NCBI RefSeq assembly: GCF_963556105.2 | Contig: NZ_OY829944.1 | Span: 564,501-628,500 of the forward strand | Reading direction: 5' to 3' | DNA length: 64,000 nucleotides | Origin: an uncultured Tolumonas sp. | Lineage (GTDB): Bacteria; Pseudomonadota; Gammaproteobacteria; Enterobacterales; Aeromonadaceae | Part shown: in pieces, positions 1 through 64,000 of the stretch | How positions within the stretch are numbered: the stretch's first letter is position 1 | How the letters are laid out: each line of letters begins with the position of its first letter | The notes under the pieces: generated by a model | Databases searched by the model: none | What the model was told of the DNA's origin: nothing | What the model saw: the letters and a program-made list of their open reading frames with translations, nothing else | Program-made: the position numbers and the translations under genes

Positions 1-520
1 AGATCGTCGTCTGCTGGAACAGTTGGAAAGTAAAACGCAAAACCGCATGAAAAACACCAAACCCAGCACTGGCAAAGGGCATATTGTCGTGCAGGGCGTG
101 GGGAATTTGATGACGCATGTAGCGCGTTGCTGCCAGCCGATCCCCGGTGACAGCATCATTGGCTTTATCACCCAAGGTCGCGGCATCTCGATCCATCGTG
201 AAGATTGCGAGCAATTTAAAGAGCTGAGTCGTCGTAACCCAGAGCGGATCATCGATGCGGTTTGGGGGGAGAATTACTCCGGTGGTTATGAGCTGACGGT
301 GCGCATCACCGCGAATGATCGCTCGGGTTTATTGCGTGACATCACCACCATTATCGCTAATGAGAAAATCAACGTTTTGGGCATGCGCAGCCGTTCTAAT
401 GTCAAACAGCAAACGGCGGATATCGATATTGATATGGAAATTTACAATATTGAAACGCTGAACCGGATGTTGGCGAAAATCAACCAGATGAACGATGTCG
501 TCAACGCCAAACGTCTCTAA
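1..520 (+). CDS. relA: (p)ppGpp synthetase RelA, C-terminal part (5' end outside window)
   Basis: The reading frame is open from base 2 and ends at a TAA at 518-520; only about 172 C-terminal residues are visible. They hold the zinc-finger/CC region (HVARCCQPIPGDSI followed by GRGISIHREDC) and a terminal ACT domain (YELTVRITANDRSGLLRDIT). These are the ribosome-sensing regulatory domains of RelA, the ribosome-associated enzyme that makes (p)ppGpp from ATP and GTP or GDP when uncharged tRNA accumulates. RelA rather than SpoT is chosen because mazG and pyrG follow directly, as in Escherichia and Vibrio. The catalytic domains cannot be judged here. Confidence 0.93.
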   Translation, partial: DRRLLEQLESKTQNRMKNTKPSTGKGHIVVQGVGNLMTHVARCCQPIPGDSIIGFITQGRGISIHREDCEQFKELSRRNPERIIDAVWGENYSGGYELTVRITANDRSGLLRDITTIIANEKINVLGMRSRSNVKQQTADIDIDMEIYNIETLNRMLAKINQMNDVVNAKRL

Positions 521-536
521 TCCACATTGACCCTCA

Positions 537-566
537 CCGCCGCAATGTCATGCGGCGGTTTTTCTC
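537..566 (+). terminator. Intrinsic terminator after relA
   Basis: Perfect 8-bp stem CCGCCGCA/TGCGGCGG around a 6-base loop, followed by TTTTTCTC. It lies between the relA stop and mazG and overlaps a spurious upstream ATG for mazG. Confidence 0.85.
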
Positions 567-582
567 TCAGCAGGAACACCTC

Positions 583-1380
583 ATGTCGCACACTTACTCA
601 ATGCAAGATCTTCTGGCGTTAATGCAGCAATTACGCGATCCGGAAAATGGCTGCCCGTGGGATAAAAAACAAACCTTGCAGAGTTTGACCGCCTATACCA
701 TCGAAGAAGCTTATGAAGTTGTCGATAGCATTGAACAAAACGATCTCACTGGGCTTAAATCTGAGCTGGGTGATCTGCTGTTTCAGGTGGTGTTTTACGC
801 GCAACTGGCGCAGGAACAGGGTCTGTTCAATTTTCAGGATGTGGTGAGCACCATCAGTGAAAAGCTGGTACGTCGCCATCCGCATGTATTTGCAGGTAAA
901 GAATTTGCCGATAGCGCTGCGGTCAGTGCAAATTGGGAAGCGGAAAAAGCCAAAGAGCGACAGGAAAAAGATGCACAAGCTACCAGTGTGCTCGACGATA
1001 TTCCACACAATCTGCCGGCCTTAATGCGTGCCAATAAGATCCAGAAACGCTGTGCGACGGTTGGTTTTGACTGGCATGAGCTGCCGCCGGTAATTGAAAA
1101 AATCCATGAAGAGTTAGATGAGGTCATGGCCGAGATCAACCGTGCTGACTATGATAAAGCGGCGCTCGGCGAAGAGCTGGGTGATTTGCTGTTTGCCAAT
1201 GTCAACTTGGTTCGTCACCTTGGTTTTGAGCCCGAAAAGATCCTGCGGGCCGGAAATCATAAATTTGAACGGCGTTTTCGTGCGGTGGAACACATTATTC
1301 AATCACAGGGCCGTTCAGTAAAAGAGAGTTCTTTGGATGAATTAGAGGCCGTTTGGCAACAAGTTAAACAATTGAAGTGA
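583..1380 (+). CDS. mazG: Nucleoside triphosphate pyrophosphohydrolase MazG
   Basis: All-alpha NTP pyrophosphatase that hydrolyses (d)NTPs to NMP and pyrophosphate, associated with nucleotide-pool cleaning and (p)ppGpp turnover. The protein is 265 residues from this ATG, the usual length for proteobacterial MazG. It has two MazG repeats: EEAYEVVD near residues 41-48 with ELGDLLFQV, and a second EELDEVMAEI...ELGDLLFANVN. These acidic residues bind the Mg ions. I chose the ATG at 583 because it follows AGGA at a good distance, whereas the in-frame ATG at 550 lies inside the relA terminator hairpin. Downstream is pyrG, the conserved order. Confidence 0.95.
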   Translation: MSHTYSMQDLLALMQQLRDPENGCPWDKKQTLQSLTAYTIEEAYEVVDSIEQNDLTGLKSELGDLLFQVVFYAQLAQEQGLFNFQDVVSTISEKLVRRHPHVFAGKEFADSAAVSANWEAEKAKERQEKDAQATSVLDDIPHNLPALMRANKIQKRCATVGFDWHELPPVIEKIHEELDEVMAEINRADYDKAALGEELGDLLFANVNLVRHLGFEPEKILRAGNHKFERRFRAVEHIIQSQGRSVKESSLDELEAVWQQVKQLK

Positions 1381-1497
1381 AGTTGACGCAACGCAAGACT
1401 CCTCTCAATGCAAATGAGTATCCTGTTGCCGTTGTTAGGAGCGGGGGCTTGCGGTATAATTTCATCCCGTCTGTTTCTCCCGCACGCATCTGCGTGA

Positions 1498-4551
<3,054 letters not shown>

Positions 4552-4578
4552 TTCCTGTTTTCGCTAAAAAAAATGATG

Positions 4579-4609
4579 AAGCCCCGCCAATTGGCGGGGC
4601 TTTCTTTTA
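4579..4609 (+). terminator. Intrinsic terminator after eno
   Basis: Stem GCCCCGCC/GGCGGGGC with AATT loop, followed by TTTCTTTT. Confidence 0.92.
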
Positions 4610-4649
4610 TGGTGGAATGTGGGAAACTATGTCTCCAGGAGGAGACGAC

Positions 4650-4967
4650 ATGCGCCTGTTTACCCTTATCCTGATGGTTGTCTTGGCGTTGGTTCAGCGC
4701 CAGCTCTGGTTCGGGAAAAACGGACTCGTTGAATATCGACAAGTCTCAGAAAATTTATTACGCCAGCAGGCTGATAATCAGAAGCTGCAAGAGCGTAATA
4801 TGTTACTTAAAGAAGAAATTGAAGATCTTAAAAGTGGTCTTGAAGCTATTGAAGAATTAGCTCGAAATGATCTGGGTTTTATTAAACCCGGAGAAACTTT
4901 TTACCGAGTGCTGCCTCGCGACAGTGCTGGGCAAAACAAGAATAGTTCACTACCGAAGAGTGATTAA
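4650..4967 (+). CDS. ftsB: Cell division protein FtsB
   Basis: Small bitopic inner-membrane protein of the FtsQBL divisome subcomplex. It is 105 residues: one N-terminal membrane segment (LFTLILMVVLALVQRQLWF), then a coiled coil (about residues 30-65, ending LKSGLEAIEELARNDLGFIKPGETFYRV, the conserved FtsB tail motif). The ATG at 4650 is preceded by a strong AGGAGGAG site, so upstream in-frame ATGs are not needed. It opens the cluster ftsB-ispD-ispF-truD-surE-pcm-nlpD-rpoS with very short gaps, as in enterobacteria. Confidence 0.94.
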   Translation: MRLFTLILMVVLALVQRQLWFGKNGLVEYRQVSENLLRQQADNQKLQERNMLLKEEIEDLKSGLEAIEELARNDLGFIKPGETFYRVLPRDSAGQNKNSSLPKSD

Positions 4968-4970
4968 GTC

Positions 4971-5654
4971 ATGCAGACATTTACTGCCGTAGTGCCCGCT
5001 GCAGGCCGGGGAAGCCGGATGCAGGCTAATAAGCCGAAACAATATTTGCCATTAGGCGATAAAACGATCATCGAACACACGTTAACGCGTTTGCTTTCAC
5101 ATCCACAGATTGAAAAGATTGTGGTGGTGATTGCGGAAGATGATCATTATTTCCCATCACTGGCTTTGGCGACGCATCCTAAAATTGAGGTCACCATTGG
5201 TGGTCCAGAGCGGGCAATTTCGGTATTAAATGGTTTGGCTTGTGTCGAAACCGATTGGGTGTTGGTGCATGATGCCGCGCGCCCTTGTCTCACGCATGCG
5301 GATTTGGATCGCTTACTGGCGGTTGTAGCGCGTGGTGAAGATGGCGCGATTCTGGCTGTGCCAGTCAAAGACACCATGAAACGAGCCGATCCGCACCAGC
5401 ATATCGAACAAACCGTTGAGCGTGGGCATCTGTGGCATGCGTTAACTCCACAGATGTTTCCAACCCAGCAACTGGCTGATGCAATCGATGCCGGTCTTGC
5501 TCAGTCTGTCGTGTTGACTGACGATGCCTCTGCTATGGAATTGGCTGGGTTCAAACCATTACTGGTGACAGGGCGTGCTGATAACATCAAGGTTACGCAA
5601 CCAGAAGATCTGGCGTTAGCCACATTCATTCTGCAGCAACAGGAGTTGGCATGA
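4971..5654 (+). CDS. ispD: 2-C-methyl-D-erythritol 4-phosphate cytidylyltransferase
   Basis: Third step of the MEP isoprenoid pathway: MEP plus CTP gives CDP-ME. The 227 residues match the family. The N-terminal nucleotide-binding loop [10 protein letters not shown] with [19 protein letters not shown], the VHDAARP motif and [10 protein letters not shown] are all present. It starts 3 bases after ftsB and overlaps ispF by 4 bases (ATGA), implying translational coupling. Confidence 0.96.
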
Positions 5655-6133
5655 TCCGGATCGGTCACGGTTTTGATGTGCATCGTTTTGGCGGTGACGG
5701 GCCTTGTATTCTTGGTGGCGTAGCTGTGCCTTATGAACAAGGGCTGATCGCTCATTCGGATGGCGATGTGGTGTTACATGCCGTTGCTGATGCGTTATTG
5801 GGGGCGATTGCTGCTGGTGATATTGGTCGTCATTTCCCAGATACGGATCCACAGTTTAAAGGCGTTGATAGCCGCATTCTGTTGCGTGATGTTTTTGCTC
5901 GCGTCAAAACAAACGGCTTCCGGCTCGGTAATCTAGACGTCACCATCATTGCTCAGGCCCCGAAGATGGCCCCGCATATCCCTGCCATGTGTCTCAATCT
6001 GGCGGCCGATCTGGAAAGTCAGCTTTCACAGGTCAATGTTAAGGCAACCACTACCGAGAAATTAGGTTTTACGGGTCGTAAAGAGGGTATTGCTGTCGAA
6101 GCGGTCGTCTTACTGGTTGCTGCTGATGAATAA
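5651..6133 (+). CDS. ispF: 2-C-methyl-D-erythritol 2,4-cyclodiphosphate synthase
   Basis: Fifth step of the MEP pathway, cyclising CDP-ME-2-phosphate with release of CMP. 160 residues. Metal ligands are visible in [10 protein letters not shown] (Asp8, His10) and in [13 protein letters not shown]; the C-terminal [15 protein letters not shown] loop binds CMP. The start overlaps ispD by 4 bases and the stop overlaps the truD start. Confidence 0.96.
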
Positions 6134-7184
6134 TGCCTTTGATCTCAACTGGCCATACCGTTTTGGTCAGCCAACCCAGTCTGCACTGTTAAAAGCTGAA
6201 CCAGCGGATTTTCAGGTGTTTGAAGATCTCGGTTTTATACCGAGCGGGTACGGTGAACATTTGTTTGTCCGCATTCGAAAAACCGGTGAAAACACCGCTT
6301 GGGTGGCTAAATTACTGTCGGAATATACCGGATTGCCGCTGTCATCCGTCAGCTGGGCCGGGCTTAAAGATCGGCACGCAATCACTGAACAATGGTTTGG
6401 GTTACATCTGCCGGGCAAACCAGATCCTGATCTACGCGGGTTTGCGTCTGAAAATATTCAGGTTTTGCAGACCATTCGGCACGATAAAAAGCTGAGACCG
6501 GGCGTATTGCGTGGTAACTTATTCCGCATATGTCTGCGCGACATTCAGCAAAGTCGAGATTTAGATTTACGTTTGCAGCAGATCTCACAATTAGGTGTGC
6601 CGAATTATTTTGGCCCGCAGCGGTTCGGCCATGATGGTAATAATTTACTGATTGCAGCCGATATGTTTAATGGCCGTCGTATTAATGATCGGCAAAAACG
6701 AGCGATCTATTTATCGGCTGCGCGGAGTTATATTTTTAACCGAGTTGTTGCTGCCCGGATCCGTGATAACTGTTTGCAAGAGCCGATGCTGGGCGACTGC
6801 CTGATGCTTAATCATTCCGACAGCTGTCTGGTTGTCGATAAGAGTGTGCGTAATAACCAACTTGCCCAGCGTATTGAGTTTGGCGAGTTAGTCACTACGG
6901 CACCTTTGTGGGGGCGCGGTACTAGCCAGGCCGAAGGTGATGCCTTGGCGTGGGAGTCTTCAGTTTTAGCTGAACATGCTGACTGGTTGCTGGCATTAGA
7001 AAAGGCCGGCATGCAACAAGAACGTCGCCGTGCAGTATTACGTACTAATGATTTACGCTGGCGCTGGTTAGATAATGCCTTAGAGCTTCATTTTTCATTA
7101 TCTTCCGGTAGTTATGCTACCAGTTTGATCCGTGAACTGGTCAATATAAGAGAAAATACGCGCGATGAAAATTCTGGTCAGTAA
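6126..7184 (+). CDS. truD: tRNA pseudouridine(13) synthase TruD
   Basis: Makes pseudouridine at position 13 of tRNA-Glu. It is 352 residues from ATG 6126, which overlaps the ispF stop; a longer frame from 6090 would run deep into ispF and lacks a ribosome site. The catalytic Asp is in [16 protein letters not shown] near residue 80, and the insertion domain [16 protein letters not shown] is present. The 3' end overlaps surE by 20 bases. Confidence 0.95.
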
Positions 7185-7911
7185 CGATGATGGCGTGAAT
7201 GCACAAGGCTTGCACTGTCTGAGTGAAGTATTACGTTCGCTGGGAGATGTGGTTGTCGTCGCACCTGATCGTAATCGTAGTGGTGCCAGTAACTCATTGA
7301 CGCTGGAAAATCCGATCCGGGTTGAAATACTCGAAGAGGGAAAACGTTATTCTGTGAAAGGCACACCAACTGATTGTGTGCATTTTGCCGTGAATAAATT
7401 GTTGGATCCTTGGCCGGATATCGTTGTATCAGGTATTAACCACGGCGCCAATTTAGGTGATGATGTGATTTATTCCGGCACTGTCGCTGCGGCGACAGAA
7501 GGCCGACATATGGGCTTACCTGCGGTTGCGGTATCATTAGTTGGTGAAACTCATTTTGCATCTGCAGCCCATTATGCATGCCTGCTGGTTTCTCGGTTAC
7601 GGACACATCCACTGCCGTCAGATCAGATCCTGAACGTTAACGTACCCGATCTGCCGTTAGAGCAAATTAAAGGTATAAAAGTCACCCGATTAGGTAATCG
7701 CCATCGTGGTGAAAAAATGCTGGTGATGCAAGATCCGCGTGGTAAACCTGTTTATTGGATTGGTCCGCCGGGTGAAAAGCAAGATGCGGGCGAAGGCACC
7801 GATTTCCATGCTATTGAACATGGATTTGTGTCCATTACGCCATTGCAAGTTGATATGACGGCGTATGCCAGTGTCGCTGAACTGGCATCATGGATTGGGG
7901 AGTTTAAATAA
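7165..7911 (+). CDS. surE: 5'/3'-nucleotidase SurE
   Basis: Metal-dependent nucleoside monophosphate phosphatase, a stationary-phase survival protein. 248 residues. The metal site NDDG is at residues 7-10 (Asp8, Asp9), with further family motifs [10 protein letters not shown] and [19 protein letters not shown]. It lies between truD and pcm, the usual position in the rpoS-proximal operon. Confidence 0.96.
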
Positions 7912-7912
7912 C

Positions 7913-8539
7913 GTGCGTGGCACGGTGGCTTATTTGTTAATCAAACAGTTGCAAGAACTCGGCATCCGGGATGAACGAGTGCTTTCTGCTATGGCTAATG
8001 TGCCGCGCAACTACTTTGTCGATGAAGCCATCTCGCATCAGGCATGGGACAACACCGCCTTACCCATTGGTTTTGGTCAGACAATTTCGCAACCTTATAT
8101 TGTTGCCCGTATGACTGAACAGTTGATCGAACATAATCCGCAAAGCGTATTAGAGGTCGGCACCGGTTCTGGTTATCAAACGGCGGTGTTATCACAACTC
8201 ATTCCGCATGTTTACAGTGTTGAACGTATCAAAGCATTGCAATACCAGGCTCGTCGTCGGTTGCAGCGGCTTGATTTACACAATGTTTCTATGCGGCATG
8301 GTGATGGCTGGGCTGGCTGGACAAGTAAAGCTCCCTTTGATGCAATTATTGTCACAGCTGCTGCGGAAAAAGTACCGGAAGCGTTATTGGCGCAACTGGC
8401 TGATGGGGGGCGAATGGTGATCCCCGTCGGTGAGTATAAGCAAGAACTGTTGCTGATAGAAAAATATGGTAATAAAACCAGAACGGAAGTGCTTGAAGCG
8501 GTTCGCTTTGTGCCTTTAGTTCATGGTGAATTAATGTGA
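7913..8539 (+). CDS. pcm: Protein-L-isoaspartate O-methyltransferase
   Basis: Repairs isomerised aspartyl residues using S-adenosylmethionine. From the GTG at 7913 the product is 208 residues, exactly the E. coli length, and begins [14 protein letters not shown]. That GTG sits 2 bases after the surE stop with GGGGAG upstream, so I prefer it to the ATG at 7865 inside surE. The SAM-binding motif is [13 protein letters not shown]; the substrate loop is [19 protein letters not shown]. Confidence 0.93.
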
Positions 8540-8562
8540 CGTTTAATTCAGCTTGGGCATTC

Positions 8563-9669
8563 ATGCGTAACTATAAAACACAACCAGTCGTTGTCTGCAT
8601 TCTGATATTACTGTTTTCTGCGGTGTTAACTGCCTGTTCATTAAATACCACACCAGCACCGGTACGAGATGCGGGTAGTAAGCGTAATGTTAAACCTTCA
8701 TACCGTAATAATGCATCACCAATTCTTAAGAATGACTCAACTCGCGTATTGCCTGTCGGGTCAGCCAGTGAGCGTCCTAAATTAGCCCCAGGTACACCTT
8801 ATACAGTTAAGCCGGGCGACACCTTATACGCCATTGCTTGGATGTATGGTGCCGACGTTCGCGTATTGGCAGAACAGAATGGCTTAGATGCGACACACCA
8901 TGTGCGAACAGGGCAGGTGATCCATTATTCTCTGCCTAATGGCTTATCATCACCGTCTAATGCGGTCGAAGCGCATAGTTTGCCTGATCATAAAGTTAAA
9001 GTCGGTGACAGCTTGTCGATTCTGGCAGAAAAAAACGGCTTTCGTTTAGCTGAGTTAGGTGCGTTTAATCATATCAAAGCGCCTTACGTGATCCATCCAG
9101 GTCAAACAATTCGTTTCCCGGCGCAAACATCTACAGGCATCACTTCCGATGCAACAAACAGTCCAGATTTTGGTTCAAAAGACTCCTTTAATACGGAGCG
9201 TGCTGTAGATCAGAAATCTGAAAAAAGCAATTCGAAATCGGTTGTTGACAAAAATCAAACAGATTACTCTGATTCTGCGAAACAAGTTAATAACAAGTTG
9301 TTAACTTGGCGTTGGCCAGCAAGAGGAGCCGTTGTTGGTGGTTTTAGTGCTGGTGAACAGAGTAATAAAGGGATTGATATATCAGGTAAGCGTGGTCAGC
9401 CGGTGGTCGCTGCAGCAGGTGGGCGAGTTGTCTATGCGGGGAATGCTCTTCGTGGATATGGAAATCTGATCATTATCAAACATAACGAAGATTATCTTTC
9501 AGCGTATGCTCACAATGATGCGTTGCGAGTAACAGAGCAGCAAGTGGTTAAAGCTGGGCAAAAGATAGCCGATATGGGTAGTAGCGAATCATCAGATGTC
9601 AGACTGCATTTTGAGATTCGTTACCGTGGGCAATCTGTAAATCCGTTGAGATATTTGCCGAAACGATAG
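8563..9669 (+). CDS. nlpD: NlpD, LysM/LytM-domain lipoprotein (amidase activator)
   Basis: Outer-membrane lipoprotein that activates an AmiC-type amidase during septal peptidoglycan splitting. The signal peptide ends in lipobox LTAC with Cys25. Two LysM domains are visible (YTVKPGDTLYAIAWMYG... and HKVKVGDSLSILAEKNG...), then a low-complexity Ser/Lys/Asp linker and a C-terminal LytM domain (NKGIDISGKRGQPVVAAAGG to LHFEIRYRGQSVNPLRYLP). The zinc-ligand His before GID is replaced by Asn-Lys, as in known catalytically inactive NlpD proteins. A GTG at 8536 overlapping the pcm stop is an alternative start. By analogy the main rpoS promoter should lie inside this gene, but I cannot point to it. Confidence 0.92.
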   Translation: MRNYKTQPVVVCILILLFSAVLTACSLNTTPAPVRDAGSKRNVKPSYRNNASPILKNDSTRVLPVGSASERPKLAPGTPYTVKPGDTLYAIAWMYGADVRVLAEQNGLDATHHVRTGQVIHYSLPNGLSSPSNAVEAHSLPDHKVKVGDSLSILAEKNGFRLAELGAFNHIKAPYVIHPGQTIRFPAQTSTGITSDATNSPDFGSKDSFNTERAVDQKSEKSNSKSVVDKNQTDYSDSAKQVNNKLLTWRWPARGAVVGGFSAGEQSNKGIDISGKRGQPVVAAAGGRVVYAGNALRGYGNLIIIKHNEDYLSAYAHNDALRVTEQQVVKAGQKIADMGSSESSDVRLHFEIRYRGQSVNPLRYLPKR

Positions 9670-9720
9670 CTCCACATTACCTGTCTTATCAGACACTTTG
9701 TGGAGCTCAAGGAGGGGGCC

Positions 9721-10707
9721 ATGAGTGTAACTGAACGTGCTGATAGCGACTTAGATCTGTTGGATTTACAAGATCCGGTTGATGACGTAGAAGACATTAC
9801 TGATGTTGATGTCGACATGGCAGAAATTGAGCCTGTTGATGAATTATTACTATCTCCCACCATAACCAAAGTCATGGATGCGACTCAGCTTTATCTGGGT
9901 GAAATTGGTTTTTCACCGTTGCTGACCGCAGAAGAAGAAGTCTATTTTGCTCGTCGTGCTTTACGCGGTGATGAAGCTGCCCGTAACCGCATGATTGAAT
10001 CTAATTTACGCCTCGTGGTTAAAATTGCCCGCCGTTACAATAATCGTGGTCTTGCATTATTAGACTTGGTTGAAGAAGGCAATTTAGGTCTTATTCGTGC
10101 AGTTGAAAAATTTGATCCGGAACGTGGCTTCCGTTTTTCAACCTATGCGACATGGTGGATCCGTCAAACTGTTGAACGTGCCATCATGAATCAAACGCGC
10201 ACCATTCGCTTACCGATCCATGTAGTGAAAGAGCTGAATGTCTATCTGCGTACGGCACGTGAACTAGCCCAACGTCTGGATCATGAACCTACCGCTGAAG
10301 ATATTGCATTTTTGCTGGATAAGCCGGTAGACGAAGTTTCTCGTATGCTCAAACTGAACGAAAAAATTTGCTCTGTCGATACACCCATTGCCGGTGATGG
10401 TGATAAATCACTGATCGATATCCTGACCGATGATCGCATTAATTGCCCTGAAGATCAGACGCAGGATGATGATATGCAGCACAGCATAGTGGTCTGGCTG
10501 GAGCAGTTAAATCCGAAACAACGTGAAGTGTTAGCGCGCCGTTTTGGTTTAATGGGTTATGAGCCTGCTACCCTGGAAGAAGTGGGCGAAGAAATTGGTT
10601 TAACTCGGGAACGGGTTCGTCAGATCCAGGTCGAAGGCTTACGCCGTATGAAAGAGATGCTGACGCAACAAGGTTTATCTGTCGAAACTTTGTTCCAGTT
10701 TGATTAA
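9721..10707 (+). CDS. rpoS: RNA polymerase sigma factor RpoS (sigma-38)
   Basis: General stress and stationary-phase sigma factor. It is 328 residues from ATG 9721, which follows the very strong site AAGGAGGGGG; the upstream in-frame codons are discarded. An acidic N-terminus is followed by region 1.2/2 ([21 protein letters not shown]; core-binding and -10 region [38 protein letters not shown]), region 3, and region 4 ([27 protein letters not shown]). Downstream of nlpD, as in most gammaproteobacteria. Confidence 0.97.
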
Positions 10708-10726
10708 GTGGTTTTGTCACAGAATA

Positions 10727-10760
10727 AAAATCGCCGGCATTAAGTCCGGCGATTTTGTTT
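10727..10760 (+). terminator. Bidirectional intrinsic terminator between rpoS and mutS
   Basis: 11-bp stem AAAATCGCCGG/CCGGCGATTTT with T-rich flanks on both strands, between the convergent rpoS and mutS stops. Confidence 0.85.
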
Positions 10761-10787
10761 TCAGATCGTCAACAGGCAATAATGATT

Positions 10788-13376
10788 TCAGTGGATTTTT
10801 TCTGCTAACACTTTGAGTTTATATAACCAATCCAGCGCATCCCGTGGTGAGAGCTGGTCTGGATCCAGCATATCTAACGCGTTATACAACTCATTTTCTT
10901 CTATGGTAGGTAATGGCATTGCAGCTGCTTGAGAGTCACCGTTTTTCACTGTCGGCGCGCTATGATCACGGCTTTCCAACTCATGTAATTTTGCCCTGGC
11001 TTGATTGATCACCGAACGAGGTACACCCGCCAGTGCTGCGACCTGTATGCCATAAGAGCGGTTCGCTGCGCCATCTTGCACTGTGTGCATAAACGCCACC
11101 GAATCGCCATGTTCAATCGCATCAAAATGAACGTTAGTAATATTGCTTTGTTGCTCGGGTAACTGCGTTAACTCGAAATAGTGGGTAGCAAACAAGGTAT
11201 AGGCATTAATTTTTTTCGCTAACTGCTCGGCACAAGCCCAAGCGAGCGACAGACCATCATAGGTGCTGGTACCACGGCCAATTTCATCCATTAAAACCAG
11301 ACTTTGTTGTGTGGCGTTGTGCAGAATATTTGCGGTTTCCGTCATTTCCACCATAAATGTGGAACGACCAGACGCCAGATCGTCGGAGGCGCCAATACGG
11401 GTAAAAATACGATCAATCGGACCGATCTGTGCTGAGGCGGCTGGCACGTAAGAACCAATATAGGCCAATAATACAATTAGTGCAGTTTGACGCATATAAG
11501 TCGATTTACCACCCATATTGGGGCCGGTAATGATCAACATTTGGCGCTGCTCATGCAGTTGCAGATCATTAGCAATAAACGGAACTTGATGGCTTTGCTC
11601 TACCACGGGATGTCGGCCGCCTTGGATGATGACTTTTGCCTCATCAATCAGCTCGGGGCGGTGATAATCTAAGGTTTGCGCCCGTTCAGCCAGATTATTC
11701 AAGACGTCTAGTTCGGCAATCCCTGCTGCACTGATTTGTAACTTCGCCAAATACGGCAGAAGTTGATCCAGAATATCTTCATAAAGTTGTTTTTCTAACG
11801 CAAGAGCACGGCTTTGAGCGGTCAGTACCTTTTCTTCGTATTCTTTCAGTTCTGGGATCAGGTAGCGTTCATTATTTTTCAGTGTTTGGCGGCGGATATA
11901 ATCGCTCGGCACCAGATGCGCATTGGCTTTGGTGACATCAATATAAAAACCATGCACTTTGTTATAGCTGACTTTGAGTGTATTGATGCCGGTGCGTTGG
12001 CGCTCGCGCAATTCAAGTTGTTCGAGATAACGGGTAGCGCCATTTTCCAGATCGCGCAGCTCATCCAGCTCTGCACTATAACCGCTGGCAATAACCCCTC
12101 CATCACGGATCACGACGGGCGGATTTTCAATTACCGCGCGTTCCAGCAGATCCTGCAATTCTGGGAAGGTCTGGATGGTTTGTGCGAGTTCCTGCAGCGT
12201 TTGACTGTCTTTCAGGATGGTCTGTAATTCCGGTAATTGTTGGAAGGCATTGCGTAAGCGGCTCAAATCACGAGGTCGTGCAGAGCGTAGTGCCAGACGA
12301 GCTAAGATACGCTCAACATCACCGATCTGTTTTAATACCGGAGTCAGCGCCGGCATCATCTGCTGATCCAGCAATTCAGTGATCACGTCCTGACGTTGTT
12401 GTAACTGAGCTTTATTGCGCACAGGCTGATGTAACCAGCGTTTTAACAATCGGCTGCCCATCGGTGTCGCGGTAGCATCCAGCACTTCAGCCAATGTGTT
12501 ATCCAAACCGCCGGATAAATTACTGGTCAGTTCGAGATTGCGACGGGTCGCTGCATCCATCACCACCATCTGTTCGCTCTTTTCCAAGCGAAGGCCTTGA
12601 ATATGGGGTAGGGCAGTACGCTGGGTATCGCGTACATATTGCATTAAGGCGCCCGCCGCTTGCAGCGCAATTTTTTGCTCTTCTACACCAAAGCCGCGCA
12701 GATCTTGTGTTCCAAATTGCTGACACAACAGATGGTAAGCCGTACTGAATTCAAATTCCCATGCTGGGCGGCGGCGCATGCCTCGGCGCTGTCCTAGATG
12801 ACTAAGCTCTGGGAAGGTTTCGGAATACAGTAATTCTGCTGGGTTCAGACGTTGTAATTCTGCAGCCAGTGTCTCTTGTTTGGTGAACTGATTAACAATA
12901 AATCGCCCGGAAGCAACGTCCATCGCGGCTAAACCATAATACGGGGCGACAAAATCGACCGCGACAATCAGGTTATCTTGTCTCTCATTCAGTAATGCTT
13001 CATCGGTCAGCGTGCCCGGTGTGATAATGCGGACGACTTTGCGCTCAACCGGCCCTTTGCTGGTAGCGGGATCGCCGATCTGCTCACAAATCGCTGCTGA
13101 TTCACCCAGCTGCACTAACCGGCACAAATAACCTTCAATGGCATGATAAGGCACACCCGCCATTGGGATTGGTTGTCCGGCAGATTGCCCACGCTTGGTC
13201 AGCGAGATATCCAGTAATTCGGATGCTTTACGTGCATCGTCAAAGAATAATTCATAGAAATCCCCCATCCGATAAAACAGCAACACATCAGGATGCTGTG
13301 CTTTCAGGCCCAAATATTGTTGCATCATCGGGGTATGGGTGGTCAGTGATTGCGGCACAGAAGAAGCTGGTAGCAT
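10788..13376 (-). CDS. mutS: DNA mismatch repair ATPase MutS
   Basis: Recognises base mismatches and small loops and recruits MutL. It is 862 residues from the ATG at 13376. The mismatch-wedge Phe-X-Glu is at residues 40-42 (GDFYELF). Near the C-terminus are Walker [14 protein letters not shown], Walker [17 protein letters not shown] and the FATHYFELT motif. An in-frame ATG 33 bases upstream (13409) would add 11 residues not seen in relatives and would overlap the pncC start. mutS is convergent with rpoS and divergent from pncC. Confidence 0.95.
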
Positions 13377-13407
13377 AATGGATTCAGGTTCAGTTGAGAG
13401 AGTCAGC

Positions 13408-13893
13408 ATGCAGAAGGATATTATTGAATTAGCTCAGCGGCTTGGACAAGTGCTGCAAGCCAAAAATTGGCTGGCGGCAACGGCAGAATCCTGTACCGGT
13501 GGTGGCGTAGCATACGCGATCACGGCTGTTTCTGGAAGTTCAGCCTGGTTTGACCGCAGCTTTGTAACCTATACCAATGAAGCAAAACAACAAATGCTCG
13601 GCGTCGCAGCCACCACGCTGGAAACATATGGCGCGGTCAGTGAAGCCGTGGTGCGCGAAATGACAGCTGGCACGCTGGCGCATTCTCAGGCCAATATTGC
13701 GGTCGCGATCAGCGGTATTGCCGGGCCAACGGGCGGTTCAGAAGAAAAACCGGTTGGCACTGTCTGGATCGCCTGGCAGACCTGCGAAGGGGAAGCACGA
13801 GCTGAACGTTATCTCTTTTCCGGCGATCGTGAACAAGTCCGATTACAGGCAATTCGTGAGGCATTATCCGGTTTGTTATCATTCAGTGAATAA
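13408..13893 (+). CDS. pncC: Nicotinamide-nucleotide amidase PncC (CinA C-terminal-type)
   Basis: Deamidates NMN to nicotinate mononucleotide in the pyridine nucleotide cycle. 161 residues, a stand-alone CinA C-terminal domain with the family motifs [38 protein letters not shown]-type ([21 protein letters not shown]) and FSGDRE. I chose the ATG at 13408 by alignment with the E. coli protein; frame codons upstream would overlap mutS. It directly precedes recA, as in enterobacteria. Confidence 0.93.
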
Positions 13894-13898
13894 AATAC

Positions 13899-13926
13899 TT
13901 GATACTGTATGGATAGACAGTATGAT
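13899..13926 (+). promoter_or_regulatory. recA promoter with overlapping LexA (SOS) box
   Basis: TACTGTATGGATAGACAGTA at 13903-13922 matches the gammaproteobacterial LexA consensus CTGT-N8-ACAG. It overlaps a -35 TTGATA (13899-13904) and a -10 TATGAT (13921-13926) separated by 16 bases, so LexA would block polymerase directly. Confidence 0.93.
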
Positions 13927-13966
13927 GCTGTCTATCAGCTAAGAAGTTCGCTCTGTGGAGAAGAAT

Positions 13967-15049
13967 ATGGATCCGAATAAACAAAAAGCACTGGCCGCCG
14001 CACTGGGTCAAATTGAAAAACAATTTGGCAAAGGTTCTATCATGCGACTGGGCGATAACCGCGCATTAGATGTTGATACTGTCTCCACAGGCTCGCTGTC
14101 ACTGGATATCGCGTTAGGTATCGGTGGTTTGCCAATGGGTCGTATTGTTGAAATCTTTGGACCAGAATCCTCTGGTAAAACAACACTGACATTGGAAGTG
14201 ATCGCACAAGCACAGAAGGCCGGTAAAACCTGTGCCTTTATTGATGCCGAACACGCGTTGGACCCCATCTATGCTGGCAAACTCGGTGTGAACGTTGATG
14301 ATTTATTGGTGTCGCAACCGGACACTGGCGAACAGGCTTTGGAGATTTGCGACATGCTGGTTCGTTCCGGTGCTGTTGATGTCATCATTGTTGACTCTGT
14401 GGCTGCATTAACGCCAAAAGCCGAAATTGAAGGCGAAATGGGCGATACCCATGTGGGTTTACAAGCACGTCTGATGTCACAGGCGTTGCGTAAACTGACC
14501 GGTAACCTGAAAAATGCCAACTGCTTGTGTATCTTCATCAACCAAATTCGTATGAAAATTGGTGTGATGTTTGGCAACCCAGAGACCACCACAGGTGGTA
14601 ATGCGCTGAAATTCTATGCGTCTGTGCGTCTGGATATTCGTCGTACCGGTGCGATTAAAGATGGTGATGAAATCATCGGTAATGAAACGCGCGTTAAAGT
14701 AGTGAAGAACAAAGTGGCGGCGCCATTTAAACAAGCTGACTTCCAGATCCTGTATGGCGAAGGCTTCTCAAAAGAGAGCGAGCTGGTTGATTTGGGCGTG
14801 AAGTGCAAACTGATCGATAAATCCGGCGCTTGGTATGCATATAAAGGGGAAAAGATTGGTCAGGGTAAAGCCAACGCCATGAAATACCTGAAAGAGAACC
14901 TTGCTGCTGCCGAGGAAATTGAAAAAACACTGCGTGATTTATTGCTCAATCCAAATAAAGAACCAGATACTGCGGTCATTCCTGTGATTGATGAATTTAC
15001 GCCATCAGAAGATGAGCTGGATAGTTTGTCTCTCAGTGATGATATCTAA
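13967..15049 (+). CDS. recA: Recombinase RecA
   Basis: ssDNA-dependent ATPase that drives strand exchange and triggers LexA self-cleavage. It is 360 residues starting [21 protein letters not shown]; the GTG four codons earlier overlaps the ribosome site GGAGAAG and is rejected. Walker [10 protein letters not shown] is at residues 65-73, the Walker B-type segment [12 protein letters not shown] follows, and loop L2 is [12 protein letters not shown]. The C-terminus is acidic, as usual. A LexA box precedes it, and recX follows after a terminator. Confidence 0.98.
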
Positions 15050-15055
15050 TGTGAT

Positions 15056-15084
15056 AAGGCTGCTTCGGCAGCCTTTCTTTTTTA
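15056..15084 (+). terminator. Intrinsic terminator between recA and recX
   Basis: Stem AAGGCTGC/GCAGCCTT with a TTCG tetraloop, followed by TCTTTTTT. In E. coli a leaky terminator at this place limits recX expression. Confidence 0.9.
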
Positions 15085-15094
15085 GTGTGACCAC

Positions 15095-15550
15095 ATGAAT
15101 TTATCTGCCAATAAGAAAAATGTCACACCGCTGGCTAAAGCGATGAAATTGCTGGCCAGACGTGATCATAGCGTCAGAGAGTTACAACAAAAGTTAAAGC
15201 CTTATTATCCTACTTACGAAATAGAAAATGTGATTGAACGCTGCCTGCAAGAAAACTGGCTGAATGATGCCCGTTTTGCCGAAAGTTATATTCGAAGTCG
15301 AAGTTCTGGTGGGTATGGGCCATTGCGTATTGCACTGGAGTTGCAGCAAAAAGGCGTTGAGAAAGAGACGATTCGCTTGGCATTCCACGAAGCAAAAATT
15401 GACTGGCAAGCCTTGTTGCTGCGTTTATTGGCGCGACGCCAGCCGTTACCGGATGATATTGCTGCTCGCTATAAACTGCAAAACGCACTGCAGCGGAAAG
15501 GTTTTTCCTTAGATTTGATCCAACGCTGCCTGCCTGTAACCGAAATCTGA
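15095..15550 (+). CDS. recX: Regulatory protein RecX
   Basis: Small all-helical inhibitor of RecA filament extension. 151 residues with the usual three-helix repeats: AMKLLARRDHSVRELQQKL, then RCLQENWLNDARFAESYIRSRSSGGYGPLRIALELQQKGV. It starts about 10 bases after the recA terminator, so it is expected to be made by readthrough from the recA promoter. Confidence 0.93.
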   Translation: MNLSANKKNVTPLAKAMKLLARRDHSVRELQQKLKPYYPTYEIENVIERCLQENWLNDARFAESYIRSRSSGGYGPLRIALELQQKGVEKETIRLAFHEAKIDWQALLLRLLARRQPLPDDIAARYKLQNALQRKGFSLDLIQRCLPVTEI

Positions 15551-15706
15551 TTCTCTCGCTTCATTATTGTCGCCAGCGTTTTACTTTACTGGCGATAACT
15601 TTTACAGTATGCCCACCATAAGTCTGTCTGCTTAATTATCAGGATTGAATTAACCAGACAGGATTTAATTGTCCATGATCATTTTTGTAGCAAGCAGGTT
15701 TTTTTC

Positions 15707-18331
15707 ATGCAAATGACCACATCAGAGATCCGCACCGCGTTTCTCGAGTATTTCCGTTCTCAGGGACATCAGGTAGTCGATTCCAGCTCTCTGGTGCCAC
15801 ATAACGATCCAACGCTGCTATTCACCAATGCGGGGATGAACCAGTTTAAAGATGTGTTCCTGGGTGGGGACGTGCGTTCTTACTCTCGTGCCACAACAGC
15901 CCAGCGTTGTGTGCGTGCGGGTGGTAAACACAACGATCTAGATAACGTTGGTTATACTGCTCGTCACCATACATTTTTTGAAATGTTGGGTAACTTCAGC
16001 TTTGGTGATTATTTCAAGCATGATGCGATCCGATTTGCATGGGATTTCCTGACTAAAGTTTTGCAATTACCGCAGGAAAAACTGCTGGTCACTGTGTATG
16101 CGACGGATGATGAAGCCTACGGTATTTGGGCTAACGAAATTGGTGTGCCGGCTGATCGTATTGTACGCATTGGTGATAACAAGGGTGCGCCATATGCTTC
16201 AGATAACTTCTGGCAGATGGGGGACACTGGTCCTTGTGGCCCATGTACCGAAATTTTCTATGATCATGGCGCTGATATCTGGGGTGGCCCACCGGGTTCA
16301 CCAGAAGAAGATGGCGACCGTTTTATCGAGATCTGGAACGTCGTATTTATGCAGTTCAACCGTCAGGCCGACGGTTCGATGGAACCACTGCCGAAGCCAT
16401 CAGTTGATACCGGTATGGGGATCGAACGTGTTTCTGCGATCATGCAAGGTGTGCATTCCAACTACGAAATCGACATTTTCAAGACCCTGATTCAAGCAGC
16501 CGCGAAGATTGTTGGCGTGACAGATCTGGAAAACAAATCACTGCGCGTTATTGCTGACCATATCCGCTCTTGCTCATTCCTGATCAGTGATGGTGTCATG
16601 CCATCGAATGAAGGTCGTGGTTATGTGCTGCGCCGTATTATCCGTCGAGCTGTCCGTCATGGTCGTCGTCTGGGTGCAAAAGATACCTTCTTTTATCAAT
16701 TGGTCGCCACCTTGATCGAATTGATGGGCGATGCTTGTCCTGATTTGCGCAATCAACAACCTGTTGTTGAACGCGTATTGAAACAAGAAGAAGAGCAATT
16801 TGTTCGCACGCTGGATCGTGGTTTGTCACTGCTGGAAGAAGAATTGGCCCGTTTGGGGGATGCGCGTGAGATCCCTGGTAGCGTGGTTTTCAAACTGTAT
16901 GACACATACGGTTTCCCTGCAGACTTAACGGCTGATGTGGTACGTGATCGTGGTTATACCATTGATGAAGCAGCCTTCCAGCTGGAAATGGAAAAACAGC
17001 GTGAGCGCGCGAAAGAAGCTTCTAATTTCGCCGTAGATTACAACAAACAGCTGAAAATTGAACAATCCAGTGAGTTTTGTGGTTACGAACAGACTGTTGG
17101 CCAGTCGGCCATCACTGCCATTTATCTGGCCGATGAATCTGTTACTACATTAAAAACGGGTGAACAAGCGCTGATCGTTTTAGATCACACGCCATTCTAT
17201 GCTGAATCAGGCGGTCAAATGGGTGATGCTGGTTTACTGCGTGCCGGTGATGCATTGTTTGCTGTGACAGATACCCAGAAAATAGGCCAGGCGATTGTTC
17301 ATAAAGGTTTTGTTGAACAGGGTAGCTTTGCCGTCGGTACAACAGTAGAAGCCGTAGTGGATGCTAAACGTCGTAATGCGACTGCATTACATCACTCAGC
17401 TACTCATCTATTACATGCTGCCTTGCGTAATACACTGGGCGAGCATGTCACACAGAAAGGCTCGCAAGTTGGTCCTGATCGTCTGCGTTTTGACTTCTCG
17501 CATTTTGAAGGCATTAATGCAGCAGTATTGCGCCAAATTGAACAGAGCGTGAATGCGGAAATTCGTAAAAATGCTGCCATTGTGACGCAGGTGATGTCGC
17601 TGGATGATGCGAAAAATAGCGGTGCGATGGCTCTGTTTGGTGAGAAGTACGGAGATGATGTTCGTGTTGTCAAAATGAACGACTTCTCCACCGAACTGTG
17701 TGGTGGTACGCATGCCGGGCAAACCGGTGATCTCGGCTTCTTCAAAATCATCAGTGAAAGCGGCGTTGCGGCTGGTGTTCGTCGTATTGAAGCGGTAGCG
17801 GGTGAAGCGGCGTTAGCGCATATTCATCAGTTGGGCGAACAGTTGGATGAAGCGGCGGCCATTGTCAAAGCTGATGCGTTATCCGTGGTGAGCAAAATCC
17901 GCCAGATGCAAGAGCGTAGCCGTCTGTTGGAACGAGAAATCGAAACCCTGAAAGCCAAATTAGCGGCTCAAGCCGGTAACGATTTACTGTCTCAGATTGT
18001 GCAGATCAATGGCCAGCAAGTGCTGGTGGCACAACTGGATGGCGTGGATGCGAAATCGTTACGTACCACACTGGATGATTTGAAAAACCGTCTGCAATCC
18101 GCCGTTCTGTTGCTGGCCGCAGTCAATGACGACAAGGTGAGCCTGATTGCTGGTGTCACCGCCGATTTAACAGCTAAAGTTAAAGCTGGCGAACTGGTTA
18201 ATCTGGTAGCGCAGCAAGTCGGTGGTAAAGGCGGTGGCCGTCCTGATATGGCACAAGCGGGTGGTACTGATGTTGCTGCATTGCCTGCTGCGCTGAAATC
18301 AGCACAAGCCTGGTTGGAAGAACGCCTGTAA
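15707..18331 (+). CDS. alaS: Alanyl-tRNA synthetase
   Basis: Charges tRNA-Ala. It is 874 residues with the class-II aminoacylation domain ([28 protein letters not shown]...[18 protein letters not shown]), an editing domain with the zinc/metal residues [12 protein letters not shown] and [13 protein letters not shown], a coiled coil (about residues 710-760) and the DHHA1-like C-Ala domain ending in [16 protein letters not shown]. Start ATG 15707 or the one two codons later (15713); the ribosome site is weak. It lies between recX and csrA as in enterobacteria. Confidence 0.97.
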
Positions 18332-18354
18332 CTACAAACTGTAACTGTATCTCG

Positions 18355-18392
18355 ACAAGCGGCGTTCTATGAATGCCGCTTGTTGTTTTTTA
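18355..18392 (+). terminator. Intrinsic terminator after alaS
   Basis: 9-bp stem ACAAGCGGC/GCCGCTTGT followed by TGTTTTTTA. Confidence 0.87.
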
Positions 18393-18490
18393 TACAGAAA
18401 AAATTTAAACGGTTCAGGAAAATTTCAACTGGCAGATTTCCTGAACTAGACTTGAAATATGGCGCTTTAAGCCGCACATTAAACAAACTA

Positions 18491-18507
18491 CCAGGGAGAT
18501 CTCCTGG
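18491..18507 (+). promoter_or_regulatory. Hairpin in the csrA leader, possible CsrA autoregulatory site
   Basis: CCAGGGAGATCTCCTGG can fold with a 5-6 bp stem and exposes a GGGA/GGAG element, about 14 bases before the csrA ribosome site AAAGGAG. CsrA binds GGA motifs in hairpin loops and represses its own mRNA in E. coli. The assignment here is inference. Confidence 0.4.
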
Positions 18508-18531
18508 TTGAATCAAAAAAGGAGCTTATGA

Positions 18532-18726
18532 ATGCTGATTCTGACTCGCCGTGTAGGCGAAACCTTGATGATCGGTGATGAAGTCACAGTAACCGTCCTG
18601 GGTGTTAAAGGTAATCAGGTTCGGATTGGTGTGAATGCACCGAAGGACGTTTCCGTTCATCGTGAAGAGATTTATATGCGCATTCAGGCTGAAAAAGACA
18701 ATGACAATGAGCCGCAGTCTTATTGA
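18532..18726 (+). CDS. csrA: Carbon storage regulator CsrA (RsmA)
   Basis: Dimeric RNA-binding post-transcriptional regulator of carbon flow, motility and biofilm. It is 64 residues: [37 protein letters not shown] and [10 protein letters not shown] carry the conserved RNA-contacting Arg44-type residue and the beta-strand core. It has a strong ribosome site AAAAGGAG. Glycogen genes, classical CsrA targets, lie elsewhere in this window (malQ-glgB-glgX). A tRNA array follows, as in Vibrio and Escherichia. Confidence 0.97.
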
Positions 18727-18750
18727 GCCTAGATTAAAGAATACTCAATA

Positions 18751-18775
18751 GGGGCGGCCATAAACCGCCTTTGTT
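18751..18775 (+). terminator. Probable weak intrinsic terminator after csrA
   Basis: GGCGG/CCGCC stem with a 7-base loop followed by TTTGTTG; short stem and broken T-tract, so moderate confidence. Confidence 0.5.
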
Positions 18776-18849
18776 GTAGTTAGTTGATGTAAAAAGAGTA
18801 AATTTGCTCACTCCCTGTACGGATGAGCACATAGCACGGAAAAATTGTT

Positions 18850-18877
18850 TGACTTATTTTTCGTGCACAGTAATATC
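18850..18877 (+). promoter_or_regulatory. Promoter of the Ser/Arg tRNA array
   Basis: -35 TTGACT (18850-18855), 16-base spacer, -10 TAATAT (18872-18877), followed by a GC-rich discriminator CTGCCCCCGC, typical of stringently controlled stable-RNA promoters. Confidence 0.65.
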
Positions 18878-18890
18878 TGCCCCCGCAACG

Positions 18891-18982
18891 GTGAGGTGGC
18901 CGAGTGGCTGAAGGCACTCCCCTGCTAAGGGAGCATGCGGTCAAAAGCTGCATCGAGGGTTCGAATCCCTCCCTCACCGCCA
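18891..18982 (+). tRNA. tRNA-Ser (GCT)
   Basis: Acceptor GGTGAGG pairs with CCTCACC, CCA is encoded, the anticodon loop CTGCTAA gives GCT, and the long variable arm is that of a class II tRNA. Length 92. Confidence 0.96.
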
Positions 18983-18991
18983 TTGCACTGT

Positions 18992-19068
18992 GCATCCGTA
19001 GCTCAGCTGGATAGAGTACTCGGCTACGAACCGAGTGGTCAGAGGTTCGAATCCTCTCGGATGCACCA
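18992..19068 (+). tRNA. tRNA-Arg (ACG), copy 1
   Basis: 77 bases. Acceptor GCATCCG/CGGATGC, anticodon stem CTCGG/CCGAG with loop CTACGAA (ACG, read as ICG), encoded CCA. Confidence 0.97.
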
Positions 19069-19099
19069 TTTTATTTTTGTGTTGTTATAGTTTACTCAT

Positions 19100-19176
19100 G
19101 CATCCGTAGCTCAGCTGGATAGAGTACTCGGCTACGAACCGAGTGGTCAGAGGTTCGAATCCTCTCGGATGCACCA
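19100..19176 (+). tRNA. tRNA-Arg (ACG), copy 2
   Basis: Identical in sequence to copy 1; CCA encoded. Confidence 0.97.
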
Positions 19177-19204
19177 TTTTCTATACCTGTTTTACCTTAC
19201 TCTT

Positions 19205-19281
19205 GCATCCGTAGCTCAGCTGGATAGAGTACTCGGCTACGAACCGAGTGGTCAGAGGTTCGAATCCTCTCGGATGCACCA
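19205..19281 (+). tRNA. tRNA-Arg (ACG), copy 3
   Basis: Identical to copy 1. The spacer to the next copy resembles the previous one (CCTGTTTTA...TTACTCTT), pointing to tandem duplication. Confidence 0.97.
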
Positions 19282-19310
19282 TATTCTTCCCCTGTTTTAT
19301 CTTTACTCTT

Positions 19311-19387
19311 GCATCCGTAGCTCAGCTGGATAGAGTACTCGGCTACGAACCGAGTGGTCAGAGGTTCGAATCCTCTCGGATGCACCA
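19311..19387 (+). tRNA. tRNA-Arg (ACG), copy 4
   Basis: Identical to copy 1; last gene of the array, dnaB follows. Confidence 0.97.
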
Positions 19388-19480
19388 TTTCCTGTTTTAT
19401 CTGCTATATCCTTACTTCCTGTTTCCCTGTCGGCTAAAAAGTCCGATAATGTATTTGTTATTTTGCTTGGTATCGAGTTT

Positions 19481-20875
19481 ATGCCCGCCACGTCATCCAA
19501 TAAAAAAGATCAGAATGTAGAACAACTCAAGTTGCCGCCACACTCTTTCGAAGCGGAGCAATCGGTGCTGGGCGGTCTGTTATTAGATAATCAGGCTTGG
19601 GACCGGGTCAGTGAGCGGGTGGTTGAACAGGATTTTTATAGCCGGCCGCACCGTCTGATTTTTCAATCAATGAGCCGCTTGGTTGAAAAAGGCAGACCAA
19701 TTGATTTGATCACCTTGCAAGAAGAGCTGGAACAACATGAACAGCTGGATGCCGTTGGTGGTTTCGCTTACCTCGTTGAAATTGCTCGTATAACACCGAG
19801 TGCGGCTAATATCAGTGCCTATGCAGATATCGTGCGTGAACGCGCGGTAGTGCGGGAAATGATTTCGGTTGCGCATGAGATTGCTGAATCTGGTTATGAT
19901 ACGCAAGGGCGTGATGCAGCGGATCTGCTCGATCTGGCGGAAACCAAGGTATTTAAAATCGCGGAACAGCGCTCCAGCAGTTCGGAAGGACCGCAACCGC
20001 TGAAGGTGCTATTGGAAAAAACCGTCGATAAGATTGAGGCGTTGTTTCATAAGCCACACAACGGTATTACCGGGGTTTCCAGCGGTTACACCGACTTGGA
20101 TAAAATGACCACCGGTTTTCAACCTTCAGATCTGATTATCGTTGCCGCTCGTCCTTCCATGGGCAAAACGACATTTGCGATGAACCTGTGTGAACACGCA
20201 GCCCTCACCAGTGATAAACCCGTTTTAATTTTTTCTCTGGAAATGCCTTCCGAACAGATCATTATGAGAATGTTGGCCTCTTTGGGCCGCATTGAACAGG
20301 GGCGTGTGCGTACCGGTCAATTGGATGACGATGATTGGGGACGGCTGTCATCAACGATGGGGTTATTACTGGAAAAAGGGCAGCTCTATATCGATGATGC
20401 ATCTGCACTGACTCCCACCGAAGTGCGCTCGCGTGCTCGCCGTGTGGCACGTGAACATGGCGGTCTGAGTATGATCATGATCGACTACCTGCAATTGATG
20501 CGCGTACCGTCGCTTAGTGAAAACCGTACGCTGGAAATTGCTGAGATCTCGCGTTCATTAAAAGCTTTGGCGAAAGAACTGCAAATTCCGGTCATTGCTT
20601 TATCACAGCTAAACCGTAGCCTTGAGCAACGAGCAGACAAACGCCCGGTAAACTCCGATCTGCGTGAATCCGGCTCTATCGAGCAGGATGCCGACTTGAT
20701 CATGTTTATTTACCGCGACGAAGTTTATCACGATGACAGTGCAGAAAAGGGCATTGCCGAAATCATCATCGGGAAACAGCGTAATGGCCCGATCGGTAAG
20801 GTGCGTCTGACCTTTCAGGGGCAGTATTCCCGTTTCGACAATTATGCCGGCCCCGCGTTTAACGACGATTATTAA
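19481..20875 (+). CDS. dnaB: Replicative DNA helicase DnaB
   Basis: Hexameric 5'-3' helicase of the replication fork. It is 464 residues from ATG 19481; a TTG six codons upstream is possible but not needed. The N-terminal primase-interacting domain begins LPPHSFEAEQSVLGGLLLDN. The C-terminal RecA-like ATPase has Walker A AARPSMGKTTFAMNL, Walker B MIMIDYLQLMR and the arginine-finger region QADLIMFIYRDEVYH-type. It is followed 9 bases later by alr, the same pairing as in E. coli. Confidence 0.97.
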   Translation: MPATSSNKKDQNVEQLKLPPHSFEAEQSVLGGLLLDNQAWDRVSERVVEQDFYSRPHRLIFQSMSRLVEKGRPIDLITLQEELEQHEQLDAVGGFAYLVEIARITPSAANISAYADIVRERAVVREMISVAHEIAESGYDTQGRDAADLLDLAETKVFKIAEQRSSSSEGPQPLKVLLEKTVDKIEALFHKPHNGITGVSSGYTDLDKMTTGFQPSDLIIVAARPSMGKTTFAMNLCEHAALTSDKPVLIFSLEMPSEQIIMRMLASLGRIEQGRVRTGQLDDDDWGRLSSTMGLLLEKGQLYIDDASALTPTEVRSRARRVAREHGGLSMIMIDYLQLMRVPSLSENRTLEIAEISRSLKALAKELQIPVIALSQLNRSLEQRADKRPVNSDLRESGSIEQDADLIMFIYRDEVYHDDSAEKGIAEIIIGKQRNGPIGKVRLTFQGQYSRFDNYAGPAFNDDY

Positions 20876-20884
20876 GGATTATTC

Positions 20885-21961
20885 ATGAAGGGTGCAACGG
20901 CGCAGATTGATTCTCAGGCATTACAACACAATCTTGCGGTAGTCCGATCTCAGATCCCGGCGAACACGAAAGTGGTTGCCGTAGTCAAAGCGAATGCTTA
21001 CGGCCACGGTTTGGTGCAAGTGGCAAAAACCTTGTCTTCTGCCGATGCTTATGCAGTAGCCCGTTTGGAAGAAGCGCTGATCTTGCGTTCCAGTGGGATC
21101 GTGAAACCGATCATCATGCTGGAAGGTTTTTTCAGTGCCGATGATCTGCCTGTGTTGGCAGCGAATAATCTGCAAACCGCGGTGCACACCGGAGAACAAT
21201 TGCAGGCATTGGAACAAATGACGTTGCCAAACCCGGTAACCGTTTGGGTAAAACTGGATACCGGTATGCATCGGTTGGGAGTGCGCCCGGAAGAGGTGGA
21301 GGCATTCTGTGCTCGGTTGGCAAAATGTAAAAATGTAGTGCAGCCTTTTAATTTTATTACCCATTTCAGCTGTGCTGATGAGTTGGATAATCTGGCCACC
21401 GCAAAACAGATTGAGCTGTTTAATCAACTGACCAAGAATTATCCGGGGCAACGTTCATTAGCCAGTTCTGCGGGGATCATGGAATGGCATGACGCGCATG
21501 CGGATTGGATCCGACCTGGCATCATGTTGTATGGCGCGTCACCGTTTGAAGGTAAAACCGGGATTGACCATGGTCTACGTCCCGTGATGACGGTGAAAAC
21601 CAATTTGATTGCAGTACGGGTGTTAAAACAGGGTGAGCCAGTTGGCTATGGGGCAAAATGGGTGTCGCCACGTGATACCAAAATTGGCGTGGTGGCTATT
21701 GGCTATGGTGATGGTTACCCGCGGATGGCGCCAAGTGGTGTGCCCGTGTTGGTGAATGGCCGGATTGTACCTTTAGTCGGTCGCGTCTCGATGGATATGT
21801 TGACCGTAGATCTGGGACCCGATGCGGTTGATCAAGTCGGTGATGATGTTACGCTGTGGGGTGAGGGGCTGGCGGTTGAAACTGTTGCTGAAGCCATAGG
21901 AACCATTCCCTATGAGTTGATCACCAAGCTGACACCACGAGTGATAATGGAATACAAATGA
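20885..21961 (+). CDS. alr: Alanine racemase
   Basis: PLP enzyme that makes D-alanine for peptidoglycan. 358 residues. The PLP lysine is Lys35 in [10 protein letters not shown]; the catalytic Tyr region is [20 protein letters not shown] near residue 255. It follows dnaB in a two-gene unit. I cannot tell Alr from the DadX paralogue by sequence alone, but the dnaB neighbour favours Alr. Confidence 0.95.
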
Positions 21962-21967
21962 CTCAAT

Positions 21968-21997
21968 AAAAACGCCGACAAATAAGTCGGCGTTTTT
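21968..21997. terminator. Bidirectional intrinsic terminator between alr and the minus-strand cheX unit
   Basis: 12-bp stem AAAAACGCCGAC/GTCGGCGTTTTT; symmetrical, with A-tract and T-tract, so it can serve both convergent units. Confidence 0.92.
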
Positions 21998-22015
21998 ATT
22001 AGCATGAAAGCGATA

Positions 22016-22258
22016 TTAAAGTGCTGGCAGGCGTGGTGTTGGTTCATCCGTTTTTTCTTCAACCGGATCTTGCTGCCATTTCACTGTGCCTGGTGTCCAG
22101 TAGAAGTAAAACCAAGGCTGTTCAGTTTTCCACTGTGGAAAGATGATTTCCAGGCTGTTTTGTTCCTCTTTGTAAATAGAGGTCTCCAGATTAATTTTGG
22201 AGCAGACCAACATGGCAATGAAGGTTACGAATGCCCAAAAGAACAGTTTTGAAAACAT
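22016..22258 (-). CDS. Small membrane-anchored protein of unknown function
   Basis: 80 residues, no family recognised. Residues 4-20 (KLFFWAFVTFIAMLVCS) form one hydrophobic segment, followed by a soluble region with many aromatic residues (EQPWFYFYWTPGTVKW) and a Pro/Glu-rich tail. The start follows AAAGGAT at proper spacing and lies 30 bases after the cheX-like stop, so the two are probably co-transcribed. The frame ends just before the shared terminator. No function is proposed. Confidence 0.7.
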   Translation of the reverse strand: MFSKLFFWAFVTFIAMLVCSKINLETSIYKEEQNSLEIIFPQWKTEQPWFYFYWTPGTVKWQQDPVEEKTDEPTPRLPAL

Positions 22259-22288
22259 ACAACATCCTTTGTCGCTGTTAGCGAAAAA

Positions 22289-22750
22289 TCACTCAAAACA
22301 GATCTCAATAGTCGCGTTACCGAATTCGCACTCAAATGGCATCAGGATCTTTGGCGCATTACCTTTGTGGCTGATGGTGTGGTTAGCACCAGAAACTACA
22401 ATTGGTGTGGCCATATCAAAATCATAGCCTTTTTCACCCAGAATACGCTTGGCGCCACCGGTTACCATATTGGTAATTTCACCGACCATGTCAGTGACTT
22501 CTTCATTGATAGTACTCGGTGCTTCACCAAGCATTCTGCGCATCACTTCGAGAGCCAAAGCTTTATCAAAAGTAATGGAAAATGAGCCCTTGGTTTGAGG
22601 GCCTACCATGCCGATCAGCCCAGAAACGTCACCTCTGGCGACATCATCACTCTTCTTCCGCGGGGCACCCGGTTTTAGTTCGAGCTGAGCCATGGTGCTC
22701 ATCACGTTCATCAACGATAACAGAAACGGATTAACAAATTCTGCGCGCAT
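22289..22750 (-). CDS. cheX: CheX-type chemotaxis phosphatase
   Basis: 153-residue protein of the CheC/CheX/FliY class that dephosphorylates CheY-P. The signature (D/S)-x3-E-x2-N is present in VTDMVGEITNMVTGGAK (about residues 82-100); the N-terminus EFVNPFLLSLMNVMSTM is also typical. Ribosome site GAGGAA precedes the ATG. No other chemotaxis gene is in the window, so it is an orphan here. It could act on a CheY-like receiver protein other than CheY itself. Confidence 0.85.
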   Translation of the reverse strand: MRAEFVNPFLLSLMNVMSTMAQLELKPGAPRKKSDDVARGDVSGLIGMVGPQTKGSFSITFDKALALEVMRRMLGEAPSTINEEVTDMVGEITNMVTGGAKRILGEKGYDFDMATPIVVSGANHTISHKGNAPKILMPFECEFGNATIEICFE

Positions 22751-23046
22751 CTTATGAATATTCCTCTTGCTGACACGTCTCTGTAAAATATATTGATATA
22801 ACAGAAAAAATAACGTGTTCGATTATTATGTTTTCGGTGCAATTGCAGTGATAAAGATAGCATCCCTATAGCTAAACTCTAACATACCCGTCGCCAAGCG
22901 GTAGTTGGTGATACGATTATTTCTCATAGATGTTAAATTGATGCGGTATTTTTAAGCATTTTTTGTGCGGCACAGCAGATTGTTGCAATGCCATAAATCT
23001 CACGTACCATATCCGGCCTTTCAGCTTATTACAGGTTATTGCAGGC

Positions 23047-24066
23047 ATGCTCAATCCGGCCCCATCGTTTGATAGCGTTTCCGCTTATTCTCTCAATCGT
23101 TTTTCCATCGCCCCGATGCTGGATTGGACTGATCGACATTGCCGTTATTTCCATCGTTTGTTGACCAAAAACACCTTGCTCTATACCGAGATGGTTACCA
23201 CAGGGGCGATCCTGTTTGGTAAAGGCGAGTATCTGCAATACAGCCCGGAAGAACATCCGTTATCGTTGCAACTGGGTGGTTCTGAACCTGCTGATTTAGC
23301 GCGTTGTGCCAAAATTGCGGAAGCGCGCGGTTATGATGAAATTAATCTGAATGTGGGGTGCCCATCAGACCGCGTGCAAAATGGTCGCTTTGGCGCTTGT
23401 CTGATGGCCTCTGCGCAGCTGGTTGCTGATTGTGTCGCTGCGATGCGGGCGGAAGTGAATATTCCGGTGACGGTGAAAACCCGTATTGGCATTGATGACT
23501 TCGATTCCTATGAATTTCTGTGCAATTTTATTGAAACCGTGCAAGGTTCGGGTTGTGATACCTTTGTGGTGCATGCACGTAAGGCTTGGCTGAGTGGCTT
23601 AAGCCCGAAAGAAAACCGTGAAATTCCACCGCTGGATTATGAACGGGTGTATCAGCTGAAGCGTGATTATCCGCATCTGACGATTGCCATTAATGGTGGT
23701 GTTACCGATCTACAGCAAGCTAAACAGCATCTGCAATACGTTGATGGTGTGATGGTAGGGCGTGAGGCTTATCAAAACCCCTATATGCTGGCGCAAGTGG
23801 ATGCGGAATTATTTGCAGATCATCATCCGGTGCTAACTCGACATGACGTTGTTATGCAGATGCTGCCGTATATTGATGCTCATTTAAGCAGTGGTGCCGG
23901 CGCCTTGTCACACATCACCCGACATATGCTGGGCCTGTTCCAAGGTGTACCGGGGGCTCGCGCCTGGCGTCGCCATCTTAGCGAAAATGCGCCACGGAAA
24001 GGTGCCGATACCTCGGTGGTGTTGGCGGCCTTAAAACATGTGCAGGAATGTGATCTTTCTGACTAA
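23047..24066 (+). CDS. dusA: tRNA-dihydrouridine(20/20a) synthase DusA
   Basis: FMN- and NADPH-dependent enzyme that reduces uridines in the D-loop of tRNA. 339 residues from ATG 23047; the longer frame from 22963 has no ribosome site and no homologous N-terminus. Motifs: [47 protein letters not shown] (catalytic Cys in NVGCPS), [17 protein letters not shown] and [17 protein letters not shown]. Confidence 0.95.
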
Positions 24067-24117
24067 ATAATAACCATAATCATCTATAGTCAAGAGACCT
24101 GTCTATCCGGAGGTCTC

Positions 24118-24342
24118 ATGGTGTCATATTCATTGGCAGAAGAATTTCCTGATCTGAGTGATCGTTTTACACGCTTAAGTCATGCCGATCCTGAATTTGC
24201 AGCACAGCTGGCTTCATTTTATGCGGTAGATGCGCAGATCATGACACTGAGCGGCGGTGATGCATCGGGCATTTTGACAGACTTAGCTACACAACGATTG
24301 CGTCTGAAAGAGTCGCTATACCGGCAGCTATTGAACAAATGA
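24118..24342 (+). CDS. YdcH/DUF465-family small protein
   Basis: 74 residues with a good ribosome site (CGGAGG). It resembles the DUF465/YdcH family: an N-terminal segment FPDLSDRFTRLSHADPEFAAQL and a C-terminal LRLKESLYRQLLNK, predicted to be two helices forming a coiled-coil hairpin. The function of the family is unknown. It follows dusA by 51 bases. Confidence 0.75.
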   Translation: MVSYSLAEEFPDLSDRFTRLSHADPEFAAQLASFYAVDAQIMTLSGGDASGILTDLATQRLRLKESLYRQLLNK

Positions 24343-24462
24343 TCGCATTATCAATATGTGATCTTTATCCCTCTTCATGCATGCCTCACTGGAATCCGGA
24401 AGAAAAACGATCTGACACTGCAATTTAGAACTGATTGTTAGATTTATTCATCTGGGGCAAAC

Positions 24463-25140
24463 ATGAACTTGCGTGGTGTGGTTTTTGATTTTAATGGCGT
24501 ATTGCTGTGGGATACGCATTTGCATGAACAAGCATGGCAGCTTTTTTCTGAACGGCTGCGTGGCAGAGCATTCACACATGAAGAGATGGATCGGCATGTT
24601 CATGGCCGGAATAATCGCCACACTTTAACTTATCTATCGGGACATGAATTAACGCCAACTGAACTCAACTCGTTGATAGAACAAAAAGAACATACCTATC
24701 ATGAGCTGGCAATTGCTGCTGGCGCTGAATATTGTTTTTCACCGGGGGCCGTTGCGCTGTTAGAGCAACTGCAACAGCGTCAGATCCCGTTCACTATCGC
24801 TACCGCTTCTCCCAAATTAAACGTCGATTTTTATTATCAGCAGCTGGATTTAGCGCGTTGGTTTGATCCTGCTAAACTGGTTTTTGATGACGGTTCACGC
24901 CCGGGAAAACCAGATCCGGCGTTATTTTTGGCTGCGGCGGCGCAAATTAACGTGCCATTTACAGAATGCCTACTGATTGAAGATTCATTGTCTGGCTTGG
25001 AAGCGGCTAGGCGTGGTGGTGCCGGTTACATTGTGGCACTCGGCCCGAAAGAAAAACATGCGTCATTAAGTTCAGTCGTAGGTGTGCATCAGGTTATTGC
25101 ACAGTTGGATGAGCTGGATGTTGCCGCTTTGTTTGGTTAA
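24463..25140 (+). CDS. HAD-superfamily phosphatase/phosphoglucomutase-like protein with DxN motif
   Basis: 225 residues with the fold markers of subfamily IA: motif I FDFNGVLL (nucleophile Asp9), an alpha-helical cap domain, motif II TIATAS, motif III lysine in GKPDPALF and motif IV LLIEDSLSGLEAA. The general acid/base Asp two residues after the nucleophile is replaced by Asn11 (DFN rather than DFD). That is unusual for the phosphatases and mutases of this family, so the substrate and even the reaction type are uncertain. It stands alone, convergent with lnt. Confidence 0.8.
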   Translation: MNLRGVVFDFNGVLLWDTHLHEQAWQLFSERLRGRAFTHEEMDRHVHGRNNRHTLTYLSGHELTPTELNSLIEQKEHTYHELAIAAGAEYCFSPGAVALLEQLQQRQIPFTIATASPKLNVDFYYQQLDLARWFDPAKLVFDDGSRPGKPDPALFLAAAAQINVPFTECLLIEDSLSGLEAARRGGAGYIVALGPKEKHASLSSVVGVHQVIAQLDELDVAALFG

Positions 25141-25169
25141 GCGAATCTGATTGAAATGATTTGAATTCA

Positions 25170-25194
25170 GCAGGCCAGAAGATGACTGGCCTGC
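25170..25194. terminator. Hairpin between convergent HAD gene and lnt, possible terminator
   Basis: 9-bp perfect stem GCAGGCCAG/CTGGCCTGC with a 7-base loop. T-tracts on both sides are poor, so termination strength is doubtful. Confidence 0.5.
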
Positions 25195-25205
25195 GGTTTA
25201 CTTGA

Positions 25206-26759
25206 TTATAAGTAACGAGCGCGCTTACGGTTTTGCTGCCAGAGTGCGATGACAAGCCCCGCAATACAAAAACCAATCAGCGGCAGAGAGCCCCAACGCG
25301 TATAGGGCGTGATGCCTGTGGTTGGTGCAACATCGGCACGCAGCACTTTCTGCTCAAATTGTGGCAGCATGGCAATGGTTTTGCCCTGATGGTCAAATGC
25401 CACGGTAACACCACTATTGGTGGCGCGGACAACGGGTTTACCAAATTCAATCGCGCGCATCCGGGCGATTTCCATGTGTTGCCACGGGCCGCCCGAGGTA
25501 CCAAACCAGCTGTCATTCGATACATTCACAATAAATTGTGTGTCTTCATGAATATTCTGGCGTAACTCATCAGAGTATTCCATTTCATAACAAATGGAGG
25601 TTGCAAACTTATAGCCACCGGCTAACAGGTTTTCCTGCACGGCATCACCGCGAGAAAACGATGACATTGGCAGATCAAAAAATGGCGCGATAGGGCGGAG
25701 CAAATCGCCAAATGGCACAAACTCACCGATCGGTAATAGATGATGTTTATACCAGCGGTTACCTTGACCATATTGATAACTGAGTTTGCCTTCCTTATCC
25801 ATCAGGCCGGTTGCTACCACACCGTTATAATAGCGATCCAGCGACTGATCATAATATTGAATGCCGGTAATAAAACCGGCTTTCTGACTGCGCATGGCAT
25901 CATCCATATTGGTCATGAATTCGCGCATGTCATTTTCCAGTGCTGGAACGGCGGATTCCGGCCAGATGATGATATCGGCACCTTTGCTTTCGCGGGTCAG
26001 ATCAATATAGCGAAGCAGGGTTGGTTTGATGAAATTAGGGTCCCACTTCGATGATTGTGGAATGTTGCCTTGTGCGAGCGCAAAATTGACCGGCTTGCCG
26101 GGTTGTGTCCAGACTTTTTGTTGTAGACCGTAACCGGTGACAAACAGCAAGGGCGGCAGAAGTAACCATAAAATTCGGCGTTGTTGCCAGCACAACAGAC
26201 ACGCGGCTGCACACCACACCACGGCCAGCGTGACGCTCTGTACACCAAACAAAGGGGCAAACCCAGCTAGCCAATTGTCGACCTGCGAATAACCCAGCCA
26301 CATCCACGGGAAACCGGTCATCACATGGCCCATGCTCCAGTCGCTGATCAACCATAACGCCGGAAATGCCAATAACAGACGGGTAGCTCCCGCTTTGGGA
26401 AAGAAGCGGTTGAGAAGTGCCGCAGCGATAGCGGGGTATAAAGAAAGATAAGCGCAGAGGATGGCGACCAGCACAAACGCAACAGGCAGAGATATTCCCC
26501 CAAATTGCGTCATGCTGACGTGGATCCACCAAAGGCTAGGCAGATTCATCGCCATCGCAAACAACCAGGTCAGGCGGAATGCCCGGCCAGCGGTTTGCTG
26601 ATGTAGTGAGGCCAATAAACCGAACATGGCCACAAACGCCAATGGCCACCAATTCAATGGTGCAAAGGCGGCGCCACAGAGCAAACCAGACAGCAACGCG
26701 CCCCAGAGAGCGCGTTGCGACGAAGGGCGATTAAACCCGTCAGAATTATTCCACTTCAT
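25206..26759 (-). CDS. lnt: Apolipoprotein N-acyltransferase
   Basis: Inner-membrane enzyme that adds the third acyl chain to lipoproteins. 517 residues. Several N-terminal membrane segments are followed by a periplasmic nitrilase-like domain with the Glu-Lys-Cys triad visible in IIWPESAVP, YKHHLLPIGEFVPFGD and SICYEMEY, then a last membrane helix. The start overlaps the corC end by 14 bases, as in E. coli. Part of the minus-strand unit miaB-ybeZ-ybeY-corC-lnt. Confidence 0.96.
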   Translation of the reverse strand: MKWNNSDGFNRPSSQRALWGALLSGLLCGAAFAPLNWWPLAFVAMFGLLASLHQQTAGRAFRLTWLFAMAMNLPSLWWIHVSMTQFGGISLPVAFVLVAILCAYLSLYPAIAAALLNRFFPKAGATRLLLAFPALWLISDWSMGHVMTGFPWMWLGYSQVDNWLAGFAPLFGVQSVTLAVVWCAAACLLCWQQRRILWLLLPPLLFVTGYGLQQKVWTQPGKPVNFALAQGNIPQSSKWDPNFIKPTLLRYIDLTRESKGADIIIWPESAVPALENDMREFMTNMDDAMRSQKAGFITGIQYYDQSLDRYYNGVVATGLMDKEGKLSYQYGQGNRWYKHHLLPIGEFVPFGDLLRPIAPFFDLPMSSFSRGDAVQENLLAGGYKFATSICYEMEYSDELRQNIHEDTQFIVNVSNDSWFGTSGGPWQHMEIARMRAIEFGKPVVRATNSGVTVAFDHQGKTIAMLPQFEQKVLRADVAPTTGITPYTRWGSLPLIGFCIAGLVIALWQQNRKRARYL

Positions 26760-27624
26760 TATTAGATCGCTGTTCAGGAATGGTCACTTGTAATTGGATC
26801 AGACGGCGACGATCAACCTGCAGGATCTTGAAGACAAACCCTGACAGCTCGATGCTATCACCTCGTTTGGGCAGGTGGCCAAAACCGTGCATGACGATGC
26901 CGCCAATGGTATCGACGTCATCGTCGCTAAAATGGCTACCAAAATGCTCGTTGAATTCTTCGATTGGCGTCAACGCATTGAGTGTAAAACGGCGTTCATC
27001 CAGCGCGCGGATCGAGGGTTGATCGGTCGATAGCTCGTCATATTCGTCTTCGATTTCGCCCACGATCAGTTCCAGAATATCTTCGATCGTTACCAGACCA
27101 GAAACACTGCCAAACTCATCGACCACAATCGCCATATGATAGCGTTGTTGCTGAAACTCTTTTAGCAGTCGATCGACGCGCTTACTTTCTGGCACCACCA
27201 CCGCAGGGCGTAGGGTTTTTTCGAAATCAAACGGTTCCGCGGTTAAGCCAAAACCATACGGCAACAGATCTTTGGCCAGCAAAATACCATCGACATGATC
27301 TTTATCGTCACTGATCACCGGAAAACGGGAATGCGCGGAGCGGATGATCATCGGTAAAAAGGCCGATACCGGCTGATCACGACGAATGGTGATCATTTGC
27401 GTACGAGGGATCATGATATCGCGTACGCGCAGTTCGGAGACTTCCAACACGCCTTCGATCATCTCTTTGGTATCTTCATCGATGACGTCGCGTTCTTCCG
27501 CATCCTGTATTACTTCAACCAGATCGTTACGATCTTTCGGCTCACCCTGAAACAGATGGCTTAAGCGTTCCAGCCATTTTTTTCGCGGTGAACCGTGACT
27601 ACTGTGAGGGTGCTCATCACTCAT
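26746..27624 (-). CDS. corC: CorC/YbeX family protein (CBS-domain, magnesium/cobalt efflux or ribosome-linked)
   Basis: 292 residues. Two CBS domains (VRDIMIPRTQMITIRRDQPVS..., and ...VVVPESKRVDRLLKEFQQQRYHMAIVVDEFGSVSGLVTIEDILE) followed by the CorC_HlyC transporter-associated domain (about residues 200-280, DTIGGIVMHGFGHLPKRGD). No membrane segments. Known as CorC/YbeX; reported roles in Mg2+/Co2+ resistance and in ribosome metabolism. It lies between ybeY and lnt. Confidence 0.93.
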   Translation of the reverse strand: MSDEHPHSSHGSPRKKWLERLSHLFQGEPKDRNDLVEVIQDAEERDVIDEDTKEMIEGVLEVSELRVRDIMIPRTQMITIRRDQPVSAFLPMIIRSAHSRFPVISDDKDHVDGILLAKDLLPYGFGLTAEPFDFEKTLRPAVVVPESKRVDRLLKEFQQQRYHMAIVVDEFGSVSGLVTIEDILELIVGEIEDEYDELSTDQPSIRALDERRFTLNALTPIEEFNEHFGSHFSDDDVDTIGGIVMHGFGHLPKRGDSIELSGFVFKILQVDRRRLIQLQVTIPEQRSNNEVE

Positions 27625-27638
27625 GATGTCATAAATCC

Positions 27639-28106
27639 TTAAATTTCATCATCTTTATAAGGGTCAGGATAATTCAGCGCTTGCATGAATTCTTTTTCCA
27701 ACGCTTCCATCTCTTCGGCTTCATCATCTTCTATATGGTCATAACCGAGTAAATGCAAGCTGCCGTGGATCACCATGTGGGCCCAGTGCGATTCCAGCGT
27801 TTTTTGTTGCTCGCTGGCTTCTTGTTCTACCACTTGCCGGCAAATGATTAAATCACCTAACAGCGGAAAATCTTCCACGCCCGGCGGGCATTCGAAGGGA
27901 AACGACAGCACATTGGTCGGTTTATCTTTGCCACGATAGGTGAGGTTCAGATCATTGCTTTCGGCTTCGTCAACAATGCGGATCGTCACTTCCGCTTCTT
28001 GCTGAAACGGTAAAATGGCGGTATCCAGCCATTGCTGAAATTGCGCTTCTGATGGCAAGCCGCTGCTGTCAGCACAAGCTAACTGCAGATCAAGCGTGAT
28101 GCTCAT
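27639..28106 (-). CDS. ybeY: Endoribonuclease YbeY
   Basis: Zinc-dependent protein needed for 16S rRNA 3'-end maturation and ribosome quality control. 155 residues; the zinc motif is [11 protein letters not shown] near residues 114-124. It overlaps ybeZ by 4 bases. Confidence 0.95.
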
Positions 28107-29152
28107 GACGATGATTCCTCGTGCGGCGCTGCTTTGCCTTCCGCGATTATTTTTTGTTGCTCAAATTTTTCGTAAGCCTGCACGATGCGTGCGACAACAG
28201 GATGACGAACCACATCCGTGGCTTGGAAAAAGTTAAATGACAGCCCGTCGACACCATTTAATACTTCGATAGAGTGGCGCAAACCTGATTTCACGTTGCG
28301 TGGCAAGTCGATCTGGGTGATATCACCGGTGATCACGGCGCGCGAGTTAAAGCCGATACGGGTCAGGAACATCTTCATCTGTTCCACGGTGGTGTTTTGC
28401 CCTTCATCCAGAATGATAAAGGCATCATTCAGCGTACGACCACGCATATAAGCCAACGGCGCGATCTCAATGATGTTGCGCTCGATCAGTTTTTCAACCC
28501 GTTCGAAGCCCAGCATCTCAAACAGCGCATCGTAAAGCGGACGCAAATACGGATCGACCTTCTGACTTAAATCACCCGGCAGGAAACCCAGTTTTTCACC
28601 GGCTTCGACCGCGGGGCGGGTGAGTAGAATACGGCGCACTTCCTGACGCTCTAACGCATCGACGGCGGCAGCCACGGCTAAATAAGTTTTACCGGTACCC
28701 GCAGGGCCAATACCAAAGGTAATGTCATGCGCGACAATATTATTAACGTATTGCGCCTGATTCGGCGAACGTGGTTTCACCATGCCGCGTTTGGTTTTGA
28801 TGTTGACTTCTTTGCCATACGGGATGGCATTCGGTGTTTCGTTGTCGTCACTTTGTTCCAGCATATGACACTGCTGGATCGCCAGATGCACTTGATCCGG
28901 TGTCAGATCGACTACTTTCTGCCCGCGTACTGGCTGTGTTTCCACATACAGCTGTTTCAGCAGATCAGCGACCACTTGCGCGATAGCGCCTTTACCAACA
29001 ATCTGGAAATGGTTGTTGCGATAGATGATTTCCACACCCATGCGACGTTCAATCTGCTTGATGTTGTCATCAAACGGGCCGCATAAACTGGCCAGACGTT
29101 GGCTATCCGCGGGGTCTAAATGAAGGTCGAGAGTGGCAATGTGTCGGCTCAA
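28103..29152 (-). CDS. ybeZ: PhoH-like ATPase YbeZ
   Basis: 349 residues from the TTG at 29152. An N-terminal segment ([28 protein letters not shown]-like) precedes the PhoH ATPase with Walker [12 protein letters not shown] and Walker [13 protein letters not shown]. The frame continues upstream to an ATG at 29182, but that ATG is within the miaB terminator hairpin. The TTG has the ribosome site CGAGGA at proper spacing and gives the N-terminus expected from E. coli YbeZ. Confidence 0.93.
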
Positions 29153-29167
29153 GGTATTCCTCGTTAT

Positions 29168-29192
29168 AAAACAGGCCGTCATACGACGGCCA
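29168..29192 (-). terminator. Intrinsic terminator between miaB and ybeZ
   Basis: On the minus strand GGCCGTC/GACGGCC (7 bp, GTAT loop) followed by TGTTTTAT. It overlaps the discarded upstream ATG of ybeZ and suggests partial termination inside this operon. Confidence 0.75.
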
Positions 29193-29204
29193 GAAAATCA
29201 GTGA

Positions 29205-30635
29205 TTATGGGCGGAACTGGGCAACACCCAATTCATCGGCAACACCATCGGGGCGGCGACTTAAAATCTCCGCTGGCTTAATTTGATGGCGCAGATCCAT
29301 TTCCGCTTCGGTGCGAACAATCTCGCCACGCAGCGAATGTGGTCGCGCTTCGGTAATGCGCACATCCACAAACTGACCAATCAGACGGGCATCGCCTTCG
29401 AAATTCACCACGCGGTTATTTTCGGTGCGGCCACGCAGTTCCATGATGTTCTGGCTGGATGGGCCTTCGACCAGAATGCGCTGAATAGAGTCATGCATCT
29501 GGCGGCTGTATTGCATCGCCTGATTGTTGATGGTTTGCTGCAAGTGATACAGACGCTCTTTTTTCACTTCCAGCGGCGTATCGTCGGGCATATCGGCAGC
29601 CGGTGTACCCGGGCGTGCGCTGAAGATGAAGCTGTAGCTGGTATCGAACTGCACTTCTTCAATCAATTTCATGGTTTTGGCGAAATCGTCATCGGTTTCA
29701 CCAGGGAAACCCACGATAAAGTCAGAACTGATCAGAATGTCTGGGCGCACGGCTTTCAGCTTGCGGATCTTTGATTTGTATTCCAACGCGGTGTGCGGGC
29801 GTTTCATCATCGACAAGATCTTGTCGGAACCGCTTTGTACCGGCAGATGCAGGAAACTCACCAGTTCAGGCGTGTCTTGATACACGTCGATAATGTCGTC
29901 GGTGAATTCGATCGGGTGGCTGGTGGTGTAACGAATACGGTCAATGCCATCAATCGCCGCCACCATACGCAGTAACTGAGCAAAGCTACAGATGCTGCCA
30001 TCGTGGTTGGCACCGCGATACGCATTCACGTTTTGCCCCAGCAGATTCACTTCACGCACGCCTTGTTCCGCCAGTTGTGCAATTTCATACAGCACATCAT
30101 CCAGCGGACGGCTGACTTCCTCACCACGGGTATAAGGCACCACGCAGTAAGTACAATATTTAGAACAACCTTCCATGATGGAAACATAGGCCGTCGGGCC
30201 TTCAGCACGTGGCTCTGGCAGGTTGTCGAATTTCTCGATTTCCGGGAATGACACGTCGACCTGTGCGCCGTGACCTTCTTTGACCTGCTTGATCATATTC
30301 GGCAGGCGGTGCAGGGTTTGCGGGCCAAACACCACATCGACATTCGGCGCGCGTGCGCGGATCGCTTTGCCTTCTTGGGACGCCACGCAACCGCCGACCG
30401 CGATCACCAGCTCCGGATTTTTCTTTTTCAGCTCTTTCCAGCGTCCTAACTGGTGGAACAGTTTTTCTTGCGCTTTTTCGCGAATAGAACAGGTATTCAA
30501 TACCAGCAGGTCAGCTTCTTCCGGAAGCTCGGTGGTTTCATAACCCAGTGAACTGGTCAACAAATCTACCATTTTGGCCGAGTCGTACTCGTTCATCTGG
30601 CAGCCCCAGGTTTTGATATGCAGTTTCTTGCTCAT
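29205..30635 (-). CDS. miaB: tRNA-2-methylthio-N6-dimethylallyladenosine synthase MiaB
   Basis: Radical-SAM methylthiotransferase acting on A37 of tRNAs reading UNN codons. 476 residues. N-terminal cluster-binding cysteines in [12 protein letters not shown] and [12 protein letters not shown], radical SAM motif [15 protein letters not shown] near residue 157, and a C-terminal TRAM domain ([24 protein letters not shown]). First gene of the minus-strand ybeZ-ybeY-corC-lnt group, as in E. coli. Confidence 0.97.
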
Positions 30636-30841
30636 GGATTGTTAGCTGACTCACTATTAACAAAGACGCAGTATTCTACTTGGTTAGTCAGGTACTGACT
30701 ATATTTGCAGCTTTAACCTGACCAGAATTCACATCTTTCCTGTCGATCAAGCGTGGGAATCCCTGCGTCGGCTAGTTATCAGCGCGCCGACTTTCCTCTA
30801 TAATACCCGGTCTTTTGTGGATCAATCGTAGGTTTAGCATT

Positions 30842-31096
30842 ATGCCAGTGTATCAGTACGAGTGTACTCATTGTGGTCATCAGCTTGCGAAATTGCAGAA
30901 AATGTCTGATGCACCGCTGGTGGATTGTCCGGCTTGCTCTCAGGCCGCACTGAAAAAACTGCTGTCCGCACCTGGATTTCGCCTGAAAGGCGGTGGCTGG
31001 TATGAAACAGATTTCAAAACCGGCACCAAAAAGAATCTGGCAAGTTGCGACTCAGCACAAGGCGGATGCGCGAGCTGTCCGGCTGCTGGCGAATAA
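30842..31096 (+). CDS. FmdB-type zinc-ribbon protein
   Basis: 84 residues from ATG 30842: MPVYQYECTHCGHQLAKLQKMSD with two CxxC knuckles (CTHC, CPAC), the FmdB/CxxC_CxxC_SSSS putative regulatory family. The C-terminus is Cys- and Gly-rich (CDSAQGGCASCPAAGE). A TATAAT at 30799-30804 may be its -10. It stands 52 bases before aspS, a neighbour pair common in gammaproteobacteria. Function unknown. Confidence 0.88.
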   Translation: MPVYQYECTHCGHQLAKLQKMSDAPLVDCPACSQAALKKLLSAPGFRLKGGGWYETDFKTGTKKNLASCDSAQGGCASCPAAGE

Positions 31097-31148
31097 TTAA
31101 ATGAATCTCCGGAATGCCGGAGATATAAATTCAGTAAAGGAATAAATC

Positions 31149-32915
31149 ATGCGTAGCATTTACTGTGGTCAGGTGACAAGTAGCCATGTCGATCAGACTG
31201 TAACCCTGTGTGGTTGGGTTCATCGCCGTCGCGATTTGGGCGGGCTGATTTTTATCGACATGCGTGACCGCGAAGGCATTATTCAGGTGTTTTTCGATCC
31301 GGATCAGCCGGAAGCATTCGCACTGGCATCAGAACTGCGTAATGAATTCTGTATTCGTGTCACTGGTACAGTACGCGCGCGCCCAGAAAGCCAGATCAAC
31401 AAAGATATGGCGACGGGTGAAGTCGAAGTGTTCGCGCATGGTTTAGAGATCATCAATCGTTCAGAAGCGTTACCACTGGATTTCAACCAGACCAACACCG
31501 AAGAACAGCGTCTGAAATACCGTTATCTGGATCTGCGTCGCCCGGAAATGGCTGCCTCACTGAAAACCCGTGCCCGCATCACCAGCTTTGTGCGCCGTTA
31601 TATGGACGAGCATGGTTTCCTCGATATTGAAACGCCAATGCTGACCAAAGCGACACCGGAAGGTGCGCGTGACTATCTGGTGCCAAGCCGTGTGCATAAA
31701 GGTAAATTCTACGCACTGCCACAATCACCACAACTGTTCAAACAGCTGCTGATGATGTCGGGTTTTGATCGCTACTATCAGATCGTGAAATGCTTCCGTG
31801 ATGAAGATCTGCGTGCTGATCGTCAGCCAGAATTCACCCAGATCGACGTGGAAACCTCGTTCCTGAACGCCGATCAAGTGCGTGAACTGATGGAAAACAT
31901 GATCCGTGGTCTGTGGCAGAATGTGATTGGCGTTGATTTGGGTCAATTCCCAATCATGACTTTTGACGAAGCGATGCGTCGTTACGGTTCTGATAAGCCA
32001 GATCTGCGTAACCCAATGGAAATGGTCGATGTCGCTGACCTGCTGAAAGAAGTGGCGTTTGCGGTGTTTGCAGGCCCTGCGAATGATCCGAAAGGTCGTG
32101 TGGCTGCACTGCGTGTACCGGGCGGTGCCCAGTTGTCACGCAAACAGATCGACGAATACACCCAATTCGTGGCGATTTATGGCGCGAAAGGTCTGGCATG
32201 GATGAAAGTCAATCAGGCGGCAAATGGTCTGGAAGGCGTGCAATCGCCCGTGGCTAAGTTCCTGAACGACGAGATCGTGCGTGAAATTCTGCGCCGCACG
32301 GGCGCACAAGACGGCGATATCATCTTCTTCGGTGCTGACAGCAAAAAAGTGGTGTGTGACGCGATTGGTGCACTGCGTCTGAAACTGAGTCGCGATCTGG
32401 ATCTGGTGGAAAACTGCTGGAAACCATTGTGGGTCGTTGATTTCCCAATGTTTGAAGAAGATGGTGAAGGTGGCGTCACCGCGATGCATCACCCATTCAC
32501 CGCACCGAAAGATTTCACGCCGGAACAACTGGAAGCAGATCCATTAGCCGCTTACGCCAACGCTTATGACATGGTCATTAATGGTTACGAAGTGGGCGGT
32601 GGTTCCGTGCGTATTCACCGCAGCGAAATGCAACAAACTGTATTCCGTGCAATTGGCATCAGTGAAGCAGAACAAAAAGAGAAATTCGGCTTCCTGCTCG
32701 ATGCACTGAAATTTGGTACACCGCCGCATGCCGGTCTGGCTTTTGGTCTCGATCGTCTGACCATGCTGTTGATTGGCAGCGACAACATTCGTGACGTGAT
32801 TGCGTTCCCGAAAACCACCGCAGCTGCCTGTCTGATGACCGATGCGCCAAGTTTTGCCAACCAGCAACAACTGGGTGAGCTGGCTATTCAAACTACGGTG
32901 AAAGCGGCCGAATAA
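31149..32915 (+). CDS. aspS: Aspartyl-tRNA synthetase
   Basis: 588 residues. N-terminal OB-fold anticodon-binding domain ([26 protein letters not shown]), class-II motif 2 ([18 protein letters not shown]), a bacterial GAD insertion domain (about residues 290-410), and motif 3 [13 protein letters not shown]. Long enough to be the standard bacterial type. Ribosome site AAAGGA precedes ATG 31149. Confidence 0.97.
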
Positions 32916-32927
32916 ATTTTTGTTTTT

Positions 32928-32977
32928 CGGGTAACGCGGCTTTTGTGACGGGAATGCTACTGTCACCACGTTACCCG
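32928..32977. repeat. Long interrupted inverted repeat between aspS and yebC
   Basis: CGGGTAACG (32928-32936) pairs with CGTTACCCG (32969-32977), and inside it GTGAC (32945-32949) pairs with GTCAC (32962-32966). No T-tract follows, so it looks like an mRNA structure or protein site rather than a terminator. Confidence 0.6.
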
Positions 32978-33025
32978 CTGATTTTAGCTGATAGATTCAG
33001 CGTTAATTTTTATCGGGAGAGAGTT

Positions 33026-33770
33026 ATGGCAGGTCACAGTAAGTGGGGCCAACATTAAACACCGCAAAGCAGCGCAAGATGCGAAACGCGGTAAAATGTT
33101 TACTAAAATGATCCGTGAAATTACCACGGCAGCTCGCCTGGGTGGCCCAGATGCGGGTTCTAACCCACGTTTGCGTGCAGCGGTTGCAGCAGCACTGTCT
33201 ATCAACATGACTCGTGACACGGTTGATCGTGCGATCAAACGTGGTGCAGGTGGTGATGATGGCGTTGAATTAGAAACCTTAGTGTATGAAGGTTACGGCC
33301 CGGCGGGCACTGCTGTGATGGTTGAATGTATGACTGACAACCGTAACCGTACAGTGGCTGGTGTGCGTCATGCGTTCAGTAAGAGCGGTGGTGCGTTGGG
33401 TACTGACGGCTCAGTGGCTTATCTGTTTACCAAAAAAGGCATTATCTCTTTTGCCAACGCCGATGAAGATGCCTTGATGGAAGCGGCGCTGGAAGCGGGT
33501 GCTGATGACGTTGAAACCAATGATGATGGTTCTATCGACGTTTATACCTCGCCATTTGATTTCGGTACTGTATTGGATGTATTAGAAGCTGCTGGTTTCA
33601 AACCAGACAATGCCAATGTCAGCATGATCCCAAGTACTGAAGTTGATCTGAGCGTAGACGATGCGCCAAAACTGATGAAACTGGTAGATATGTTGGAAGA
33701 TCTGGACGACGTACAAGAGGTTTATCACAACGGTACGATGTCAGATGAAGTTGCTGCTGCACTGGAATAA
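33026..33770 (+). CDS. yebC: YebC/TACO1-family protein, frame interrupted by an extra G at 33045-33048
   Basis: YebC-family protein, annotated as a transcriptional regulator and more recently linked to translation of difficult (polyproline) stretches. Starting at ATG 33026 (ribosome site GGGAGAGAG) the reading MAGHSKW is normal, then the frame is lost at GGGG (33045-33048). With one G removed it reads [26 protein letters not shown] and continues open to 33770. That gives 247 residues, the family length. The annotated frame alone would begin artificially at 33096. Second homopolymer insertion of the same kind as in eno. Confidence 0.93.
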
Positions 33771-33790
33771 TAATTCTGCATTAGTTTGAT

Positions 33791-33814
33791 AAGGGAGCTT
33801 CGGCTCCCTTTTTT
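33791..33814 (+). terminator. Intrinsic terminator after yebC
   Basis: AAGGGAGC/GCTCCCTT with TTCG tetraloop, then TTTT. Confidence 0.93.
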
Positions 33815-33900
33815 GTCAGTGCAGTATTTGTTAGCGTGATTTTTTACGCACGTGGTAGGCTGCGCCTGTTTCCTTCTTCATAATTTTTATAAGTGTTGGT

Positions 33901-34422
33901 ATGACAATCATTCTGGGTATCGATCCGGGGTCGCGCATTACTGGGTATGGCGTGATCCGACAACAGGCTGGCAAGGTGGAATATCTAGGGTCTGGTTGCA
34001 TCCGTACCAGTGGTGAGCAATTGTCGGATAAATTGAAACAGATTTACGACGGGATTAGCGAAATTATTCTGCAATTCAAACCTGATCTCTTTGCCATTGA
34101 GCAGGTCTTTATGGCGAAAAACCCGGATTCCGCACTCAAGCTTGGACAGGCGAGGGGCTGTGCCATTGTTGCGGCTGTTAATGCCGGTTTACCGGTCGCC
34201 GAATATGCTGCCCGTCAGGTCAAACAATCGGTTGTTGGTACCGGTGCTGCGGATAAAGAACAGGTGCAGCACATGGTGAAACAGTTGTTGAAATTACCGG
34301 CTTGTCCACAAGCGGATGCGGCCGATGCTTTAGCGGTGGCGCTTTGCCATACCCATACACAACAAAGCCTGATCCGCATGGCGGGTAAAGTGCAGGGCAC
34401 TGTGCGTGGGCGCCTGCGATAA
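33901..34422 (+). CDS. ruvC: Holliday junction resolvase RuvC
   Basis: Endonuclease that cuts Holliday junctions symmetrically. 173 residues. Acidic active site: Asp7 in [12 protein letters not shown], Glu in [23 protein letters not shown] near residue 66, and Asp residues in [13 protein letters not shown] near 138-141. It sits before ruvAB but is separated from them by a LexA box, as in E. coli. Confidence 0.96.
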
Positions 34423-34432
34423 TCCACCGAAT

Positions 34433-34452
34433 AACTGGATGTTCATCCAGTT
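34433..34452 (+). promoter_or_regulatory. LexA (SOS) box before ruvAB
   Basis: AACTGGATGTTCATCCAGTT: perfect palindrome arms with core CTGG-N8-CCAG. This is nearly the sequence of the known E. coli ruvA SOS box (CTGG-ATATCTAT-CCAG). It also forms a hairpin followed by ATTTATTAT and could help end the ruvC transcript. Confidence 0.85.
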
Positions 34453-34495
34453 ATTTATTATGCTAACGCGATAATTATATCGAAGGAGCAAGCGC

Positions 34496-35116
34496 GTGAT
34501 TGGCAGACTGCATGGCATCATTATCGAAAAATCGCCTCCGGAAATTTTGCTGGATGTTGGTGGTGTGGGTTATGAACTCCAATTGCCGATGACTTGCTTC
34601 TACGAGCTGCCAGCTATCGGGCAGGAAGCCACCATTATTACCCACTTTGTGGTGCGTGAAGATGCGCAGCTGCTGTATGGTTTTAATACCAAACAGGAAC
34701 GCACGCTGTTCCGTGAGTTGCTGAAAGCCAATGGTGTTGGCCCGAAACTGGCGCTGGCCATCATGTCAGGCATGTCGGCTAACCAGTTTGTCGCCTGCGT
34801 TGAGCGTGAAGATGTCTCATCGCTGGTGAAATTACCCGGTGTTGGCAAAAAAACCGCAGAGCGTTTGATCGTCGAGATGAAAGATCGTCTCAAAGGCTGG
34901 AATAGCCATGATCTGTTCACACCGTATACCGATGCTGCGCCAACAGATAATGCTATCTCCGCTGCGCCAGCTGATACCGTCGAATCGGAAGCAGTCGCTG
35001 CTTTGTTGTCTTTGGGCTATAAACCACAGCAGGCCAGTCTGGTGGTCAGTAAAGTAATGAAACCCGAGATGACAGTCGAAAATGTCATTCGTGAAGCACT
35101 GCGGGCAATGTTGTAA
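34496..35116 (+). CDS. ruvA: Holliday junction DNA helicase subunit RuvA
   Basis: Tetrameric junction-binding subunit that loads RuvB. 206 residues, starting at a GTG after GAAGGAG. N-terminal OB domain ([27 protein letters not shown]), two helix-hairpin-helix motifs ([18 protein letters not shown] and [19 protein letters not shown]), flexible linker and C-terminal RuvB-binding helices. Forms an SOS-induced pair with ruvB. Confidence 0.95.
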
Positions 35117-35132
35117 CGGAAGCGATGAGATC

Positions 35133-36146
35133 ATGATTGAAGCCGACCGCCTGATTGCACCAGCTGCAATCACCGAAGATGAACAACTGGACCGTGCGAT
35201 CCGGCCAAAACTGCTGGCTGATTATCAGGGGCAGGATCAAGTACGCTCGCAAATGGAGATCTTCATCGAAGCGGCTCGTCGTCGCAGCGAGGCGCTTGAT
35301 CACGTGCTGATTTTCGGCCCTCCGGGGTTAGGTAAAACTACCTTAGCTAACATCATTGCCAATGAGATGGGGGTGAATATCAAAACCACCTCTGGCCCGG
35401 TGTTAGAACGAGCCGGCGATCTGGCGGCATTACTGACTAATCTCGAACCCCATGATGTGCTGTTTATTGATGAAATTCACCGTCTAAGCCCGGTAGTGGA
35501 GGAAGTGCTCTATCCGGCAATGGAAGATTATCAGTTGGATATCATGATTGGCGAGGGGCCGGCTGCGCGTTCGATCAAATTGGAATTGCCGCCATTTACC
35601 CTGATTGGTGCGACAACGCGTGCGGGTTCGCTGACATCACCGCTGCGTGATCGTTTTGGTATCGTGCAACGCCTTGAGTTTTATAAGGTGGAAGATCTGG
35701 CAAACATTGTCGGCCGCAGTGCTGATGTGCTGGGTTTATCATTAGATAAGCAAGGTGCCTTCGAGATCGCTAAGCGTGCGCGAGGTACACCGCGAATCGC
35801 TAATCGTCTGTTACGTCGGGTACGTGATTTTGCCGAGATCCGCGCCAACGGCCATATCTCCGATCAGATTGCTGCACAAGCGCTGGATATGCTCGATGTC
35901 GATAATGCCGGTTTTGATTATATGGATCGCAAGCTGTTACTGGCGATCATCGACAAATTCTTAGGTGGTCCGGTCGGGGTTGAAAACCTGGCTGCGGCGA
36001 TCGGTGAAGAAAAAGAAACGATAGAAGATGTACTCGAGCCTTATCTGATTCAGCAAGGCTTTTTGCAACGTACTCCTCGTGGCCGTATTGCCACACCAAG
36101 AGCCTACCTCCACTTTGGTCTGACCACTCCTGAACGTCAGGCTTAA
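35133..36146 (+). CDS. ruvB: Holliday junction DNA helicase subunit RuvB
   Basis: Hexameric AAA+ motor for branch migration. 337 residues from ATG 35133 (MIEADRLI, as in E. coli); upstream frame codons overlap ruvA and are discarded. Walker [13 protein letters not shown], Walker [12 protein letters not shown], sensor 1 [10 protein letters not shown], sensor 2 [18 protein letters not shown]-terminal winged helix [18 protein letters not shown]. Confidence 0.97.
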
Positions 36147-36171
36147 GCCTGACGCACGCTTTGTTATTTTT
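36135..36171 (+). terminator. Probable terminator overlapping the ruvB stop codon
   Basis: CGTCAGGCTTAAGCCTGACG (36135-36154) is a perfect 20-base palindrome containing the ruvB TAA stop; a T-rich run (TTGTTATTTTTTC) follows 7 bases later. Confidence 0.65.
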
Positions 36172-36584
36172 TCTCTCTATTTGAATTGATGGCAATAATT
36201 CATAATATTCTTAATTGTTATAATGTTGTTAAAAATTAATTCTATTTAAATATTAGAAATACGAGAATAACGTCGCAGATTTGAACAAGACAATCACTTT
36301 GTTTATTGAGTTAAATCAATGAAAAGAACTTAATATTATCTTAAGTGAATCCGGTGATTTACAATAACCAAGATTAATAATGTTTAACAACTTGTTAAAT
36401 ATAAGAATTATTTTCAGATTTTTAATTTCGCTATAATGCCAAGTTTTAACTACATTTATGGCAAAAATGATCCAAATTTGTGTCAAATAGTATAACATTT
36501 ACTGGAAATACAACATTAGCGTAGCAACTCCACATTCCAGCTGTTGGAGTTTGCCAACAATGTCACTATTGATGAGGAATAATC
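36172..36584 (+). promoter_or_regulatory. AT-rich cydA upstream region with FNR-like and ArcA-like sites
   Basis: No gene is seen in this roughly 410-base stretch. TTGAGTTAAATCAA (36306-36319) matches the FNR consensus TTGAT-N4-ATCAA with one mismatch. GTTTAA (36382-36387) and TGTTAA (36393-36398) form a direct repeat with 11-base spacing, as in ArcA sites. A TATAAT -10 candidate is at 36432-36437. These fit the oxygen control known for cydAB in enterobacteria. The site assignments are inference. Confidence 0.6.
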
Positions 36585-38141
36585 ATGATCAATGAACTTG
36601 TGGTTGATCTGTCGCGGATGCAATTTGCCGCTACAGCGCTCTATCACTTCCTGTTTGTTCCATTAACGCTCGGGATGACGTTTATCCTGGCAATAATGGA
36701 ATCAGTGTATGTGATGACTAACAACCCGATCTATAAGGACATGACCAAGTTCTGGGGTAAGTTATTTGGTATCAACTTCGCACTGGGTGTGACCACTGGT
36801 CTGACCATGGAGTTTCAGTTTGGTACTAACTGGTCATATTACTCCCACTATGTGGGTGATATTTTTGGTGCTCCACTGGCAATTGAAGGCCTGATGGCGT
36901 TCTTCCTGGAATCTACCTTTGTTGGTATGTTCTTCTTTGGCTGGGATCGTCTGAGCAAAGTTCAGCATCTGGGTTCAACCTGGTTAATGGCGTTAGGTAC
37001 CAACCTTTCTGCATTGTGGATCTTGGTCGCTAACGGTTGGATGCAATTCCCGGTTGGTTCCGAATTTAATTTTGAAACCATGCGTATGGAAATGGTCAGC
37101 TTCGCTGATCTGGTTTTCAATCCGGTGGCACAGGTTAAATTCGTTCACACCGTTGCAGCAGGTTACACCTGTGGTGCGATGTTCGTACTGAGTATCTCTT
37201 CATATTATCTGCTGAGAAAACGCGATATTCCGTTTGCGCGTCGTTCTTTCGCTATTGCTGCCGCTTTTGGTATGGCCTCAATTCTGTCAGTTATCGTGCT
37301 GGGTGATGAGTCTGGTTACCGTCTGGGTGAGGTACAAAAAGCGAAACTGGCTGCGATTGAATCACAATGGGAAACACATCCTGCGCCAGCGCCGTTTACT
37401 GCATTTGGTATTCCTAACCAAAAAGAACAGAAAACGGATTTTGCCATCGAGATCCCATATGTTGCCGGCATCATTGCAACACGTTCTATCACTGAAGAAA
37501 TCACTGGTTTGAAAGATCAAATCGCCCATAACGAAACACGGATCCGTAATGGTATCCAAGCTTATGTGCTGATGAAGAAACTGCAATCCGGTGAGAAAAC
37601 ACCAGAAAATCTGGCGAAATTCAAAGAAAGCAAAGTTGATCTGGGATATGGCCTGTTGTTGAGCCCATATGCACCAAATATCGTTGATGCTACTGAAGCT
37701 CAGATTAAAATGGCTGCAAATGATTCCATTCCACCTGTCGCACCGATTTTCTACTCATTCCGTGCCATGGTGGGAGCTGGCGTGCTGATGCTACTGCTGA
37801 TTGGTTTAGCCTTTATTGATAGTTGCCGTCATCGTATTGGCCAACGTACCTGGTTGTTGAAAGCACTGCTGTGGGGGCTCCCGCTGCCATGGATTGCGAT
37901 TGAATCAGGCTGGATTGTTGCCGAGATTGGTCGTCAGCCATGGACTATCGGTGAGGTGTTACCGACTTATCTCTCTTCATCGACGTTATCCACGGGTGAT
38001 GTGCTGTTTTCCATGATTGGTATCTGCGCGTTCTATACCGTATTACTGGTCATTGAAATGTATCTGATGGTCAAGTTCTCGCGCAAAGGCCCGAGCAGCT
38101 TGAAAACAGGTAAATATTTCTATGAAACAGAGCAGGCATAA
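36585..38141 (+). CDS. cydA: Cytochrome bd-I ubiquinol oxidase subunit I
   Basis: Quinol-oxidising, heme-carrying inner-membrane subunit of the high-affinity terminal oxidase. 518 residues, long-Q-loop type as in E. coli. The heme b595 ligand His21 is visible in [12 protein letters not shown]. Other membrane segments and the Q-loop (about residues 250-380, including [23 protein letters not shown]) are present. First gene of cydABX. Confidence 0.97.
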
Positions 38142-38153
38142 GAGGAAGCCATC

Positions 38154-39293
38154 ATGTTTGATTACGAAGTATTGCGTCTGATTTGGTGGGGTCTGATTGG
38201 CGTGCTGCTGATTGGATTTGCCGTGACTGACGGTTTTGATATGGGGGTAGGTACACTGTTGCCTATCCTGGGTAAAACGGATACTGAACGCCGTGTCATG
38301 ATTAACACCATTGCTCCGCATTGGGATGGTAATCAGGTGTGGTTGATTACAGCGGGTGGCGCTTTATTTGCTGCGTGGCCCATGGTGTATGCGACTGCTT
38401 TTTCCGGTTTTTATATTGCGATGATCCTGACCCTGATGGCGTTGTTTTTCCGTCCGGTTGGTTTTGATTACCGTTCTAAACTGGAAAACCCACGCTGGCG
38501 TAATAGTTGGGACTGGTGTCTGTTTATTGGTGGTTTTGTGCCTCCAACCGTCATTGGTGTGGCGTTTGGCAACTTATTGCAAGGCGTACCCTTCAGCGTT
38601 GATACCATGATGCGTACCACGTATGAAGGTAACTTCTTCCAGTTACTGAATCCATTCGGTTTGCTGGCTGGTCTGGTGAGTCTGTTTATGTTTGTCACTC
38701 AGGGTGCTACCTGGCTGATGATGAAAACAGAAGGTCAACTGCAAGATCGCGCTCGTAAAACCGTTATGCTGACGGCATTGCTGACATTTGTATTGTTTGC
38801 TGTAGCTGGCTATTGGGTTGCTCATGGCATCGATGGTTATACCATCGTCAAATTTGCGGGTACAAAAGCGGCGTCTAATCCACTGAACAAAGATGTTGCC
38901 GTTTCAGCTGGTGCCTGGATGCAGAATTACTCTCAGTATCCATGGATGATGGCTGCCCCGTTGGTGGGTTTAGCTATGGCGGTATTGACCATTCTGGCGG
39001 CACGTTTTGATCGTGCAGGTTTTGCATTCCTGTTTTCATCACTGATGATTGCGGGTGTGATCCTGACTGCGGGCTTCTCAATGTTCCCGTTCATCATGCC
39101 ATCTAGCTTGAATCCAGCACAAAGTCTGACTATGTGGGATGCAACCTCATCGCAAAACACACTGACTGTCATGACGTTTGCAGCAGCTATTTTCGTGCCT
39201 ATCGTGTTGGGCTACACCATCTGGACTTATGTCAAAATGTTCGGTCGTGTTAGCAGCCAATTTGTAGAAAAGAACAAGCACTCAGTCTACTAG
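38154..39293 (+). CDS. cydB: Cytochrome bd-I ubiquinol oxidase subunit II
   Basis: 379 residues, about eight membrane helices; N-terminus MFDYEVLRLIWWGLIGVLLIGFAVTDGFDMGVG is diagnostic. Starts 12 bases after cydA with a GAGGAAG site. Confidence 0.97.
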   Translation: MFDYEVLRLIWWGLIGVLLIGFAVTDGFDMGVGTLLPILGKTDTERRVMINTIAPHWDGNQVWLITAGGALFAAWPMVYATAFSGFYIAMILTLMALFFRPVGFDYRSKLENPRWRNSWDWCLFIGGFVPPTVIGVAFGNLLQGVPFSVDTMMRTTYEGNFFQLLNPFGLLAGLVSLFMFVTQGATWLMMKTEGQLQDRARKTVMLTALLTFVLFAVAGYWVAHGIDGYTIVKFAGTKAASNPLNKDVAVSAGAWMQNYSQYPWMMAAPLVGLAMAVLTILAARFDRAGFAFLFSSLMIAGVILTAGFSMFPFIMPSSLNPAQSLTMWDATSSQNTLTVMTFAAAIFVPIVLGYTIWTYVKMFGRVSSQFVEKNKHSVY

Positions 39294-39303
39294 GAGAGTT
39301 TTT

Positions 39304-39417
39304 ATGTGGTATTTCACATGGGTTCTGGGCGTGCTGTTGGCTTGTGCTTTCGGCATCATCAATGCGCTGTGGTTGGAACACACTGAAAATCTGGATCGTC
39401 GAATTAACGACAAATAG
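39304..39417 (+). CDS. cydX: Cytochrome bd-I accessory subunit CydX
   Basis: 37-residue single-span protein starting MWYFTWVLGVLLACAFGIIN and continuing ALWLEHTENLDRR, closely like E. coli CydX (MWYFAWILGTLLACSFGV). It is needed for full oxidase activity and heme stability. It follows cydB by 10 bases with an AGGAG site. In E. coli ybgE comes next; here it is absent. Confidence 0.95.
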   Translation: MWYFTWVLGVLLACAFGIINALWLEHTENLDRRINDK

Positions 39418-39434
39418 TCACCAGATTGTTAAAG

Positions 39435-39456
39435 GCCGTCTCTCATGAGGCGGCTT
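39435..39456 (+). terminator. cydABX terminator stem, cut off from its T-tract by the insertion sequence
   Basis: GCCGTCTC/GAGGCGGC (8 bp, one G-T pair, loop TCAT), followed only by TT and then the insertion sequence. The matching T-tract TTTTATTTG lies beyond the element at about 40771. Joining the flanks rebuilds a normal intrinsic terminator. Confidence 0.8.
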
Positions 39457-39462
39457 AATTAG

Positions 39463-39472
39463 ATGGTCCGCC
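39463..39472 (+). repeat. Left subterminal inverted repeat of the IS
   Basis: ATGGTCCGCC, exact inverse complement of 40758-40767. Confidence 0.9.
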
Positions 39473-39525
39473 TCCGTTCTCAGCGACTAAGCTGAGAATG
39501 AGTTAGGTAACGGAGGTGAACCATC

Positions 39526-40557
39526 ATGCCTATTCAAGTCATTGGTATCGATTTAGGCAAATCTAATTTCCATTTAGTTGCACACGATCGCAAAGGCAAC
39601 ACCCTTTTTCGAAAAAAACTTTCCCGCAAACAGTTGATCCAATTTATCTATGACACCCCGCTCACCACCATCGCCTTTGAAGCCTGCGGAGGTGCTCATT
39701 GGTTGGGACGATTGAGTCTTAAGCTCGGTCATTCAGTGAAACTGCTTCCCCCTCAATATGTACGGCCTTATGTCAAAGGCAATAAAAATGATTTCATTGA
39801 TGCTGATGCCATTGCTGAAGCATCGCAACGGCCGTCCATGCGATTTGTTGAAGTCAAATCAGAGGATGCGCAACTCATCACCGCTGTTTATCGTGTTCGG
39901 CAGGGATATATCAAAGACCGAACTGCATGCATGTGCAGGATTGGTGCTTTATTACTCGAGTTTGGTGTCAGTCTGCCGCAGGGACATGGGACGATGAAAC
40001 AGTTATTCACCTGGCTGACAGCGAATGCACCCGAACTGCCGTCAGCATTAAACATCGAATTAACGGCATTGCATGAGTATTACAAATATCTGAATGAACA
40101 AATCAAAGTGCAGGATGACAAACTTACGCGCCATGTTGCGCAGAGCGATGAAGGGCAATTATTGCATGAGATCCCTGGAGTTGGTGTACTGACGGCCAGT
40201 CAATGTATGGCGGAATTAGGGAGTGTGAAACAATTTAAGAATGGACGCAATCTGGCCGCATGGCTGGGGCTGGTTCCCCATCAGCATTCGACGGGAGGAA
40301 AACCGCGTTTACTCGGAATAAGCAAACGAGGGAATAAACATCTGAGAACGCTGTTCATTCATGGAGCGAGGGCGATTTTAGCCAGGCCGGAAAAGACGGG
40401 GTCGATATTTGGGGACTGGTTAGTGCAACTACGAGCCAGTAAGCCGTTCAATGTAGTGTGTGTGGCGTTAGCGAATAAACTGGCCCGGATAGTCTGGGCG
40501 GTATTGAGGTACAAAGAAGCGTTTAATGCAGAGAAACTGCAATCCGAGTTTGCATGA
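39526..40557 (+). CDS. IS110/IS1111-family transposase (DEDD recombinase)
   Basis: 343 residues. An N-terminal RuvC-like DEDD domain carries Asp9 in GIDLGKSNFH, Glu52 in AFEACGGAHW and the Asp pair in KNDFIDADAIAEA (Asp89, Asp92). The C-terminal Transposase_20 domain has a helix-hairpin-helix-like HEIPGVGVLTASQC and the conserved STGGKPRLLGISKRGNKHLR, which includes the proposed catalytic Ser. A GGAGG site precedes the ATG. The gene looks intact, so the element may be active. Enzymes of this family recombine circular element and target under guidance of a structured RNA. Confidence 0.93.
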   Translation: MPIQVIGIDLGKSNFHLVAHDRKGNTLFRKKLSRKQLIQFIYDTPLTTIAFEACGGAHWLGRLSLKLGHSVKLLPPQYVRPYVKGNKNDFIDADAIAEASQRPSMRFVEVKSEDAQLITAVYRVRQGYIKDRTACMCRIGALLLEFGVSLPQGHGTMKQLFTWLTANAPELPSALNIELTALHEYYKYLNEQIKVQDDKLTRHVAQSDEGQLLHEIPGVGVLTASQCMAELGSVKQFKNGRNLAAWLGLVPHQHSTGGKPRLLGISKRGNKHLRTLFIHGARAILARPEKTGSIFGDWLVQLRASKPFNVVCVALANKLARIVWAVLRYKEAFNAEKLQSEFA

Positions 40558-40570
40558 GCAAAGAGAAGAT

Positions 40571-40745
40571 GACGAAAACGGTAGAACCACCGGAATAGAA
40601 CCTGACAATAAAAACAGCAGAAAATGCTTTGGGCTTTTTTGAGGATATTCCGGCGCGGAACTCATCGTGGAGCGGGAAGCGAGAGCCTCCCAACAGAGAC
40701 TCCGAATACATTAGCGCAGACCAATCCCGTCATTGAAGTTTGTTC
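40571..40745 (+). ncRNA. Candidate bridge RNA / seekRNA of the IS
   Basis: Non-coding stretch after the transposase stop. CCGGAATA (40590-40597) pairs perfectly with TATTCCGG (40646-40653), CCT (40601-40603) with AGG (40642-40644), and AGCA (40616-40619) with TGCT (40625-40628). The internal loop between them carries AATAAAAA (40607-40614) and GGCTTTTTT (40632-40640). A second structure is closed by GCGC (40653-40656)/GCGC (40714-40717), with GGAG/CTCC and a GAGA-capped hairpin (40674-40691); its loop carries ATACATTA (40706-40713). The loop segments match the target and donor as detailed in the findings. The exact RNA ends are unknown. Confidence 0.6.
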
Positions 40746-40757
40746 TTGCAATAACGG

Positions 40758-40767
40758 GGCGGACCAT
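40758..40767 (-). repeat. Right subterminal inverted repeat of the IS
   Basis: GGCGGACCAT, inverse complement of the left repeat. Confidence 0.9.
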
Positions 40768-40878
40768 ACATTTTTATTTGTTAACGGGTAAAACAGCAAT
40801 TTAACCTTCAACTAAAAAATAAAGTGAGCAAGATCACCTTCTTTCCGGAATCTTGCTGCGGTATATTATGCGCGTCTT

Positions 40879-41313
40879 ATGACTGCGGGATTGAGCTCGA
40901 TGGTCAACTCAGGGTTTAGCTGGCCAGTACGGGTCTATTATGAAGACACCGATGCTGGCGGCATTGTATATAACGCGAATTATCTGAAATTTCTTGAACG
41001 TGCACGCACAGAATGGTTGCGGCAATTAGGTGTCGAACAAGATCACCTGTTGCAACTGGATGTGGCGTTTGTTGTGCGTCATATCGATATTGAATTCCGC
41101 AATGCGGCGCGCTTTAACCAATTGTTGACGGTCTCTTGCCGTGTGACACAGTTAAAACGGGCTTCGATGGTGTTCACCCAAGCAATTGTGGATGAGCATA
41201 ATCGGATTATTGTCTCTGCAGAGGTGACTATCGCCTGTGTCAGAGTTTCTGTTATGAAACCTATTGCTATTCCTGAAGATGTTAGTGGAGTGATTGCTCG
41301 TGCAACCAGCTGA
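40879..41313 (+). CDS. ybgC: Acyl-CoA thioesterase YbgC
   Basis: Hot-dog-fold thioesterase of the Tol-Pal operon, acting on acyl-CoA or acyl-ACP and linked to phospholipid metabolism at the membrane. About 144 residues; an alternative ATG lies at 40900. The catalytic Asp is in [29 protein letters not shown]. It precedes tolQ by one base of spacing, as in E. coli. The 108 bases before it hold no clear promoter, and the insertion sequence lies immediately upstream. Confidence 0.94.
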
Positions 41314-41314
41314 A

Positions 41315-41986
41315 ATGTCATTTACCAACCTTATCCTGCAAGCCAGCCCATTGGTGCAGATCGTAATGTTGATCCTGTTATCTATGTCGATTGCTTCTTG
41401 GGCAATCATTGTGCAACGAACCAAAATTTTGAAGAACGCTCGATTTGTTTCCGATCAATTTGAAGAGCGTTTCTGGTCTGGTATCGATCTGAATCGTCTG
41501 TATCAGGAATGTGCTAATCGCCGCGATGAACTGAGCGGGCTGGAACAAGTGTTTTTCTCCGGCTTCAAAGAATTTGCTCGCTTACACAACAGTGGTCTGA
41601 AAAATCAGGAAATGATCATGGATGGTACTTACCGTGCTATGCGTGTATCTGTTTCGCGTGAAATGGATGAACTCGAAACCCATTTGCCTGTATTAGCCAC
41701 CATTGGTTCAATTAGCCCATATATCGGTCTGTTTGGTACGGTATGGGGGATCATGCATGCCTTCATCGCATTATCTGCGGTAAAAAATGCATCATTAGCG
41801 ATGGTTGCACCACCTATTGCAGAAGCCTTGATTGCAACCGCAATGGGTCTGTTTGCTGCTATTCCTGCGGTCGTGGCTTACAACCGTTTTAGTACCAAAC
41901 TGGAACGTCTGGATAGTGCTTACTTCAACTTTATGGATGAGTTTTCTACTATTCTGAACCGCCAGCTCGGCAGCAAGGGTGAGTAA
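41315..41986 (+). CDS. tolQ: Tol-Pal system proton channel subunit TolQ
   Basis: Inner-membrane motor protein of the ExbB/MotA class. 223 residues from ATG 41315; TTG and GTG codons upstream overlap ybgC and are less likely. Three membrane spans: [21 protein letters not shown] near the start and two in the C-terminal half ([24 protein letters not shown], and [23 protein letters not shown]). Confidence 0.95.
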
Positions 41987-41988
41987 TA

Positions 41989-42426
41989 ATGCACGTCAAC
42001 AAACGTAGCAAAAGACGCGCTGTCGCTGAAATTAACGTCGTACCGTATATCGACGTTATGTTGGTGTTGCTGATTATTTTTATGGCTACCGCGCCAGTAG
42101 TCATGCAGAGCGTGAAAGTTGATCTACCACAGACCGACTCCCAACCCCTATCCGATGACAGTGATCCTCCTGTTATCGCTCAGGTGGATAAAGACAGCCA
42201 CTATTCTCTGACCTTAGGCACTGAAGAAGAGAAGGATATGGCCGATCTGATCCAATTGGCGGGCGTCGTGTCTGATTATCATAAAACCCATCCAAACAGC
42301 CCGGTGGTCGTTGCTGGCGCCAAAGAAGTGCAATATGACGCTGTTGTTCAGCTCATGGCTGCATTGAAAGAGGCAGGTGTGGAAAATGTTGGGTTAATGA
42401 CTGACTCAGTAGATAAGAAAAAATAA
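41989..42426 (+). CDS. tolR: Tol-Pal system proton channel subunit TolR
   Basis: 145 residues. A single N-terminal membrane span with the essential proton-carrying Asp is in INVVPYIDVMLVLLIIFM (Asp near residue 23), followed by a periplasmic dimerisation domain. Starts 2 bases after tolQ. Confidence 0.95.
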   Translation: MHVNKRSKRRAVAEINVVPYIDVMLVLLIIFMATAPVVMQSVKVDLPQTDSQPLSDDSDPPVIAQVDKDSHYSLTLGTEEEKDMADLIQLAGVVSDYHKTHPNSPVVVAGAKEVQYDAVVQLMAALKEAGVENVGLMTDSVDKKK

Positions 42427-42442
42427 GCGGAGTAGTGGCGTC

Positions 42443-43555
42443 GTGAAACGAGGCATGAGCGGTCCGGTAGTTATCTCTATCATACTGCACGCACTGCTGA
42501 TCCTGATGTTCATTCTGAAATGGAATCTGGATAAACCAAAGCGACCTGCTGGTGGCGGCGGTGGCGGTGGCGGTATTGTGAATGCGGTTGTTATTGATCA
42601 ATTGAAGTTTGATCAACATAAACAATTTGCGAAACAACAAAAGGCCAAAAAAGCGGAACAGGCGAAAGAGGAAGCAGCGGCACAAGAAGCAGTTGCTGAG
42701 GCCGCACGTCAGGAAAAAATTGAAAACGCAATTCGCTTGAAGAAAGAAAAACAGCAACAAAAAGAAGCCAAAGAGAAAGAGCGTAAACTGGAAGTTGAAA
42801 AACAAAAAGTTGAAGCTGAAAAGAAAATCTCTTTAGAGAAAAAGAAAAAAGAAGAGCTGAAGAAAAAGCAGGACGAAGAGAAAAAACTGGCTGATCAGAA
42901 AGCGGCCGAACAAAAGGCAGAAGAGCAGAAAAAACTCGACGAGAAGAAAAAGTTAGAGGAAGACAAAAAGCTCGAAGAGAAGAAAAAAGCTGAACAGGAA
43001 GCGAAGGAACAAGCGGCCAAGGAAGCTAAAGAAGCAAAAGAGAAAGCCATAAAAGAGGCTAAAGAAGCGAAAGAAAAAGCAGCAAAAGAAGCCAAAGAAA
43101 AAGCAGCAAAAGAAGCCAAAGAAAAAGCAGATAAGGCCAAAGCGGCCAAAGATGCTAAAGAAAAGGCAAAACGTGATGCTGCTGATGCCAGTAAGCTGGA
43201 AGATGAACTGTTAAGCGAAGAAGCGGGTGGCGCTGCTGCTGGGCCATCAGGCAATAGCACTAAACCATCGACCTCTGCCGGGCCGGGTGGCTCTGGTGGT
43301 GGTGATCCAGGTTATGGTGATAAGGTCGCTAATATGATCGAACAGCGGATGCTGATTGATCAAAATATGAAAGGTAAGAGTTGCGTTGTCAAAATCAGAT
43401 TAGCGCCCGATGGCTTAGTTCTGAGTGTGACAGCTGGCAGTGGTGATCCTGCAATCTGTCGTGCAGGGGTTACAGCTGTTAATATGATCGGGACGTTCCC
43501 AGCACCACCATCGGATGCAGAACGAACCATTAATGCAACAATACAGCCCCAATAA
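42443..43555 (+). CDS. tolA: TolA, periplasm-spanning protein of the Tol-Pal system
   Basis: 370 residues. Domain I has one membrane span near the N-terminus (SGPVVISIILHALLILMFILKW, with the Ser-His pair of the TolQR contact). Domain II (about residues 60-245) is a long Ala/Lys/Glu helix. Domain III is the C-terminal globular part (GYGDKVANMIEQRMLIDQNMKGKSCVVKIRLAPDGLVLS, ending with the Cys pair). A Gly-rich linker GGGGGGG follows the membrane span. Domain II contains two exact tandem 24-base units at 43076-43123. Confidence 0.94.
   Translation: MKRGMSGPVVISIILHALLILMFILKWNLDKPKRPAGGGGGGGGIVNAVVIDQLKFDQHKQFAKQQKAKKAEQAKEEAAAQEAVAEAARQEKIENAIRLKKEKQQQKEAKEKERKLEVEKQKVEAEKKISLEKKKKEELKKKQDEEKKLADQKAAEQKAEEQKKLDEKKKLEEDKKLEEKKKAEQEAKEQAAKEAKEAKEKAIKEAKEAKEKAAKEAKEKAAKEAKEKADKAKAAKDAKEKAKRDAADASKLEDELLSEEAGGAAAGPSGNSTKPSTSAGPGGSGGGDPGYGDKVANMIEQRMLIDQNMKGKSCVVKIRLAPDGLVLSVTAGSGDPAICRAGVTAVNMIGTFPAPPSDAERTINATIQPQ
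43076..43123 (+). repeat. Tandem 24-base repeat inside tolA
   Basis: Two identical units reading KAAKEAKE in frame, flanked by similar degenerate units; it keeps the reading frame, so copy-number change would only alter helix length. Confidence 0.85.
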
Positions 43556-43599
43556 TGATGATCATTATTGATTTTGTAACAACCGGGAAATGAATAAAG

Positions 43600-44895
43600 A
43601 TGAAAAAACTCTTGATGGCATTGGTAGGATGGTTGTGGTTTAGTCAGTTCGCTATGGCAGAGCTGGATATTCTGGTAACCGGTGGCATGGACAGTGGTCG
43701 TCCTGTCGCAATTGTTCCTTTTAAATCCGATGGTTCACTACCAGAAGATTTAGCGAATGTAATTAGTTCGGACTTAATGCGCAGTGGCAAATTCAGCCCG
43801 CTGAGCCGTAATTCAATGCCAGAACAACCAGCGCAAAGTGGACAAATCAATTTCCCGACTTGGTCGGCATTGGGCACTGAGGCTGTTGTTGTCGGTCATG
43901 TTGAATCTGCAGGTGCTGGTCAATATCGCGTTACCTTTGAATTGGTTGATGTTGCAAAAGGTAAGTCTGGTGGCAATGCAGTTTTAGATAGCCGTGTTGC
44001 AACCGTAACCGCTAAACAGCTGCGTAAATACGCACATCGTATCTCTGATATTGTCTATGAGAAATTGACAGGGGAACGAGGCGCATTCCTGACCAGCATT
44101 CTCTATGTGACTGTAGATCGCAGTCAACCAATGCCATATCGCCTGATGCTGGCTGATTATGATGGTTACAATGAACGTATGCTGTTACGTTCCCGTGAAC
44201 CAATCATGTCACCATCTTGGTCTCCTGATGGTCGTAAAATCGCTTACGTGAGTTTTGAAAAACGGACTCCTGCAATCTTTATTCAGGATCTCTATTCTCA
44301 AGCTCGTAGCATGCTAATTGCCTTACCGGGTATTAATGGTGCACCAGAATGGTCGCCAGATGGTCGTTCTATGGCAGTTGTTTTATCCAAAGATGGTCAG
44401 CCAGATATTTATGCCGTTGACATTGGTTCACGCCGTTTAAATCGTTTGACGTCTGATCCGGCTATTGATACTGAACCATCATGGAGTGCGGATGGCCGTT
44501 CTGTCTTCTTCACATCAGAGCGTGGCGGTAGACCGCAAATTTATAAAGTAGATGTAGCATCACACAGCTCCAGCCGTGTAACATGGGAAGGTGATTCGAA
44601 TCTTGGCGCCAGCGCTACGCCGGATGGCAAAGCGATTGTAATGGTGAGCCGTATTCAGGGTTCATACCGTATTGCCCGTCAGGATCTGCAGGGCGGTGGT
44701 GTGTATGTGCTAACCAGCTCATCACTCGACGAATCACCAAGTGTTGCGCCGAACGGTAGTATGATCATCTACAGCACTGTATATCAAGGTCGCCAGGGGC
44801 TGGCACTGGTATCGGCAGACGGGCGTTTCAAAGCTAACTTACCTTCCGCTAAGGGAGAAGTTCGCTCTCCGGCCTGGTCACCGTTTTTGAACTAA
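43600..44895 (+). CDS. tolB: TolB, periplasmic beta-propeller of the Tol-Pal system
   Basis: 431 residues. Signal peptide with [20 protein letters not shown] and cleavage before ELDI. An N-terminal TolA-binding domain is followed by a six-bladed propeller with repeated [25 protein letters not shown] and [13 protein letters not shown] motifs. It binds Pal. Confidence 0.96.
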
Positions 44896-44916
44896 TCCGA
44901 GCAATGTACCAAGGAT

Positions 44917-45441
44917 ATGAAGAAAATGAAAATTAACCCACTGCTGAAAACGCTGCTGATTGCGATTCCACTGGTTACTCTGGCTGCATGTAGCCATAAA
45001 AAAGGCTCTACTTCTGGCGCAACCGACGGTATGGCGGGTCAAGGCGTAGAAACTTCCGGTCTGGATTCAGGTCTGTCAGCAGATGAACAAGCTAAACAGC
45101 AGTTTGAATCACTGAAACAAGACAACGTGATTTACTTCAACTTCGACTCAGATGCTATCGAAGGCCAGTATGCTCAGTTGCTGCAGACTCATGCTGATTT
45201 CCTGAAGGGTCACAATAGCGTTAAAGTATTGATCGAAGGTCATACTGACGAAAAAGGCACGCCAGAGTACAACATCGCATTGGGCGAACGTCGTGCTAAA
45301 GCTGTTGCTAAATATATGCAGAACCTGGGTGTAGATGTTTCTCAATTGTCAGTTGTCAGCTACGGTGAAGAAAAACCAGCTGATCCAGCTCACACTGAAG
45401 AAGCTCTCAGCCATAACCGTCGTGCGGTACTGGTTTACTAA
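44917..45441 (+). CDS. pal: Peptidoglycan-associated lipoprotein Pal
   Basis: Outer-membrane lipoprotein that binds peptidoglycan. 174 residues. The signal peptide ends with lipobox LAAC (Cys25), followed by a flexible linker and an OmpA-like domain (VIYFNFDSDAIEG..., VKVLIEGHTDEKGTPEYNIALGERRAKAVAKYM). An ATG three codons on (44926) is an alternative start. Confidence 0.96.
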   Translation: MKKMKINPLLKTLLIAIPLVTLAACSHKKGSTSGATDGMAGQGVETSGLDSGLSADEQAKQQFESLKQDNVIYFNFDSDAIEGQYAQLLQTHADFLKGHNSVKVLIEGHTDEKGTPEYNIALGERRAKAVAKYMQNLGVDVSQLSVVSYGEEKPADPAHTEEALSHNRRAVLVY

Positions 45442-45447
45442 GGTTGA

Positions 45448-46278
45448 ATGTTGATGGGTAACCTCCATTATGTAAAAGCGGCCACATTGATGGCCGCTAT
45501 TTTTTCTGTTCCGTTGGTTCATGCCGACGATATGGAAGATCGTGTTGTTAAACTAGAGCGTATGGTGAATGCGCGTGGTTTGTCTCAGGTAGAGATGCAA
45601 CAGCAAATAGATGCTTTGACTAACGATGTTCGTTCATTGCGCGGAGCATTGGAAGAGTCAAACTATAAGTTACAACAAGTAACGGATCGGCAAAAAACGC
45701 TCTATCAAGAGTTGGACAAGCTGCAACAAGCCGCGCCTGCTCCTGCACCAGCTCAAACGCCGCCTGCTGCCGCTTCACCACCTGCTGGCGCTCAGCCTGC
45801 TGCAACACCTGCACAACAACAGGCGGCTCCTGCGACACCTACCGCTGGCGATACTGCTGCGCCAACAAAATCTAAACCTGTCGCCGCACCAGCTGCACCG
45901 GTCAGTGGTTCAGAAAGTAAAGATTATGATGCAGCAGTTAGTTTGGTCGTTAAAGATAAAAACTATGCGAAGGCAATTCCTGCTTTTGATTCGTTTATTA
46001 CGACCTATCCAAATTCAGTGTTACAACCCGGTGCGCATTACTGGTTAGGTCAGTTGCAGCTTAATCAGGGCGATCGTGAAAAAGCAAAAGCGCATTTCTT
46101 GACCGTAGCACAAAAATATAAAGATTCACCAAAGCGTCCGGAAGCAATTTATAAGCTGGGAGTCATCGCAAAAGCGGATGGTGACACCGATAAAGCGAAT
46201 AAATTTTTCCAATTGGTTATTAAGCAATACCCTAATACGTCTGCTGCGCAATTAGCTCAGAAGGCCATGGGTGGTTAA
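45448..46278 (+). CDS. cpoB: CpoB (YbgF), periplasmic coordinator of Tol and PBP1B
   Basis: 276 residues. Signal peptide (ATLMAAIFSVPLVHA), N-terminal coiled-coil trimerisation region (VVKLERMVNARGLSQVEMQQQIDAL...), a Pro/Ala/Gln-rich linker (about residues 95-150) and C-terminal TPR repeats (DYDAAVSLVVKDKNYAKAIPAFDSFITTYPNS...). It starts 6 bases after pal and ends the operon before the tRNA array. Confidence 0.94.
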   Translation: MLMGNLHYVKAATLMAAIFSVPLVHADDMEDRVVKLERMVNARGLSQVEMQQQIDALTNDVRSLRGALEESNYKLQQVTDRQKTLYQELDKLQQAAPAPAPAQTPPAAASPPAGAQPAATPAQQQAAPATPTAGDTAAPTKSKPVAAPAAPVSGSESKDYDAAVSLVVKDKNYAKAIPAFDSFITTYPNSVLQPGAHYWLGQLQLNQGDREKAKAHFLTVAQKYKDSPKRPEAIYKLGVIAKADGDTDKANKFFQLVIKQYPNTSAAQLAQKAMGG

Positions 46279-46355
46279 TAATTAGTTAAAAAGGGCCTAA
46301 AATACGGAAAATTGGTCGAACGATGAGCAAACAGAAATAAATCATTATTTTTCTG

Positions 46356-46383
46356 TTGATTCGGAAACGTAAATCCGTATTAT
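46356..46383 (+). promoter_or_regulatory. Promoter of the Lys/Val tRNA array
   Basis: -35 TTGATT (46356-46361), 16-base spacer, -10 TATTAT (46378-46383), followed by GC-rich AGGCCGCCG, a stringent-type discriminator. Confidence 0.7.
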
Positions 46384-46425
46384 AGGCCGCCGTTGGCAGG
46401 GCAGAATGCAAAGCCAGCAAAGAGT

Positions 46426-46501
46426 GGGTCGTTAGCTCAGTCGGTAGAGCAGTTGACTTTTAATCAATTGGTCGCTGGTTCGAATCCAGCACGACCCACC
46501 A
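46426..46501 (+). tRNA. tRNA-Lys (TTT), copy 1
   Basis: 76 bases. Acceptor GGGTCGT/ACGACCC, anticodon loop CTTTTAA (TTT), CCA encoded. Confidence 0.97.
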
Positions 46502-46511
46502 CGAATTCCCA

Positions 46512-46587
46512 GGTCGCTTAGCTCAGCTGGGAGAGCACCTCCCTTACAAGGAGGGGGTCACTGGTTCGATCCCAGTAGCGACCACCA
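46512..46587 (+). tRNA. tRNA-Val (TAC), copy 1
   Basis: 76 bases. Acceptor GGTCGCT/AGCGACC, anticodon stem CCTCC/GGAGG with loop CTTACAA (TAC), CCA encoded. Confidence 0.97.
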
Positions 46588-46607
46588 GTTTTAAAAATGA
46601 TACAGAT

Positions 46608-46683
46608 GGGTCGTTAGCTCAGTCGGTAGAGCAGTTGACTTTTAATCAATTGGTCGCTGGTTCGAATCCAGCACGACCCACCA
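46608..46683 (+). tRNA. tRNA-Lys (TTT), copy 2
   Basis: Identical to copy 1. Confidence 0.97.
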
Positions 46684-46700
46684 TCATTTGCAGTATCCCA

Positions 46701-46776
46701 GGTCGCTTAGCTCAGCTGGGAGAGCACCTCCCTTACAAGGAGGGGGTCACTGGTTCGATCCCAGTAGCGACCACCA
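46701..46776 (+). tRNA. tRNA-Val (TAC), copy 2
   Basis: Identical to copy 1. Confidence 0.97.
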
Positions 46777-46818
46777 GTTTTACACATAATCAACCGAATG
46801 ATTATGTTGAAGTTCCCA

Positions 46819-46894
46819 GGTCGCTTAGCTCAGCTGGGAGAGCACCTCCCTTACAAGGAGGGGGTCACTGGTTCGATCCCAGTAGCGACCACCA
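46819..46894 (+). tRNA. tRNA-Val (TAC), copy 3
   Basis: Identical to copy 1; preceded by a 42-base spacer with an unexplained short inverted pattern (AATCAACCGAATGATT). Confidence 0.97.
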
Positions 46895-46913
46895 AATTTT
46901 GTGTTACAAGTGT

Positions 46914-46989
46914 GGGTTGTTAGCTCAGTCGGTAGAGCAGCGGACTCTTAATCCGTAGGTCGAAGGTTCGATCCCTTCACAACCCACCA
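46914..46989 (+). tRNA. tRNA-Lys (CTT)
   Basis: 76 bases. Acceptor GGGTTGT/ACAACCC, anticodon stem CGGA/TCCG with loop CTCTTAA (CTT); a distinct lysine isoacceptor for AAG. Confidence 0.95.
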
Positions 46990-46999
46990 ATAAATCCCA

Positions 47000-47075
47000 G
47001 GTCGCTTAGCTCAGCTGGGAGAGCACCTCCCTTACAAGGAGGGGGTCACTGGTTCGATCCCAGTAGCGACCACCA
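47000..47075 (+). tRNA. tRNA-Val (TAC), copy 4
   Basis: Identical to copy 1. Confidence 0.97.
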
Positions 47076-47095
47076 GTTTCAAAAGTGACAAAGAT

Positions 47096-47171
47096 GGGTC
47101 GTTAGCTCAGTCGGTAGAGCAGTTGACTTTTAATCAATTGGTCGCTGGTTCGAATCCAGCACGACCCACCA
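47096..47171 (+). tRNA. tRNA-Lys (TTT), copy 3
   Basis: Identical to copy 1; last gene of the array. Confidence 0.97.
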
Positions 47172-47260
47172 TCTTTGCTCCAACCTTCCTGTTTTTATCT
47201 TCCTATTTCCAATATTAATAACTCGCTTTTATCCTCGGTACTTCGAATACTGAATTGCAT

Positions 47261-47288
47261 TTAGCAAGTCAGTCATCTCGGTTATAAT
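47261..47288 (+). promoter_or_regulatory. Probable nadA promoter
   Basis: TTAGCA (47261-47266), 16-base spacer, TATAAT (47283-47288), 33 bases before the start codon. The -35 is weak. Confidence 0.5.
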
Positions 47289-47321
47289 CAGCGAAGCCTT
47301 ATCGTATTACTGGAGTAAGAC

Positions 47322-48383
47322 ATGAACAGCCCAGTCAATGTGGTTGAAATTGACTATCCTTTTCCGCAAATTCCAGCGCCGTTATCTGCGGAGCGTAAGC
47401 AGGAGTTGACTGCTCGTATCGCTGAATTGCTGAAAGCCAGAAATGCTGTGTTGATTGCGCATTATTATACTGACCATGATATTCAGGCATTGGCTGAAGC
47501 GACGGGCGGATTTATTGGCGATTCGCTGGAAATGGCAAAGTTTGGTAAGCAGCATGCAGCACAAACACTCATCGTTGCTGGTGTGCGCTTTATGGGCGAG
47601 TCAGCGAAGATCCTAAGCCCGGAAAAGCAAGTGCTGATGCCAACACTGCAGGCCGAATGTTCTCTGGATCTTTCTTGTCCTATCGAAGAGTTTTCTGCAT
47701 TTTGTGATGCACATCCAGAGCATACGGTGGTGGTTTACGCCAATACCTCAGCGGCTGTGAAGGCTCGCGCCGATTGGGTTGTCACATCCAGTATTGCATT
47801 GGAAATTGTTGAGCATCTGGATGCTGAAGGTAAAAAAATTCTGTGGGCGCCGGATCGTCATCTCGGGGCTTATATAGAGAAAAAAACGGGTGCTGAGATG
47901 CTACGCTGGCAGGGAGCGTGTATCGTCCATGATGAATTTAAAGCTAAGGCATTGGCACGTTTAAAAGCGGAACATCCTGATGCCGCTGTACTGGTGCACC
48001 CTGAGTCACCTGCTGCAGTCATTGAAATGGCTGATGCAGTCGGTTCTACGACCCAATTGATTAAGGCGGCGCAGCAGTTGCCTCAGCAAAAATTGATTGT
48101 GGCAACAGACCGTGGCATTTTTTATAAAATGCAGCAAGCGTGCCCTGATAAGGTCATGATTGAAGCGCCAACCGGTGGTGATGGGGCAACTTGCCGAAGC
48201 TGTGCACATTGTCCGTGGATGGCTATGAATGGCTTAGAAGCGATTTATGCAGCTTTGTCGGAGCAGGCTCATGCGCATGAAATCAAAGTTGATGAATCTA
48301 TTCGCCAGAAAGCATTGATCCCATTGAATCGTATGTTGGATTTTGCGGCTAATTTGCAGCAGAAAATAAGCAGCAATATTTAA
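47322..48383 (+). CDS. nadA: Quinolinate synthase NadA
   Basis: Condenses iminoaspartate with dihydroxyacetone phosphate to quinolinate in NAD synthesis; a [4Fe-4S] enzyme. 353 residues. Cluster cysteines are seen in [12 protein letters not shown] and in the C-terminal [19 protein letters not shown]; substrate-binding [16 protein letters not shown] is near the N-terminus. It follows the Lys/Val tRNA array downstream of tol-pal, as in E. coli. Confidence 0.96.
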
Positions 48384-48397
48384 TGGCATTTTGAAAT

Positions 48398-48432
48398 AAA
48401 AAAGCAGGATACCAATGTATTCTGCTTTTTTT
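48398..48432. terminator. Bidirectional terminator between nadA and the mutarotase gene
   Basis: AAAAAAGCAG(GAT)...(ATT)CTGCTTTTTT, A-tract and T-tract on both sides, between convergent genes. Confidence 0.85.
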
Positions 48433-48455
48433 ATTTCTAGAACATCACGTATTTT

Positions 48456-49340
48456 TTACAGATAACTGATCTCAGTGCTGAGCGTGTGTTCTTCACCCGC
48501 AGGAATTGCTTGTCCTTCCCCTGTAACGCAGGTTTCGACACAAACCATGGTTTGCCAGCGATCGCTATCGAAGTCAGCCATGTTTTCTGCTGCAGTCCAA
48601 GGGTTCCAAACCACCGCAGAATTTTCACCACCATTATCTAAATTGATGGTGTCGTAGCCAGTCGTGAATGTTACTACTTTGGCTGGTTTACTATAAATAC
48701 GATCAACGGCAGCCGTCAGATGAAAATCACCTTCTTGAACGCCATCTGCTTTTGTCAGTTTATCGTAGAAGTGGTCGCCCAAGCCTTTTACCGTGACAAA
48801 CTCAGTGCCTTTGGTATTGAAGTAGGTGTGCAGTGCTTCAAAAACACAGAATTCTTTTGCACTGGAATTTTCGGTGGTTAACGACATGGTTAATGTAGCA
48901 CCCACACGAACCTCAAATTCCAGACGGAATGTATGAGGCCACATAGCAAGTGTTTCTGCTGTGTCGTTCAAAGATAGATGCACAAATGTGCCATCGTCTG
49001 TTTCGCTGACGCCTTCCAATTGCCATGTCAGACCACGAGCAAAACCATGGGCAGGAAGTCCTGAGCCTAACGCTGCTGGTGCTGGGCCGAACCAAGGCCA
49101 ACAGATAGGCACACCACCACGAAATGGTTTAGAACCATCTTGAGCGCTGGTATGGCTCATCCATAGTAATGGTTGTTTGTCTTTTGCTTGATAGTGCAAT
49201 ACGTGCGCACCAAATAACGAGATGGCTGCTTCCGCATATTGGTTTTTAATAAGAAGATAGCTTAGCCCAGATTCATTAGTGGCTAACTGTGTATTGCTGG
49301 TGAGATCTTGTTGTTTAGTAAATTTGAATTTTCTTAACAC
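48456..49340 (-). CDS. yeaD: D-hexose-6-phosphate mutarotase (YeaD-like)
   Basis: Aldose-1-epimerase-like enzyme interconverting alpha and beta anomers of glucose 6-phosphate and similar sugars. 294 residues from the GTG at 49340, exactly the length of E. coli YeaD. The GTG has a GGGAG site, whereas the longer frame to 49478 runs through the gapA terminator and into gapA. Motifs: LFGAHVLHYQ, FRGGVPICWPWFGP, LPAHGFARGL, FEALHTYFN and VVWNPW. It is downstream of gapA, as in E. coli. Confidence 0.92.
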   Translation of the reverse strand: MLRKFKFTKQQDLTSNTQLATNESGLSYLLIKNQYAEAAISLFGAHVLHYQAKDKQPLLWMSHTSAQDGSKPFRGGVPICWPWFGPAPAALGSGLPAHGFARGLTWQLEGVSETDDGTFVHLSLNDTAETLAMWPHTFRLEFEVRVGATLTMSLTTENSSAKEFCVFEALHTYFNTKGTEFVTVKGLGDHFYDKLTKADGVQEGDFHLTAAVDRIYSKPAKVVTFTTGYDTINLDNGGENSAVVWNPWTAAENMADFDSDRWQTMVCVETCVTGEGQAIPAGEEHTLSTEISYL

Positions 49341-49354
49341 GTGTAAGCTCCCAA

Positions 49355-49385
49355 AGTAAAAAGGCAGCCTACAGGCTGCCTTTTG
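49355..49385 (-). terminator. Intrinsic terminator after gapA
   Basis: On the minus strand AAAAGGCAGCC/GGCTGCCTTTT with a short loop, then TTAC; lies between gapA and the yeaD start. Confidence 0.85.
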
Positions 49386-49411
49386 CAAACTCATTTGGAA
49401 TGAGCGCTCAA

Positions 49412-50726
<1,315 letters not shown>

Positions 50727-52907
50727 ATGGATGAACTCCTTGATTTACTGGCACAACGACGTGGTATAGGGCAAGAGTATACGGATATCTGGGGGAAAAC
50801 GACTCAGACATCAATGGAGAATAAGCGGGCTATCCTTGATGCCATGGGGTATGCAACAACGGAACCTGAGGTTTTATCAGAACAAATTAGTCACGAAGAT
50901 CTTACGTACTGGCAACAAATGTTGGATCCTGTGTATGTGCTAAGACAGCAAACAGAGTTTCATATTACCTGCAGATTGCCTGCAAGTACGGAGTCTCTAC
51001 TGAATTGGCGTATTGAACTGGAAGAGGGTGCTCAGCTAAGTGGCGTTATTTCACTGAATGACAGTCAAAAAATAAACTCCTTCCAAGCGAACGAATTATT
51101 ATTTTCTGAATATGTAATAAATATTCAGCAGAATATTCCTAATGGTTATCATCAATTTAATCTTTTATCTGGAAATAATACGCAAGTATTAGCGACTTCT
51201 TCTTTAATTGTTGCTCCGGCCAATTGTTTTCATCCTGAGTTTTTACAACGCCAGCAAAAATGCTGGGGGCCAAGTGTTCAATTATATACTTTGCGCAGCC
51301 AGCGTAACTGGGGGGTTGGCGATTTCACCGATCTAAAAATGTTATTGCGTGGTGTTGCGGCGTGGGGTGCAGATTTTGTTGGTCTGAATCCGATCCATGC
51401 TTTGTATCCGGCTAATCCGGAAAGTTGCAGCCCATATAGCCCTTCTTCTCGTCGCTGGTTAAACGTCATTTATATTGATGTTGAAGCAATACCTGACTTT
51501 TTATCCAATCCAGCGCTGCAAAAAGAATTAGCAGCCTCGGAAATTCAAGAACAACTGAATCAGTTACGTGCAGTTGACTGGATTGATTACCAAGCTGTTT
51601 TCTCCTTCAAAATAGGTTGGTTACGCCGGGTATTCGAAGGGGCTGATCTCTCTGCTCGTACTGAACGGGGCAAGGCATTTGCTGAATATATTGCTGCCGG
51701 TGGTGATGGCTTATTGCAGATGGCGACGTTTGATGCGTTGCAAAGCACGTTATATGCCGGTGGCTTAGAAGCGTGGGGCCCACCGGTATGGCCTGAGGTG
51801 TACCGGAGTTTTGATTCTCCGGCTGTCCAAACTTGGATTGCATCTCATCAGTTGGACATCCGTTTTTATCAATATTTGCAATGGATGGCCGATCTGCAGT
51901 TGGCTGAAGCAGAGCAACTGGCTAAAGCATTAGGTATGAAGATCGGGTTATACCGTGATCTGGCGGTGGGTGTATCTGAAGGCTCTTGTGAGATTTGGGC
52001 GAATAAAGATCTGTATTGTCCTAAGGCCAGTATCGGTGCACCACCTGATCCGTTGGGGCCACAGGGCCAAAACTGGGGATTACCGCCGATAGATCCAGTG
52101 CAACTAAAGCAAGCAGCTTACCGACCTTTTATTGAGTTATTACGGGCCAACATGCGTGGTTGCGGGGCATTACGTATTGACCATGTCATGGGCTTACGCC
52201 GACTTTGGTGGGTACCACCGGGTGCGCCATCATCAATGGGGGCGTATGTCTATTATCCCGTTGAGGAGTTGCTGGCTATTCTGGCGCTGGAGTCACACCG
52301 TGAGCGTTGCATGGTCATTGGTGAAGATTTAGGAACTGTGCCACCGGAAATGCGGACATTACTGCATGCCAATGGTGTTTATTCCTACAAGGTCTTTTTC
52401 TTTGAAAGAGCTGCTGATGGCGGTTATTTCTCGCCGGTACATTATCCAGCTCAGGCAATGGCAGCATTGACGACACATGATATGCCTACGTTACGTGGCT
52501 TCTGGCATTGTGATGATTTGGCCTTAGGGCGTGATTTGGGCCTTTATCCAGATGAAGATAAATTACAGGATTTATACCGTGAACGGCACAGCGCTAAACA
52601 GGCGATCCTCGACTCATTAGCAGGGCATGGTGTGTTGCCGGATGGTATCGGACATGATGTCAGCTGGGTTGGTATGAACACCGCGTTGGCTCATGCGTTA
52701 CAAGAGCATATGTGTCGTGGTAATAGCGCATTATTCAGTACCCAGTTGGAAGATTGGCTGGAGATGGATAAACCGGTCAATGTCCCTGGTACTAGCAGTG
52801 AATATCCGAACTGGCGGAGAAAATTGAGTAAAGATTTAGAGAGCTTTTTAAATGATCCCGGGCTGGCGGCGTTGGCTAACAGACTGACTAATGCACGAAA
52901 ACAATAG
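50727..52907 (+). CDS. malQ: 4-alpha-glucanotransferase (amylomaltase)
   Basis: Transfers alpha-1,4-glucan chains between maltodextrins; GH77. 726 residues. An N-terminal extension precedes the barrel; the catalytic region shows ALRIDHVMGLRRLWWVP (nucleophile Asp), VIGEDLGTVPPEMR (acid/base Glu) and TTHDMPTLRGFW. It is followed at short distance by glgB and glgX, suggesting a glucan-remodelling unit. Confidence 0.95.
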   Translation: MDELLDLLAQRRGIGQEYTDIWGKTTQTSMENKRAILDAMGYATTEPEVLSEQISHEDLTYWQQMLDPVYVLRQQTEFHITCRLPASTESLLNWRIELEEGAQLSGVISLNDSQKINSFQANELLFSEYVINIQQNIPNGYHQFNLLSGNNTQVLATSSLIVAPANCFHPEFLQRQQKCWGPSVQLYTLRSQRNWGVGDFTDLKMLLRGVAAWGADFVGLNPIHALYPANPESCSPYSPSSRRWLNVIYIDVEAIPDFLSNPALQKELAASEIQEQLNQLRAVDWIDYQAVFSFKIGWLRRVFEGADLSARTERGKAFAEYIAAGGDGLLQMATFDALQSTLYAGGLEAWGPPVWPEVYRSFDSPAVQTWIASHQLDIRFYQYLQWMADLQLAEAEQLAKALGMKIGLYRDLAVGVSEGSCEIWANKDLYCPKASIGAPPDPLGPQGQNWGLPPIDPVQLKQAAYRPFIELLRANMRGCGALRIDHVMGLRRLWWVPPGAPSSMGAYVYYPVEELLAILALESHRERCMVIGEDLGTVPPEMRTLLHANGVYSYKVFFFERAADGGYFSPVHYPAQAMAALTTHDMPTLRGFWHCDDLALGRDLGLYPDEDKLQDLYRERHSAKQAILDSLAGHGVLPDGIGHDVSWVGMNTALAHALQEHMCRGNSALFSTQLEDWLEMDKPVNVPGTSSEYPNWRRKLSKDLESFLNDPGLAALANRLTNARKQ

Positions 52908-52980
52908 TAATGATTTTCATATCAGCGAGTTATTTGTATCTGTAGCTGACCATTCTTAGTGATGTAGTAGAGGTTTACAT

Positions 52981-55164
52981 ATGCTGTTAAGAGAGCTTAA
53001 TGAAGCCCGTTGCGGGCAACCATTTGAAAAATTGGGATGGATCTACGATAACGAACAATCATTGTGGCGGTTGCGAGTCTGGTTGCCACATGCAACCCAG
53101 GTTGCTGTTCGCCGAATTGAGAAAAAAACAATCGAAAGTCAGTTAACTTGTGTTCATGCAGATGGTTTATTTGAAGCAGAATTTGCGAAGTTAGCTTCGC
53201 CGTTTGCTTATGCGCTGAGCGTTAATTACGGTGATACCAAAACGGAAGTCATTGATCCTTACCAGTTCCATGACGAAGCCTATCGTGGTTTGGCAGAGAT
53301 GAAACTCAGTGCAGATAATATCTATCGTACATTGGGTGCTCAGCTTGTAGAAACCGAAGCGAATGGCGTGAAAGTCAAAGGGGTTAAATTCGCAGTCTAT
53401 GCACCGAGTGCCATGTCTGTAAGCCTGTTAGGTGATTTTAACTTCTGGGATGGCCGCCGCCATCCGATGCAACGCAGTCTGTGCGGTCATTGGGTGTTAT
53501 TTGTGCCGGGTTTGGAAGCAGGTGCCCGTTACAAATTTGAACTAAAAGATATGCATGGCCATTGTTTGCCACACAAGGCGGATCCGGTGGGTTTCTATGC
53601 CGATCAATATCCGTCATTTGCATCGGTAGTTTACGACCAGAAAAAATACCAGTGGCATGATGCTGAATGGCAGAAATCACAACGGAATGACAAATTAGAA
53701 CAACCACTTTCCATCTATGAAATGCATTTTGGTTCCTGGAAACGTCATGACAACGGTGACTCGCTGAGTTACCGCGAAATGGCGGATCAGTTGATCCCTT
53801 ATTTGCTGGAAATGAATTATACCCACATTGAATTGATGCCTATTATGGAGCATCCGTTCTCAGGCTCCTGGGGGTATCAGCCGCTTGGTTTGTTTGCTCC
53901 AACCAGTCGTTATGGTTCGGCCGATGATTTTAAATATTTTGTCGATCGTTGCCATGAGGCCGGAATTGGCGTGATCCTCGATTGGGTGCCTGCCCATTTC
54001 CCATCGGATTCACATGGTCTGGCACGATTTGATGGCACTCCGTTATATGAGTATGAAGATCCGCGTCGTGGCTGGCACCCGGATTGGAACTCTTATATTT
54101 ATGATTTTGGCCGGGACACTGTTCGTCAGTTCCTGATCGCCAGTGCTCTGTTCTGGCTGGATCATTTCCATATCGATGGTTTACGTGTCGATGCGGTAGC
54201 CTCAATGCTGTATTGGGATTACTCACGTGATGAAGGGCAGTGGGTGCCAAACCTGGATGGTGGCAACCATAACTATGAAGCCATCTCATTACTGCAATGG
54301 TTCAATCGTGAGGTGTATGAACGCTTCCCACATGCGATGACTATTGCGGAAGAGTCGACCGCTTTCTCGGGCGTGTCTCGTCCAACCTATACCGGTGGTC
54401 TGGGCTTCACCTTCAAGTGGAATATGGGCTGGATGAACGATTCGTTGCGTTATATGGCGAAAGAACCGGTGCATCGTAAATATCACCATAATGATCTGAC
54501 GTTCTCCATGGTCTATCACTACAACGAAAACTTTGTGTTGTCGCTGTCGCATGATGAAGTAGTGCATGGGAAACAATCTCTGCTGTATAAGATGCCGGGC
54601 GATGAGTGGCAACAGGCCGCTAATCTGCGTACTTATATGGGGTATATGTATGCGCACCCTGGTAAAAAGCTCAATTTCATGGGCACTGAAATCGCACAGG
54701 CAGCAGAGTGGGATCACGATGGACAGTTGGACTGGTGGCTGCTTGGTTTTGATAAGCATCGTGGCCAGAAAAATCTGATCCGCGATTTGAACAAACTCTA
54801 TCGCTCTGAACCAGCGATGTATGAGGCGGACTATCTGCAAAGTGGTTTTGAGTGGTTAGATCATTCTGATTGGGAAAACAGCGCACTGCTGATGATCCGC
54901 CGGAATAAAGCGCAGGATAGTTTCATTATCACCGCCTGTAACTTTACGCCGGTGCCACGTGATGGCTTCCGTATGGGCGTACCGGAAGCGGGGCGTTATC
55001 AGATCGTACTGAATACCGACAGCGGCGAATATTGGGGGGGTGATTATTTTGTTGGTGCCGATGTTTTCCATACCGAAGAGATCGCATCACATGGTAAAGA
55101 TCACTCTATTGTGTTGAACCTGCCACCACTGGCTAGCGTATTTATCAAAAAAGTGGTTGAGTAA
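52981..55164 (+). CDS. glgB: 1,4-alpha-glucan branching enzyme GlgB
   Basis: Adds alpha-1,6 branches to glycogen; GH13. 727 residues. Two N-terminal carbohydrate-binding (CBM48-like) modules precede the barrel (YEMHFGSWKRHDNGDSLSYREMADQL). The nucleophile Asp is in FHIDGLRVDAVASMLYWDY, the acid/base Glu in TIAEESTAFSG and the third Asp in LSHDEVVHGKQSLL. Confidence 0.96.
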   Translation: MLLRELNEARCGQPFEKLGWIYDNEQSLWRLRVWLPHATQVAVRRIEKKTIESQLTCVHADGLFEAEFAKLASPFAYALSVNYGDTKTEVIDPYQFHDEAYRGLAEMKLSADNIYRTLGAQLVETEANGVKVKGVKFAVYAPSAMSVSLLGDFNFWDGRRHPMQRSLCGHWVLFVPGLEAGARYKFELKDMHGHCLPHKADPVGFYADQYPSFASVVYDQKKYQWHDAEWQKSQRNDKLEQPLSIYEMHFGSWKRHDNGDSLSYREMADQLIPYLLEMNYTHIELMPIMEHPFSGSWGYQPLGLFAPTSRYGSADDFKYFVDRCHEAGIGVILDWVPAHFPSDSHGLARFDGTPLYEYEDPRRGWHPDWNSYIYDFGRDTVRQFLIASALFWLDHFHIDGLRVDAVASMLYWDYSRDEGQWVPNLDGGNHNYEAISLLQWFNREVYERFPHAMTIAEESTAFSGVSRPTYTGGLGFTFKWNMGWMNDSLRYMAKEPVHRKYHHNDLTFSMVYHYNENFVLSLSHDEVVHGKQSLLYKMPGDEWQQAANLRTYMGYMYAHPGKKLNFMGTEIAQAAEWDHDGQLDWWLLGFDKHRGQKNLIRDLNKLYRSEPAMYEADYLQSGFEWLDHSDWENSALLMIRRNKAQDSFIITACNFTPVPRDGFRMGVPEAGRYQIVLNTDSGEYWGGDYFVGADVFHTEEIASHGKDHSIVLNLPPLASVFIKKVVE

Positions 55165-55173
55165 CAGCATAAG

Positions 55174-55202
55174 AGACCCTCGTCGTTGTATGACGAGGGT
55201 CA
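55174..55202 (+). repeat. Strong hairpin between glgB and glgX
   Basis: ACCCTCGTC/GACGAGGGT, 9 bp with a 7-base loop, directly after the glgB stop. There is no T-tract, so it is probably an mRNA-stability element or an attenuating structure, not a terminator. Confidence 0.7.
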
Positions 55203-55217
55203 GATGGAGTTAAGACT

Positions 55218-57299
55218 ATGACGGATCATTTTACATTGTTACCCGGTAAAGATGCCCCATTCGGGGTGATGCCGGATGAGCAGGGATGTAATTTTGTCTT
55301 GTGGGCTCCGGATGCTGAACGCATAGAACTTTGTTTATTTGATACAAAAGAGCAGGAAATTGCTCGTATTCGATTGCGTGAACGTCGCGGTCATCTTTGG
55401 TATGGGTATGTGCAAGGCGTCAAAACGGGTGCCTTGTATGGTTACCGTGTGTATGGGCCACACAGCCCTGAACAAGGGCATTTATTCGACCCGCAAAAAC
55501 TATTGTTAGATCCTTACGCCAAAGCCTTGTCACGTGTATTGGAATGGAATGAAGAACTCTATCAGGGCGATAGTCATCGCATGCTGCCCAAAGCGGTGGT
55601 TTGGGAAGATGAATTCGACTGGGAAGGGGTTGTATCTCCGCATTACAGTGATGCGCAAACGGTTTTGTATGAAGTCCATGTCAAAGGATTCACTAAATTA
55701 CACCCCGATGTGCCGGAACATCTGCGTGGTACTTACCTTGGTTTGTGCCAACCCGCAGTGATCCGACATATGCAAGAGCTGGGCATCACCACTGTACAAT
55801 TGATGCCGGTTGCCAGTTTCATGAGTGAACCTCGCTTAACTCTGCTGGGCTTAAACAATTATTGGGGTTATAACCCGGTTTGTTTCATGGCGCCGGAACC
55901 GCGTTATGCGGTGAAACATGCAGTCACTGAATTCAAAACCATGGTGCGGGAATTACATCGTGCCGGTATTGAAGTGATCCTCGATGTGGTGTTTAACCAT
56001 ACCGCAGAGGGCGGGCATGGTGGCCCGGTATTGAGTTACAAAGGGTTAGATAACCGTAGCTATTATTGTTTCGATAACGGTGGTTATGGGCCTGATTTTT
56101 CTCGCTATAGCAATATGACCGGCTGCGGTAATACCTTTAATGTGGATCATCCGAATGCCCTGCGTTTGGTGATGGACAGTCTGCGCTATTGGGTAACGGA
56201 AATGCATATTGATGGCTTCCGTTTTGATTTGGCGGTGACACTGGCGCGCGAAGGCGGGGAGTTCGACCCGTATGGCGGTTTTTGCAAAGCGTTAATGCAA
56301 GATCCGGTGTTGCGGAATGTGAAACTGATCTCTGAGCCTTGGGACATTGGTCCGTTTGGTTACCGTCTGGGGCAATTCCCAACCCAATGGCGAGAACTGA
56401 ACGATCGTTACCGTGACACGATCCGCTCTTTCTGGCGCGGAGATATGGGGCGCATGGCCGAATTTGCGACCCGATTATTAGGCTCACGCGATATTTTCCC
56501 CAAATCGTTACGTGCGATTCATTCCAGTGTGAATTTCGTTTGTTACCACGATGGTTTCACGCTGGAAGATACGGTGTGTTATGAGCAACGCCATAATCAG
56601 GCAAATACGGAAGAAAACCGCGACGGGCATGGTCATAATCTGTCAAAAAATTATGGCATCGAAGGGCCAACACTTGACCCGCGGATCAGCCGGATCCGGT
56701 TGCAACAAAAACGGAATATGCTGGTGACCCTGTTGTTGTCGCAAGGTATCCCGCATTTATTGGCCGGGGATGAGATGGGTCGTAGCCAGATCGGTAATAA
56801 CAATGCTTATTGCCAGGACAACCGTATTAGTTGGGTCAACTGGCAATTAAGTAATGAGGATGAGGGATTGCTGACGTTTGTGAAACAGATGATCAGGATC
56901 CGTCGTTCTGCCAGTGCATTTACCGAGCTACATCTGGAAGATGATCTCTATTTCGGTTCCCGAACTCAGGCCGATACTGTGCATTGGTATCATCCGGATG
57001 GTAGTGAGTTGACCGAAGGTGATTGGAATGCACCTTCCGCACAAGCGTTAGTCATGGAAATTATTGCGAAAGAAAGTCAGGAACATTGGCTGGTGTTATT
57101 TAATGCCAGTGGTTACGACATTCATTTCCGTCTGCCAGAGCCGGAAAAAAGTAATAACTGGACGCTGGCTGTGGACACCTCGTCGCATGATGGTAAACGG
57201 TTGTTGCTGGACGATTTGCAGCAACTGGTTGCGGTCTGCGGCGCTCATTCCATGAAGTTGCTACGTGCCTGTCCACTCAAAGGATGTGATGTTAATTAA
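55218..57299 (+). CDS. glgX: Glycogen debranching enzyme GlgX
   Basis: Hydrolyses alpha-1,6 branches of limit dextrins; GH13_11. 693 residues. N-terminal CBM48-like module (CNFVLWAPDAERIELCLFD), then the barrel with LDVVFNHTAEGGHGG, nucleophile DGFRFDLAVTLARE and acid/base region VKLISEPWDIGPFGYRLG. No glgC, glgA or glgP follows; msrB does. Confidence 0.95.
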   Translation: MTDHFTLLPGKDAPFGVMPDEQGCNFVLWAPDAERIELCLFDTKEQEIARIRLRERRGHLWYGYVQGVKTGALYGYRVYGPHSPEQGHLFDPQKLLLDPYAKALSRVLEWNEELYQGDSHRMLPKAVVWEDEFDWEGVVSPHYSDAQTVLYEVHVKGFTKLHPDVPEHLRGTYLGLCQPAVIRHMQELGITTVQLMPVASFMSEPRLTLLGLNNYWGYNPVCFMAPEPRYAVKHAVTEFKTMVRELHRAGIEVILDVVFNHTAEGGHGGPVLSYKGLDNRSYYCFDNGGYGPDFSRYSNMTGCGNTFNVDHPNALRLVMDSLRYWVTEMHIDGFRFDLAVTLAREGGEFDPYGGFCKALMQDPVLRNVKLISEPWDIGPFGYRLGQFPTQWRELNDRYRDTIRSFWRGDMGRMAEFATRLLGSRDIFPKSLRAIHSSVNFVCYHDGFTLEDTVCYEQRHNQANTEENRDGHGHNLSKNYGIEGPTLDPRISRIRLQQKRNMLVTLLLSQGIPHLLAGDEMGRSQIGNNNAYCQDNRISWVNWQLSNEDEGLLTFVKQMIRIRRSASAFTELHLEDDLYFGSRTQADTVHWYHPDGSELTEGDWNAPSAQALVMEIIAKESQEHWLVLFNASGYDIHFRLPEPEKSNNWTLAVDTSSHDGKRLLLDDLQQLVAVCGAHSMKLLRACPLKGCDVN

Positions 57300-57386
57300 G
57301 TTTTCTGATTAACCTTACTTTTTGTGGTTTGAATCTGCTCTGATGCTCATCTACTCTCTTAACAATTATGTAACAGGGGTAAGAGC

Positions 57387-57791
57387 ATGAGCGGGGAGCA
57401 GATGACTGATTGGCGGTTGAAACTGACACCAGAACAATTCCATGTGTGCTGGGAGAAAGGGACGGAACGCCCATATTCAGGTGCATTGTTGCATAACCGG
57501 AAAACAGGTATTTACCATTGTGTCTGTTGTGATGCACCGCTGTTTGAATCAAAAGCGAAGTTTGATTCCGGCTGTGGCTGGCCTAGTTTCGACCGTGAAA
57601 TTCCAGATGCGGTACGCTATGAGGAAGATCTGAGCCATGGTATGCGGCGCGTTGAAATTATGTGCGCCAGTTGTGGCTCACATCTGGGGCATGTTTTCCC
57701 GGATGGCCCGACAGAAACCGGACAGCGTTTTTGCGTCAATAGCTTATCACTGGGCTTCAGTGAGACTGAAACCAGTGCCGCAGGAAAATAA
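57387..57791 (+). CDS. msrB: Peptide-methionine (R)-S-oxide reductase MsrB
   Basis: Repairs Met-R-sulfoxide in proteins. 134 residues. Two zinc CxxC pairs ([21 protein letters not shown]) and the catalytic Cys in [18 protein letters not shown] is a family motif. An ATG at 57402 is an alternative start. Confidence 0.95.
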
Positions 57792-57796
57792 TGTAG

Positions 57797-57827
57797 AAAA
57801 AAGCCCCTGAATCAGGGGCTTTTTTTA
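57797..57827. terminator. Bidirectional terminator between msrB and ansA
   Basis: AAAAAAGCCCCTG/CAGGGGCTTTTTT, A-tract and T-tract, between convergent genes. Confidence 0.92.
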
Positions 57828-57833
57828 TGCCGC

Positions 57834-58841
57834 TTAGTGACTCAGTTCACCGCGTAAATCTTGCTGCATCAATGTTCTCATCTGCTCAGATGTCAGCGGT
57901 TGACTCAACAGGAAATGTAATTTGGCGAGCGCTGCTTCGGTGGTCATATCGAAACCGGATAACACACCGGCATCCGCCAGCGCATTGCCGGTTGCATAAC
58001 CGCCCATATTCACTTTGCCGCGCAGACACTGGCTGAGATTCACGATCAGCACGCCACGTTCTGATGCTTCGCGTAACAGTTTGAGCATGGTTGGATTTTG
58101 CGGTGCATTCCCAACACCATAAGTTAATAAAATTAATGCTTTAACGGGTTGCAGCAGGATGTTGGCAATCACATCAACAGAAATGCCAGGGTACAACGTC
58201 ACCACACCGATTGGCTGTGGTTGAATCGAGTGCATTTTCAGCGGTTTATTACTAAGTTCTGCTGGTTTACCGGCATTCCATTCGATATGAATACCCGCAT
58301 CTAAAAGTGGCGGGAAATCCGGTGAGTCAAAGGCATGAAAACCATCGGCATGTACCTTGGTGCTGCGGTTGCCGCGAAACAGCTGATTATTGAAATACAG
58401 GGTTACCTCTTGCACCGGGTAATTCGCCGCAATATACAGCGAATCCAGCAAGTTTTGCTGCCCGTCGGAGCGCAGTTCCGCCAGCGGGATCTGCGAACCG
58501 GTGATGATGACCGGTTTATGCAGATCTTCCAACATAAACGACAGGGCGGATGCGGTATACGACATAGTGTCGGTGCCGTGTAAGACTACAAAGCCATCAA
58601 AATCGTCGTAGTGGTCGCGAATATCTTCTGCAATACGTTGCCAGTCAGCGGGGGTCATATCTGACGAATCGATCAGCGGGCTGTATTCATGAATGGTGTA
58701 ATCGGGCATCTCTTCGCGATGGAACTCTGGCATACCAGCCAGACAGTTTTCCATAAAACCAGCCTGTGGGATGTAACCCTGGCTGGAGCGCTGCATGCCA
58801 ATAGTGCCGCCTGTGTAGGCAATATAAATGCGTTTTTTCAT
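57834..58841 (-). CDS. ansA: Type I (cytoplasmic) L-asparaginase
   Basis: Hydrolyses L-asparagine to aspartate and ammonia. 335 residues with no signal peptide. Active-site threonines are in YTGGTIGM (near the N-terminus) and VLHGTDTMSYTASALSFML. It follows sppA by 45 bases on the minus strand, a pairing known from E. coli. Confidence 0.95.
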   Translation of the reverse strand: MKKRIYIAYTGGTIGMQRSSQGYIPQAGFMENCLAGMPEFHREEMPDYTIHEYSPLIDSSDMTPADWQRIAEDIRDHYDDFDGFVVLHGTDTMSYTASALSFMLEDLHKPVIITGSQIPLAELRSDGQQNLLDSLYIAANYPVQEVTLYFNNQLFRGNRSTKVHADGFHAFDSPDFPPLLDAGIHIEWNAGKPAELSNKPLKMHSIQPQPIGVVTLYPGISVDVIANILLQPVKALILLTYGVGNAPQNPTMLKLLREASERGVLIVNLSQCLRGKVNMGGYATGNALADAGVLSGFDMTTEAALAKLHFLLSQPLTSEQMRTLMQQDLRGELSH

Positions 58842-58886
58842 CTGCGAATAACCTTTTGCGTTAAAACAGAGGGGCGAGCCCCTCTA

Positions 58887-60734
58887 CTACTGACAAACTG
58901 GGCAATAACTGTAGATCCCTTGTGGATCTTGTAACGCATTGAGTGGTTGTAAAGCCTGATTGCTGGCTTTCCACCACTGTAATGCGACACTGCCTAAAGC
59001 CGAATGCGTCACCGATGCGGGTAGTAACTCCGCACTTTGATCAAACAATTCCCGGAGTAATTTATCTTTGGCGGAAAGCTCCGGTTCAATTAACTTAACT
59101 TGGTAGTCGGTCACTTTAGCCAGTTTACCGGCTTCAGCGGTTGCTTGTGTCAGATCACCTAATGTATCCACTAAACCCAGTTTTTTGGCATCGGTGCCTA
59201 CCCATACCCGGCCTTGCGCTATTTTATCGACTTGATCAGGAGTCATACCGCGGCCTTCAGCGACCAGATCCAGGAAGCGCTGGTAGGTATTTTCGACATT
59301 CATCTGCACGATCTGTTTGATATGTTCAGGCAAAGGTTGTGCCGGGCTGATACCGGTAAAATCGGTAGTACCAAGGCCGTCGGTATGCACACCCAGAGCA
59401 TTTAATGCTTTATCAGCAGTCAGGAACATACCGAACACACCAATCGAACCGGTGATGGTTGAAGGTTCCGCGAAAATTTTATCCGCATCGGCTGCAATCC
59501 AGTATCCACCCGATGCTGCCATACTGCCCATCGATACGACCAGTGGTTTGCCACGGGCTTTGAATGCCAGCAGCGCGGTACGAATTTGATCGGCAGCAAA
59601 GGCACTGCCACCAGGGCTATCAATACGCAATACCAAGCCTTTAATATCTTTATCATACATTGCATCACGGATCTGTTTCGCCAGCGCGTCACCACCGATA
59701 GTGCCTGGCTGATTGTCTGCGTCAACGATAGTGCCTGCGGCAACTAATAAACCGATGCTAGGTTTGTTGGCTTGCTGTTTATAACGCGCGGGTAGGGCGT
59801 GCAGATAATCGCTCAGAGCGATACTGCGGAAATCGTGACCATCTTTACCAGCAAAATGCTGAATAGTTTCAATGGATTCATCGTAAGTCGACAGCTCATC
59901 AACTAACCCCTGGTCGAGTGCATATTGGGCGGCATTGCCTTCGGCTTTAGTTAAACGAGCCAACACTTGTTCTTTGCTAGGAGAAACCGCATCGGCCGCT
60001 ATATGTCGTGCGGCACTAACATTGTCGACATATTGCTGCCAGAGTACATTCAGCCAGCGTTGATTGGCTTCGCGTGCTTCCGGTGACATATCGTCGCGAA
60101 TGTAAGGTTCGACAAACGATTTATAAGTACCGACGCGGAAGACGTGTGGGGTCAGATTGAATTTATCCAAGGCCGATTTGAAATAGAGGGTATATAAGCC
60201 AAGCCCCTGAATAGCCACTGCGCCAGCCGGATTAAGCAGAATCGTATCGGCGTGTGCTGCCAGCAGATATTGATGTTGCTGATAAAAATTGCCAACGGCG
60301 ACCACAGGTTTTTTGCTTTGACGGAAGTCGTCCAACGCTTGTGTGATGGTGAGTAATTTACCAATACTGGCCGTTTCCAGATCCGCGGTTTTTAGCACAA
60401 TGCCTTTAACTCGCGGGTCTTGTTTGGCTTGTTGAATGGCATAGACCACATCACCGACAGCAATTTCACGCGGTTTGTCTTTATCTGACAGCCATTTTTC
60501 CATCAGCTGATCAGCTGGATTTGGCGTGGACGGTTGTTCAACGAGTTTACCAGCCAGATCGAGCACTAATGCGCCTTCCTGAATCGTAGTTTCGGGCTTT
60601 TCTTCTCTAAGCCCGATCACGATCGCTAGAATGATTGCGATGAAAATCAGATTGATTAACAGCAATCGGGTGAAGTTGATGATCCGCCATAGAGAACGGA
60701 AAAACCATTTAATACTGCGAAACAGAAAACGCAT
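58887..60734 (-). CDS. sppA: Signal peptide peptidase SppA (protease IV), 67-kDa type
   Basis: Inner-membrane Ser/Lys protease that degrades cleaved signal peptides. 615 residues from ATG 60734 (MRFLFRSIKWFFRSLW...), a membrane anchor near residues 25-45, then two S49 repeats. The catalytic Ser is in GSMAASGGYWIAADAD (C-terminal repeat) and the Lys is expected in the N-terminal repeat near IVLKTADLETASIG. Upstream frame codons lack relatives. Confidence 0.94.
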   Translation of the reverse strand: MRFLFRSIKWFFRSLWRIINFTRLLLINLIFIAIILAIVIGLREEKPETTIQEGALVLDLAGKLVEQPSTPNPADQLMEKWLSDKDKPREIAVGDVVYAIQQAKQDPRVKGIVLKTADLETASIGKLLTITQALDDFRQSKKPVVAVGNFYQQHQYLLAAHADTILLNPAGAVAIQGLGLYTLYFKSALDKFNLTPHVFRVGTYKSFVEPYIRDDMSPEAREANQRWLNVLWQQYVDNVSAARHIAADAVSPSKEQVLARLTKAEGNAAQYALDQGLVDELSTYDESIETIQHFAGKDGHDFRSIALSDYLHALPARYKQQANKPSIGLLVAAGTIVDADNQPGTIGGDALAKQIRDAMYDKDIKGLVLRIDSPGGSAFAADQIRTALLAFKARGKPLVVSMGSMAASGGYWIAADADKIFAEPSTITGSIGVFGMFLTADKALNALGVHTDGLGTTDFTGISPAQPLPEHIKQIVQMNVENTYQRFLDLVAEGRGMTPDQVDKIAQGRVWVGTDAKKLGLVDTLGDLTQATAEAGKLAKVTDYQVKLIEPELSAKDKLLRELFDQSAELLPASVTHSALGSVALQWWKASNQALQPLNALQDPQGIYSYCPVCQ

Positions 60735-60889
60735 GCAATAATTCCCGTAAGAGTTTAATAACGACATTATGCGAAGAGTTGGCATAGATTACTACGCATC
60801 CGCGGTTTAGAGCGATCTTTGATGCAACAATCTGTCGAGATCCTGTGCTATGGTTGTAAACATAACGTTAACAAACAATGAGAAACAGT

Positions 60890-61444
60890 ATGAATCAGGC
60901 AGGATTACATTTGTTACTGACGCGCTCATCTTGTGGCTTGTTACAAGCGCCGGCACCGAGTGGTGATGTTCTTGAACATATTTTACAAGCCGGATTACGC
61001 GCTCCCGACCACGGTCATCTGCAACCATTTCAATTTTTACTGGCGGAAGGTGATGGTTTGCAACGCTTAGGTCGGTTGCTGGCGGAAAGTGCCAAGCAAG
61101 ATGGGGCGACCGATGAGGTGATTGAGCGTGCGCACCAGATGCCATTACGGGCACCGATGGTGATCACCGTGGTGGCTAAAGTACATTTGCATAATAAAGT
61201 GCCGGAATTTGAGCAGCATTTATCAGCGGGTTGTGCGGTTATGGCTATGCAAATGGCTGCACAAGCGCAGGGTTTTGGTGGTATGTGGCGTTCCGGCCCA
61301 TTGATGTATTCGCGTGCCTTGCATGAAGCATTAGGGCTGGCAGAACAAGATCAGATTGTCGGTTTTCTGTATTTAGGCACTCCGGCCACTGCATTGCGTC
61401 AGCCAACGCTGGTGGCGAGTGCCGATTTTGTCCGTTGGTTATAA
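60890..61444 (+). CDS. ydjA: Nitroreductase-family protein, YdjA-like
   Basis: FMN-dependent nitroreductase fold with 184 residues from ATG 60890 (an ATG four codons upstream is possible). It begins with the FMN-binding helix region LLLTRSSCGLLQAPAPSG, followed by GLRAPDHGHLQPFQFLL and the conserved SAGCAVMAMQMAAQAQGFGGMWRSG. Physiological substrate unknown. Divergent from sppA, as in E. coli. Confidence 0.9.
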   Translation: MNQAGLHLLLTRSSCGLLQAPAPSGDVLEHILQAGLRAPDHGHLQPFQFLLAEGDGLQRLGRLLAESAKQDGATDEVIERAHQMPLRAPMVITVVAKVHLHNKVPEFEQHLSAGCAVMAMQMAAQAQGFGGMWRSGPLMYSRALHEALGLAEQDQIVGFLYLGTPATALRQPTLVASADFVRWL

Positions 61445-61445
61445 C

Positions 61446-62063
61446 TTAAGTATTGCCGCTGCTCATCTCATCCAGCGTCAATGAAAAGCTTGGGATAAAT
61501 ACATCAATAAAATACTGCACGGCTGGTGTCATGCGCTCTTCGAGCATGCTTTCCAGCCGGCGCTTGGCCAGCACAAACTCTTTATTTCCCGCTGCAATCT
61601 CTTCCAGACACTTAATGTAAGCACATAAAGTGTCTGCCGCTTTGACCACTTTCGCGGATTCGGCATCCTGATGTTCGGTATCCAGCAACGCTTGATAATC
61701 TTCGATAAATTCCTCAGGCAGCAGAGATAACAGCTGCTGTTCCGCCAGTTTTTCGATTTTCTTATATTCCGTCGCAATGGCATTATTTTGATATTTCACG
61801 GGGGTTGGCAAATCGCCGGTGATAATTTCAGTGGCATCGTGAAACATCGCCATCAACGCAATATGGGCAGCATCCAATTGGGTATTAAATTTTCTATTAC
61901 TGATCAACGCCAAGGCATGCGCCACCATTGCCACTTGCAGGCTGTGTTCGCTGATATTTTCCTTTTGGATATTGCGCATCAGCGGCCAGCGGTAGATCAG
62001 TTTCATGCGTGATAACTGGGCGAAAAAATGGCTGGTGGAGATTGACGATTCACTGGAGGACAT
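61446..62063 (-). CDS. yfbR: 5'-deoxynucleotidase YfbR
   Basis: HD-domain phosphohydrolase acting on deoxyribonucleoside 5'-monophosphates. 205 residues. HD motif residues are visible in [17 protein letters not shown] and [20 protein letters not shown]. It lies downstream of alaA, as in E. coli, but behind a terminator. Confidence 0.93.
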
Positions 62064-62102
62064 AACATGTGGCTCGCAAAGGCAGGTGTGCTACATAGAT
62101 AA

Positions 62103-62134
62103 CAAAAAAAAATGGCGACCTTCAAGTCGCCATT
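62103..62134 (-). terminator. Intrinsic terminator after alaA
   Basis: On the minus strand AATGGCGAC/GTCGCCATT with a 6-base loop, then TTTTTTTT. Confidence 0.92.
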
Positions 62135-62139
62135 ACAAA

Positions 62140-63354
62140 TTATTGTTTGTAGGTTTTCAGGAAGCGGGCCAAACGGCCAATCGCATCTTGTAGTTGCTCT
62201 TCCGCTGGCAGGAAGACGATACGGAAGTGATCCGGTGTTGGCCAGTTAAAGCCGGTACCCTGCACGATCAGCATTTTTTCCTGCTGCAACAGATCAAACA
62301 CCATTTTCTGGTCATCTTTGATCGGGTACACCTTCGGATCCATGCGCGGGAACATATACATCGCGCCTTTCGGTTTCACACAGGAAATGCCCGGAATGTT
62401 ATTCAGCAGCTCCCAGGCAATGTCACGTTGTTTACGCAGGCGTCCACCCGGCAGGATCAGCTCGTTAATGCTCTGATAACCACCCAGCGCGGTTTGAATG
62501 GCAAACTGCATTGGCACGTTGGCACACAAGCGCATTGAGGCCAACATTTCTAAGCCTTCAATGTAACCACGGGCGTGCTGTTTCGGGCCGCTGACCATCA
62601 TCCAGCCTTGGCGGAAACCACAGGCACGATAGGCTTTTGACAGGCCGTTGAAGGTGACCACCAAGACGTCATCGCACAGCGTACAGATACTGTGATGAGC
62701 GATGTCGTCGTAAATGATTTTGTCGTAGATCTCATCGGCGAAAATGATCAGGTTGTTCTGACGCGCAATTTCGATGACTTCCAACAGGAATTCGGTGCTA
62801 TACACCGCACCGGTTGGGTTGTTCGGGTTGATCAGCACAATACCGCGTGTGCGCGGAGTAATTTTCGCTTTGATATCATCCAGATCCGGATACCAATCCG
62901 CTTGCTCGTCACAGATATAGTGCACCGGGCGGCCACCGGATAAGGTCACGGCGGCAGTCCACAGCGGATAATCGGGTGCAGGTACTAACAGTTCATCACC
63001 GTTATTCAGCAGTGCCTGCATCGACATCACGATCAGTTCGCTGGCGCCGTTACCGATGTAGATGTCGTCTACATCGGCTTTGCGCAGGCCTTTTTGCTGA
63101 TAATATTGGGCAATGGCTTTACGTGGGGCGAATAACCCTTTGGAATCGCAGTAACCCTGACCCTGATGCATATTGACGATAACGTCTTTGATCACTTCTT
63201 CCGGGGCATCAAAGCCAAAGGAGGCCGGGTTACCGATGTTTAGTTTTAGAATGCGATGGCCTTCGTCTTCCAGACGACGGGCTTCTTTATGGACCGGACC
63301 GCGAATGTCGTAACAGACGTTGTCCAGCTTGTGTGATTTCTCAATAAGTGACAT
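62140..63354 (-). CDS. alaA: Glutamate-pyruvate aminotransferase AlaA (YfbQ)
   Basis: PLP enzyme for alanine synthesis. 404 residues from ATG 63354 (MSLIEKSHKLDNVCYDIRGPV); upstream codons are discarded. Substrate-binding LINPNNPTGAVY, PLP lysine in FNGLSKAYRACGFRQGW near residue 240. Flanks yfbR as in E. coli. Confidence 0.95.
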   Translation of the reverse strand: MSLIEKSHKLDNVCYDIRGPVHKEARRLEDEGHRILKLNIGNPASFGFDAPEEVIKDVIVNMHQGQGYCDSKGLFAPRKAIAQYYQQKGLRKADVDDIYIGNGASELIVMSMQALLNNGDELLVPAPDYPLWTAAVTLSGGRPVHYICDEQADWYPDLDDIKAKITPRTRGIVLINPNNPTGAVYSTEFLLEVIEIARQNNLIIFADEIYDKIIYDDIAHHSICTLCDDVLVVTFNGLSKAYRACGFRQGWMMVSGPKQHARGYIEGLEMLASMRLCANVPMQFAIQTALGGYQSINELILPGGRLRKQRDIAWELLNNIPGISCVKPKGAMYMFPRMDPKVYPIKDDQKMVFDLLQQEKMLIVQGTGFNWPTPDHFRIVFLPAEEQLQDAIGRLARFLKTYKQ

Positions 63355-63523
63355 GACTACAACGCGCCTCTGCAATACTTGCGGGAGAACCGACAGACGG
63401 GCTGGCTCCCAGGGCGTCTATTGTTCTCCATATGCGATACTAACTCAATGGAATTTGTCGGTTTTTTCTTCTGACACTTAGCCAATAAGCTCAGATTGAA
63501 AAGTTAAATATTCTTTAATGTTG

Positions 63524-64000
63524 CTATTGTTCAGTTATTTCTATCGGTGCTTCGTGGTAAATCTGCTCTAATATCTGCCGTTCAAACTTGTAATGAGGAG
63601 ATGCGATCCGGTGCGCTTTGAGAGCCTGACGTACTGCAGGCGGGAAAGTTAAGCCATTGGTCATCAAGACAAAGGCCTTTCTTTTACCGGATGCAGTCTT
63701 CATAAACCCAGCCAGATTGGACACATTTTGTAATGTACCGGTTTTCGCGGTGACATTTTTGACCAATGGCGGGTTCTGCACACTGCCACGCGAACCAAGC
63801 GTGCCGCTCATACCAGCCACAGGCAGTAGCTCAATGATGTGTAACTCATCATCATGCAACGCCATATAATCCAGCACTTGCAGCATTTGTTTCGCGGTGA
63901 TCAGATTGTGTGCCGATAAACCAGAACCATCGGCCAATAACGCAGAGCCTAGATCGATACCGGCTTTGTTTTTAAGAATTCCCCGAACCGCATCGGCACC
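63524..64000 (-). CDS. dacB: D-alanyl-D-alanine carboxypeptidase DacB (PBP4), C-terminal part (5' end outside window)
   Basis: The frame is open to the window end, so 158 C-terminal residues are visible. Conserved motif 2 is LADGSGLSAHNLI and motif 3 is the KTGT triad in AKTGTLQNVSNLAGF. The first motif with the nucleophile Ser lies outside. PBP4 is a periplasmic DD-carboxypeptidase/endopeptidase of peptidoglycan. Confidence 0.9.
   Translation of the reverse strand, partial: GADAVRGILKNKAGIDLGSALLADGSGLSAHNLITAKQMLQVLDYMALHDDELHIIELLPVAGMSGTLGSRGSVQNPPLVKNVTAKTGTLQNVSNLAGFMKTASGKRKAFVLMTNGLTFPPAVRQALKAHRIASPHYKFERQILEQIYHEAPIEITEQ

What the first reader, a model, noticed from the sequence alone, without database searches (positions are those of the whole stretch)
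40571..40745. Candidate bridge RNA (seekRNA) programmed for an intrinsic terminator
Seen in sequence: the stretch after the IS transposase folds into a stem closed by CCGGAATA/TATTCCGG (40590-40597 with 40646-40653). Its internal loop holds GGCTTTTTT (40632-40640) and AATAAAAA (40607-40614). Removing the element from its site gives GAGGCGGC|TTTTTATTTG (5 or 6 T, depending on how the core is counted). The first segment is identical to the left target plus the T-tract, and the second is complementary to TTTTTATT on the right. A second loop holds ATACATTA (40706-40713), identical to the joined element ends if a TT core is shared. Known: IS110-family bridge RNAs carry left and right target and donor guides with exactly this strand logic. 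Here the order seems to be right guide first, left guide second in the target loop. The T-rich parts are low-complexity, and the right-donor guide is not clear (only CATC or CTCAT resembles what is expected).
Basis: partly seen in the sequence, partly recalled or inferred. Interest (0 to 1): 0.85.

Follow-up and report, generated by a model that had tools for sequence, protein, structure and literature searches.

The report
Jumping gene with terminator-seeking guide RNA
A small bacterial jumping gene appears to use its own guide RNA to find the "stop transcription" signals at the ends of other genes and insert there, and many of its relatives do the same or have been naturally re-aimed elsewhere.

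Summary
The element (39456-40770, 1315 bp) is an IS1111-type member of the IS110 family. The region after its transposase gene carries a right target guide (40604-40614), then a left target guide (40631-40640): the published IS1111 order. Nine full copies lie in this genome. In 8 of 9 the element sits between hairpin and T-tract of a predicted intrinsic terminator. The ninth lies in a coding sequence that matches the guides but has no such hairpin, so base-pairing seems enough. Across 42 elements (27 guide pairs) both guides fit their own flanks better than swapped guides (0 of 20,000 permutations each), and the RNA fold shows strong compensatory change. Left flanks are terminator-like in 40 of 60 sites (8.8% of T-tract controls; 40 of 62 with two ends I had set aside), and in 22 of 29 sites of a later, separate scan. 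Some relatives are naturally re-aimed (Tn21 ends, an IS66 gene, other sequences). The mechanism is known; my ten literature searches found no record of terminator targeting by this family. No RNA or transposition was measured.

The parts
39434..39455 (+). Hairpin, plus one T, of the intrinsic terminator behind the cyd genes; the element sits directly after it
   Evidence: stem score 22; intact terminator with six T in three relatives
39456..40770 (+). IS1111-type insertion sequence, 1315 bp
   Evidence: ends set by 7-bp left and 3-bp right extensions outside the inverted repeats and by empty sites
39456..39462 (+). Left extension TAATTAG (right half of the donor site)
   Evidence: its 7th base covaries with RNA base 40661
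39463..39478 (+). Left subterminal inverted repeat ATGGTCCGCCTCCGTT; also able to pair with the transposase ribosome-binding region
   Evidence: 10 bp perfect against the right end, 15 of 16 with a one-base gap; fold
39526..40557 (+). Transposase gene, 343 aa, DEDD domain plus Transposase_20
   Evidence: Pfam PF01548 3.3e-16 and PF02371 1e-24; GLVPHQHSTG motif at residue 248
40590..40653 (+). Target-binding loop closed by 40590-40597 with 40646-40653, apical hairpin 40616-40619 with 40625-40628
   Evidence: outer helix 97.4% paired, 7 of 8 pairs with double changes
40604..40614 (+). Right target guide GACAATAAAAA (pairs with top strand TTTTTATTG)
   Evidence: 27 guide pairs: own flank 8.42 vs swapped 6.80 matches of 11, 0/20000
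40631..40640 (+). Left target guide GGGCTTTTTT (same as top strand)
   Evidence: 27 guide pairs: own flank 8.29 vs swapped 6.74 matches of 10, 0/20000
40661..40665 (+). Probable right donor guide CTCAT (complement of left end)
   Evidence: first base pairs with left-end base 7 in 33 of 34 distinct RNAs
40669..40703 (+). Inner helix of the donor-side domain, GGAG (40669-40672) with CTCC (40700-40703), and what it encloses
   Evidence: 4 pairs, 100% of cells paired, 3 with double changes
40706..40713 (+). Probable left donor guide ATACATTA; six bases ATACAT match right end plus T
   Evidence: ATA[C/G]A in RNA equals ATA[C/G]A in right end in 33 of 34
40746..40751 (+). TTGCAA, -35-like; with CATAAT formed only when the ends join in a circle, 17-bp spacing
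   Evidence: seen directly in the joined ends printed; not tested
40753..40770 (+). Right subterminal inverted repeat and 3-bp extension ACA
40771..40780 (+). Displaced T-tract of the terminator, TTTTTATTTG

Best explanation
The element is an IS1111-type transposon. The RNA from its 3' non-coding region bridges the target (right guide, then left guide) and the joined element ends (donor-side segments). Its target guides read GGGCT|TTTTATTG, the 3' foot of a G+C-rich hairpin plus the T-tract, so it lands, in one orientation, between hairpin and T-tract of intrinsic terminators, mostly just past genes. Shown here: element ends, nine copies and their targets, guide-flank covariation, RNA fold covariation, use of a matching coding site without hairpin. 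Inferred: that the RNA is made, binds the transposase and guides strand exchange; that the donor segments pair with the ends; that insertion weakens termination.
For: Nine full copies with unchanged target guides; sites have G at -4 and T at -1, +1 to +4 and +7 in 9 of 9. 8 of 9 follow a hairpin scoring 18-25; 7 of these 8 lie 26-162 bp past the stop of a co-directional ORF. The ninth is in a PAS-domain coding sequence with no such hairpin but matching bases. 42 elements, 27 guide pairs: both guides 0/20000 permutations, also on the non-T parts. Separate prophage set of 8 guide pairs: right guide 137/20000, left guide 424/20000. Natural re-aiming with fitting flanks: IS4321 (L165), L123/L132, and L216 on the right side. 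RNA fold covariation. Published IS1111 rule: top-strand complement 5' of bottom-strand match, NCR downstream, 7/3 extensions (PMC11187229, parts 1-5 of 9 read).
Against: No RNA-seq, co-purification or transposition assay. Guides are T-rich, so swapped guides also match fairly well, and the own guide was best or tied for its target in only 12 of 27 (right) and 13 of 27 (left) groups. L003, L005, L015, L026, L033 and L167 match poorly. The left guide of L216 fits only 6 of 10. Position -3 is C in 3 of 9 own copies against guide G. The left-guide test in the separate set was not significant (2075/20000) until one mis-cut guide was corrected (424/20000). Donor states are few and partly shared by descent.
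Confidence: 0.9

Rival explanations
1. The transposase or the element reads the terminator hairpin itself (DNA cruciform or RNA hairpin), and the RNA loop matches are incidental.
For: Most sites follow a hairpin: 40 of 60, 22 of 29.
Against: L051 uses a coding site without such a hairpin; IS4321, L123/L132 and L216 use non-terminator sites fitting their own guides, wholly or on one side. In this genome the guide-matching 12-mer by itself finds hairpins: 14 of 14 empty sites follow one.
Confidence: 0.05
2. Insertions are random or T-tract-biased and only those behind genes survive selection.
For: Sites behind genes are probably harmless; T-tracts are common.
Against: Junction exact to the base, single orientation, and guide-flank covariation across relatives, including outside the T-tract.
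Confidence: 0.02
3. Target guides are real but the donor-side segments (CTCAT, ATACATTA) are only structural; the ends are read by protein through the inverted repeats.
For: A published 82-nt seekRNA is enough for transposition of ISEc11, and the parts of PMC11187229 that I read report no donor guide. Few donor states, shared within clades; window CTCAT pairs 4 of 5 with its left end.
Against: Left-end base 7 (G, T or A) pairs with the RNA base in 33 of 34, right-end C/G equals RNA C/G in 33 of 34. PMC11208160 predicted potential donor-binding nucleotides in IS1111 RNAs (passages seen).
Confidence: 0.3

Closest known systems
IS1111-family elements with seekRNA (ISEc11, ISKpn4, ISPst6, ISPa11; PMC11187229)
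   Same: Transposase type, downstream NCR, subterminal repeats with 7/3 extensions, guide order, one orientation, target flanks match RNA
   Different: Their targets in the parts read are a short linear sequence, attC sites and REP sequences; none is described as an intrinsic terminator
IS4321 (IS1111 family; targets terminal repeats of Tn21-family transposons, from the title of Partridge and Hall 2003 cited in PMC11208160)
   Same: Same subgroup: about 46% identical transposase, same TAATGAG/ATAGA ends, same RNA fold; guide TTCCGTTTTAC fits its flank TTCCGTTTTCTG
   Different: Aimed at transposon ends, not terminators
IS621 bridge RNA (IS110 group; PMC11208160, passages seen)
   Same: Target loop and donor loop each with two guides; same strand logic
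   Different: RNA lies upstream, CT dinucleotide core, left guide first (order for IS621 recalled; IS110-type order per PMC11187229); here RNA downstream, right guide first, one shared T
Group IIC introns (insert downstream of Rho-independent terminators; passages in PMC3522654)
   Same: RNA-containing mobile element that settles just after terminator hairpins
   Different: Ribozyme and reverse transcriptase (recalled); here a DNA transposon that seems not to need the hairpin

Membership tests
IS1111 family | DEDD transposase with PF01548 and PF02371, 330-350 aa | tested here: met
   343 aa
IS1111 family | Subterminal inverted repeats (usually 11-13 bp, perfect or nearly so) with 7-bp left and 3-bp right extensions | tested here: met
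   10 bp perfect, 15 of 16 with a one-base gap; 12 bp in relative L001; extensions confirmed by empty sites
IS1111 family | Long non-coding region downstream of the transposase gene | tested here: met
   stop at 40557, right end 40770
IS1111 family | GL-P----S(T)G motif | tested here: met
   GLVPHQHSTG at residue 248
IS1111 family | RNA with top-strand complement 5' of bottom-strand match, both fitting the flanks | tested here: met
IS1111 family | RNA co-purifies with transposase and is needed for movement | not testable with these tools
   needs bench work
IS1111 family | Circular intermediate with a promoter at the joined ends | tested here: inconclusive
   TTGCAA-17-CATAAT appears in the joined ends; no circle observed
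IS110 group (IS621-like) | RNA upstream of the gene, bottom-strand match before top-strand complement | tested here: not met
Bridge RNA with donor loop | RNA segments that covary with both element ends | tested here: inconclusive
   33 of 34 at each of two positions, few independent states
Group IIC intron | Group II ribozyme and reverse transcriptase | tested here: not met
   Rfam at gathering score lists only tRNAs in the window; the protein is an IS110 transposase

The most novel reading that the evidence does not exclude
A subgroup of IS1111 elements has settled on a generic functional address, the hairpin-foot-plus-T-tract of intrinsic terminators, written into its guide RNA. This gives it many harmless, host-independent sites in one orientation behind genes, while the element turns a terminator into a leaky one that can feed read-through into itself. 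From this base, members are repeatedly re-aimed to other sequences by small guide changes.
Probability: 0.55. Interest if true: 0.72.

Novelty: new variant of a known kind. Interest (0 to 1): 0.62.

Why it matters
RNA-guided transposons are known to aim at specific repeats; here the guide encodes a functional class of site found behind very many bacterial genes. That would explain a broad host range, gives a naturally tested set of guides with their targets (34 distinct guide pairs here) for learning the pairing rules of IS1111 recombinases, and makes 'where do such elements hide safely' directly testable. Terminators are also attractive neutral landing sites for engineering.

Tried and rejected
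TT core: rejected by empty-site T counts. Hairpin as the recognised feature: argued against by matching sites without hairpin. Searching 369 Gammaproteobacteria genomes by an exact left-end pattern found only the own genome and one match without right end, L190, which I take as chance; a second exact pattern found only G009. So the elements look sparse there, though exact patterns miss variants. Tree of transposases (quick method; 42 rows including 5 outgroup rows; outgroup not clean and one very long branch): terminator and other targets are interspersed, at least 10-11 changes; I draw no more from it. Single-sequence folding energy is weak evidence.

Choices to know: I set aside seven loci as other subgroups. 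Scored afterwards, none of their eight left ends reaches 14 (highest 12). L137 has two TAATGAG ends and belongs back: 40 of 62. With all eight, 40 of 68. The threshold 14 was chosen after seeing the first set; the prophage set was scanned afterwards with it unchanged. L087 and L088 were dropped from the guide tests. Of 12 plasmid loci fetched, 9 gave both ends; L161, L163 and L166 gave none new and were not pursued. Loci with only one end were not tested for guides. Empty sites were read in 3 of 9 relatives' loci and 2 of the 4 relatives' loci that I looked at; the others gave no hit to my anchor patterns and were not examined further.

Literature: ten searches listed no paper that by title or start of abstract reports terminator targeting by this family. 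I did not open most listed papers; subscription papers, ISfinder and Partridge and Hall 2003 (not held) could not be checked. I saw passages only of PMC11208160, PMC1525189, PMC9208149 and PMC3522654.

Full report
What is there. Between cydABX-like genes and a ybgC-like gene lies a 1315-bp element, 39456-40770 (cyd, ybgC and the other host gene names below are my recall from the protein sequences). Its gene encodes a 343-aa transposase with DEDD_Tnp_IS110 and Transposase_20 domains. It has subterminal inverted repeats (10 bp perfect, 15 of 16 with a one-base gap) with a 7-bp left and 3-bp right extension. That is the anatomy given for IS1111-type elements in PMC11187229 (parts 1-5 of 9 read).

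Copies in the same genome. Nine full copies exist, plus one decayed relic, L057, that also follows a hairpin. Against the window copy the eight others differ by 0 to 21 bases; the two target guides are identical in all nine. Joined flanks give G at -4 in 9 of 9, C at -2 in 8 of 9, T at -1 and +1 to +4 in 9 of 9, A at +5 in 8 of 9 (the window copy has one more T) and T at +7 in 9 of 9. Eight of nine follow a hairpin (score 18-25). The ninth, L051, does not (score 8); it interrupts a PAS-domain protein frame at a place reading GGGGATTTTTATTGGG. Seven of the eight terminator copies lie 26-162 bp past the stop of a co-directional ORF; for L054 no upstream ORF was found. By my reading of the sequences these genes are cydB/X, glmU, dinB, a BatD-like gene, valS, ppc and a thioredoxin-like gene.

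Where the junction is. Three same-genus genomes hold the uninterrupted site with the hairpin and six T. Two hold the uninterrupted L051 site with five T. In both cases left T plus right T minus one gives the empty site. So one T, not two, is shared or carried, and the joined ends read ATACATAATTAG.

Guides against flanks. I aligned the 3' regions of 42 elements with both ends: the nine own copies, relatives in Rheinheimera, Thalassotalea, Vibrio, Photobacterium, Pseudomonas, Stutzerimonas, Pelomonas, Noviherbaspirillum and others, and plasmid copies. They hold 27 distinct guide pairs. The right guide matches its own flank at 8.42 of 11 positions, against 6.80 for swapped guides. The left guide matches 8.29 of 10, against 6.74. 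No permutation of 20,000 reached either value. On the parts outside the T-tract the figures are 3.47 vs 2.03 of 4 and 4.60 vs 3.19 of 6, again 0 of 20,000. Flanks are host DNA at independent sites, so shared descent of the elements is not a ready explanation.

Telling cases: L001 guide AGTCGTTTTT at GGTCGT|TTTTT; L012, whose guide demands a C inside the T-run, at TTTTCTTTG; L016 at TTTATTGCC; L019 GTCAG at GGTCAG|TTTTCGG. IS4321 (L165) has guide TTCCGTTTTAC at TTCCGTTTTCTG. L123 and L132 have guides GATAGAC and TTTTCGAC at GATAGAC|TTTTTCGAC; for L123 this lies in an IS66 tnpB reading frame (Pfam PF05717, E 7e-6, 26.3 bits against a cut-off of 26.6); the frame at L132 was not shown. L216 is re-aimed to C|TTGCATAC on the right side (9 of 11), its left guide fitting only 6 of 10. 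Poor fits: L003, L005, L015, L026, L033, L167.

Terminators. A simple stem score was applied to 60 left flanks. 40 reach 14 or more, against 8.8% of 1790 five-T tracts elsewhere in the fetched loci. Two ends that I had wrongly set aside make it 40 of 62; with all eight ends set aside as other subgroups, 40 of 68. A later scan of viral contigs by three exact left-end patterns gave 29 sites, none shared with the 42 elements: 22 of 29 reach 14, or 19 of 26 unique flanks. Eleven of these have both ends (8 guide pairs): right guide 137 of 20,000, left guide 424 of 20,000 after correcting one wrongly cut guide, before that 2075 of 20,000. In the own genome 14 unoccupied exact sites GSCTTTTTATTK exist, all 14 behind a hairpin; three are the reverse face of occupied terminators. 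So the 12-mer alone seems enough to find terminators here. That these hairpins terminate transcription is predicted, not measured.

RNA fold. On 34 distinct RNAs, 94.3% of cells pair, 13 of 23 pairs carry double changes, and the covariation score is 0.441 against 0.148 shuffled and 0.063 or less slid. The number of pair types, by contrast, does not exceed shuffles (32 vs 31.4), and two pairs (31-47 and 75-139) fail in many sequences. The right guide lies on its 5' side and the left guide on its 3' side, around an apical hairpin. A second domain repeats this layout with CTCAT and ATACATTA. The base at 40661 pairs with left-end base 7 in 33 of 34 (G, T and A states; L164 would be G-U). The ATA[C/G]A of the RNA equals that of the right end in 33 of 34. 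PMC11208160 predicted potential donor-binding nucleotides in IS1111 RNAs (passages), so this is consistent with print rather than new.

Mechanism. Best reading: ends join in a circle, which creates TTGCAA-17-CATAAT (untested). The transcript gives transposase and bridge RNA. The RNA pairs with both strands of a terminator foot and with the joined ends, and the recombinase inserts the circle in one orientation. Insertion separates hairpin from T-tract (direct from sequence), so termination should weaken and host read-through should enter the element (inference). The left inverted repeat can fold onto the transposase start region in 9 of the 10 elements folded, not in L012, which might mute such read-through; the same fold, shortened, is predicted for the circle transcript, so this is only a suggestion.

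Novelty. Element type and RNA logic are known. A natural guide RNA aimed at intrinsic terminators, shared by a subgroup across Gamma- and Betaproteobacteria with natural re-aiming, did not come up in ten literature searches (listed in Tried and rejected, with their limits). Group IIC introns reach the same kind of site by another route (passages in PMC3522654).

Noticed in passing
L050 and L052 (own genome), element position equal to window 40013: Two copies at different terminators share the same nonsense change (TGG to TAG) in the transposase, suggesting that a broken copy still moved, helped in trans.
   Followed up: partly
L053 (own genome), element positions equal to window 39457-39458: The left end reads TTTTTAG instead of TAATTAG: two bases next to the junction look like target T's, perhaps repair of a two-base heteroduplex between staggered strand exchanges.
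   Followed up: no
window 39463-39525: The left inverted repeat can pair with the transposase ribosome-binding region and start codon in a long hairpin; predicted in 9 of 10 elements folded.
   Followed up: partly
L057 (own genome C1:915991-916050): Decayed remnant of a related element, also directly behind a terminator-like hairpin.
   Followed up: partly
window 46426-47168 and 18890-19384: Tandem tRNA clusters: eight tRNA genes in two mixed score classes, and five tRNA genes of which four score alike.
   Followed up: no
L198-L226 (viral contigs): Left ends of this IS subgroup lie in predicted viral or prophage contigs, 22 of 29 behind hairpins, so temperate phages may carry them between hosts.
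   Followed up: partly
own genome C1:1447632 to 1550651: Five equally scoring copies of a distant IS110-type transposase (32% identity over part), not examined.
   Followed up: no
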